Shown here piece by piece: positions 1 through 41,797 of a stretch of DNA of 41,797 nucleotides. Within the stretch, counting starts at the first letter, position 1, and the number at the start of each line of letters is the position of its first letter. The notes under the pieces are model-generated. The model worked only from the letters and a program-made list of their open reading frames with translations, did no database searches and was not told the DNA's origin. The translations under genes and the position numbers were made by a program. The DNA comes from an uncultured SAR86 cluster bacterium (GTDB lineage: Bacteria > Pseudomonadota > Gammaproteobacteria > Magnimaribacterales > D2472). The stretch spans positions 1 to 41,797 of the forward strand of contig CACNXK010000003.1 of assembly GCA_902624425.1 (NCBI GenBank), written 5' to 3'.

Positions 1-1830
<1,830 letters not shown>

Positions 1831-1834
<4 letters not shown>

Positions 1835-2700
1835 GTATCCTAATAAATAAAGATACTAGAGTTCTCGTTCAGGGTTTTACAGGATCTCAAGGGACTCTTC
1901 ATTCTGCTCAATCTATTGAGTATGGCACTAATGTAGTAGGTGGTGTCACTCCTGGAAAAGGAGGAAGCTCTCATTTAAATTTGCCTGTTTTTAATTCAGT
2001 ACAGGAAGCAGTTGATAAAGTTCAACCAAATGCGTCCCTAATATTTGTTCCTGCTCCGTTTTGCAAAAGTGCAATTATTGAAGCTGCAAATGCTGGAATA
2101 AAATTTATAGTATGTATCACTGAGGGAGTTCCAACTTTAGATATGTTGGAAGTAAAAAAAATCGTAGATGATAATGATATAAGACTTATTGGACCAAACT
2201 GCCCTGGCGTAATAACTCCTGGTGTAGGAAAAATGGGCATAATGCCTGGTGAAATTCATCTTCCAGGAAGAATTGGAATTATTTCAAGATCTGGAACACT
2301 AACTTATGAAGCAGTTAAGCAAACGACTGATCTTGGTCTAGGACAATCTAGTTGTATTGGTATTGGAGGTGACCCGATTCCAGGATCATCTTTTATTGAT
2401 ATTTTGAAACTCTTTGAGGCTGATAATCAAACAGATGCAATTGTTATGGTTGGAGAAATTGGAGGGAGTGCAGAGGAGGAGGCTGCTGAATTTATATCTA
2501 ATAACATCAGTAAGCCAGTGGTCTCTTATATTGCTGGTCAAACAGCTCCACCTGGAAAAAGAATGGGACATGCAGGAGCAATTATTTCAGGTGGGAAAGG
2601 TACGGCTGAGGACAAAATAAAAAAGCTTAACGAAAGTGGAGTAGTTGTTGCAAAAAATCTTCTTGAAATTGGCTCTACAACTAAGTCATTACTGTCTTAA
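1831..2700 (+). CDS. sucD: Succinyl-CoA synthetase alpha subunit
   Basis: 289 residues, the usual length. The N-terminal CoA-binding Rossmann domain carries VQGFTGSQG and GGVTPGKGG; the ligase domain has [21 protein letters not shown] and IGGDPIPG; and the phosphohistidine is in [13 protein letters not shown] near residue 246. This subunit carries the phosphorylated His intermediate of the TCA-cycle reaction. It is the last gene of the lpd-sucCD block, and its 3' end overlaps the 3' end of the opposite-strand MATE gene by 20 bases. No hairpin terminator is visible in the overlap. Confidence 0.97.
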
Positions 2701-4036
2701 GGTTTGTATCAATAACGCGCTTTAATCTTATTATTCCAAGAAAGCAAAATACTGTTAAACCTAAAATCATACCAATCCACATTCCTGAAGCTCCAAGTTT
2801 TGGTCCAATCACTCCGTAAGTCATAAAAAAACCTGCTGGCAGAGCAATCAACCAATATGAAATTAATATTAAAATCATTGGGACAAAGGTATCTTTAAAA
2901 CCTCTTAAGCTTCCAACTGCAGACATCTGTACCCCATCAGGTATTTGGAAGATAGCTGCATATAATAATAAACTTACACCAAGTGCAATTACTTCTGGAT
3001 CACTTGTATATAAAGAGACAAGAAATTCTCTGAATATAAAGATAGTAGCCGTTGTAACTATTGCAATCATGAAGCATAGGAGTAGCGAGCTACTTGCAGA
3101 AAACTTTGCATCTAACAATCTTTCTTCACCAATCAGATTTCCTACTCGTGTTGCTGTTGCTAGACCAAATGCAAGAGGAAGCATAAAAAATGTACTTGTA
3201 ATATTGATTGCAATTGTATGACTTGCTATTACTCCAACACCCAATGCACTAATTATTAGAGCTGCGCCACTAAACATGCTCAATTCAATAAAAATACCAA
3301 AGCCAATTGGCATCCCAAGCTTGAATACTTCTTTGATAGTTTCCATTTTTGGTAATTTGATAGCCTTAAAGATCCTAACCTTTTTATATTTTTGGGATTT
3401 TATAATGAGAACAGAAATAGCTATTGTTTGGAAAATTGCAATGAGAGATGTTGCATAACCGCATCCTACTCCACCCAGCTTTGGAAAACCAAATAAACCA
3501 TTAACAAGAATAATATCTAGTGGGATGTTTATAAGCATTCCAGCAAAGGCAACATAAAAAACTGGAAGTGTTAATGTCATACCCTCACTAAAGCATCTTA
3601 AGCAAGTGAATAAACCCATAAAAACGGCACCAATAGCAAGAGCTTTTAAATATTCACTTGTAATAACTGAAACCTCTAAATCAATTGGAAGTAATTTTAT
3701 TAAGGGACCAATATTTACTAGTATTATTGAAAGGACTAAGCCTACAACTAACGACATCCACAAGATTTGTCTTACTTTATTTTCAATCTCAATAAAGTTT
3801 TTTGCCCCAAATAATTGAGCAACAATTGGAGTTACTGCAAAAAGAACTCCACTCAGCGCAAACCACAACGGATTGAATATTGAGTTACCTATTGCAAGCG
3901 CTGCAAGATCAGTAGTATTAGCTCTTCCAGCAACAATAGTGTCTGTGACACCCATTAACATATATGAAGTTTGTGAGCCAAAAATTGGCAGGCCAATAAT
4001 TACAATATTTTTAATTTCGGATATATATTTCTTCAC
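2681..4036 (-). CDS. MATE family efflux transporter
   Basis: 451 residues with about twelve hydrophobic segments in two similar halves, the architecture and length of NorM/DinF-type multidrug and toxic compound extrusion proteins. The opening region ([23 protein letters not shown]) and the [22 protein letters not shown] region of the second half are family-like. It would use an ion gradient to export cationic or aromatic compounds across the inner membrane; the substrate cannot be read from the sequence. It is transcribed divergently from the acyltransferase at 4100 and its 3' end runs into sucD. Assignment to the family is secure, to a subfamily not. Confidence 0.9.
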
Positions 4037-4088
4037 AAAAGGTCACAATTAATTTTCATGTACTTTATCATATAGTTTGATATTTAAA

Positions 4089-4102
4089 AGGAGATAAAAA
4101 TC
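4089..4102 (+). promoter_or_regulatory. Shine-Dalgarno AGGAG ahead of an ATC start codon
   Basis: AGGAG at 4089-4093 is followed by six bases and then ATC at 4100-4102. The frame is closed by TAA at 4085-4087, and there is no ATG, GTG or TTG in frame until 4388, so this ribosome binding site is what decides the start of the acyltransferase. ATA at 4094 is the only other near-cognate codon and sits too close to the AGGAG. Confidence 0.6.
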
Positions 4103-4819
4103 AGAAAAGATAATAGACCATACTGGTTAAAAAAACTCTCAAAAAGACTTGTAAGTCTCTATGTTAAATATTACCTGCGACCTCAATTTGACTTTCTTGG
4201 CAAAGGCGGTGCATTTTTTAAACCACAATATATTAAGCTTTTTGGATCTCACATCAGTATTGATGACTTTCCTACAATTATCGGAGCAAGAGATGCAAAT
4301 GTTCAATTTACGAGTTGGAACATAGGAAACTGGGAGGGAAAGTTAAAAATTGGTAAATATTGCCTAATTACTCCTGGTGTAAGAATAATGGCAGCAGAAT
4401 TAATTGAAATAGGTGATGCTTGCATGTTTGCTCATGGCGCATATATATCTGATGCAGATTGGCATGGTATTTATGATAGAAGTGAGCCAGTTGGAAAGAC
4501 AAAACCAATAATATTGAAAGATAATGTTTGGATTGGTGATAGCGCAATAATTTGTAAAGGGGTAACAATTGGCGAAAATTCAATAATAGGTGCTGGTGCT
4601 GTAGTCACTAAAAATATTCCTGCAAATGTTGTAGCAGCTGGCAATCCTGCAAAAGTGGTTAAAAACCTTGATCAAGGTGATTTTATTTCTAGAAAAGATT
4701 TTTACAAAAATCCAGTTAAATTAGGAAAAGACTTTGATAACTTGGATAAGTTCAATTTAAGGGATAATACTTTTATTGGTTGGTTGAAGAGTATTTTTGC
4801 ACCCTCAAAAGATAATTAA
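4100..4819 (+). CDS. Hexapeptide-repeat acyltransferase (WbbJ/CysE-like), apparent ATC start
   Basis: Read from the ATC at 4100 the product has 239 residues: a basic N-terminal segment (RKDNRPYWLKKLSKR), then a left-handed parallel beta-helix domain with hexapeptide repeats (IGKYCLITPGV, IGDACMFAHGAYIS, LKDNVWIGDSAIICKGVTIG, IIGAGAVVTKNIPANVVAAG) and AGNPAKVVK, the usual close of maltose/galactoside-type O-acetyltransferases. The conserved His of the family is probably the one in DADWHG. Starting at the first ATG (4388) would remove 96 residues including the first helix coils, so that start is unlikely. Substrate unknown; a surface sugar or lipid is possible. Its stop overlaps the pdxB start (TAATG). 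Confidence 0.8.
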   Translation: MRKDNRPYWLKKLSKRLVSLYVKYYLRPQFDFLGKGGAFFKPQYIKLFGSHISIDDFPTIIGARDANVQFTSWNIGNWEGKLKIGKYCLITPGVRIMAAELIEIGDACMFAHGAYISDADWHGIYDRSEPVGKTKPIILKDNVWIGDSAIICKGVTIGENSIIGAGAVVTKNIPANVVAAGNPAKVVKNLDQGDFISRKDFYKNPVKLGKDFDNLDKFNLRDNTFIGWLKSIFAPSKDN

Positions 4820-5907
4820 TGAGATTATTGGTAGACAATAAAATACCTTTTTTCAAAGAGTATCTTCATAAGATTAAAAATTATAAAGAGCTTTCTATTG
4901 AATATTTCACTGACTCTGAACTTACTAATAATGACTGTATTGATGCAGATGCATTATTTATAAGATCTACAACAAAAATCGATACAGAACTATTATCTAA
5001 TTCATCTATAAAATTTATTGGCTCAGCGACGTCTGGATATGATCATATTGAACCAAGTATTTTTGATTGCTCAAAATGTGAGATATTTGTTGCTTCAGGT
5101 TGTAATGCATCAGCTGTAGTAAATTGGGTGCTTTCATGCATAAGTCTTTTATTTTTCAAAAAGCTTATTTCATCAAGCGAAACTATAGGAATTGTTGGTT
5201 ATGGGAATGTCGGTAAATTATTATCAAACATTCTTAATAATCTTCAGATTAAAAATGTAATTTATGATCCTTATATGTCTATTGGCAATATTAGAGATAT
5301 TATGAATTGCAATGTAATAACTGTTCATGCATCTTATTCAAAACGAGGCGAATTTCCATCACATGATCTAATAAATTCCAATTTTTTAAAAAGAGCTCAT
5401 ACAAAAATAATTATTAACTCAGCAAGAGGGGAAATAGTAAACGAAAATGATATTCTCGAAAATAGAATTACCTACTTATCCGATGTTTATAAGAATGAAC
5501 AAAGTCCAAATCCAAGACTTATCTCGAGCTGCCTGATAGCAACTCCACATATTGCGGGATACAGCATCGAGGCAAAACATAAAGGAACTTTAATGATATT
5601 AAAAGAGTTTTGTTCAGTTTTTGATTTAGAAAATACATTGAGAAATTTATCTAATAAATTAGAAATTCAAAACCCTCAGTCAATGGATAATGACTTTTTG
5701 ACCAACCAATATCCAATAGAATTTTTTAATAATCTTATTGATTTAGAAAAAATATCTTTTGAATTTAAAGAATCTTTTCTAAAAAAAGGAATTTCTTTCA
5801 GTAATGTAAGGAATAACTATGAGTTAAAAAATGATTTTACTGGAATCAAAAGATCTACTAAGACTGATAATCTTCGACTATTTATTAATTTATATAAAAA
5901 TATTTAG
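4819..5907 (+). CDS. pdxB: Erythronate-4-phosphate dehydrogenase
   Basis: 362 residues (E. coli 378), a D-2-hydroxyacid dehydrogenase. The N terminus [12 protein letters not shown] and the segment [12 protein letters not shown] are PdxB-specific. The NAD-binding loop is [12 protein letters not shown] (about residue 130). The catalytic Arg lies in INSARGEIV, an acidic residue in YKNEQSP probably plays the Glu role, and the His is in TPHIAGYS. It oxidises 4-phosphoerythronate in the DXP-dependent pyridoxal 5'-phosphate pathway. The C-terminal dimerisation domain is shorter and more divergent than in E. coli. It begins inside the stop codon of the upstream acyltransferase. Confidence 0.9.
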
Positions 5908-5930
5908 TTTCTGTTAGTTATAATTTAGAG

Positions 5931-6326
5931 ATGTCAAAAGAAGATTTAATAAATAAAGATTGGAAATCGATCCTTGATGAAGATGCATATCAGGTAACTA
6001 GATGTTTTGCTACTGAAGCACCTTATTCCGGTAAGTTTTTGGATAATAAAAAGGAAGGTACATATATTTGTATATGTTGTAAAAGAGATCTTTTTTCTTC
6101 CACAACAAAATACAATTCAGGTTGCGGATGGCCGAGTTTTTTTCAGCCAATTGATGATTCATGTATTGCAGAATTTAAAGATTCATCTCATGGAATGATA
6201 AGAACAGAGGTAAGGTGCTCCGATTGTGATTCACATTTGGGCCATGTTTTTGATGACGGGCCGCCACCAACATTTTTACGATATTGCATTAATTCTCTCT
6301 CTTTAGATTTTAATGAGCGCAAATAA
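5931..6326 (+). CDS. msrB: Peptide-methionine (R)-S-oxide reductase
   Basis: 131 residues, the standard length for a free-standing MsrB. Two zinc-binding pairs are visible (CICC and CSDC), plus the core [10 protein letters not shown], the segment [14 protein letters not shown], and the catalytic cysteine in RYCINSLSL. The enzyme reduces methionine-R-sulfoxide in oxidised proteins. There is no signal peptide, so it should be cytoplasmic. It overlaps murJ by 14 bases. No MsrA is present in the window. Confidence 0.95.
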
Positions 6327-7884
6327 ACAAGTTTCTAAAAAAAACTTTTTTAGTTCAGTAAAAGTCAGTTTTTGGACTTTTTCATCTAGAATTTTCGGAC
6401 TTCTTAGAGACATATCTACAACAAATTTATTTGGTGCATCTCTGTACCATGACATTTTTGTTGTTGTTTTGAGGATACCTAATCTTTTTAGAAGATTTTT
6501 TGCAGAAGGAGCATTTAATCAAGCTTTTGTTCCAATTTTATCTGATTTAGAGCATTCAAAAGACAAAACGCAAGTCAAAGACTTCATTGATAGCTTGGCA
6601 GGTATTTTAATTTCTACTTTATTTATTTTCACAATCATCTGTCTATTATTTGCTCCTTTTGTAATATTTATTTTTGCACCAGGATTTTATTTTGATCCAC
6701 AAAAGCAGGTTCTCGCAGTAAATGTTTTACGGATTATGTTTCCATATTTAGCATTAATATCATTGGTAGCTTTTGCAGCAGGCATTCAAAATACTCATTC
6801 AAGATTTTCATTACCTGCAGCTACCCCAATAATTTTTAATTTGACTCTAATAATTTTTGCTTTAATAGTCGCACCAAAAATGGATGCTCCATTAATATCT
6901 TTATCATGGGGTGTTTTTCTTGCAGGGATATTGCAGCTAATTATCCAATTTGCTCCCTTAAAAGCGATTGATAGACTACCAGTTCCAAAAATAAATTTAA
7001 AAAACTCTGAGATTTCAAGATTCTTTAACTTAATTGTTCCTGCTATATTAGCTGGAGGAGTCACTCAAATAAATCTTCTAATAGATACTATATTTGCCTC
7101 TCTTTTAGAAACAGGAAGTCCAACATGGTTATATATATCTGATAGACTTATTCAATTTCCACTTGGCATATTTGCAATTGCGATTGGGACTGTATTGCTA
7201 CCCTCACTATCTAAAGCATCCGTTAAAAAAGATGAACATCATTTTAAATCTTTGCTTGATAATAGCTTCAGATTGGTAATTTTTATAGCTGTCCCTTCGT
7301 TGATTGGTTTGATATATTTTGCTGAACCAATAATTGCCTCGTTATTTTTTAGAGGTGAATTTACAGAACATGATGTTATTAAATCATCATATAGCCTCGT
7401 ATTCTTTTGCTATGGACTACCATTTTTTATGTTAATGAAAGTCTTAACACCAGCTTTTTTCTCAAGAAAGGATACCAAAACACCATTTTATGTTGCATTA
7501 CTGAGCTTGATTCTTAATGCAATCTTAAATTACATTTTTGCTTTTGAGCTTGGGTATGGACATGCTGGACTTGCTATTGGAAGTTCTCTTGCTGTTCTAG
7601 TAAGCGCAAGTATATTATTTTTTGTTCTTGCTAAACAAAACCTCATTAGCTCAAAAATTATTTTACATAGGACTAATTTAGCAGCATTATTCTCTTCAAT
7701 ATTAATGCTATTAGGATTTGACTATTTTATTGGAGTCGATGCTGAATGGATGTCAAAATTTTATGAATTCAGCGACCTGATAAGAATCTCTCTTATTGGA
7801 GTTATTGTTATACTAAGTTCTTTATTTTACTTTCTTGTTTCAAAGTGGATTTTTAGAGTCTCAAATAAAGATTTTTATATATAA
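6313..7884 (+). CDS. murJ: Lipid II flippase MurJ (MviN)
   Basis: 523 residues with about fourteen hydrophobic segments. The hallmark loop [17 protein letters not shown] lies near residue 60, and the MVF-family segments FGLLRDI, GAGIQ-like [17 protein letters not shown] and [24 protein letters not shown] follow. MurJ moves the undecaprenyl-linked peptidoglycan precursor across the inner membrane. The start overlaps the end of msrB and the gene is followed two bases later by ribF. The order murJ-ribF-ileS-lspA-ispH is classical for Gammaproteobacteria; rpsT, often found near murJ, is not seen here. Confidence 0.96.
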
Positions 7885-7886
7885 AT

Positions 7887-8828
7887 ATGTACTTAATTAG
7901 AGGTCAAAAAAATATCGAGCTTTTCCAAAAAAGATTTCCAAAAATTGGTCTTAGTGCAACGATTGGAAATTTTGATGGAATGCATCTAGGACACAAAGCA
8001 ATTCTCGAAAAGGTAAAGAAAAATGCTTTGGAAAGAAATTTATCTTCATTGGTCATATTTACAGAACCTCATGCAGCTGAATATTTTTCAAAAATTAATA
8101 ACTCAACGCCTCCTCCTAGAATTATTCCGTGGAGAGATAAATTGAGACTTATATCAATGAATGAAATAGATTTTTGTATGTTATTGAAATTTAATGAATC
8201 GCTTAAATCCATGACTCCTGAAGAATTTACTAAAAAAATCTTAGAAGAGCTTAAAATAAAGTCCCTTACAATCGGCGACGATTTTAAATTTGGAAAAGAT
8301 AGGAAAGGTGATTATGCATTCCTGCAAAGTTGGGGTGACTCAAACGGCATAGAAATTCATAAAACAGATACTATAAAAACTAATGGCAAAAGAGTTAGCA
8401 GTACAAGGATTAGAGAAGCCTTAATTTTAAATGATTTTGTAAGCGCTAATGCCATGCTTAATTGGGATTATAGCTATTCTGGCAAAGTAGTTTACGGCAG
8501 TCAGCTTGGCAGAGAAATTGGAGTCCCAACAGCAAATATTTGGATACCGAAGCAAAAACTGCCTATCTCAGGTGTTTATGCTGTTAGATGCACAGTAAAT
8601 GGATCAAATTATTTAGGAATAGCAAATATGGGGGTTCGACCAACTGTTGGAGGTGGTAGACCGGTACTAGAGACACACATATTTGATTTTGAAAAAGATA
8701 TTTATGGAACTCGTATTACTGTACAATTCGTTGAAAAAATAAGGGAAGAAGAAAAATTTGATAGCGTAGAAATTCTGAAATCTCAGATAAAAAAGGATAT
8801 AGAGAAGGCAAAGAAGATTTTTAATTAG
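7887..8828 (+). CDS. ribF: Bifunctional riboflavin kinase / FAD synthetase
   Basis: 313 residues, normal length. The N-terminal FAD synthetase (nucleotidyltransferase) domain has the HxGH-type motif GNFDGMHLGHKAI and the segment KRVSSTRIREAL; the C-terminal flavokinase domain has the GREIGVPTANI motif near residue 210 followed by GVYAVRC and GVRPTVGGG. It converts riboflavin to FMN and then FAD. It sits between murJ and ileS with spacers of two and four bases, so it is almost certainly co-transcribed with them. Confidence 0.96.
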   Translation: MYLIRGQKNIELFQKRFPKIGLSATIGNFDGMHLGHKAILEKVKKNALERNLSSLVIFTEPHAAEYFSKINNSTPPPRIIPWRDKLRLISMNEIDFCMLLKFNESLKSMTPEEFTKKILEELKIKSLTIGDDFKFGKDRKGDYAFLQSWGDSNGIEIHKTDTIKTNGKRVSSTRIREALILNDFVSANAMLNWDYSYSGKVVYGSQLGREIGVPTANIWIPKQKLPISGVYAVRCTVNGSNYLGIANMGVRPTVGGGRPVLETHIFDFEKDIYGTRITVQFVEKIREEEKFDSVEILKSQIKKDIEKAKKIFN

Positions 8829-8832
8829 ATAA

Positions 8833-11607
8833 ATGGAAAAAGATTACAAAAATACCTTAAATCTGCCAAAAACAGATTTACCTATGAAGGCAGGATTACC
8901 AAGAAAAGAGCCGGAAATCCTTTCTTTTTGGAACTCAATTGATTTATATAATGCAATAAGAGAGGAAAATGCCAAAAAGGATAAATTTATTCTTCATGAC
9001 GGGCCGCCATATGCAAATGGAGACATTCATTTAGGCCACTCTGTTAATAAAATCTTAAAAGATATAGTCGTAAAGACAAAAACGCTGCAAGGTTTCGATG
9101 CACCATATGTGCCAGGCTGGGATTGTCATGGGTTACCAATTGAACTAAATGTTGAAAAAAAGTTTGGAAGAGACAGTGACACTGTTAAAGATAAATCAAA
9201 ATTTATTGCTGCTTGTCGTGAATATGCAATAACTCAAATTGAAAATCAAAAAAAAGATTTTATAAGATTAGGAGTTTTGGGCGATTGGGATAATTCCTAC
9301 AAATCACTTGATGCATCATTCGAGGCTGACACAGTTAGATCTCTTGGAAGAATAGTAACAAATGGTCACCTCCAAAAAGGAGAAAAACCAGTACATTTTT
9401 GCTATGACTGTAAATCAGCACTTGCAGAAGCTGAAGTTGAATATGAAGATAAGGTTTCTAAATCAATTGATGTAAGCTTCAAAGTAAAAAAAGAGTGTCT
9501 AAGTAATTTAAGTAAGATATTTTCTCAAGAATTAGATGAGTGCAGCTTTGTTATTTGGACTACTACACCTTGGACAATACCAGCAAATGCTGCAGTTTCA
9601 ATTGGTCCAGAGCTTAGATACAGTCTATGCGATTCAAAGTTTGGGAAATTGGTTTTAGCAAGTGATCTCATTGAGCAATGTTCAGAGCGCTGGGGTACAG
9701 ACTTAAAAAAAATAACTGAAGTTTTTGGAAATGATATCAAGGAGATAATTTTAGAACATCCATACCTTGAAAGGGAATCCATTTTAATTCATGGTGATCA
9801 TGTTACAACCGAAACTGGAACTGGTTGTGTACACACTGCACCTGCTCATGGTGTTGATGATCACAACATTTGTAAAAAATATAACATTGATACTATTCAT
9901 GCTCTTGATGGAAATGGATTTTTTAATTCAGAATATGGAGCTTTAGCTGGATTGCCGGCAATAAAAGCAGATGCCATAGTAATAGATTTTCTCAGAAAAT
10001 CAGACGCATTAATAAATGAAGAAGATTTCCATCATTCATATCCATCCTGCTGGAGGCATAAAACACCATTAATTTTTGCTTCAACCCCACAGTGGTTTAT
10101 CTCGATGGATAAATCGGGTCTCCTAGAGGGATCAATTCAAGCTGTAAGTGGAGTGAAGTGGGAACCTTCGTGGGGATATGAAAGAATTAAATCTATGCTT
10201 GAAGACAGGCCTGATTGGTGCATTTCGAGGCAAAGAAGCTGGGGAGTACCGATTCCTCTTATTATTAATAAGAAAAATGGTGAAATACACCCTAAACAAA
10301 ATCTACTTTTTAATGAAATCGCAGATCTTATTGATAAAGAGGGAATTGAGGCTTGGGATAAAGTTAGCTTAAAGGATTTGATAGATGACCATGATGACTA
10401 TGTTAAATCCACAGATACCCTAGATGTTTGGTTTGATTCAGGATCAACACATTTTTGTGTGTTAGATAAGTTATATGGAAAAGACCTTATAGCAGATTTA
10501 TATTTAGAGGGATCTGATCAGCATAGGGGATGGTTCCAATCTTCTTTATTAACGGGAATTGCTATAAATGGTAAAGCTCCATATAAAGCTGTTCTTACCC
10601 ATGGATTTGTTGTTGATGAAAATGGGAGAAAACAATCAAAATCTCTAGGAAATGTTGTTTCTCCTCAAAAAGTTTGTAATAACTTAGGTGCAGATATTTT
10701 AAGACTTTGGGTTGCATCTACTGATTTTAGAAGTGAAATGGTAGCCACAGATGAAATTTTAAAACAGGTATCGGATCAGTATCGGCGAATTAGAAATACT
10801 TTCAGATTTATTATGGGCAATTTAAGTGACTTCGATGAAAATACAAAAAAAATAAATGAAAGTGATTTAGTTGAAATTGATAAGTGGATAATCAGTGAAG
10901 CAATAAAGCTACATGAGGAAGTGAATAGCTTAAATGAAGACTATGCCTATCATCATGTTATCCAAAAGATTCATAATTTTTGCGTTCATGAATTAGGTGG
11001 AGTTTATTTAGACATAATTAAGGACAGAATGTATGTTACTAAAAGTGATTCTCATGCAAGAATTTCCGCTCAGAATGCTCTTTTTGAAGTCGCTGATATT
11101 TTAATAAGACTCATATCACCAATACTCGTTTTTACTGCTGAGGAAATTTGGCAGTCACATGAGCTTTTCAAAAAACAATCTAAATCAGTATTTTTATGTC
11201 CACAAAAGATATTAAATAAAATTGAAAGTTCGATATCAGACAAAGACTGGGAAACCATTTTTTATGTTAAGGATATAGTCAATCAGAATATTGAGAAAGC
11301 AAGATCTGACACAATCATAAAAGGTTCTCTAGATGCAAAGATAAGTATTTCATGTGGAGAAGAAATCTTTAACGCATTAAATAAAATAGAAAATGAACTC
11401 AAATTTGTTTTCATTGTTTCTGAGGTTGAGTTAAATAAATCAGTAAATTCGGATTTAAATATCGATATAACTAATTTTGATCAAATAAAATGCATAAGAT
11501 GTTGGAATAAATCTGCCTCAGTAGGATCAATTGCTGAGGATCCTGAGATTTGCAATAGATGTAATACAAATGTTTATGGTGATGGAGAAGTTAGGAAATT
11601 TGTCTAA
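8833..11607 (+). CDS. ileS: Isoleucyl-tRNA synthetase
   Basis: 924 residues, class I synthetase of the bacterial type. Seen: the N-terminal HIGH-type signature HLGH at 66-69 after HDGPPYANGD, the CP1 editing domain with TTTPWTIPANAA and the GTGCVHTAPAHG segment, SRQRSWGVPIP, and the KMSKS-type loop as KQSKS at 600-604 (Gln in place of the usual Met). The C-terminal zinc finger has two pairs, CIRC and CNRC, ending in GDGEVRKFV. Charges tRNA-Ile and edits misactivated valine. The 3' end overlaps the lspA start by about 26 bases. Confidence 0.97.
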   Translation: MEKDYKNTLNLPKTDLPMKAGLPRKEPEILSFWNSIDLYNAIREENAKKDKFILHDGPPYANGDIHLGHSVNKILKDIVVKTKTLQGFDAPYVPGWDCHGLPIELNVEKKFGRDSDTVKDKSKFIAACREYAITQIENQKKDFIRLGVLGDWDNSYKSLDASFEADTVRSLGRIVTNGHLQKGEKPVHFCYDCKSALAEAEVEYEDKVSKSIDVSFKVKKECLSNLSKIFSQELDECSFVIWTTTPWTIPANAAVSIGPELRYSLCDSKFGKLVLASDLIEQCSERWGTDLKKITEVFGNDIKEIILEHPYLERESILIHGDHVTTETGTGCVHTAPAHGVDDHNICKKYNIDTIHALDGNGFFNSEYGALAGLPAIKADAIVIDFLRKSDALINEEDFHHSYPSCWRHKTPLIFASTPQWFISMDKSGLLEGSIQAVSGVKWEPSWGYERIKSMLEDRPDWCISRQRSWGVPIPLIINKKNGEIHPKQNLLFNEIADLIDKEGIEAWDKVSLKDLIDDHDDYVKSTDTLDVWFDSGSTHFCVLDKLYGKDLIADLYLEGSDQHRGWFQSSLLTGIAINGKAPYKAVLTHGFVVDENGRKQSKSLGNVVSPQKVCNNLGADILRLWVASTDFRSEMVATDEILKQVSDQYRRIRNTFRFIMGNLSDFDENTKKINESDLVEIDKWIISEAIKLHEEVNSLNEDYAYHHVIQKIHNFCVHELGGVYLDIIKDRMYVTKSDSHARISAQNALFEVADILIRLISPILVFTAEEIWQSHELFKKQSKSVFLCPQKILNKIESSISDKDWETIFYVKDIVNQNIEKARSDTIIKGSLDAKISISCGEEIFNALNKIENELKFVFIVSEVELNKSVNSDLNIDITNFDQIKCIRCWNKSASVGSIAEDPEICNRCNTNVYGDGEVRKFV

Positions 11608-12076
11608 AGGCTATTTAATCTCCCTATTTTTTCTTGTTTTCTTTGATTTCATATCGAAAATAATTGCTCTGAATCATTTAGAATTACTGCAGAAGAATGA
11701 TTTTCTTCCTTTTATAGATTTTTTAATAGTTTTTAATTCTGGTATTGCTTTTAGCTTCCTAGACTTTAACAATTTTCTATCTAGATATTTATTATTGATA
11801 ATAATTTTTTTCGTAACTCTTTATTTTTTAAAAATTTTTTTTGATGAATCAAATAGTTTAAAAAAGAAGTCACTTATATTAATAATTGGCGGTGCTTTAG
11901 GGAACCTCTTTGATAGGATACCTGATGGCGTTGTAACCGACTTCTTGCACTTAAAACTTTTTGATTATTCATTTTTTGTTTTTAATTTTGCAGATGCTTA
12001 TATTACTATTGGTGCAATAATTTTTATAATTAGCGAACTAATTTTGTTAAAATCCACAAATGAACCAAAAAACTAA
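11582..12076 (+). CDS. lspA: Lipoprotein signal peptidase (signal peptidase II)
   Basis: I choose the ATG at 11582, giving 164 residues and the family's usual N terminus; in-frame ATGs at 11531, 11570 and 11576 exist but lie deeper inside ileS. Four hydrophobic segments are present. Conserved features: DFISK early, NSGIAFSF, GGALGNLFDRIPDGVVTDF with one catalytic Asp, and FNFADAYITIG with the other. It is an inner-membrane aspartic protease that cleaves prolipoproteins before the lipidated Cys. It overlaps ileS upstream and ispH by 17 bases downstream. Confidence 0.95.
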   Translation: MEKLGNLSKGYLISLFFLVFFDFISKIIALNHLELLQKNDFLPFIDFLIVFNSGIAFSFLDFNNFLSRYLLLIIIFFVTLYFLKIFFDESNSLKKKSLILIIGGALGNLFDRIPDGVVTDFLHLKLFDYSFFVFNFADAYITIGAIIFIISELILLKSTNEPKN

Positions 12077-13007
12077 ATTGTCACTTGCGAACCCTAGAGG
12101 TTTTTGTGCAGGAGTTGATAGAGCTATTGAGATAGTGAACAGAGCTTTAGAAATGTTTGGAAGCCCCATATATGTGAAACATGAAGTCGTTCACAACAAA
12201 ACTGTGGTAAATGATTTAAAAAATAGAGGAGCTATTTTTATTGAAGAGATTTCGGATGTACCTGATAACTCGATTGTAATCTTTAGCGCCCATGGCGTTT
12301 CCAGTAAGGTTGAAGAATCTGTTAAAGTAAGAAATCTCCAGTTCTTTGATGCAACTTGTCCACTTGTTACAAAAGTTCATATGGAGGTGATTAGGCATGG
12401 AAGAGCAGACAAGGATATTATCCTAATCGGTCATGAGGGACATCCTGAGGTTGAAGGAACTATGGGTAGATATTCCAGTGAAAATGGAAACATTTATCTC
12501 GTTCAAGATATAGATGAAGCTAAAAAAGTTTCCGTGAACCAACCTAATAACCTGGCCTATGTTAGCCAAACCACTCTTAGCGTTGACGAGACTAAAGATA
12601 TAATAAATGAACTAATTTCAAAGTTTCCTAATATTACTGGTCCAAAAAAGGATGATATCTGTTATGCCACACAAAATAGGCAAGATGCAGTTAAACAATT
12701 AGCTTTAGAAACAGATTTCATTATTGTTGTTGGATCAAAAGCAAGCTCAAACTCAAATCGCCTGAAAGAATTAGCTAATAAATGTGGTGTTTCCTCGGTT
12801 TTAATAGATGAATTTAGTGATCTAGATTTAGATGCACTTAAAGATTGTAAAAATATTGGCCTAACTGCCGGAGCCTCAGCGCCAGAGTCAAAAATCCAAG
12901 AAATAATTAAAAATTTATGTATATTCTTAGATGCTGAAATTGATGAAATAGGTGGCGTGAAAGAAAATATATCTTTTAAATTACCGCCAGAATTAAGAGC
13001 AAGTTAA
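12060..13007 (+). CDS. ispH: 4-hydroxy-3-methylbut-2-enyl diphosphate reductase
   Basis: 315 residues (E. coli 316). The three cysteines that ligate the iron-sulfur cluster are in NPRGFCAGVDRA (Cys16), FDATCPLVTKVH and DDICYATQNRQ; the substrate-binding His-rich and Ser/Asn segments (HGVS, GHEGHPEVEGTMG, GSKASSNSNRL, AGASAPE) are all present. It makes IPP and DMAPP in the last step of the MEP pathway. It overlaps lspA by 17 bases and its stop overlaps the ampD start as TAATG. Position directly after lspA is the enterobacterial-type order. Confidence 0.97.
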   Translation: MNQKTKLSLANPRGFCAGVDRAIEIVNRALEMFGSPIYVKHEVVHNKTVVNDLKNRGAIFIEEISDVPDNSIVIFSAHGVSSKVEESVKVRNLQFFDATCPLVTKVHMEVIRHGRADKDIILIGHEGHPEVEGTMGRYSSENGNIYLVQDIDEAKKVSVNQPNNLAYVSQTTLSVDETKDIINELISKFPNITGPKKDDICYATQNRQDAVKQLALETDFIIVVGSKASSNSNRLKELANKCGVSSVLIDEFSDLDLDALKDCKNIGLTAGASAPESKIQEIIKNLCIFLDAEIDEIGGVKENISFKLPPELRAS

Positions 13008-13546
13008 TGCTCATCACAGATCATATTCTTGATGATGCAAAGTTAATCGAATCACCAAATTATTCTGAAAGATTAGATGAATCAGACATAAGGCTGCTAG
13101 TCATTCATTGTATTAGCCTTCCACCAAAAGTCTATGGCAATAGTTATATTGAAGAATTTTTTTGTAATAAATTAGATATTGATAGTCATGAATACTTTAA
13201 AGAAATTAAAGACTTAAAGGTTTCATGCCATGTCTTAATAAAAAGAGATGGAAAAATTATTCAATTTGTTCCTTTTAACAAAAAGGCTTGGCATGCTGGA
13301 TTATCCAGTCATAAAAATGAAGAGAACTGTAATGAGTTTTCAATTGGTATCGAGCTTGAGGGTTATCACACTGAAAAATATACAAAACATCAATACAATT
13401 CATTAATTCAAGTTTCCAAAGCCCTTTTTAAAAACTATAAAGATTTAAATAAAGATAATATAGTTGGACATAGTGATATTTCACCAAATAGAAAGACCGA
13501 TCCCGGGAAAGATTTTAATTGGAGCTATTATCTAAATGAATTATGA
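13007..13546 (+). CDS. ampD: 1,6-anhydro-N-acetylmuramyl-L-alanine amidase
   Basis: 179 residues, close to E. coli AmpD (183). No signal peptide, hence cytoplasmic. The amidase_2 fold shows the zinc ligands: His in LLVIHCIS near residue 34, and His and Asp in GHSDISPNRKTDPG near the C terminus; KAWHAG and IGIELEG are typical. It removes the peptide from anhydromuropeptides during murein recycling. The next gene, overlapping by ATGA, is an AmpG-like permease, so uptake and hydrolysis of muropeptides are encoded together. No ampC or ampR is nearby. Confidence 0.93.
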   Translation: MLITDHILDDAKLIESPNYSERLDESDIRLLVIHCISLPPKVYGNSYIEEFFCNKLDIDSHEYFKEIKDLKVSCHVLIKRDGKIIQFVPFNKKAWHAGLSSHKNEENCNEFSIGIELEGYHTEKYTKHQYNSLIQVSKALFKNYKDLNKDNIVGHSDISPNRKTDPGKDFNWSYYLNEL

Positions 13547-14775
13547 ATAAAAACTTAACAATGGCAGGACTTGGATTTACATCAGGTCTGCCGTATATGC
13601 TAATTTTTTCAACCCTTTCAATTTGGTTAAGAGATGTAGGAATTGATCTTACAATAATAGGTTTTTTTGCCTGGATAAGTTTGACTTACTCGCTAAAGTT
13701 CCTTTGGTCTCCCTTGGTTGATAGATATTCAGTACCAATTTTTCAATATTTTGGAAGCAGAAAGAGTTGGATAATTTTAATGCAGATTTTAATATTTATT
13801 TTCCTCATTTGCCTTTCAAGAGCTGATCCAACTAGAGACATTTCATACCTAGCAACATTCGCAATTTTAATTGCACTTGCTGGATCTTTTCAAGATATTG
13901 CAATCGATGCATTTAGGATAGAACTTGCAAATATTGAAGAGCAAGGAAATTTAGCAGCATATTATCAATTTGGATATCGAACTGCTATTTTAACAGCAAC
14001 TTCTTTTGCACTAATTTATGCAGAAAATTACTCATGGAGCAGCGCGTACTTTTTAATGGCTGTTTTAATGCTTTTAGGCTTGATTGCTCTATTGATAACT
14101 CCAGAGAGAGCAAATCATGAAAAAAAAGAGCTATCTTTTTTTGAAAACTTTTCGGAGCCAATAAAAGATTTTGTAAAAAGATTTAATTTATTTGCAGCAT
14201 CTATTTTGTTACTAATTATTGCAACTTATAGACTCACGGATATAGTAATGGGGCCAATGGCAAATCCATTCTATATTGACATGGGATTTTCGCTAACTGA
14301 AATTGGCTCAGTGGTAAAAATCGTAGCCCTTGTTGCATCAATTATTGGTCTTTTTTTGGGAGGCATACTTATTAAAAATTTTGGTCTCTATAAGTCATTA
14401 CTTTTTGGAGCTTTTGCTGTCATGATATCGAATGTTTTTTTCTCAATCGTAGCTATATCAGAACCAAATTTAAATCTTCTGTCTATAATTGTTTTCACTG
14501 ATAGTTTTTCAGCAGGGGTTGTTGGAACAGTAAATATCGCTTTCTTAACAAGTCTTGTATCAAAAAAATTCACTGCTACTCAGTATGCACTCTTGACCTC
14601 TTTTATGATGCTTCCTGGAAAAATATTTAGCGGCTTCTCCGGTGTACTTGCTGATTATTTTCAGTCCATCACGAATCTAGAAGTCGGATGGATGATATTT
14701 TTTATTTTTACATCAATCTTAGCTATACCAGCAATTATTTTAGTATCTTTGAATAAAAATCTTATTCAGAGATGA
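13543..14775 (+). CDS. ampG: AmpG-like major facilitator, probable muropeptide permease
   Basis: 410 residues with about twelve hydrophobic segments. The start GLGFTSGLPYMLIFSTLSIWLRDVGID, the loop FLWSPLVDRY, the segment GSFQDIAIDAFRIE and the GNLAAYYQFGYR region are those of the AmpG branch of the MFS. It would import anhydro-disaccharide peptides for recycling, which fits its overlap with ampD. It is shorter than E. coli AmpG (491), which has extra C-terminal segments, so the orthology is to the shorter AmpG type and the exact substrate is inferred from context. Confidence 0.85.
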   Translation: MNKNLTMAGLGFTSGLPYMLIFSTLSIWLRDVGIDLTIIGFFAWISLTYSLKFLWSPLVDRYSVPIFQYFGSRKSWIILMQILIFIFLICLSRADPTRDISYLATFAILIALAGSFQDIAIDAFRIELANIEEQGNLAAYYQFGYRTAILTATSFALIYAENYSWSSAYFLMAVLMLLGLIALLITPERANHEKKELSFFENFSEPIKDFVKRFNLFAASILLLIIATYRLTDIVMGPMANPFYIDMGFSLTEIGSVVKIVALVASIIGLFLGGILIKNFGLYKSLLFGAFAVMISNVFFSIVAISEPNLNLLSIIVFTDSFSAGVVGTVNIAFLTSLVSKKFTATQYALLTSFMMLPGKIFSGFSGVLADYFQSITNLEVGWMIFFIFTSILAIPAIILVSLNKNLIQR

Positions 14776-15113
14776 TTATATTTTTTCGAGCTATTTTTTT
14801 TCTATCAATAATTTTAATTTTTTATTTAAGTTTGCTGCCTGCATCCCAACTAGTTTTCTTTAGCGCTCTTTCCTTCATTGGAGATAAGGTTTCTCATAGC
14901 ATTATATTCTTTTATATTTCAATTCTAGGCATGTTTTGTAATTTTAAGATTAATAATTTGAATTTATTATTCTTAGTATTCTCATTTGGTTTACTGATTG
15001 AGGTAATTCACTATTATCATCCAAGTAGGTACTTTGAATTGGCAGATTTATTGGCTAATTTTCTAGGGATTTTTCTTGCTAGAATCATCTATTTTCTTCT
15101 AAAAAAAACTTAA
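14772..15113 (+). CDS. VanZ-like small membrane protein
   Basis: 113 residues with about four hydrophobic segments. The pattern DKVSH after the first helix, the GLLIEVIHYYHPSRYFELADLLANFLG stretch (a Glu, an Arg and an Asp followed by AN and G) matches the VanZ-like family, whose biochemical role is not settled; VanZ itself gives low-level teicoplanin resistance. It overlaps the AmpG-like gene by ATGA and ends the cell-wall gene chain. An envelope role is likely from context only. Confidence 0.7.
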   Translation: MIIFFRAIFFLSIILIFYLSLLPASQLVFFSALSFIGDKVSHSIIFFYISILGMFCNFKINNLNLLFLVFSFGLLIEVIHYYHPSRYFELADLLANFLGIFLARIIYFLLKKT

Positions 15114-15122
15114 TAAGTTCTA

Positions 15123-15147
15123 TTGAAATACAACTTTTTAACCATAT
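15123..15147 (+). promoter_or_regulatory. Heat-shock (sigma-32-like) promoter of groESL
   Basis: TTGAAA at 15123-15128 is followed by 13 bases and then CCATAT at 15142-15147. This resembles the sigma-32 consensus (CTTGAAA, then CCCCAT-type element) with a normal spacer, and lies some 45 bases ahead of the groES start. A sigma-70-like TATAAT at 15163-15168 is nearby but lacks a good -35. No CIRCE inverted repeat (HrcA operator) is visible. Confidence 0.5.
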
Positions 15148-15193
15148 TTATTTGAATAGTAATATAATTGCTTTTTTTTAGAGGAAAATAATA

Positions 15194-17147
<1,954 letters not shown>

Positions 17148-17168
17148 GGTTTTAAGAACTCAACTTAT

Positions 17169-17195
17169 ATGGGGCTTTGTGCCCCATTTTTTTTT
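17169..17195 (+). terminator. Rho-independent terminator after groEL
   Basis: The arms ATGGGGC (17169-17175) and GCCCCAT (17181-17187) are perfectly complementary around a TTTGT loop, and the second arm runs into nine consecutive T. It is the clearest intrinsic terminator in the window and separates groESL from the superoxide dismutase genes. Confidence 0.92.
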
Positions 17196-17201
17196 ATTTG
17201 A

Positions 17202-17223
17202 TATAAAATAAATTTTTACGGAG
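17202..17223 (+). promoter_or_regulatory. Possible -10 element and ribosome binding site of the sodN cassette
   Basis: TATAAAAT at 17202-17209 sits just after the groEL terminator, and GGAG at 17220-17223 is five bases ahead of the ATG at 17229. No good -35 can be named, as the upstream bases are the terminator T-run; the cassette nevertheless needs its own start site because the terminator is strong. Confidence 0.35.
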
Positions 17224-17228
17224 AAAAA

Positions 17229-17405
17229 ATGAAAAAGTATTTTTTAATTATGTTATTCCCTTTATATGCAAATGCTCATGTGACTAATGCCGCTCATTCA
17301 CATATGGTTGAGTTTTTGGTAAATATGATTATATTTTTCGCTTATGCACTTTTAGGCTTAACATGTGCACTGATTTTAAGAGCCATTTATAGGAGTTTTA
17401 TATGA
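17229..17405 (+). CDS. Small His-containing membrane peptide coupled to sodN
   Basis: A 58-residue ORF with a good ribosome binding site (GGAG, five bases before the ATG). The N terminus MKKYFLIMLFPLYANA looks like a signal peptide with an ANA cleavage site; the mature chain would begin with His and hold a short cluster HVTNAAHSH, followed by one long hydrophobic segment (VNMIIFFAYALLGLTCALIL) and a basic tail RAIYRSFI. Its TGA overlaps the sodN ATG (ATGA), so translation of the two is probably coupled. I do not recognise the family. A role in nickel handling or in membrane-side protection is only inference from the histidines and the neighbour. It is flanked upstream by the groEL terminator, so it is the first gene of the sod cassette. 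Confidence 0.75.
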   Translation: MKKYFLIMLFPLYANAHVTNAAHSHMVEFLVNMIIFFAYALLGLTCALILRAIYRSFI

Positions 17406-17866
17406 AAATTAGAAATGTAAAAGCGCATTGCGATATTCCATGTGCTGTCTATGATCCAGCTGTAGCTCAGTTTGCAGCTCTCAGTGTTGTGAGATTTTTA
17501 GATTTGATCGGTGAGATGGATGATAACCTTAGTTCAAAAGAAGATATTGCCCACCTAGCAAGAATCATGGAACAAAAGGAGTCTCATGCAAAAGAAGTTA
17601 AAGATGCAATTGCAACAATCTGGGGCGATTATTTTAAAGAGCCGCATATGGAAAAATTCCCTGAAATTCATTCTTTAACACATTCCATTATGATGACTGC
17701 TTCAAAATGTAAACAGAGCCTAGACAGAGAGAATGGCCTAAAATTGGTTGAGCTTGTAAATAGATTTGCAGAAATATTTTGGACAACAAAAGAAGTACAG
17801 GTAGAAAGTAAGAAATCTCTAAATCCTCCAAATTTAGATCTTATTGTTCCTGTAGTTAGTGATTAA
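17402..17866 (+). CDS. sodN: Nickel superoxide dismutase precursor
   Basis: 154 residues. The short leader MKIRNVKA is followed by HCDIPCAVYDPA, the nickel hook: after removal of the leader, His1, Cys2 and Cys6 (precursor residues 9, 10 and 14) bind Ni. The remainder is the expected four-helix bundle. It dismutates superoxide to oxygen and peroxide; the leader lacks a secretion signal, so it acts in the cytoplasm. It lies between the small peptide gene (ATGA overlap) and sodX (eight-base overlap), which encodes the expected leader protease. Ni-SOD is common in marine bacteria that save iron and manganese. No Fe/Mn-SOD is in this window. Confidence 0.96.
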   Translation: MKIRNVKAHCDIPCAVYDPAVAQFAALSVVRFLDLIGEMDDNLSSKEDIAHLARIMEQKESHAKEVKDAIATIWGDYFKEPHMEKFPEIHSLTHSIMMTASKCKQSLDRENGLKLVELVNRFAEIFWTTKEVQVESKKSLNPPNLDLIVPVVSD

Positions 17867-18137
17867 GATATTTAGAGTAAAAGGGAGCAGTATGCTCCCT
17901 AACTTTAAGTCTAACCAACTTGTATTAGCTGTAAAAACAAAAAACCTTTACGTTAACGATGTTGTTATTTTAAGCACAAGTGATTCGGGAGAAATAATTA
18001 AGCGTATTTCAAGCATAGAAGATAATCACATAAAAGTGACCGGTGATAATACGGAATATAATTCAAGGCATTATTCAGAAATATTCAATACTGATAATGT
18101 AATCGGAAAGGTTTTTTTTAAGATCTCACTTTTTTAA
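17859..18137 (+). CDS. sodX: Ni-SOD maturation protease (S26/S24-like peptidase SodX)
   Basis: 92 residues, the small signal-peptidase-like protein found next to sodN. The nucleophile Ser is in VKGSSMLPNF (about residue 11) and the general-base Lys in EIIKRISSI (about residue 48), followed by VTGDN, which matches the GDN motif of S26 peptidases. There is no membrane anchor. It should remove the eight-residue leader of SodN to expose His1. It overlaps sodN by eight bases and converges on the corB-like gene with a 20-base overlap. Confidence 0.9.
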   Translation: MIKIFRVKGSSMLPNFKSNQLVLAVKTKNLYVNDVVILSTSDSGEIIKRISSIEDNHIKVTGDNTEYNSRHYSEIFNTDNVIGKVFFKISLF

Positions 18138-19377
18138 TTTTAATACTCGATATTGAGTTATTTTCTATTTTCAAGATTTCAAACCTATACTCGTCTATCT
18201 CTAGGCATAGATTTGCAATCGGTATTTCATCAATCGCCCTTAAAATAAGACCATTAATAGTTTTTGACTCATCATCTAGTATCTTCCAAGACATAAATTT
18301 ATTGAGATCTCTAATTTTTGAGTTTCCATCTGTTATTACAGAGGCATCAGGCTGAAGAGAAAACTCTTTTTCTTGTTCGGATATTTCATTCCCGAATTTA
18401 CCAACAATTTCAATAAAAATATCTTCGACACTTATTAAGCCCTCAACTTCGCCATATTCATCTACGACGAGAGCAATACTCTCATTATTATTTTGGAATT
18501 CATGAAGTTGTTTTGTTAAATTTGTTGTCAATGAAGCAAAGTAGGGCTCCGAAATAAAAGAATCTACTGGCTTATCCATCTCAAAAGCATCTAAAAAATC
18601 TGAGGAGTCTTTTAGATGCAGCAACCCAATACAATTTGCAATATTTTGATCATAAACAGGCAATGTTGTATAGGGAGAGTCTTTAATTCTCTTCTTTATA
18701 TTTTCTAAACTTTCATTAATATTTATACCTTCAATTTCTGACAAAGGTATCATTATGTCCTCAACTATAAGTTTATCCATTCCAAGAACTGCACTTAACA
18801 TCTTTCTATAATCTCTTGGAATCAAGCTATTGGAATCATCTAATAATGTCTTCAATTCATCAGTATTTAAATTATCAGAATCATTTGATTTTTTTATATC
18901 AACATTAAGTAAATTTAAAAGTCTTGAACTAACCTGATTAGTCATCAAAACAATTGGTTTAAATAGAAAACTAAGTCTTGATAGAACCCAAGAAGATTTT
19001 GATGCAAAGTTTTCCGGATATGCGGAAGCAGTAGTTTTTGGAGTGATTTCAGAAAAAATTAAAATGATTATAGTAAGAACTATCGATCCTAAAAGGACTC
19101 TTCCATCAAAAAAATTGATCATAAGTATTGTCACAAGAGCTGAAGCCAAAATATTCGCAAAATTATTGCCAACAAGAATTACTGATAAAAGATTATCTGG
19201 TTTTGAAAGCAGCTTTAATGCCCTGTCTGCATTTCTTTCACCAGATTTTGCTTTATTTCGTAGTTTGATTTTATTTGATGCCATCATTCCTGTTTCTGAG
19301 CCAGAAAAGAATGCTGAAAGCAGTAACAAAAAGATGATAGAAGTGATTAAAATTATTAAGGAGGGTTCTTCAGACAT
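18118..19377 (-). CDS. CNNM/CorB-type transporter-associated protein (DUF21-CBS-CorC_HlyC)
   Basis: 419 residues with the three domains of the HlyC/CorC family: an N-terminal CNNM (DUF21) membrane domain of about three to four hydrophobic segments with the motif LLLSAFFSGSETGMMA, a pair of CBS domains around residues 200-330 (VEDIMIPLSEIEGI, ALVVDEYGEVEGLISVEDIFIEIVG), and a C-terminal transporter-associated domain. Members such as E. coli YfjD/CorB are linked to Mg2+ or Co2+ efflux. It is followed upstream by the ypjD-like gene; in E. coli yfjD and ypjD are also neighbours next to ffh-rpsP, so gene order supports orthology. No acting metal can be deduced. Confidence 0.88.
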   Translation of the reverse strand: MSEEPSLIILITSIIFLLLLSAFFSGSETGMMASNKIKLRNKAKSGERNADRALKLLSKPDNLLSVILVGNNFANILASALVTILMINFFDGRVLLGSIVLTIIILIFSEITPKTTASAYPENFASKSSWVLSRLSFLFKPIVLMTNQVSSRLLNLLNVDIKKSNDSDNLNTDELKTLLDDSNSLIPRDYRKMLSAVLGMDKLIVEDIMIPLSEIEGININESLENIKKRIKDSPYTTLPVYDQNIANCIGLLHLKDSSDFLDAFEMDKPVDSFISEPYFASLTTNLTKQLHEFQNNNESIALVVDEYGEVEGLISVEDIFIEIVGKFGNEISEQEKEFSLQPDASVITDGNSKIRDLNKFMSWKILDDESKTINGLILRAIDEIPIANLCLEIDEYRFEILKIENNSISSIKIKKVRS

Positions 19378-19383
19378 TTAAAA

Positions 19384-19986
19384 CTAAATATTTACAAAAA
19401 AGGCGATCATTATAAAGACAATTGAAAGAAAACTATAGCGAACAATAAATTTTGTTTGCAAATTAAAAAAACGCATTCTTATAAAAGCTGTCATGTAAGT
19501 AATCCAAGCTAAGGCTGTAAAAATAATCTTTATTATTAGGTAGTCAACGTTATTTAAGTCTAGAAGAAAACCAGATGCTAAACCTATTGAGAGCAATACC
19601 AAACTAAGTCCAATTAGCCAAAATACTGTTTTATACCTTGTTTCAATTGGAATATGATCATTTCTAAAAGTATTAAGAGACTTTGTGAGCCTAATTTTTC
19701 TAGTCAGCAATATTATTTCTAAAAAAGACATTATTAAGACTAAAATCGCCAAACTCGAGAAAAATATATGTAATCTAAGAGCATCAACCTGGCTGAAATT
19801 TTCATTTGGGATTAATCCCCAATAATAGATATTATCTGAGCCTGCAACATCGGGTAATAGGAAAGAAAAGGCTAATATTGATAAGGTTGCGGAAATTAAA
19901 GTCGAAGATTTTAATCTTATTAAGAATCTAAATACAACAAAAACTAAAACGCTTAAAAATAAAGCAAGTGGAAAAGGTTCTATCAT
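19384..19986 (-). CDS. YpjD-like (CcsA-superfamily) inner-membrane protein, shortened
   Basis: 200 residues, about six to seven hydrophobic segments; E. coli YpjD has 263. The central RLHIFFSSLAILVL matches the region around the conserved His of YpjD/CcsA-like proteins, and ASGFLLDLNNVDYLIIKIIFTALAWITY with the final helices matches its C-terminal half. The N-terminal region is about fifty residues shorter and the GHY-type histidine near the C terminus of YpjD is replaced (AFIRMRFF). The place between the corB-like gene and rpsP is the E. coli arrangement, except that ffh is missing. Function in the family is unclear; CcsA proper handles haem for cytochrome c. Confidence 0.72.
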   Translation of the reverse strand: MIEPFPLALFLSVLVFVVFRFLIRLKSSTLISATLSILAFSFLLPDVAGSDNIYYWGLIPNENFSQVDALRLHIFFSSLAILVLIMSFLEIILLTRKIRLTKSLNTFRNDHIPIETRYKTVFWLIGLSLVLLSIGLASGFLLDLNNVDYLIIKIIFTALAWITYMTAFIRMRFFNLQTKFIVRYSFLSIVFIMIAFFVNI

Positions 19987-20068
19987 TTAAAGAAATTATA
20001 CTTTTTTACTACCAAAATCACCAAGGTTAACCTAAAATACTCCAACTAAATTTAACTTTAAAGAAATT

Positions 20069-20731
20069 ATGGTAGTTATTAGACTTTCAAGAAGTGGGGC
20101 AAAAAAGAATCCCTATTATTTTATTACAGTTGCTGATTCTAGAAATCCAAGAGATGGTGGTTTTATCGAGCGCCTCGGGTTTTATAATCCCTCAGCAAAA
20201 GGCCAAGAGGAATCTTTACGAATAGATGTTGAAAAGGTTAATGAGTGGGTTTCTAAGGGTGCTCAGATAAGCGATAGGGTTAAAAAATTAATTAAAGACT
20301 CTAAATTAACATCTGAAGAACTTGAAGCAAGAAAGTCAGCAAAAAAAGATAAGGCAGATGCAAAAAAGGCAGCTGCATTAGCTGCAAAGCAAGAAGAAGT
20401 TAAAAAACAGGCTGAGGAAGCTGCAGCTGAAGAGGAAGCAACTGCTGAAGAAGCACCTGCTGAAGAAGCACCTGCTGAAGAAGCTGCAACTGAAGAGGAA
20501 GCACCTGCTGAAGAAGCTGCAACTGAAGAGGAAGCACCTGCTGAAGAAGAAGCACCTGTTGAGGAAGCTACAACTGAAGAGGAAGCACCTGCTGAAGAAG
20601 ATGCAACTGAAGAAGAAGCACCTGCTGAAGAAGCTGCAACTGAAGAGGAAACAGTTCCAGCTGAAGATGAGGTTGTTGACGAAAATTCCGAAGAATCCTC
20701 TGATTCTGAAGAAGAGGATGAAAAGTCCTAA
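20069..20731 (+). CDS. rpsP: Ribosomal protein S16 with a long acidic C-terminal tail
   Basis: 220 residues against about 80-90 for a typical S16. Residues 1-80 are an ordinary S16 core ([45 protein letters not shown]). From about residue 88 a Lys/Ala-rich linker leads into roughly 100 residues built of Glu, Ala, Pro and Thr (units such as [11 protein letters not shown]), ending [10 protein letters not shown]. The tail is in frame and its stop lies 14 bases inside rimM, so it is a real part of the gene. Similar units occur in rplS at the other end of the same operon. The tail must protrude from the small subunit; its role is unknown. The ATG lacks a strong Shine-Dalgarno sequence. Confidence 0.95.
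20430..20660 (+). repeat. Imperfect short tandem repeats coding the acidic S16 tail
   Basis: Repeats of a 33-base unit (encoding [11 protein letters not shown]) and shorter 15-18-base variants fill this stretch, with changes such as GCACCTGTTGAGGAAGC interrupting the order. The unit contains the string GAAGCTGCAACTGAAGAGG, nearly identical to the matching part of the rplS repeat. The copies are less uniform than in rplS, which suggests an older or less homogenised array. Confidence 0.85.
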
Positions 20732-21245
20732 AGATTTAACAAAGTCTGATTTAGTAGTGATTGGCTCAATTGGAAAGAGTCATGGTCTTAAAGGAGCATT
20801 TTTTTTAAACTCTTATTGCGAGCCTGAGGATAATTTTTTTACATATAAAAGATTCTTTCTAATCCAAGACAGTGAGATATTAGAGTTTAGTATTAAAACA
20901 AAGCAGAGTAGGTCGAGAAAAAACATTATTAATATTTCTGGCATCGAAACTTTAGACGAAATAAAAAAACTTACAAATACTCAAATATATACACTGAGTG
21001 AATATCTAAAACCTATTGAGGGAGAGTATTTTTGGAAAGACCTTCTGAATCTTGATGTCTTCAACGAAAATAAAGAATTTATCGGTGTTATAAGTGAAAT
21101 AAGGAATTATGGAGCAAATGATACTTTGATTATAAAAAATAATTCATCTGAAACTTTAATACCTTTTGTAAAGGATATTTTCATTAAGAAAGTAGATTTA
21201 GGTAAAGGCTTAATGATAGTTGATTGGTGTGAAGATGAGGTTTAA
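20718..21245 (+). CDS. rimM: 16S rRNA processing protein RimM
   Basis: I choose the ATG at 20718, giving 175 residues that begin [28 protein letters not shown], the standard RimM start; the longer frame upstream is only the shadow of the rpsP repeats. The N-terminal RimM domain ([12 protein letters not shown]) is followed by a PRC barrel with [15 protein letters not shown] and ending [15 protein letters not shown]. It binds S19 and assists maturation of the 30S head. It overlaps rpsP by 14 bases and trmD by 11, so all are translated from one message. Confidence 0.94.
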
Positions 21246-21960
21246 TTTTGTAACAATTTTTCCAGAAATAATTAAATTTTTGGAGTTTGGTGTTATTGGT
21301 AAAGCTCTTGAAAAAGATCTTATTTCTATTAATGAATACAACCCTAGAGATTTCTCAAAAAACTCTAATAAAAATATAGATGACTCACCTTATGGGGGTG
21401 GTGAGGGAATGGTGATGATGGCAGAACCATTAGCATCAACATTGAAATCAATTAAAAATAAAGGAAAAGTTATTTTAATGAGTCCGCAAGGAGAAAATAT
21501 TACTAACTTTCACATAAATAGTTTGTTGGAAGAGAGCACAGTTACTATCATCTGTGGAAGATATGAGGGCGTTGACGAAAGATTTATCGAAAATTATGTC
21601 GATGTAGAGATGTCTGTTGGAGACTTCGTTCTGAGCGGTGGAGAAATACCAGCATTAGCTTTAATAGATGCATTATCAAGAAAGATACCCGGTGTTCTTG
21701 GAAATCAAAAATCTTTCGAAAATGATTCATATGAGAACAATCTTTTAAAAGGACCCGTATATACTAGACCTCAAAATTTTGAGGGAATGGAAGTGCCTGA
21801 AATTTTATTATCAGGAGATCATGAAAAAATTAATGATTGGAAGATTTTATCTTCATTGCAGCGTACCATTGATAGGAGACCTGATCTTTTAGATAGTGTA
21901 AAATTAACAAAAAAACAAAAAAAACTCTTGGATAATTTGCTATCTAAGCGTATCCTATAG
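21235..21960 (+). CDS. trmD: tRNA (guanine-N1)-methyltransferase
   Basis: The ATG at 21235 gives 241 residues starting [13 protein letters not shown], the normal TrmD start; an ATG five codons upstream is less likely. Seen: SPYGGGEGMVM, the trefoil-knot AdoMet loop IICGRYEGVDERF, and SVGDFVLSGGEIPAL followed by RKIPGVLGN. It methylates G37 of tRNAs with CNG-type anticodons and so prevents +1 frameshifting. It overlaps the rimM end by 11 bases and lies 18 bases before rplS, the classical rpsP-rimM-trmD-rplS order. Confidence 0.97.
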   Translation: MRFNFVTIFPEIIKFLEFGVIGKALEKDLISINEYNPRDFSKNSNKNIDDSPYGGGEGMVMMAEPLASTLKSIKNKGKVILMSPQGENITNFHINSLLEESTVTIICGRYEGVDERFIENYVDVEMSVGDFVLSGGEIPALALIDALSRKIPGVLGNQKSFENDSYENNLLKGPVYTRPQNFEGMEVPEILLSGDHEKINDWKILSSLQRTIDRRPDLLDSVKLTKKQKKLLDNLLSKRIL

Positions 21961-21978
21961 GCCTTTTTAGAGCTAATT

Positions 21979-23034
21979 ATGAGCGACGATAATAAAACAG
22001 AAAACAAAGGTTTCTTTTCTAGAATTTTTGGAGGACTCACTGGTTCATCTGAAAGCGAAGTAAAAGAAAAAATGCCTGTTGAATTACCATCTCCTTCAGC
22101 AGTTAAGGCTATGAAAAAAGCTGATATTGTATCTACTGCAAAAGAGCATGGATTAGAGCTCGATATTTCAAATACCAAGGCTCAACTCCTTGAGTCATGG
22201 GAAAATCATTTTTCAAATGATGACTCTCCATCTGCGGTTGATGATGCAGCTGAAGCAATGGCAGAATCTGCAGCAAATACATCTGATTCTCTTTTAGAAG
22301 AATCTGCAGAGAAAACAGCACCAGTTGAAGAAGAAGCACCAGTTGAAGAAGAGGCACCTGTTGAGGAAGCTGCAACTGAAGAAGAAGCACCAGTTGAAGA
22401 AGAGGCACCTGTTGAGGAAGCTGCAACTGAAGAAGAAGCACCAGTTGAAGAAGAGGCACCTGTTGAGGAAGCTGCAACTGAAGAAGAAGCACCAGTTGAA
22501 GAAGAGGCACCTGTTGAGGAAGCTGCAACTGAAGAAGAAGCACCAGTTGAAGAAGAGGCACCTGTTGAGGAAGCTGCAACTGAAGAAGAAGCACCAGTTG
22601 AAGAAGAGGCACCCGTTGAGGAAGCTGCAACTGAAGAAGAAGCACCAGTTGAAGAAGCATTAGTAATATCTGATGTGGAGAAATCACCTGCTTCAATCGT
22701 AAGTGATTTTGAAAAATCACAACTTAAAGAAGACATACCTCCATTTAGACCAGGTGATACCATTTCAGTATCAGTTAAAGTTAAAGACGGTCAACGAACA
22801 AGATTACAAGCCTTTGAAGGTGTCGTAATGTCAGTAAGAAATTCAGGCCTAAACTCGTCTTTTATTGTAAGAAAAATATCAAGTGGTATTGGCGTTGAAA
22901 GAACATTCCAGCTTCATAGTCCTCTCATAGACTCAATTACAGTTAAAAGAAAAGGTGATGTCAGGAAAGCAAAACTATTCTACCTTAGAGAAAGATCCGG
23001 TAAATCTGCAAGAATTAAAGAACGTCTAGATTAA
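21979..23034 (+). CDS. rplS: Ribosomal protein L19 with a ~235-residue N-terminal extension
   Basis: 351 residues against about 115 for E. coli L19. The last 115 or so are an ordinary L19 ([55 protein letters not shown]). The added part has three sections: a Gly/Ser/Lys-rich start ([13 protein letters not shown]), a predicted helix-turn-helix segment at about 35-75 ([17 protein letters not shown] then [14 protein letters not shown]) that resembles a SAP or HeH fold, and about 115 residues of [14 protein letters not shown] repeats. No ATG lies between the repeats and the core, only a GTG at 22675, so the extension is probably translated. The first ATG (21979) is 18 bases after trmD. The function of the extension is unknown. 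Confidence 0.94.
22318..22659 (+). repeat. 51-bp tandem repeat array inside rplS
   Basis: Six full 51-base units begin at 22336, 22387, 22438, 22489, 22540 and 22591; partial units flank them (18 bases before, about 18 after). Each encodes 17 residues ([17 protein letters not shown]). The units are identical at DNA level apart from a T to C change at 22614 in the sixth, a silent change in a proline codon. Such uniformity at synonymous sites points to recent expansion or ongoing homogenisation. It is a coding repeat, not CRISPR. Confidence 0.97.
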
Positions 23035-23036
23035 TA

Positions 23037-23939
23037 ATGAGAACTGTCTTCAGAAAGGACCAACATGTTGATTCCTTTCTTAACTCTTTAATCATTCAAA
23101 AAGGCCTTTCAAAAAATACAATACAATCATATGAGAGCGACATCTATCAGCTCTATCAATGGAATCTTTCTAAAAATAAAAAACGTATGACAGAAATTAA
23201 GAAATCTGACACTAGTCAATATATATCTTATTTATTTAGCCAAAACCTAAAGAGCTCTTCGGTCAACAGAAAGATCTCATCTCTTAAAACTTTCTTTAAT
23301 TTCCTTTTGAAAAAAAAGCTTATTAAAGCAAATCCTTTTGCTGAGCAGATTATGCCAAAAAAGCCAATTAGTCTTCCTAAATCTATTTCAGAGGATGATG
23401 TAGTTAAGCTCTTAGGTGCACCAAAAGTAGATACTGTAATTGGTTTAAGGGACAGAGCAATGCTTGAGCTTCTCTATGCTTCTGGAGTAAGAATATCTGA
23501 ATTGGTTAATATAAAGTACTCAGACCTTGATTTAGAAAGAAATATAATGAAAGTTTTTGGAAAAGGTTCCAAGGAAAGGCTGGTACCTTTTGGAGAGGAT
23601 GCTTCTCAATGGATAAGTGCATATATTGACCAGAGAAAGAAAAATAAAGAATTGGCATCAATTAAATACATTTTTCTAAATAATAGAGGATCAAAAATTT
23701 CAAGACATGCTTTTTGGCATAGATTAAAAGAGTATTGTTTAGAGATAGGTCTAAAAAATGACATCTCTCCTCATACATTAAGACATGCTTTTGCAACCCA
23801 TCTATTGAATAGGGGAGCAGATCTGCGCTCAGTTCAAGTTTTATTGGGCCATAGTGACTTGTCTACAACACAAATATATACTCATATTGCAAAACAGCGT
23901 TTAAGTGAGCTTGTAAAGAAGCATCATCCACGAGGCTAA
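23037..23939 (+). CDS. xerD: Site-specific tyrosine recombinase XerD
   Basis: 300 residues (E. coli 298). The N-terminal SAM-like core-binding domain (FLNSLIIQKGLSKNTIQSYESDI) precedes the catalytic domain with Arg in ASGVRISELV, Lys in GKGSKERLVP, HTLRHAFATH, GHSDLSTT and the nucleophilic Tyr in TQIYTHI. The ending LSELVKKHHPRG is that of XerD rather than XerC. With XerC it resolves chromosome dimers at dif. It starts two bases after rplS, which is unusual, and it is followed three bases later by dsbC, as in E. coli. It is a housekeeping recombinase, not an integron or phage integrase. Confidence 0.94.
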   Translation: MRTVFRKDQHVDSFLNSLIIQKGLSKNTIQSYESDIYQLYQWNLSKNKKRMTEIKKSDTSQYISYLFSQNLKSSSVNRKISSLKTFFNFLLKKKLIKANPFAEQIMPKKPISLPKSISEDDVVKLLGAPKVDTVIGLRDRAMLELLYASGVRISELVNIKYSDLDLERNIMKVFGKGSKERLVPFGEDASQWISAYIDQRKKNKELASIKYIFLNNRGSKISRHAFWHRLKEYCLEIGLKNDISPHTLRHAFATHLLNRGADLRSVQVLLGHSDLSTTQIYTHIAKQRLSELVKKHHPRG

Positions 23940-23942
23940 ATT

Positions 23943-24644
23943 ATGAAAAAGATTTTAATTTGCTTATTTTTTTGTTCATCATTATTCTCACAGGATCTTG
24001 CTGTGGTAAAAGAAAAGATTAATAAAATCCTACCTGAAGATGTCTCAGTAAAAGAAATAACATACTCTCAAGAAAGAGATATATTCATAGTTGATATTGG
24101 AGATATACAACCTATATATGTTCTCCCCAATACTGAATATATCATTCTTGGAGATATATTTTCACTAAAAGGTGACAGACCAGAAAGTGAAACTGAAAAA
24201 GATAAAGGAAGGCTTAGGCTTAAGATACTTGCAGATCTAGATCAAGATAGTTTTATTAAATTTAAATCAAATAATGAAAAGTCTGTTTTAACTGTTTTTA
24301 CTGATGTTGAATGTACTTATTGTAGAAAATTTCATTCAGAAATTAATGCGTATTTAGAAAATGGAGTTTCCATCAATTATTTAGCCTTTCCAAGAACAGG
24401 AATAGACTCAAGTTCTTACAAAAAGATGGTTGCAGCATGGTGCTCTGATGAAAAAAAAGAATCAATAACAAATCTTAAAAATGATGTTGATATTGCAATG
24501 ACTAGTTGCGAAAATCCTGTTGAAAAGCATTTCGAAATTGGAAGAAGAATTGGCGTTACAGGAACACCTGCAATCATTACGCAAACTGGTTTATTGTTAC
24601 CAGGATATGTGCCAGCAAATGAACTAGTTGCTATCATTGAATAA
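23943..24644 (+). CDS. dsbC: Thiol:disulfide interchange protein DsbC
   Basis: 233 residues. A signal peptide (MKKILICLFFCSSLFSQ) directs it to the periplasm, followed by an N-terminal dimerisation domain (residues about 20-80, with the DIQPIYV and GDIFSL segments) and a thioredoxin fold with the active site CTYC after FTDVE (E. coli has CGYC) and the cis-proline TGTPAII. A second Cys pair (AAWC and TSCE) corresponds to the structural disulfide. It isomerises wrong disulfides in secreted proteins and needs DsbD for reduction; DsbD is not in the window. Its stop overlaps the hom ATG (TAATG). Confidence 0.93.
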   Translation: MKKILICLFFCSSLFSQDLAVVKEKINKILPEDVSVKEITYSQERDIFIVDIGDIQPIYVLPNTEYIILGDIFSLKGDRPESETEKDKGRLRLKILADLDQDSFIKFKSNNEKSVLTVFTDVECTYCRKFHSEINAYLENGVSINYLAFPRTGIDSSSYKKMVAAWCSDEKKESITNLKNDVDIAMTSCENPVEKHFEIGRRIGVTGTPAIITQTGLLLPGYVPANELVAIIE

Positions 24645-25891
24645 TGAAACAAGTAAAAATAGGTATTTGCGGATGGGGAACTGTAGCTACAGCATTACAC
24701 AGATCTATCCTTAAAAATAAAGATGAAATAAAAAGAACCCATCAAGTTGATCTCGAGATTGTTGCGATAGGTGCTCGAAGAGATAATCCAAAATATAATC
24801 CAGGCGATACAAAGATTCTAAGAGATATTTTTGATGTCTTAGACGAAGACATAGATGTTTTAGTTGAGCTAATTGGTGGTACAGATGACGCTAAGAGATT
24901 AATCTCCTCTGCTTTTGATAAAAAAATTCCTGTTGTCACAGCAAATAAAGCAGTTATTTATGAATACGGAGACGTTCTTTTCAAACAAGCATTTGGGAAT
25001 GGTGTGAATTTTCTTTTTGAAGCTTCAGTTTGTGCTGGAACTCCAACAATTAATTTGCTTAAAAATGACCTTGCTGGAAATAAATTTCTATCAATAAAAG
25101 GAATGCTTAACGGAACATCTAACTTTATTATTTCTCAAATGGAGGATGGTATGAGTTTTGATGAAAGCCTATCCTTTGCGCAGGAAAATGGATACGCTGA
25201 AGCTGACCCAGTTTATGATATTGAGGGAATTGATGCTGCACATAAGATCGCAATCTTATCAAATATAATTTTTGGCTCACCACTACCACCAGATAATTTT
25301 TTAATAGAGGGTATTTCTAAAATCACTAAAGAAGATATTCACATAGCTGAGAAATTAGGCTTTACTGTAAAGCATATCTCGTCAGCTGATATAAGAGATG
25401 GAAAAATTCTTATGAGGTCTAATCCTGCGCTTGTTAAAAAAACAGATTATCTTTCAAGCTTAAAAAATGTAAGAAATGCATTAGTAATTGATACAGATCT
25501 AGTTGGCAAAATTCATATTTCCAGTATAGGTGCTGGAGGAGAAGCAACAGCTGCTGGAGTTATATCTGATATTGTTCATTTAGCTTCCGGTTTAAAAAGT
25601 TTTAATGCCCAATCAAGGGGAGATTTAGATTATAGAGACTTAACTGATGAATTTTTTTCATATTTAGTAACTGTTCATAGCGCTAATGAAAATACCAATA
25701 ATCATATTCAAAAAATACTAGAGGAACACAATATATCTATTATTAACTCTGGCTTAATCAATAATGTTAAACAATCATATATAACTTATTACTATGAAAT
25801 AGATGAAATTGCATCTGTTGCATTGGAAGGATTCTCAAAAGACCTGTTAAATATTACAGATAACTTTAAAATGCTGAGAATTGAAAAATAA
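24644..25891 (+). CDS. hom: Homoserine dehydrogenase
   Basis: 415 residues, a monofunctional enzyme without an aspartokinase domain. The NAD(P) site is GICGWGTVATALH, slightly unlike the usual GLGTVGxG. The substrate region has TANKAVIYEYGDVL, GMLNGTSNFI and AEADPVYDIEGIDAAHKIAIL with the catalytic Lys and Asp. A C-terminal ACT domain (from about residue 335, LVTVHSANENTNNHI) suggests feedback by threonine. It makes homoserine from aspartate semialdehyde for threonine and methionine. Together with thrC two bases downstream it forms the threonine branch, placed between dsbC and prfB as in Pseudomonas-type genomes. Confidence 0.95.
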   Translation: MKQVKIGICGWGTVATALHRSILKNKDEIKRTHQVDLEIVAIGARRDNPKYNPGDTKILRDIFDVLDEDIDVLVELIGGTDDAKRLISSAFDKKIPVVTANKAVIYEYGDVLFKQAFGNGVNFLFEASVCAGTPTINLLKNDLAGNKFLSIKGMLNGTSNFIISQMEDGMSFDESLSFAQENGYAEADPVYDIEGIDAAHKIAILSNIIFGSPLPPDNFLIEGISKITKEDIHIAEKLGFTVKHISSADIRDGKILMRSNPALVKKTDYLSSLKNVRNALVIDTDLVGKIHISSIGAGGEATAAGVISDIVHLASGLKSFNAQSRGDLDYRDLTDEFFSYLVTVHSANENTNNHIQKILEEHNISIINSGLINNVKQSYITYYYEIDEIASVALEGFSKDLLNITDNFKMLRIEK

Positions 25892-25893
25892 TA

Positions 25894-27282
25894 ATGCTGT
25901 TTGAAAGCACTCGAGGCGCTGATAATGGCAGAACTTTTGAAGAAGTTCTTTTAAAAGGCCTTGCTGATGATGGTGGTCTATATATTCCTTCAGAGTGGCC
26001 ACAAGTAGATATCAGAAAACTTAAAACATGTAGCTCTTTTATCGATATAGCTAAATTGATAGTCCCACTTTTTACCAGTTCCTCCTACAAAGATGAAGAA
26101 GTATTAACTTTACTTGAAAACACATGGCATGATTTTGATAAAACTGATTTAGTTGGCATTGAAAAAATTCGTGATGATATTTTCATTGGTGAGCTGTTCC
26201 ATGGGCCTACAGCTGCTTTTAAAGATTTTGGCCTTCAGCTTTGTGCAGCATTTTTCAATAAAGCCTTAGAAAAAAATAATAAAACGGCAATAATTCTTGG
26301 TGCTACCTCAGGAGATACAGGCTCTGCTGCAATAGATGCTTGTAAAGAATATGAAAATATTAAAACATTCATGTTACTTCCTGAAGGAAATATGACTAAT
26401 ATTCAAAGAAAACAAATGACAACGGTCAAAAAAGAAAACGTTTTTGTTTTAAATATTGAAGGCACCTTTGATGACTGTCAGGATATTGTTAAAGCAGCCT
26501 TTAAAGAGAAATATTTCTTAAAAAGTAATCAAGTTCTTCTTGCAATTAACTCAATAAATTGGACAAGAATAATTGGTCAGATTTGTTATTATTTTTATCT
26601 TGGTTTGAAAATAAATAATCTTTCTAAGAAACTATGTTACTCAATCCCTTCAGGTAATTTTGGAAATGTTTTTGCATGCTATTCGGCAATGAAATTGGGA
26701 CTTCCAGTAGATCGAATAGGTGTCTCAGTGAATGATAACGATATCTTGCATCGTTTTTTTTCAAACAATATTTACAAAAAAGAATCTGTCAGTAGCACAC
26801 TTTCACCAAGTATGGATATTACAGTTGCTAGTAATTTTGAGAGACTTGTATATGATTTTTATTTAGAAAGAGATGCTGAAAAGTGCAAAGATTTTTTTGC
26901 TAATTTCCCAGAAAGCTCTATTGTTCTAGAAGAAGAAATTTGGCAAAAAACTTCAAATTTATTTTGTAGTACAAGCACTGGAGATAAGGAAACAATAGAA
27001 GTAATGAAAAAAATGCATCAGGATTTTAATTATGTTATTGATCCGCATACAGCGGTAGGGATGTGTGCCTCAAAGCTATTTGGCGGACCCATTAGCTCAC
27101 CACTAGTTATCCTATCTACAGCACATCCAGGAAAGTTTTTAGATTCTCTTAAGAAAGCAAACATTACATCTTTTAAAAAACATCATGTTCTAGAGAAGGT
27201 TATAAATAAGTCAGAATATTCATTTTCTCTAGAAGCTAATCAAGATCAAATATTTAATTTTATTAAAAGAAATAATAATTAA
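25894..27282 (+). CDS. thrC: Threonine synthase
   Basis: 462 residues, the longer bacterial type. It starts MLFESTRGADNGRTFEEVLLKGLADDGGLYIP. The PLP-binding Lys is in GPTAAFKDFGLQL, the phosphate-binding loop in GATSGDTGSAAIDA, and SIPSGNFGNVFACY and DPHTAVGM are also family motifs. It converts O-phosphohomoserine to threonine. No homoserine kinase (thrB) is present in the window, so it must be elsewhere. Its stop touches the start of the phzF-like gene (TAATG). Confidence 0.95.
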   Translation: MLFESTRGADNGRTFEEVLLKGLADDGGLYIPSEWPQVDIRKLKTCSSFIDIAKLIVPLFTSSSYKDEEVLTLLENTWHDFDKTDLVGIEKIRDDIFIGELFHGPTAAFKDFGLQLCAAFFNKALEKNNKTAIILGATSGDTGSAAIDACKEYENIKTFMLLPEGNMTNIQRKQMTTVKKENVFVLNIEGTFDDCQDIVKAAFKEKYFLKSNQVLLAINSINWTRIIGQICYYFYLGLKINNLSKKLCYSIPSGNFGNVFACYSAMKLGLPVDRIGVSVNDNDILHRFFSNNIYKKESVSSTLSPSMDITVASNFERLVYDFYLERDAEKCKDFFANFPESSIVLEEEIWQKTSNLFCSTSTGDKETIEVMKKMHQDFNYVIDPHTAVGMCASKLFGGPISSPLVILSTAHPGKFLDSLKKANITSFKKHHVLEKVINKSEYSFSLEANQDQIFNFIKRNNN

Positions 27283-28064
27283 TGAAAATAGAAATTTTTG
27301 AATACAATTCTTTTTGCACAAATACATTTAAAGGAAATCCAGCTGGAGTTTGTATAGATGCTGGCTTTAGTAAAGAGGAAAAGCAAAAAATTGCCTTTAA
27401 AAACGGATTTTCTGAAACTGCTTTTCTTAAAGAGGAGGATAAGTATTTTAAAATAAGTTTTTATACACCAACGTCTGAAATAGACCTTTGTGGACATGCC
27501 ACTGTTGCTAGTGCTTCTCACTTATCAAGAGAAATGGGAAGAAAAGAAATTACTTTTCAGGCAAATCAAGACTTCTTATATTGCAATGTTGACGAAGAAA
27601 ATGTCTCTTTAATTCTTCCTAAGCAGGAGATTATAAAAAAAGAACCAAGCCAAAAAATTTTAAAAATCCTAGGAAATTCATGTATCGATTATTATGAGTC
27701 AGAAATACATTTCATAGGAATAATCGATTCTTTTAAAAATTTATTGGAATGGAATAATGATTTCTACAATCAGGATGATTTATGCAAAGATCAGCTGATA
27801 TTGACATCAAGTTCTGTAAGTAGAGATTATGACTATGCACTAAGAATGTTTGGAACAAAGAACCTTGGAGTAATAGAAGATCCTGTAACCGGAAGTGCGC
27901 AACCACCAATCTTTTCATATTGGTCTGAAGAGCTTAAAAAAGAGAATTTTTGTGTTTATCAGGCATCTGAAAGAGGTGGTTTGATGCAGGTAAAGAGAGA
28001 TATTAGAGGAATTGATGTTAATGGTAAGGTAAAATTAGTTAAACAATTTTATCAAGAGATCTAA
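27282..28064 (+). CDS. PhzF-family isomerase/epimerase-like protein
   Basis: 260 residues. The PhzF fold shows FTGNPAGV-like FKGNPAGVCID at the start, the catalytic Glu in GFSETAFL (about residue 45), PTSEIDLCGHATVASA, and EDPVTGSAQPP. PhzF-like proteins isomerise small molecules; most members outside phenazine clusters have no known substrate, and there are no phenazine genes here. It joins thrC by overlap and is followed directly by prfB without any spacer (TAA then ATG). The middle part is somewhat shorter than in well-studied members. Confidence 0.88.
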   Translation: MKIEIFEYNSFCTNTFKGNPAGVCIDAGFSKEEKQKIAFKNGFSETAFLKEEDKYFKISFYTPTSEIDLCGHATVASASHLSREMGRKEITFQANQDFLYCNVDEENVSLILPKQEIIKKEPSQKILKILGNSCIDYYESEIHFIGIIDSFKNLLEWNNDFYNQDDLCKDQLILTSSSVSRDYDYALRMFGTKNLGVIEDPVTGSAQPPIFSYWSEELKKENFCVYQASERGGLMQVKRDIRGIDVNGKVKLVKQFYQEI

Positions 28065-29160
28065 ATGGATGCTTCAGAATTAAAAATAGAAATTTCTAAT
28101 CTCCTATCTCAACTTAACGAGATAAGGGGGTATCTTTGACGTTGATAACAAAGAAAAGGAAATCCAGAAGATTGATAAAGATCTGCTAAACAAAGAAGTT
28201 TGGTCAGATATAGAGAAATCTACTGAACTAAATAAAAGAAAGACTTTTCTTGAAAAATCATTAACCGCATACAGAAACTTATTCAACAAACTTGACGATA
28301 GCAAGCTTTTTCTAGAAATGGCTCTAGAAGAGGATGATCAATCTACAATTGCACAAATAAGGTCTGAAATATTAGACATAAAGCCTTTGATTGAGAATCT
28401 TGAATTTACAAAGATGTTTGGTGGCAAAATGGACTCATCAAATGCTTTCGTAGATATTCAATCTGGGTCTGGCGGAACAGAAGCTCAAGATTGGGCTGAA
28501 ATGTTATTAAGAATGTATCTAAAGTGGGCTGAAGGCAAAGGGTTTTCTGCAACTGTTACTGAATCCTCTCCTGGTGAAGTTGCTGGCATTAAATCATCAT
28601 CAATTTTAATAGAGGGTGATTACGCCTATGGATGGCTAAGATCAGAAACAGGAGTTCACAGACTGGTCAGGAAATCACCTTTTGATTCAGGAAATAGACG
28701 ACATACATCTTTTGCATCGGTCTTTGTTTCTCCTGAGATTAATGACGACATTGAGATAGAGCTTAACAATGCTGACATTAGGGTTGATACTTATAGAGCG
28801 TCAGGAGCAGGTGGACAACATGTTAATAAAACAGACTCTGCGGTAAGACTGACGCATATCCCAACAGGTATTGTTTCTCAATGCCAAAATGGAAGATCTC
28901 AGCATAAAAACAAAGAAAATGCGTTAAAACAATTAAAATCAAGACTTTACGAGTTAGAATTACAGAAACAAAAAGAGGAACAGCAAAAGTTGGAGGACAG
29001 TAAGGCTGATATTGGTTGGGGTAGTCAGATTAGATCATATGTTTTAGATCAATCCAGAATAAAGGACTTAAGGACTAATTATGAAACTGGAAACACATCA
29101 GCTGTCCTTGATGGCGATATTGATGAATTTATGAGAGCATCACTAAAAGCAGGTATTTAA
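28065..29160 (+). CDS. prfB: Peptide chain release factor 2, with programmed +1 frameshift
   Basis: ATG at 28065 opens a 24-codon frame ending in TGA at 28137-28139; after a +1 shift (skipping 28137) the second frame runs from 28138 to 29160, giving 364 residues. The shift site AGGGGGTATCTTTGAC is identical to that of E. coli: an internal Shine-Dalgarno, a slippery CTT and an RF2-read TGA. The protein has the RF2 stop-reading motif SPFDSGNRRHTSFAS and the GGQ loop GAGGQHVNKTDSAVRLTH. It releases peptides at UGA and UAA and controls its own level by the shift. It lies directly between the phzF-like gene and lysS. Confidence 0.97.
28124..28140 (+). promoter_or_regulatory. prfB +1 recoding signal
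   Basis: AGGGGG at 28125-28130, TAT, CTT at 28134-28136 and TGAC at 28137-28140. The SD-like AGGGGG three bases before CTT pushes the ribosome forward when RF2 is scarce, so that CTT-TGA-C is read as CTT-GAC. This is the well-known autoregulatory element. Confidence 0.97.
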
Positions 29161-30651
29161 ATGAGTGAAGAAAAAACTGGCGGCGAAAAGTCTATTCTGG
29201 AAGAGAGAAGAAAAAAACTTGAAGACCTAAGGGAGAGGGGTATTGCATACATTAATACTTTTCATCCCAAAAATATGGCAAAAGAATTACATCAACTCTA
29301 CGGAGAGCTTTCAAAAGAAGATTTAGTAGAGAAAAATATTCAAGGTATCTCGATTGCAGGAAGAATTGTATTAAAGAGAGTTATGGGTAATGCAAGCTTT
29401 GCAACTTTAAGAGATTCAAGTGGAGATATACAGATATATGTCACTAAAAACAATATTGAGGAAAGCATATATGACGATTTCAAAACATGGGATTTAGGAG
29501 ATATCGTTGGGATTTCTGGATCACTTTTTAGGACTAAGACTGATGAACTTACTATTGAAGTAAGTGACTTAGAGATGATCACTAAATCTTTGAGACCAAT
29601 GCCTGAAAAGTTTAAAGGTCTTACAGATATTGAAGCAAGATATAGGCAAAGATATCTTGACTTAATGACAAATTCTGAGACTAAAGAGATATTCATTAAA
29701 AGATCTAAAATTGTTGACTCAGCCAGAAGCAAGATGAATGAAAGAGGTTATCTAGAGGTAGAGACTCCAATGATGCACCCCTTAGCTGGAGGTGCTGTAG
29801 CAAGGCCTTTTGTAACGAAGCATAATGCATTGGGAAGGGATCTTTACTTAAGAATTGCTCCTGAACTTTATTTAAAAAGACTTCTTGTTGGGGGATTTGA
29901 TAAGGTTTATGAGATAAATAGAAGTTTCAGAAACGAAGGTCTATCTACTAGACACAATCCAGAATTTACCATGATGGAATGGTACGAAGCATATACAACA
30001 ATGCAAAATCAAATTGATTTAACAAAAGAAATTATTTTAAATGCTGCAAAAAGTATTAATTGCGATGAAAAAATTATTTGGGATGACATGAAGATTGATT
30101 TGGGAAGTTTCTCGCAGAAAAAGTTATCAGATCTAGTTTTGAGTTATAACAAAGAATTAAATGAAAAAGATTTAGATGATAGATCAGCTCTTGAAAAATA
30201 TCTTAAAGGTCTTGGTAAGAAGACAGACAAAAATTGGGGTACAGGGAGATTTTTATTAGAAATCTTCGAAGAAACAGTAGAAGGAAAACTCATTAATCCT
30301 ACTTTTGTTACAGAATATCCAGTTGAAGTATCTCCTCTTTCAAGAAGAAATCCTGATAATCCTCAGTATGCCGATAGGTTTGAATTATTTATTGGCGGCA
30401 GAGAGTTTGCTAATGGTTTTTGTGAACTTAATGATCCTGATGACCAAGCATCAAGATTTGAAGATCAGGCTGCAGCTAAAGACTCAGGAGACAAAGAGGC
30501 AATGGATTATGATACAGACTACATTATTGCGCTTGAACATGGAATGCCTCCAGCTGTTGGAGTTGGTTTGGGTATAGATAGATTGGTTATGCTGCTTACA
30601 AACCAATCATCGATAAGAGACGTATTGTTATTTCCTCAGCTAAAAAACTAA
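29161..30651 (+). CDS. lysS: Lysyl-tRNA synthetase (class II)
   Basis: 496 residues (E. coli 505). The N-terminal OB-fold anticodon domain covers about residues 60-150 (ISIAGRIVLKRVMGNASFATLRD). Class II motifs follow: motif 1 YLEVETPMMHPLAGGA, motif 2 FRNEGLSTRHNPEFTMMEWYEAY, and motif 3 GVGLGIDRLVMLLTN near the end. Charges tRNA-Lys. It begins right after the prfB stop, the widely conserved prfB-lysS pair. Its last bases overlap the end of the opposite-strand gene at 30648. Confidence 0.97.
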   Translation: MSEEKTGGEKSILEERRKKLEDLRERGIAYINTFHPKNMAKELHQLYGELSKEDLVEKNIQGISIAGRIVLKRVMGNASFATLRDSSGDIQIYVTKNNIEESIYDDFKTWDLGDIVGISGSLFRTKTDELTIEVSDLEMITKSLRPMPEKFKGLTDIEARYRQRYLDLMTNSETKEIFIKRSKIVDSARSKMNERGYLEVETPMMHPLAGGAVARPFVTKHNALGRDLYLRIAPELYLKRLLVGGFDKVYEINRSFRNEGLSTRHNPEFTMMEWYEAYTTMQNQIDLTKEIILNAAKSINCDEKIIWDDMKIDLGSFSQKKLSDLVLSYNKELNEKDLDDRSALEKYLKGLGKKTDKNWGTGRFLLEIFEETVEGKLINPTFVTEYPVEVSPLSRRNPDNPQYADRFELFIGGREFANGFCELNDPDDQASRFEDQAAAKDSGDKEAMDYDTDYIIALEHGMPPAVGVGLGIDRLVMLLTNQSSIRDVLLFPQLKN

Positions 30652-31028
30652 TTTAGATTAATTTTAAACTCTAGGATATTAAAGGATTGTTGAGCTTTAA
30701 AAAGATTATCGTTATAGATTGACGGGTAATCAAAATTTTCATAGCTTCTTGTAAAAGCATTAATTGAAAAATGCTTATTATTGTCATAAACCTTTATCCC
30801 GTTAAGACGATTTTGTGAATCAAAATTTATATATGATAAAGAGCTTTGATCTGAACTGGACTGCGCTACCATTAGCACAAGGCCAACAGCTACATAAGGT
30901 AAAAGATCTTTAGCAACTTCATCACCAGTATCCTTAAAATGCTCTAAAGCAGGACATGCACCGCCATCACAGTGATCAGCCATAGCCAATGATGGTAATG
31001 ACAAAAATAAAAGTATTAATTTTTTCAT
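30648..31028 (-). CDS. Small exported protein of unknown function with a CDGGACP motif
   Basis: I take the ATG at 31028 (126 residues) because it begins a signal peptide, MKKLILLFLSLPSLAMA; an ATG nine codons upstream would put extra polar residues in front. The mature part starts DHCDGGACPALEHF with two cysteines, has a hydrophobic stretch (LLPYVAVGLVLMVA, about residues 44-57), then a polar, aromatic region of short alternating segments (LSYINFDSQNRLNGIKVYD, FNILEFKINLN). I do not recognise the family. It could be a periplasmic protein held by one membrane helix. It stands alone between lysS and mdh. Confidence 0.6.
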   Translation of the reverse strand: MKKLILLFLSLPSLAMADHCDGGACPALEHFKDTGDEVAKDLLPYVAVGLVLMVAQSSSDQSSLSYINFDSQNRLNGIKVYDNNKHFSINAFTRSYENFDYPSIYNDNLFKAQQSFNILEFKINLN

Positions 31029-31112
31029 ACTATTATTGACATACATTTGTATCAAAAGTTCGAAATCTTTTAAGATTTTTTTAGAAATTATAAGACCCAG
31101 GTAATTTATAAT

Positions 31113-32114
31113 TTATTCAGTAAGTAAATCCTTTACTGCTTCTTTCTCTGACAATAATTCAGCAATGGATACATCAAGCCTTGATCTTGCCTTTTCAGAA
31201 AGATTTAAATCTCTTACAATTTCAATTTCACCACTTGAAGTAGTCATCAATGGGAATCCACACATAATCCCTTTTGGAACATCATAAGCGCCATCACTGT
31301 ATACAGCAGCACTGAAACAGTTACCAGATTCAGTTTCATTTTCACAAGCATAAACAGTATCTAAAGCCGCCTTGGCTGCAGAGGTTGCTGAAGAAGCTCC
31401 TCTTGCGTCTATAACAGCTTTACCTCTTTGCTGGACAGAAGGAATAAACTTTGAATCTATCCAATCCTCATCATTGACCAATTTTGAAACTGACTGATTA
31501 TTTAATAAAGCATTTTCGTAATCTGGATACATGGTTGGACTATGATTACCCCAAATTATCATTTTTTTTATTTCAGAGACATTGCAGGTAAGCTTTTTTG
31601 CAAGCATTGATTTTGCTCTATTAGCATCAAGCATTGTCATTGCCATCCAATTTTGGGAGGGATTATTTGCAGCAGCTCTTCCAATCAAAGCATTAGTGTT
31701 AGCTGGGTTACCTACAACTAGAACTTTTGCATTTTGATTACCAAATTCACCAATTGCTTTACCTTGTTCAACAAAAATACCGCCATTTATTTGAAGCAAG
31801 TCAGATCTTTCTTCAATTTTTTTTCCGTTATAAACAATACCTCTCGGAATACTGCCAACAAGCAGAAACCAATCAGCATCACGGGAAGCCTCTGAAAAAT
31901 TGTCAGTATAGTTTATGGATCCAAGGTTAGGGAAATATGAATCCTCTAACTCCATTGCCAAACCCTCTAGTTTCGAAACAACTTGAGGTATTTCAACTAA
32001 TGAAAGATTTACAGTTTTGTTACCAAAAGTATTTCCATCAACCAACCTTGGTATTAATGAGTAGCCTATTTGACCTGCCGCACCAGTAACTACAACTTTA
32101 ATTTCTTTTTTCAT
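31113..32114 (-). CDS. mdh: Malate dehydrogenase, type with TGAAGQIGYSL, enlarged active-site loop
   Basis: 333 residues. The NAD loop is VTGAAGQIGYSLIPR, and the acidic VEIPQ after strand 2 fits NAD rather than NADP. Conserved: VVGNPANTNALI, LDANRAKSMLAKK, and the catalytic His in WGNHSPTMYPD. It resembles the Thermus/cytosolic group of MDH, not the shorter E. coli type. Between the two substrate-binding arginines (PRG and ERSDLL) there are about six more residues than in that group, IVYNGKKIEE, in the mobile loop that closes over the substrate. It oxidises malate to oxaloacetate in the TCA cycle. It is transcribed away from the aminotransferase gene. Confidence 0.93.
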   Translation of the reverse strand: MKKEIKVVVTGAAGQIGYSLIPRLVDGNTFGNKTVNLSLVEIPQVVSKLEGLAMELEDSYFPNLGSINYTDNFSEASRDADWFLLVGSIPRGIVYNGKKIEERSDLLQINGGIFVEQGKAIGEFGNQNAKVLVVGNPANTNALIGRAAANNPSQNWMAMTMLDANRAKSMLAKKLTCNVSEIKKMIIWGNHSPTMYPDYENALLNNQSVSKLVNDEDWIDSKFIPSVQQRGKAVIDARGASSATSAAKAALDTVYACENETESGNCFSAAVYSDGAYDVPKGIMCGFPLMTTSSGEIEIVRDLNLSEKARSRLDVSIAELLSEKEAVKDLLTE

Positions 32115-32213
32115 TTTTATCTTGAACTGAACTTCCTTATTATAAATCTTTAAAATTTAATACCAACAAAAACTACACATTATTGATAAAATATTTAAAA
32201 GAGGATTTATATA

Positions 32214-33340
32214 TTGAAATTATTTGATAAGAAAAAAAATAGGAGAAATTCAAACAGTAAAAAGTGGGATAGATATCACTCAAAGGATATTTTACCAATG
32301 TGGGTTGCTGACATGGATTTTGAGTCTCCTGTTTGCATCAAAAATGCTCTTAGAAGATATATTGAGCATGGTATTTATGGTTATCATTCAGAGCCCAAAG
32401 AGTTAAGGGATACTCTAAAAAAATACCTTAATAAAAAAGGTTGGAATATTAAAAAAGATTGGATTGTCCTTACTCCATCTGTAGGAGCTCCAATCTATAG
32501 TATTTATGATCTTATTCCTAAGACTTCTCAAGTAATAGTACCAACTCCAATATATTTGAATTTCTTAAAAGCACCAAAACATCTTGGTAGAAAAATAGAA
32601 AAACTTCCAATGAAGACTGAAAACGGAAGACTAATTATTGATTTTAAAAAATTATTATCTACAGCAAGAAAGAACTCATGGCTAATGTTTGTTAATCCAC
32701 AAAATCCTGGTGGGACTGTCTACTCAAAAAATGAAATTAAAGAACTTGCTAAGATTATCAATAAAAAAAATATTACAGTTTTTTCTGATGAGCTGCATTG
32801 TGATCTAATTCTTAAAGAAAACTTAAAACATACACCCTTAGGATCTATAAAAGAAATTGAAAATAATGTTATTTCTTTTTACTCAGCTTCAAAAACATTT
32901 AATGTTCCTGGTTTAAATTGTGCATTTGCTGTTATTCCAAGTGATAAATTGCGAGGAGCTTTTAAAAAGAATGCTCAAGGCATTATTGATGATGCCAATA
33001 TTACAGGACTCATAGCACTATCTTCGGCATTCAGCAAAGGCTGGAAGTGGCGAGATGATTTAATAAAATATCTAAATCTAAATCTGCAAATCTTATTAAA
33101 AACATTAGATAAATATCAAAATGCAGATCCTATAATTCCTGAGGCTACTTATTTATTATGGGTGAAAATTAAAAATCCTAAACAAAAAACTTACAATCAC
33201 ATTTTGAGGATTATGGTGTGGGTATAAATGATGGAATAGAGTTTGGAAAAAAAGACTTTATTAGGATTAATTTTGCAACAACTCGTCAGAATGTAAAAAA
33301 AGCATCGAAAAGAATAGAAGATGCTCTAATTAATTTATAA
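32214..33340 (+). pseudogene. PatB/MalY-like class I/II aminotransferase or C-S lyase with a frameshift near the 3' end
   Basis: TTG at 32214 with GAGGA nine bases before is the likely start. The frame runs to 33229, but homology continues in the -1 frame: after NPKQ the second frame reads KNLQSHFEDYGVGINDG, then FIRINFATTRQ and ends at 33340, which is the normal C terminus of this family. The switch is at the six-A run 33184-33189. PLP features: MWVADMDFE, FVNPQNPGG, SDELHCDLI and the Lys in SASKTFNVPGLN. MalY/PatB proteins cleave cystathionine or transaminate. The change could be a real mutation, ribosome slippage on the A run, or a sequencing error; everything else looks intact. Confidence 0.85.
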
Positions 33341-33347
33341 TCTAATA

Positions 33348-34514
33348 ATGAAAAGTGATCTTCGACTAAATTTAAAACCTAAGAGGGGATTCCTTCCAGA
33401 TCATGCGCCTCTAAAATATGTTAGGTCAGACTCACAAACTAGATTTTTATCAGATCTTTCTAAAGAGGTTCCTAAGCTGCTATTAACAAGTTCACTGCCT
33501 CAGGTTATTGAATCACTGCCAGGCAACTTTTTTAATTTCAATCAAATGATTAAAAATGGCGATGAAAAAAGATTGAGATGCATTAATGCTCAACTGTCAT
33601 TTTTGGCTCATGCATATGTTTATTCAAATAATAAACCAAGACGTAAGCTTCCTAAATCGATAGCTTCTCCATGGATCAAGGTATCAAAATATTTGGGTAG
33701 ACCGCCTGTCCTCAGCTACGCAAGTTATTGTTTAGATAATTGGTACTTAATAGATAAAGATAAAGAGATTTCATTAGACAATGTAGCGCTTATTAATAAT
33801 TTTCTTGGGGGTGTCGATGAGGATTGGTTTGTTACAATTCATGTATGTATTGAGGATGCTGCCTCTGATGCAGTTCGTTCATCAATTGCCTTGATTCACG
33901 AGACATCAGATTTAAAGATTGAAATGCATCTTAAAAATATCCTTAAATCTCTTGAGAAAGTAAATAAGATATTTAAAAGAATGCCTGAGAAATGCGATCC
34001 ATATATTTACTATCATCGCGTTAGACCATATATTTTTGGATGGAAGAATAATCCTGATCTTCCAAAAGGTCTTATCTATGAGGGCTTTTTCAAGAATAAA
34101 CCACAACAATTTAGAGGAGAAACAGGAGCCCAAAGTTCAATAATCCCGCTATTAGATGCACTTTTTAGTGTTAAACACAAAAAGGACTCATTGAGAGACT
34201 ATCTAGAAGAGATGCTCTTATATATGCCTCCTGCTCATAGAGAGCTAATTTCTCAAACGAAAAAATTTTCAAAGATTGGGGTTTTTGCAAATGAGTCCAT
34301 TAAGATTAGGAGATTGGTCAATAAATGCCTAGATCAAATGACGCAATTCAGATCACAGCACATAAGATATGCAAATGACTATATTCATAGCCAGTCTAGA
34401 AATCCATCTGAATTTACTTCTGGAGGATCTACTATAAGAGGTACAGGCGGCACTCCCTTTATGCGATATCTAAGAAAGCATAGAGATGAGACTAAAAGCT
34501 CAATTAAAAAATAA
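33348..34514 (+). CDS. Indoleamine 2,3-dioxygenase family haem protein
   Basis: 388 residues, the length of IDO. Family segments: GFLPDHAPL, LSFLAHAYVY, SIASPWIKVSKYLGRPPVLSY with NWYLID, VDEDWFVTIHVCIEDAA, the RVRPYIFGW helix, RGETGAQSSIIPLLDAL, LLYMPPAHREL, the proximal haem ligand His at about residue 338 in FRSQHIRYANDYI, and the C-terminal GTGGTPFMRYL loop. IDO opens the pyrrole ring of tryptophan to N-formylkynurenine. No formamidase or kynureninase is in the window. It starts eight bases after the aminotransferase gene, so the two are probably one transcript, and the aminotransferase could act on kynurenine or a related product (inference). Substrate could also be another indole. Confidence 0.88.
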   Translation: MKSDLRLNLKPKRGFLPDHAPLKYVRSDSQTRFLSDLSKEVPKLLLTSSLPQVIESLPGNFFNFNQMIKNGDEKRLRCINAQLSFLAHAYVYSNNKPRRKLPKSIASPWIKVSKYLGRPPVLSYASYCLDNWYLIDKDKEISLDNVALINNFLGGVDEDWFVTIHVCIEDAASDAVRSSIALIHETSDLKIEMHLKNILKSLEKVNKIFKRMPEKCDPYIYYHRVRPYIFGWKNNPDLPKGLIYEGFFKNKPQQFRGETGAQSSIIPLLDALFSVKHKKDSLRDYLEEMLLYMPPAHRELISQTKKFSKIGVFANESIKIRRLVNKCLDQMTQFRSQHIRYANDYIHSQSRNPSEFTSGGSTIRGTGGTPFMRYLRKHRDETKSSIKK

Positions 34515-34522
34515 GGAAGAAT

Positions 34523-35428
34523 ATGTCTATAAGATTTGATGAGAAAGTTGTAATTGTTACAGGTGCAGGCGGAGGTCTTGGCAAAGAGCATGCAATAGAG
34601 TTTGCTAAAAGAGGTGCAAAGGTTGTGGTGAATGATCTTGGCGGATCAGTCGATGGAAGTGGAGCAAGCGACTCTGCTAATGCTGTCGTTGAGCATATTA
34701 GATCAAATGGTGGAGAAGCAATTGCAAATGGAGCAAGCGTGACTGATTTAGATGCTGTTAAAGAAATGGTTGATGAAACAGTAAAAAAATGGGGGAGGAT
34801 TGATGTTTTAGTTAACAACGCTGGGATTCTTCGTGATAAAAGTTTCCATAAAATGTCGTTGGATGATTTTAATTTAGTTATGTCTGTTCATTTTGAAGGT
34901 ACTCTTAATTGCACACATACGATTTTCCCAATTATGCGAGAGCAAAATTATGGAAGGATAATATTTACAAGCTCCTCTAGCGGAGTTTTTGGTAATTTTG
35001 GTCAATCTAATTATGGCTCTGCAAAAATGGCTATGGTTGGCTTAATGAATACACTCAAAATAGAAGGTCAAAAATATAATATACATTCAAATTCTATTAC
35101 TCCAGTCGCTTACACAAGAATGACTGATGGCTTATTGCCTGATGAGGTTGGTGAAAGTCTTCAACCAGAGTTTGTAACACCTGCTGTCATTTACTTATCA
35201 AGTGAAGATGCGCCCAATGGAGCGATAATTTCTGCCGGTGCTGGAGTTTTTTCAAGAATCTTTATTCACGAAACAAATGGAGTCTCTCTTGGTATGGGAG
35301 ATGAGATGACACCAGAAAATATAGCAGCTAGCTGGGAAGATATTTCCGATATGAAGGGCGCAAAGGCCCTTCAGAGCGGACCAGAGCAATCGATTAAGAT
35401 TTTTGAAAAATTAAACCAAAGAGATTAG
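34523..35428 (+). CDS. SDR oxidoreductase, 17-beta-HSD4 / 3-hydroxyacyl-CoA dehydrogenase type
   Basis: 301 residues. The cofactor loop is VTGAGGGLGKEHA, followed by VVNDLGGSVDGSG, NNAGILRDKSFHKMSL, SSSSGVFGNFGQSNYGSAKMAM with the Tyr-x-x-x-Lys pair, and TPVAYTRMT. This combination is that of the dehydrogenase part of peroxisomal multifunctional enzyme 2 and its bacterial homologues, which act on 3-hydroxyacyl-CoA in beta-oxidation. No enoyl-CoA hydratase is attached. A good ribosome binding site (AAGGAAG) precedes it, eight bases after the IDO gene. Its end faces nrdB with only one base between them. Confidence 0.88.
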   Translation: MSIRFDEKVVIVTGAGGGLGKEHAIEFAKRGAKVVVNDLGGSVDGSGASDSANAVVEHIRSNGGEAIANGASVTDLDAVKEMVDETVKKWGRIDVLVNNAGILRDKSFHKMSLDDFNLVMSVHFEGTLNCTHTIFPIMREQNYGRIIFTSSSSGVFGNFGQSNYGSAKMAMVGLMNTLKIEGQKYNIHSNSITPVAYTRMTDGLLPDEVGESLQPEFVTPAVIYLSSEDAPNGAIISAGAGVFSRIFIHETNGVSLGMGDEMTPENIAASWEDISDMKGAKALQSGPEQSIKIFEKLNQRD

Positions 35429-35429
35429 T

Positions 35430-36677
35430 TTATTCGTCAAAATTAAGCGCACCACCAGTTTGATATTCGATTACTCTGGTCTCAAAGAAATTCTTTTCTT
35501 TTCTCAAGTCCATGATTTCAGACATCCAAGGAAAAGGATTAGTTGCGCCAACAAATTCCTCTTCCAAGCCTATTTGAACAAGACGTCTATTTGCAATAAA
35601 TTGCAAATATTCTTCCATCATGTTTGCATTCATTCCGAGTATACCGCGCGGCATTGTAGCGCGTGCATATTGAACCTCTAGTTCTGTTCCTTCCAGTATC
35701 ATTTGAGCTGCCTCATGTCTCATTTGATCATCCCATAGATGTGGATTCTCGATCTTAATTTGATTTATCATATCGATTCCGAAGTTTACATGCATAGATT
35801 CGTCTCTGAGAATATATTGAAATTGTTCAGCTGTTCCCTGCATCTTATTTCTTCTACCCATTGAAAGTATCTGAGTGAAACCACAATAGAAGAAAATACC
35901 TTCAAGAACACAATAAAATGCAATTAGGTTCTTTAGGAGAGCTTTATCAGCCTCATCTGTTCCTGTTTGGAAGGAAGGATCTGACATTTCTTTTGTATAT
36001 TTCAAGCCCCATGATGCTTTCTTTGCCACACTTGGTATCTCTCTATACATATTAAAGATTTCACCTTCATCCATCGCAAGGGATTCAATACAGTATTGAT
36101 ATGCATGAGTATGGATGGCTTCTTCTAAACTTTGCCTTAATATGTACTGTCTGCACTCTGGGTTTGTGATAAGTCTATAAATAGCTAAAACTAAATTATT
36201 TGCTACTAGTGAGTCAGCAGTTGAGAAAAAACCGAGGTTTCTTTTTACAATCTTTCTCTCATCTTCGGTTAATCCATCTTCTGATTTCCATAGTGCTATG
36301 TCAGCTGTCATATTGATTTCTTGTGGCATCCAATGATTTGCGCTTCCATCAAGATATTTCTGCCATGCCCAATCATATTTGAAAGGCACCAGCTGATTAA
36401 GATCAGCTCTGCAGTTGATCATTGCTTTATCATCAACCTGGACTCTACCTGATTGACCTTCAAGCTCTTCTTCGCCTTCGGAAGCATCAAGTTTTTCTAT
36501 CGCTTCTTTGGCTAGCTGAGCTCTTTCTCCAGCTTTTACTGAGCTAGTTGCTTCATTTGGTACTGGCTCCTCTTTTTCTTGTACTGCTTGTTTTGCAGCT
36601 TCTTTAACAACTTCCTGAGGAACTTGTTTCGTTTTTTCTGTATTTTCTACTTCGTTGAATTCATCCCAATTTAACAT
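35430..36677 (-). CDS. nrdB: Ribonucleotide reductase class Ia, beta subunit
   Basis: 415 residues, with an unusual-looking but known N-terminal extension of about 85 residues rich in Glu, Lys and Ala ahead of the core. The di-iron and radical site is seen in [13 protein letters not shown]: Glu186, His189 and the probable radical Tyr193. Further ligand segments are [12 protein letters not shown] and the early ALWKSEDGL. The C terminus (GGALNFDE) holds the peptide that binds the alpha subunit. It supplies the tyrosyl radical for dNTP synthesis. It is 15 bases downstream of nrdA with a good AGGAG. Confidence 0.95.
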
Positions 36678-36692
36678 TTTATTTCTCCTAAT

Positions 36693-39575
36693 TTATTGAC
36701 ATGCTTCACAGTCAGGATCGTCTATAGAGCATGCATCCGGCACCGGTGCCGGCTCACCTAATTCTTGCGAACTTGTTGTTTCTGTTGAAGCGCTAACAGC
36801 ATTTAACGCTCCTTGCTTAACTGTTGATTTTTCTGTTGTAGTGGCAGCTAGTGATCTTAAATAGTAAGTTGTTTTAAGTCCAAGCAACCAAGCCATTCTG
36901 TAGGTTACATCTAGTTTTTTACCGCTAGCGTTTGCAATATATAAATTTAAAGACTGAGCCTGATCTATCCATTTCTGCCTTCTGCTTGCGGACTCAACTA
37001 TGAAGCGTGGCTCAACCTCAAATGCAGTCATGAATAGGTTTTTAACTTCATCTGGTATCCTTCCTATTTGAGCAAGACTTCCCTCATAGTATTTCAAATC
37101 ATTTATCATCACATCATCCCAGAGGTCTAACGTTTTGAGTTTTTCAACTAGGTGAGGATTTATTATCGTAAACTCACCTGATAGATTAGATTTAACATAT
37201 AAATTTTGGTATGTGGGCTCTATTGATTGAGTTACGCCGGTGATATTTGAAATCGTTGCTGTTGGCGCTATAGCCATTACGTTTGAGTTTCTCATTCCCT
37301 GATCTTTTACCTTTTCTCTAAGCTTGTTCCAGTCAAGTGTTTCTGACTCATCCACTTTAATATATTCATCACCTCTATTTTCTCTTAGGATCTTTATTGA
37401 ATCTTTCGGGAAAATACCCTGGCTCCAAAGTGAACCTTCATATGTTTTATATGTTCCTCTTTCCTTTGCAAGATCTGAAGATGCGTTAATTGCATGGTAG
37501 CTTATAAGCTCCATACTTTTGTCAGCAAAATCTACAGCTTCTTGTGAATTATAGGAAATGTTTTGCATGTATAACGCATCTTGGAAACCCATTAGGCCAA
37601 GGCCAATTGGTCTATGTTTCATATTTGAATTTTCGGAGGTCTCAACTGAATAATAATTTATATTGATAACGTTATCGAGCATTCTAATAGCTGTAGTTAC
37701 TGTTTGCTTTATTTTCTCTTCATCAAGCTTTCCTTCCTTCATATGCTGTTTTAGATTCACAGAACCTAAGTTACATACTGCGATCTCCTCGCTTGCCTTT
37801 GTATTGAGTGTTATTTCAGTACAAAGATTTGATGAATGAACAACACCTTCATGTTGTTGGGGTGATCTTAAATTGCATGAATCCTTGAATGTTATCCATG
37901 GATGTCCTGTCTCGAAAAGCATTGTTAGCATTTTTCTCCACAGTTCTTTTGCTTTTATTTTTTTGTATTGTCTCAGTTTTCCTTCTGCACCTAATTTTTC
38001 ATATGCAACATATCTTTCTTCAAAGTCTTTACCTATTAAATCGTGTAGATCTGGTGTCTCACCTGGTGAAAATAATGACCACTCTTCATCATTTTGTACT
38101 CTTTTCATGAATAGATCTGGTACCCAGTTGGCTGTATTCATGTCGTGTGTTCTTCTTCTATCATCTCCAGTATTCTTTCTTAACTCCAAAAACTCTTCGA
38201 TATCCATGTGCCAGGTTTCGAGGTAAGAACACATCGCTCCCTTTCTTTTTCCGCCTTGGTTAACTGCAACTGCTGTATCGTTTGCAACTTTTAGAAATGG
38301 AACAACTCCTTGGCTCTTCCCATTTGTTCCCTTTATGTATGAACCCAAAGATCTAACAGGTGTCCAGTCATAACCAAGTCCTCCAGCCCACTTTGAAAGC
38401 AAAGCCATATCTTGATACGCGGTAAAGATACCTTTTAAATCATCTGGCACCGTTGATAAATAACATGATGATAGTTGTGGTCTTACTGTTCCCGAGTTGA
38501 AAAGGGTGGGTGTTGAACTCATGTAGTCGAAACTTGATAAGAGGTTATAAAACTCAATTGCTCTTTCTTCTCTATTTTCCTCTTCCATGGACAGACCCAT
38601 AGCAACCCTCATGAAGAAAACTTGTGGCAATTCATATCTTGTATCATCTGAATGAATAAAATATCTATCGTAAAGTGTCTGAAGCCCAAGATAGGTAAAT
38701 TGGTTATCTCTTGTGTGATCAATAGCTTGACCCATTTTCTCCAAATCAAATGTTTTAAGATCTGGGTTAAGAATATCTAATTCAATACCTTTATCAATGT
38801 AGCTTTCAAGAGCTTTTGGATAATATTCTTTCATATCTCCATATGTTGCATCTTCTGATATACCTAAGAATTCTAGTGCTTCATTTCTGATCTGATCCAT
38901 TAGGATTCGGGCAGTAACGAATGAGTAATTTGGCTCCTTTTCTACTTTTGTTCTCGCAGTCATTATTAAACTTGATCGCATGTCTGCCACAGAGACTCCA
39001 TCGTATAGGTTGCCAATTGACTCTTCGAGGACAGCTTTTGGGTCAACATCTTGAAGGCCTTCACATGCATCAGTAATGATTGCTGACAATCTTGCAATAT
39101 CGAGTGGCACAGTCTCGCCATTTTTCTTTGTTACGCTGATGTTTACTTCTTTATCGAGTTCAATAGTTTTTCGTTCTGTTTTTCCTCTTTTCTTTGCTCT
39201 TTCTTCTCTGTATAAAATATAACTTCTAGCGACTTGGTATTCTTCTTTACGCATTAACTGTAGTTCTACTTGATCCTGAATTTCTTCTATGTGTAATGTT
39301 CCTCCAGAAGGCATTCTTCTTGTGAAGATATCCATAATTTCATTTGTGGTCACCTCAACTTTTTCATGTATTCTTTCGCTTGCTGCAGCATTACCGCCCT
39401 CATTTGCTAGGAATGCTTTTGTTACAGCTACCTGTATTTTTTCTTTTTCAAAAGCAACGACTTTTCCATTTCTTTTGATCACCCTGAGCTTTCCTGGTGC
39501 TGCAAGATTAATGTCCTCCTGTATGCTTGGTGGCGTTGTCTTTATTTCCTTATCTGTTATCTCGTTCTTTTGCAT
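36693..39575 (-). CDS. nrdA: Ribonucleotide reductase class Ia, alpha subunit with two ATP-cones
   Basis: 960 residues, longer than E. coli NrdA (761) because of two N-terminal ATP-cone domains: one at about 30-120 (LRVIKRNGKVVAFEKEKI) and a second at about 147-240 (VTKKNGETVPLDIARL). Active-site cysteines are in PQLSSCYLS, SNLCTEITLN and IAVCNLGSVNL, and the C-terminal redox pair is CEAC at the very end. Duplicated cones are also found in the Pseudomonas aeruginosa enzyme, where the N-terminal one gives dATP-controlled tetramerisation; the same is likely here. It reduces ribonucleoside diphosphates. The upstream region contains NrdR and DnaA boxes. Confidence 0.96.
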   Translation of the reverse strand: MQKNEITDKEIKTTPPSIQEDINLAAPGKLRVIKRNGKVVAFEKEKIQVAVTKAFLANEGGNAAASERIHEKVEVTTNEIMDIFTRRMPSGGTLHIEEIQDQVELQLMRKEEYQVARSYILYREERAKKRGKTERKTIELDKEVNISVTKKNGETVPLDIARLSAIITDACEGLQDVDPKAVLEESIGNLYDGVSVADMRSSLIMTARTKVEKEPNYSFVTARILMDQIRNEALEFLGISEDATYGDMKEYYPKALESYIDKGIELDILNPDLKTFDLEKMGQAIDHTRDNQFTYLGLQTLYDRYFIHSDDTRYELPQVFFMRVAMGLSMEEENREERAIEFYNLLSSFDYMSSTPTLFNSGTVRPQLSSCYLSTVPDDLKGIFTAYQDMALLSKWAGGLGYDWTPVRSLGSYIKGTNGKSQGVVPFLKVANDTAVAVNQGGKRKGAMCSYLETWHMDIEEFLELRKNTGDDRRRTHDMNTANWVPDLFMKRVQNDEEWSLFSPGETPDLHDLIGKDFEERYVAYEKLGAEGKLRQYKKIKAKELWRKMLTMLFETGHPWITFKDSCNLRSPQQHEGVVHSSNLCTEITLNTKASEEIAVCNLGSVNLKQHMKEGKLDEEKIKQTVTTAIRMLDNVININYYSVETSENSNMKHRPIGLGLMGFQDALYMQNISYNSQEAVDFADKSMELISYHAINASSDLAKERGTYKTYEGSLWSQGIFPKDSIKILRENRGDEYIKVDESETLDWNKLREKVKDQGMRNSNVMAIAPTATISNITGVTQSIEPTYQNLYVKSNLSGEFTIINPHLVEKLKTLDLWDDVMINDLKYYEGSLAQIGRIPDEVKNLFMTAFEVEPRFIVESASRRQKWIDQAQSLNLYIANASGKKLDVTYRMAWLLGLKTTYYLRSLAATTTEKSTVKQGALNAVSASTETTSSQELGEPAPVPDACSIDDPDCEACQ

Positions 39576-39684
39576 TTCTTTTTTCCAAAAAATTCCCTAC
39601 AAATTCAATTTATATTTATTCGGGTGAGGCAAGAATTATTATGTTTTTATGTTGCGCTTTTTAGATTTTTCTTAGCCTTCGTCC

Positions 39685-39713
39685 ATATAATCAAATTGTG
39701 GATAAGAAATCAA
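39685..39713 (-). promoter_or_regulatory. Probable nrdA promoter
   Basis: On the minus strand, TTGATT (39713-39708) and TTATAT (39690-39685) are separated by exactly 17 bases, and the predicted start of transcription lies about 100 bases ahead of the nrdA ATG. A perfect DnaA box fills the spacer and the first NrdR box lies just upstream of the -35. Confidence 0.45.
39697..39705 (-). promoter_or_regulatory. DnaA box 1
   Basis: TGTGGATAA on the plus strand, which is the perfect consensus TTATCCACA on the minus strand. It falls between the predicted -35 and -10 of the nrdA promoter. In E. coli the nrdAB promoter is also bound by DnaA, coupling dNTP supply to replication initiation. Confidence 0.75.
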
Positions 39714-39721
39714 CCCCAAAA

Positions 39722-39737
39722 ACACAATATATTGTGA
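39722..39737. promoter_or_regulatory. NrdR box 1
   Basis: ACACAATATATTGTGA contains the 14-base perfect palindrome CACAATATATTGTG and matches the NrdR consensus (acaCwAtATaTwGtgt). NrdR is the zinc-finger/ATP-cone repressor of ribonucleotide reductase genes. Confidence 0.88.
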
Positions 39738-39751
39738 ATTTTTTACTTTTA

Positions 39752-39767
39752 TTCACTATATAGTGTG
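39752..39767. promoter_or_regulatory. NrdR box 2
   Basis: TTCACTATATAGTGTG contains the perfect palindrome CACTATATAGTG. Its centre lies 30 bases from that of box 1, about three helical turns, the pairing typical for NrdR operators. Confidence 0.88.
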
Positions 39768-39807
39768 TATATGGTGTAAAAGTTTTGTAAAAAAGTAGTT
39801 GATAAGA

Positions 39808-39816
39808 TGTGGATAA
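39808..39816 (-). promoter_or_regulatory. DnaA box 2
   Basis: A second perfect TGTGGATAA, in the same direction as box 1, 111 bases away and 17 bases before the glpK ATG. It overlaps the alternative GTG start at 39809, so DnaA bound here could affect glpK as well as nrdA. Confidence 0.65.
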
Positions 39817-39832
39817 ATGTAAAAATAAAAAG

Positions 39833-41284
39833 ATGAAATACATATTATCAATAGATCAGGGCACCACAAGCTCTCGTGCAATAGTATTTGATGAAAATCA
39901 AAACATAATATCTGAAGATCAAAAAGAATATGATCTGTTTTATCCAAATGATGGCTGGGTTGAGGCTAGGCCAGATGAAATACTAGCTTCTGTAAGAGAA
40001 ACAGTCGACAAAGCTATCGACAATTCAAATGTAACAATAAATGCCTGTGGTATTACAAATCAAAGAGAAACTGTTGTTGTTTGGGAAAGAGCTTCTGGTA
40101 AGGCTATATATCCAGCAATTATATGGCAGGATAGAAGAACTTCAGAATTATGCAATGAGTTAAAAAAGAATAAAAAGCTTGAAAATGAAATAAGAAAAAA
40201 AACGGGCTTATTGCTTGATCCTTACTTTTCAGCATCGAAAATAAAGTGGATTTTAGACAATGTTGAAGGTGCAAGAATCAAAGCAAAAAATGGAGATCTA
40301 TGTTTTGGAACAATTGAAACTTTCTTAATTTGGAACCTAACAGAAGAAAAAAACCATAAAACAGATGCAACAAATGCATCCAGAACCATGTTAATGAACT
40401 TGGAAACTTTGGCTTGGGATCAGAGTCTACTAGAAATATTTAATATACCAATAGAAATACTTCCTGAAATATGCTCATGCGATGATACTTTTGGTCACAT
40501 CGACAAAGGCGATCAAAAGATTCCTATCACTGGAGTTATTGGTGATCAGCAATCAGCTCTTTTTGGACAAAATTGTTTTGATTTTGGTGAAATGAAAAGC
40601 ACTTATGGAACAGGGTGCTTTCTGATGGTAAACACAAAAGATAAGATTTATAAATCTAATGCAAAACTTCTATCTACAGTTGGATGCAAGCTAGGAAATG
40701 AAACTTCTTATGCATTAGAAGGAAGTATCTTTTCTGCTGGTACTTCTATTCAATGGCTTAGAGATGAAATGAAGTTTTTTAATGACTCCTCAGAAACAGA
40801 AGAGCTAATAGATAAAAACTTTAATTCAAACGGTGTAAATTTTATACCTGCGTTCACAGGATTGGGAGCACCGCATTGGGTTTCAGATATAAGGGGGAGC
40901 ATTCACGGTCTTCAGAGAGATAGTAGTAGAAAAGATCTAATAACTGCAGTTTTTAAAGCTATCTGCTTTCAAACTCTAGAGATCATAGATGCACTTGAAC
41001 AAGATGGTGTCACTGTAAATGCTTTGAAGGTTGATGGGGGAATGGTTAAGAATAACAAATTTCTTCAATTGCTGAGCAATATTCTATCTACAGACATCCA
41101 AAAACCAGATCAGATAGAATCAACTGCTGTTGGTGCTTTTAAAATTGCGCTTCTTGGCTCTGGAATAAAAAAATTGAATGAGATTAGTGAAATTGGTGCA
41201 TATGAAAAAATACATACACAACCATCATCTAAGCTTGCTGATGAGTATGATACTTGGAAAAGCTTTTTAACCAAAAATCTCTAA
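39833..41284 (+). CDS. glpK: Glycerol kinase
   Basis: I choose the ATG at 39833 (483 residues, MKYILSIDQGTTSSRAIVFDE), which puts the FGGY-kinase N terminus at its normal place; a GTG at 39809 would add eight residues and overlaps a DnaA box. Seen: GWVEARPDEI, WQDRRTSELC, GVIGDQQSALFGQ, STYGTGCFLMVNT, TGLGAPHW and VDGGMVKNNKFLQ. It phosphorylates glycerol to glycerol-3-phosphate. No glpF or glpD is in the window. It is divergent from nrdA and ends three bases from the stop of the convergent ABC ATPase. Confidence 0.95.
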   Translation: MKYILSIDQGTTSSRAIVFDENQNIISEDQKEYDLFYPNDGWVEARPDEILASVRETVDKAIDNSNVTINACGITNQRETVVVWERASGKAIYPAIIWQDRRTSELCNELKKNKKLENEIRKKTGLLLDPYFSASKIKWILDNVEGARIKAKNGDLCFGTIETFLIWNLTEEKNHKTDATNASRTMLMNLETLAWDQSLLEIFNIPIEILPEICSCDDTFGHIDKGDQKIPITGVIGDQQSALFGQNCFDFGEMKSTYGTGCFLMVNTKDKIYKSNAKLLSTVGCKLGNETSYALEGSIFSAGTSIQWLRDEMKFFNDSSETEELIDKNFNSNGVNFIPAFTGLGAPHWVSDIRGSIHGLQRDSSRKDLITAVFKAICFQTLEIIDALEQDGVTVNALKVDGGMVKNNKFLQLLSNILSTDIQKPDQIESTAVGAFKIALLGSGIKKLNEISEIGAYEKIHTQPSSKLADEYDTWKSFLTKNL

Positions 41285-41286
41285 AC

Positions 41287-41797
41287 CTAAGAGAGCACAA
41301 AATGCCTAGTTTCAATATTAGACATACCATGAATTTCATCATGAGAAACTATGATGCATATAATATTTTGATTCTTTATAAATTCTGAAATAATTTTTAT
41401 TATTTCATTCTTGTTTTCTTTATCTTGATTTGAGATTGGCTCATCGACTAAAAGTATTTTTGGTTTTGAAAATAAGGCACGAGCAATTGACACTCTTTGC
41501 TGCTGTCCTCCAGAAATTTCATGGGGATATTTTTTAAGATGATCTGCTAATGACATGCTCCTTACTAATCTATTAAAAAATTTGTTATCACTTTCCCCTG
41601 CAAAAGTGATATTTGATTCGATATTCATATGAGGAAACAAGGCAAAATCTTGAAAAACAAAACCAATATTTCTTTTTTCAGGCTCAATAAAATGATTACT
41701 ATCTGCTTGAGTAATATTATCGAGAACAATAGAGCCTGAGCTTGGTCTTTCTAGACCAGCAATTAGATTAAGTAATGATGTTTTTCCAACACCGCTT
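41287..41797 (-). CDS. ABC transporter ATP-binding protein, 5' part cut by window end
   Basis: The frame is open to the window edge and about 169 residues are visible. The end of the Walker A loop is seen as SGVGKTSLLNLIAGL, then the Q-loop VFQDFALFPHM, the signature HEISGGQQQRVSIARAL, Walker B ILLVDEPIS and the switch His in VSHDEI. The order and the FALFPHM segment resemble importers of the iron/sulfate/thiamine type. The protein ends about 30 residues after the His switch, so it has no TOBE regulatory domain. Substrate and partners lie outside the window. Confidence 0.9.
   Translation of the reverse strand, partial: SGVGKTSLLNLIAGLERPSSGSIVLDNITQADSNHFIEPEKRNIGFVFQDFALFPHMNIESNITFAGESDNKFFNRLVRSMSLADHLKKYPHEISGGQQQRVSIARALFSKPKILLVDEPISNQDKENKNEIIKIISEFIKNQNIICIIVSHDEIHGMSNIETRHFVLS

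Follow-up and report, generated by a model that had tools for sequence, protein, structure and literature searches.

The DNA analysed here (the window) is a stretch of 41,797 nucleotides from an uncultured SAR86 cluster bacterium. It carries a gene for nickel superoxide dismutase, sodN (17402..17866; PF09055, E 4e-44; TIGR02753), preceded by a 58-codon ORF (17229..17405) and followed by a sodX-like gene (17859..18137) for a SodN maturation protease of the S24/S26 type (PF00717, E 8.6e-11; TIGR02754, E 2e-8, the latter under the family cut-off). These genes and the operon signals described next all lie on the forward strand. Upstream, an intrinsic terminator with a 7-pair stem and a T-run (17169..17197) closes groEL; the terminator search found two such sites, against 0.2 expected. 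The ORF has a Shine-Dalgarno (SD) element, GGAG (17220..17223), 5 nt before its ATG at 17229, and a second GGAG, inside the ORF (17392..17395), serves sodN. The TGA of the ORF (17403-17405) overlaps the sodN ATG at 17402, giving a stop/start ATGA (17402..17405). An earlier note, made from the sequence alone, had claimed the terminator, the GGAG site, the 58-codon ORF and the ATGA overlap, and all are confirmed. SodN itself has an 8-residue leader, MKIRNVKA, ahead of HCDIPC. Elsewhere in the window, 20069-20731 encodes an apparent ribosomal protein bS16 with a long, repetitive C-terminal extension rich in Glu and Ala (220 aa in total).

The ORF encodes a putative membrane peptide. Residues 1-16 (17229..17276) are predicted to form a Sec signal peptide ending in ANA, a reading (MKKYFLIMLFPLYANA, then HVTNAAHSH) based on the sequence and consistent with the −3/−1 pattern of relatives. 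The predicted mature N-terminus, HVTNAAHSH (17277..17303), holds three histidines that are invariant among relatives, at residues 17, 23 and 25 (mature positions 1, 7 and 9). By hydropathy, a single transmembrane helix spans approximately residues 29-55 and is followed by a basic C-terminal tail (17313..17393). An AlphaFold model based on 22 sequences (mean pLDDT 82) shows a short N-terminal helix, corresponding to the signal, and then one long helix of residues 21-57, with block pLDDT values of 79-98 from residue 21 on; H23 and H25 open the long helix. One caveat concerns the tail, where the residues R(R/S)F are set in part by the overlapping sodN SD. As translation of this element (AGGAGGTTT) accounts for part of the R-R-F tail in close relatives, conservation of the tail is not independent evidence of protein function.

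A conserved gene coupled to sodN

We inspected all sodN loci of the window's gammaproteobacterial order, which comprises some 200 species and whose members we term SAR86-type. An ORF of 48-63 residues lies upstream of sodN in 45 of the 48 loci. In each of these 45, the distance from the end of the ORF to the sodN ATG falls between −8 and +1 nt; a 4-nt stop/start overlap is seen in 24, and 38 have an SD-like site no more than 14 nt from sodN. Dinucleotide shuffles yielded 1.02 such ORFs per 48 loci, and 0.000 with the motif. When 107 genomes of the family were searched for the peptide, nine matches were obtained, every one in a sodN-bearing genome and directly 5′ of sodN.

All ORFs of the order share one architecture, namely a signal peptide, A or S followed by His1, a spacer of 3-8 residues, HxH and one transmembrane helix. 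Only M1 and the three histidines are listed as invariant across the order's peptides. Among 101 distinct relatives, the residue after the predicted cleavage site is His in all cases, position −1 is A (96) or S (5), and position −3 is L, A, V, S, I or T, with M seen once. For 30 close pairs of peptide genes, pooled pN/pS was 0.127/0.357, and nearly all pairwise dN/dS values lay between 0.05 and 0.6. Thus, sequence and comparison together establish the layout of the protein: a signal peptide, then an invariant His soon followed by an invariant HxH, a single helix and a basic tail.

An obvious alternative is that the ORF is spurious or non-functional and merely carries the ribosome-binding site of sodN. 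In its favour, the ORF is very short and is missing at three of the 48 loci of the order (L002, from the window's genus, L049 and L052). Against it stand the shuffle test, the dN/dS values, the invariant histidines and a natural fusion to SodN (see below), and we regard this alternative as virtually eliminated. The 58-codon ORF is thus a genuine gene, coupled to sodN and under purifying selection. At L049 and L052, the interval between groEL and sodN may be the remnant of a peptide gene.

The claims of the earlier note can be judged on this basis. It had proposed a coding gene coupled to sodN, whose product has a signal peptide that exposes His1, then a cluster of histidines and a single membrane helix; these claims hold across many genomes, with cleavage remaining an inference. 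It had named two observations that would refute it, absence of the ORF in close relatives with sodN and a substitution pattern without coding constraint. The first check is mostly passed, the exceptions being the three loci above, and the second is passed. The conserved histidines and conserved overlap that it suggested looking for upstream of sodN are seen in the three invariant residues and in the position of the ORFs at the sodN start.

Relatives outside the order and their gene neighbours

A scan of named genomes by SodN alignment gave 80 loci. At 55 of them, a separate ORF of 56-80 residues lies upstream, encoding a signal peptide, A followed by H-x-GHDH, then IH, a transmembrane segment and a basic tail. 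The genera with an upstream peptide include Shewanella, Colwellia, Alteromonas, Pseudoalteromonas, Marinomonas, Grimontia, Enterovibrio, Neptunomonas and Methylophaga, among others. In a second family (197 genomes), the peptide is present in all 23 genomes bearing full-length sodN. No relative was found in the viral contigs searched, and plasmid records yielded only two sodN relatives, without annotation.

Are the SAR86-type and other gammaproteobacterial peptides of common origin? Profile comparison by hhalign gave 96% for the two sets and 89% for the mature parts alone, while single-sequence scores of the mature parts barely exceeded those of shuffles. The evidence for common origin is therefore limited to shared synteny and architecture, plus a profile match of modest strength. 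We conclude that the peptide is not peculiar to the window's organism but represents a family widespread in Gammaproteobacteria, to which the uncharacterised Pfam family DUF6732 is related.

Several features of these loci deserve mention. A conserved gene for an unannotated, TPR-like protein of approximately 147 aa lies 5′ of the peptide gene at 53 of the roughly 80 named loci (e.g. L067-L084) as an additional member of the operon, in the order TPR, peptide, sodN, sodX; the window lacks it and has groEL upstream instead. At L067, L076, L080 and L111, a gene for an ArsP_2-type metal permease with 10 transmembrane segments (PF11449) lies downstream of sodX. The TPR gene, the peptide and sodX are kept in four species of one genus (L223, L227, L185 and L187) in which sodN is lost or survives as a short remnant, and the same genes persist at L225, L226 and L239 after loss or reduction of sodN.

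The peptide is missing at sodN in several lineages outside the order. It is also missing at all five loci where SodN has its own Sec signal (L063-L066 and L215), and one genome (G631) carries both a Sec-signal sodN without the peptide and a cytosolic-type sodN with it. Absence from the Sec-signal types is as expected if the peptide serves metallation in the cytosol. However, Sec-signal SodN forms a separate subfamily, and hence this contrast is confounded by descent. Hydrophobic leaders called at L002, L055, L086, L087, L111 and L134 derive from upstream sequence that is not translated, and these calls were left out of the comparison.

A fusion gives a further clue to function. In an uncultured Pseudomonadales MAG (L104:2824-3501), the peptide and SodN are joined in frame as a single 225-residue ORF. 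Because the linker contains no alternative start codon, SodN in this organism is expected to be synthesised as an extension of the helix that lies in the cytosol. The architecture of the peptide implies that its N-terminus faces out and its C-terminus in, an inferred topology with which fusion to a cytosolic-type SodN agrees.

Other loci connect the peptide to nickel and cobalt genes. In a Methylococcales genome (L108) and in Novosphingobium (L147), the slot upstream of sodN is occupied by a full HupE/UreJ gene (PF04955, E 7e-40 and 8e-47), the product of which begins with a signal peptide followed by AHxG(H). In the second family, related mini-proteins of 57-66 residues (signal peptide, AHxDH..H..YH, transmembrane segment) are encoded directly downstream of ureG at 18 loci (L229-L238 and L241-L248), with weaker profile matches; other urease clusters are known to carry full-length ureJ or hupE. 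One of these ureG-linked proteins matches DUF6732 (PF20506; E 5e-4). DUF6732 was found in seven of 299 genomes of the phylum, and in all seven loci (L216-L222, alphaproteobacterial) its gene is directly upstream of cbiX (PF01903). A single protein architecture thus accompanies three acceptors of nickel or cobalt, SodN, UreG/urease and CbiX.

Proposed nickel capture for SodN and competing readings

The route by which nickel reaches SodN is, to our knowledge, not established, and no Ni chaperone for SodN is known. Given the data above, the reading we favour, with moderate confidence, is that this small protein sits in the inner membrane and captures metal specifically for nickel superoxide dismutase; the reading rests on comparative evidence, without measurements of binding or activity. 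According to this model, signal peptidase would free the N-terminal amine of His1, which together with HxH (GHDH in other gammaproteobacterial members) would bind Ni(II) on the periplasmic side. Probably in oligomeric form, or together with a permease whose gene lies elsewhere, the peptide would raise the supply of Ni(II) at the membrane beside newly made SodN precursor, which would then be trimmed by SodX. It would behave as a single-helix counterpart of the HupE/UreJ N-terminal tip or of the anglerase domain found in HupE/UreJ-2. By the same logic, the ureG-linked copies would serve urease (Ni) and the cbiX-linked copies cobaltochelatase (Co). The nickel role, cleavage of the signal peptide, the identity of the metal, topology and delivery are all inferred.

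This reading is supported by linkage to sodN, the invariant His1 and HxH, purifying selection, the L104 fusion and the sharing of a slot with HupE/UreJ, as well as by the ureG and cbiX neighbours and, by analogy, the anglerase precedent (PMC12537917). The earlier note had offered a nickel-related role as its own inference; the linkage to Ni/Co genes and the fusion strengthen it, and it remains an untested inference. Several observations argue against it. A single helix cannot transport metal alone, and no candidate partner permease follows sodN in its distribution. The peptide is missing from three sodN loci of the order and from several further lineages, and some genomes retain it, with sodX, after loss of SodN.

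Two types of permease were considered as partners. NicO (PF03824) is ruled out, as it occurs in none of 203 genomes of the order. HupE/UreJ-type proteins (PF04955 search) are unsupported, since their occurrence is not raised with sodN: in the family of 107 genomes, they are found in 15 of 30 genomes with sodN versus 54 of 77 without. These proteins, present in 69 of the 107 genomes, are approximately 320 aa long, and the one at L148 consists of an N-terminal domain plus HupE_UreJ_2, an anglerase-like layout.

A different possibility is that the metal is copper. The mature His1 and HxH would then form a Cu(II) site that keeps copper off SodN or feeds a cuproprotein. An N-terminal His is a classic copper site. 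An AHEGHDH tip is also present on a PCuAC-like protein, a copper chaperone, and cupredoxin genes lie near some copies of the peptide gene; tips of the AHxGHDH kind on a copper chaperone mean that the metal of the peptide could be Cu. The consistent partners, however, are Ni or Co acceptors, and we consider the copper reading improbable.

The peptide might instead recruit SodN, its helix and basic tail holding the SodN precursor (and SodX) at the membrane, with the His tip stabilising the protein or binding any divalent metal. Tethering of SodN in the L104 fusion and the tight coupling of peptide and sodN are in line with this. Yet the conserved residues lie in the periplasmic tip and not in the tail, the R-R-F of which is partly forced by the sodN SD, and the tails of DUF6732 proteins are acidic where those of the peptides are basic. 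We consider a recruitment role unlikely.

The main rival holds that the peptide is a metal-sensing nascent leader like CutF, in which the peptide, on export, would bind metal and thereby adjust how strongly the overlapping sodN is translated, with no later job of its own. CutF, a metal-responsive exported leader, shows that such a mode exists for copper, and His-only CutF-like clusters occur upstream of HupE/UreJ (PMC9973294). Like these, the peptide is a short, exported, His-bearing protein encoded 5′ of a gene connected with metals, with overlap in some cases, and the sodN SD lies within the peptide ORF. However, the defining C-terminal PP stalling motif (PP within the last 15 residues) is absent from 103 of 104 peptides, including that of the window. 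The L104 fusion places SodN on the same chain, so that no independent target gene remains to be regulated, and the copies linked to ureG are located 3′ of the enzyme genes. Moreover, conservation of the transmembrane helix and of the invariant His1 is seen at the level of the protein. Given the missing motif and the existence of the fusion, we downgraded a CutF-type stalling leader to an unlikely explanation.

The nickel-capture reading can be extended. In a bolder version, the peptides would constitute a class of Ni/Co proteins not recognised before, with one helix and an N-terminal His, encoded with their acceptor (SodN, UreG/urease or CbiX) and coupling capture at the outer face to metallation of the new cytosolic protein, possibly by assembling into a minimal oligomeric conduit that dispenses with a classical permease. 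We lean against this version on present evidence.

The family is a concrete and widely conserved candidate for SodN nickel supply, found in cultured genera (Shewanella, Alteromonas, Colwellia and Marinomonas) and in streamlined ocean bacteria alike. The findings also tie the uncharacterised DUF6732 to cobalt insertion and the mini-proteins to urease, and suggest one shared principle of Ni/Co supply. The earlier note knew of no described first gene of this type. In the open-access literature searched, sodN-sodX and sodT are described, no such first gene was found and DUF6732 is not mentioned; a description in a subscription journal is not excluded.

Comparison with known systems

The window peptide matches no Pfam-A family at E ≤ 10, including the CbtB cobalt-transporter subunit, and nothing meaningful in NCBIfam. 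Among larger nickel-related membrane proteins, SodT (UreH family) of picocyanobacteria is encoded in a cluster with sodN and sodX and is proposed to supply nickel (PMC4284471). It is a far larger protein with six transmembrane helices, compared to one in the peptide. HupE/UreJ proteins, which transport nickel or cobalt (PMC7689651, PMC4284471), share with the peptides a signal peptide followed by AHxGH.. and, at L108 and L147, the slot upstream of sodN. HupE has six transmembrane helices, the first with an HPxxGxDH motif (PMC7689651), unlike the 58-aa, single-helix peptide; the motif is found in none of 104 peptides. Four of 42 gammaproteobacterial members match PF04955, the best with E 0.01. 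Comparison to HupE by hhalign, for which just two HupE sequences were used, gave 87% with the signal peptide and 6% for the mature parts only. Direct homology to HupE was thus tested and is not shown.

Anglerase domains provide another precedent. They carry an N-terminal His and are proposed to fish for metal ions and feed HupE/UreJ-2 permeases (PMC12537917). The peptide resembles Ang-1/2 in its invariant His1 after a signal peptide, with cleavage predicted from sequence, and in its membrane attachment. Anglerases, however, are β-sandwich domains of approximately 175 residues fused to a permease; the window peptide has neither a globular β domain of this type nor a fused permease, and presents a tip of approximately 9-12 residues on one helix.

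A further counterpart is DUF6732, which shares the signal peptide, AHxGH..GHxH, one transmembrane helix and a length of ~70 aa, and whose genes precede cbiX, encoding a cobalt-inserting enzyme. Its tails are long and acidic, in contrast to the basic tails of the peptides, and its genomic partner also differs. In the Pfam scan, the window peptide does not reach the cut-off of the DUF6732 HMM. Nonetheless, 26 of the 42 gammaproteobacterial sodN-linked members match the model at E ≤ 1, and one, from Marinomonas, exceeds the cut-off (28.3 versus 27). The window peptide does show the DUF6732 architecture, with HxH standing in for GHDH, and it meets every criterion of its own family: a signal peptide, A or S followed by His, HxH, one transmembrane helix and a position adjoining sodN.
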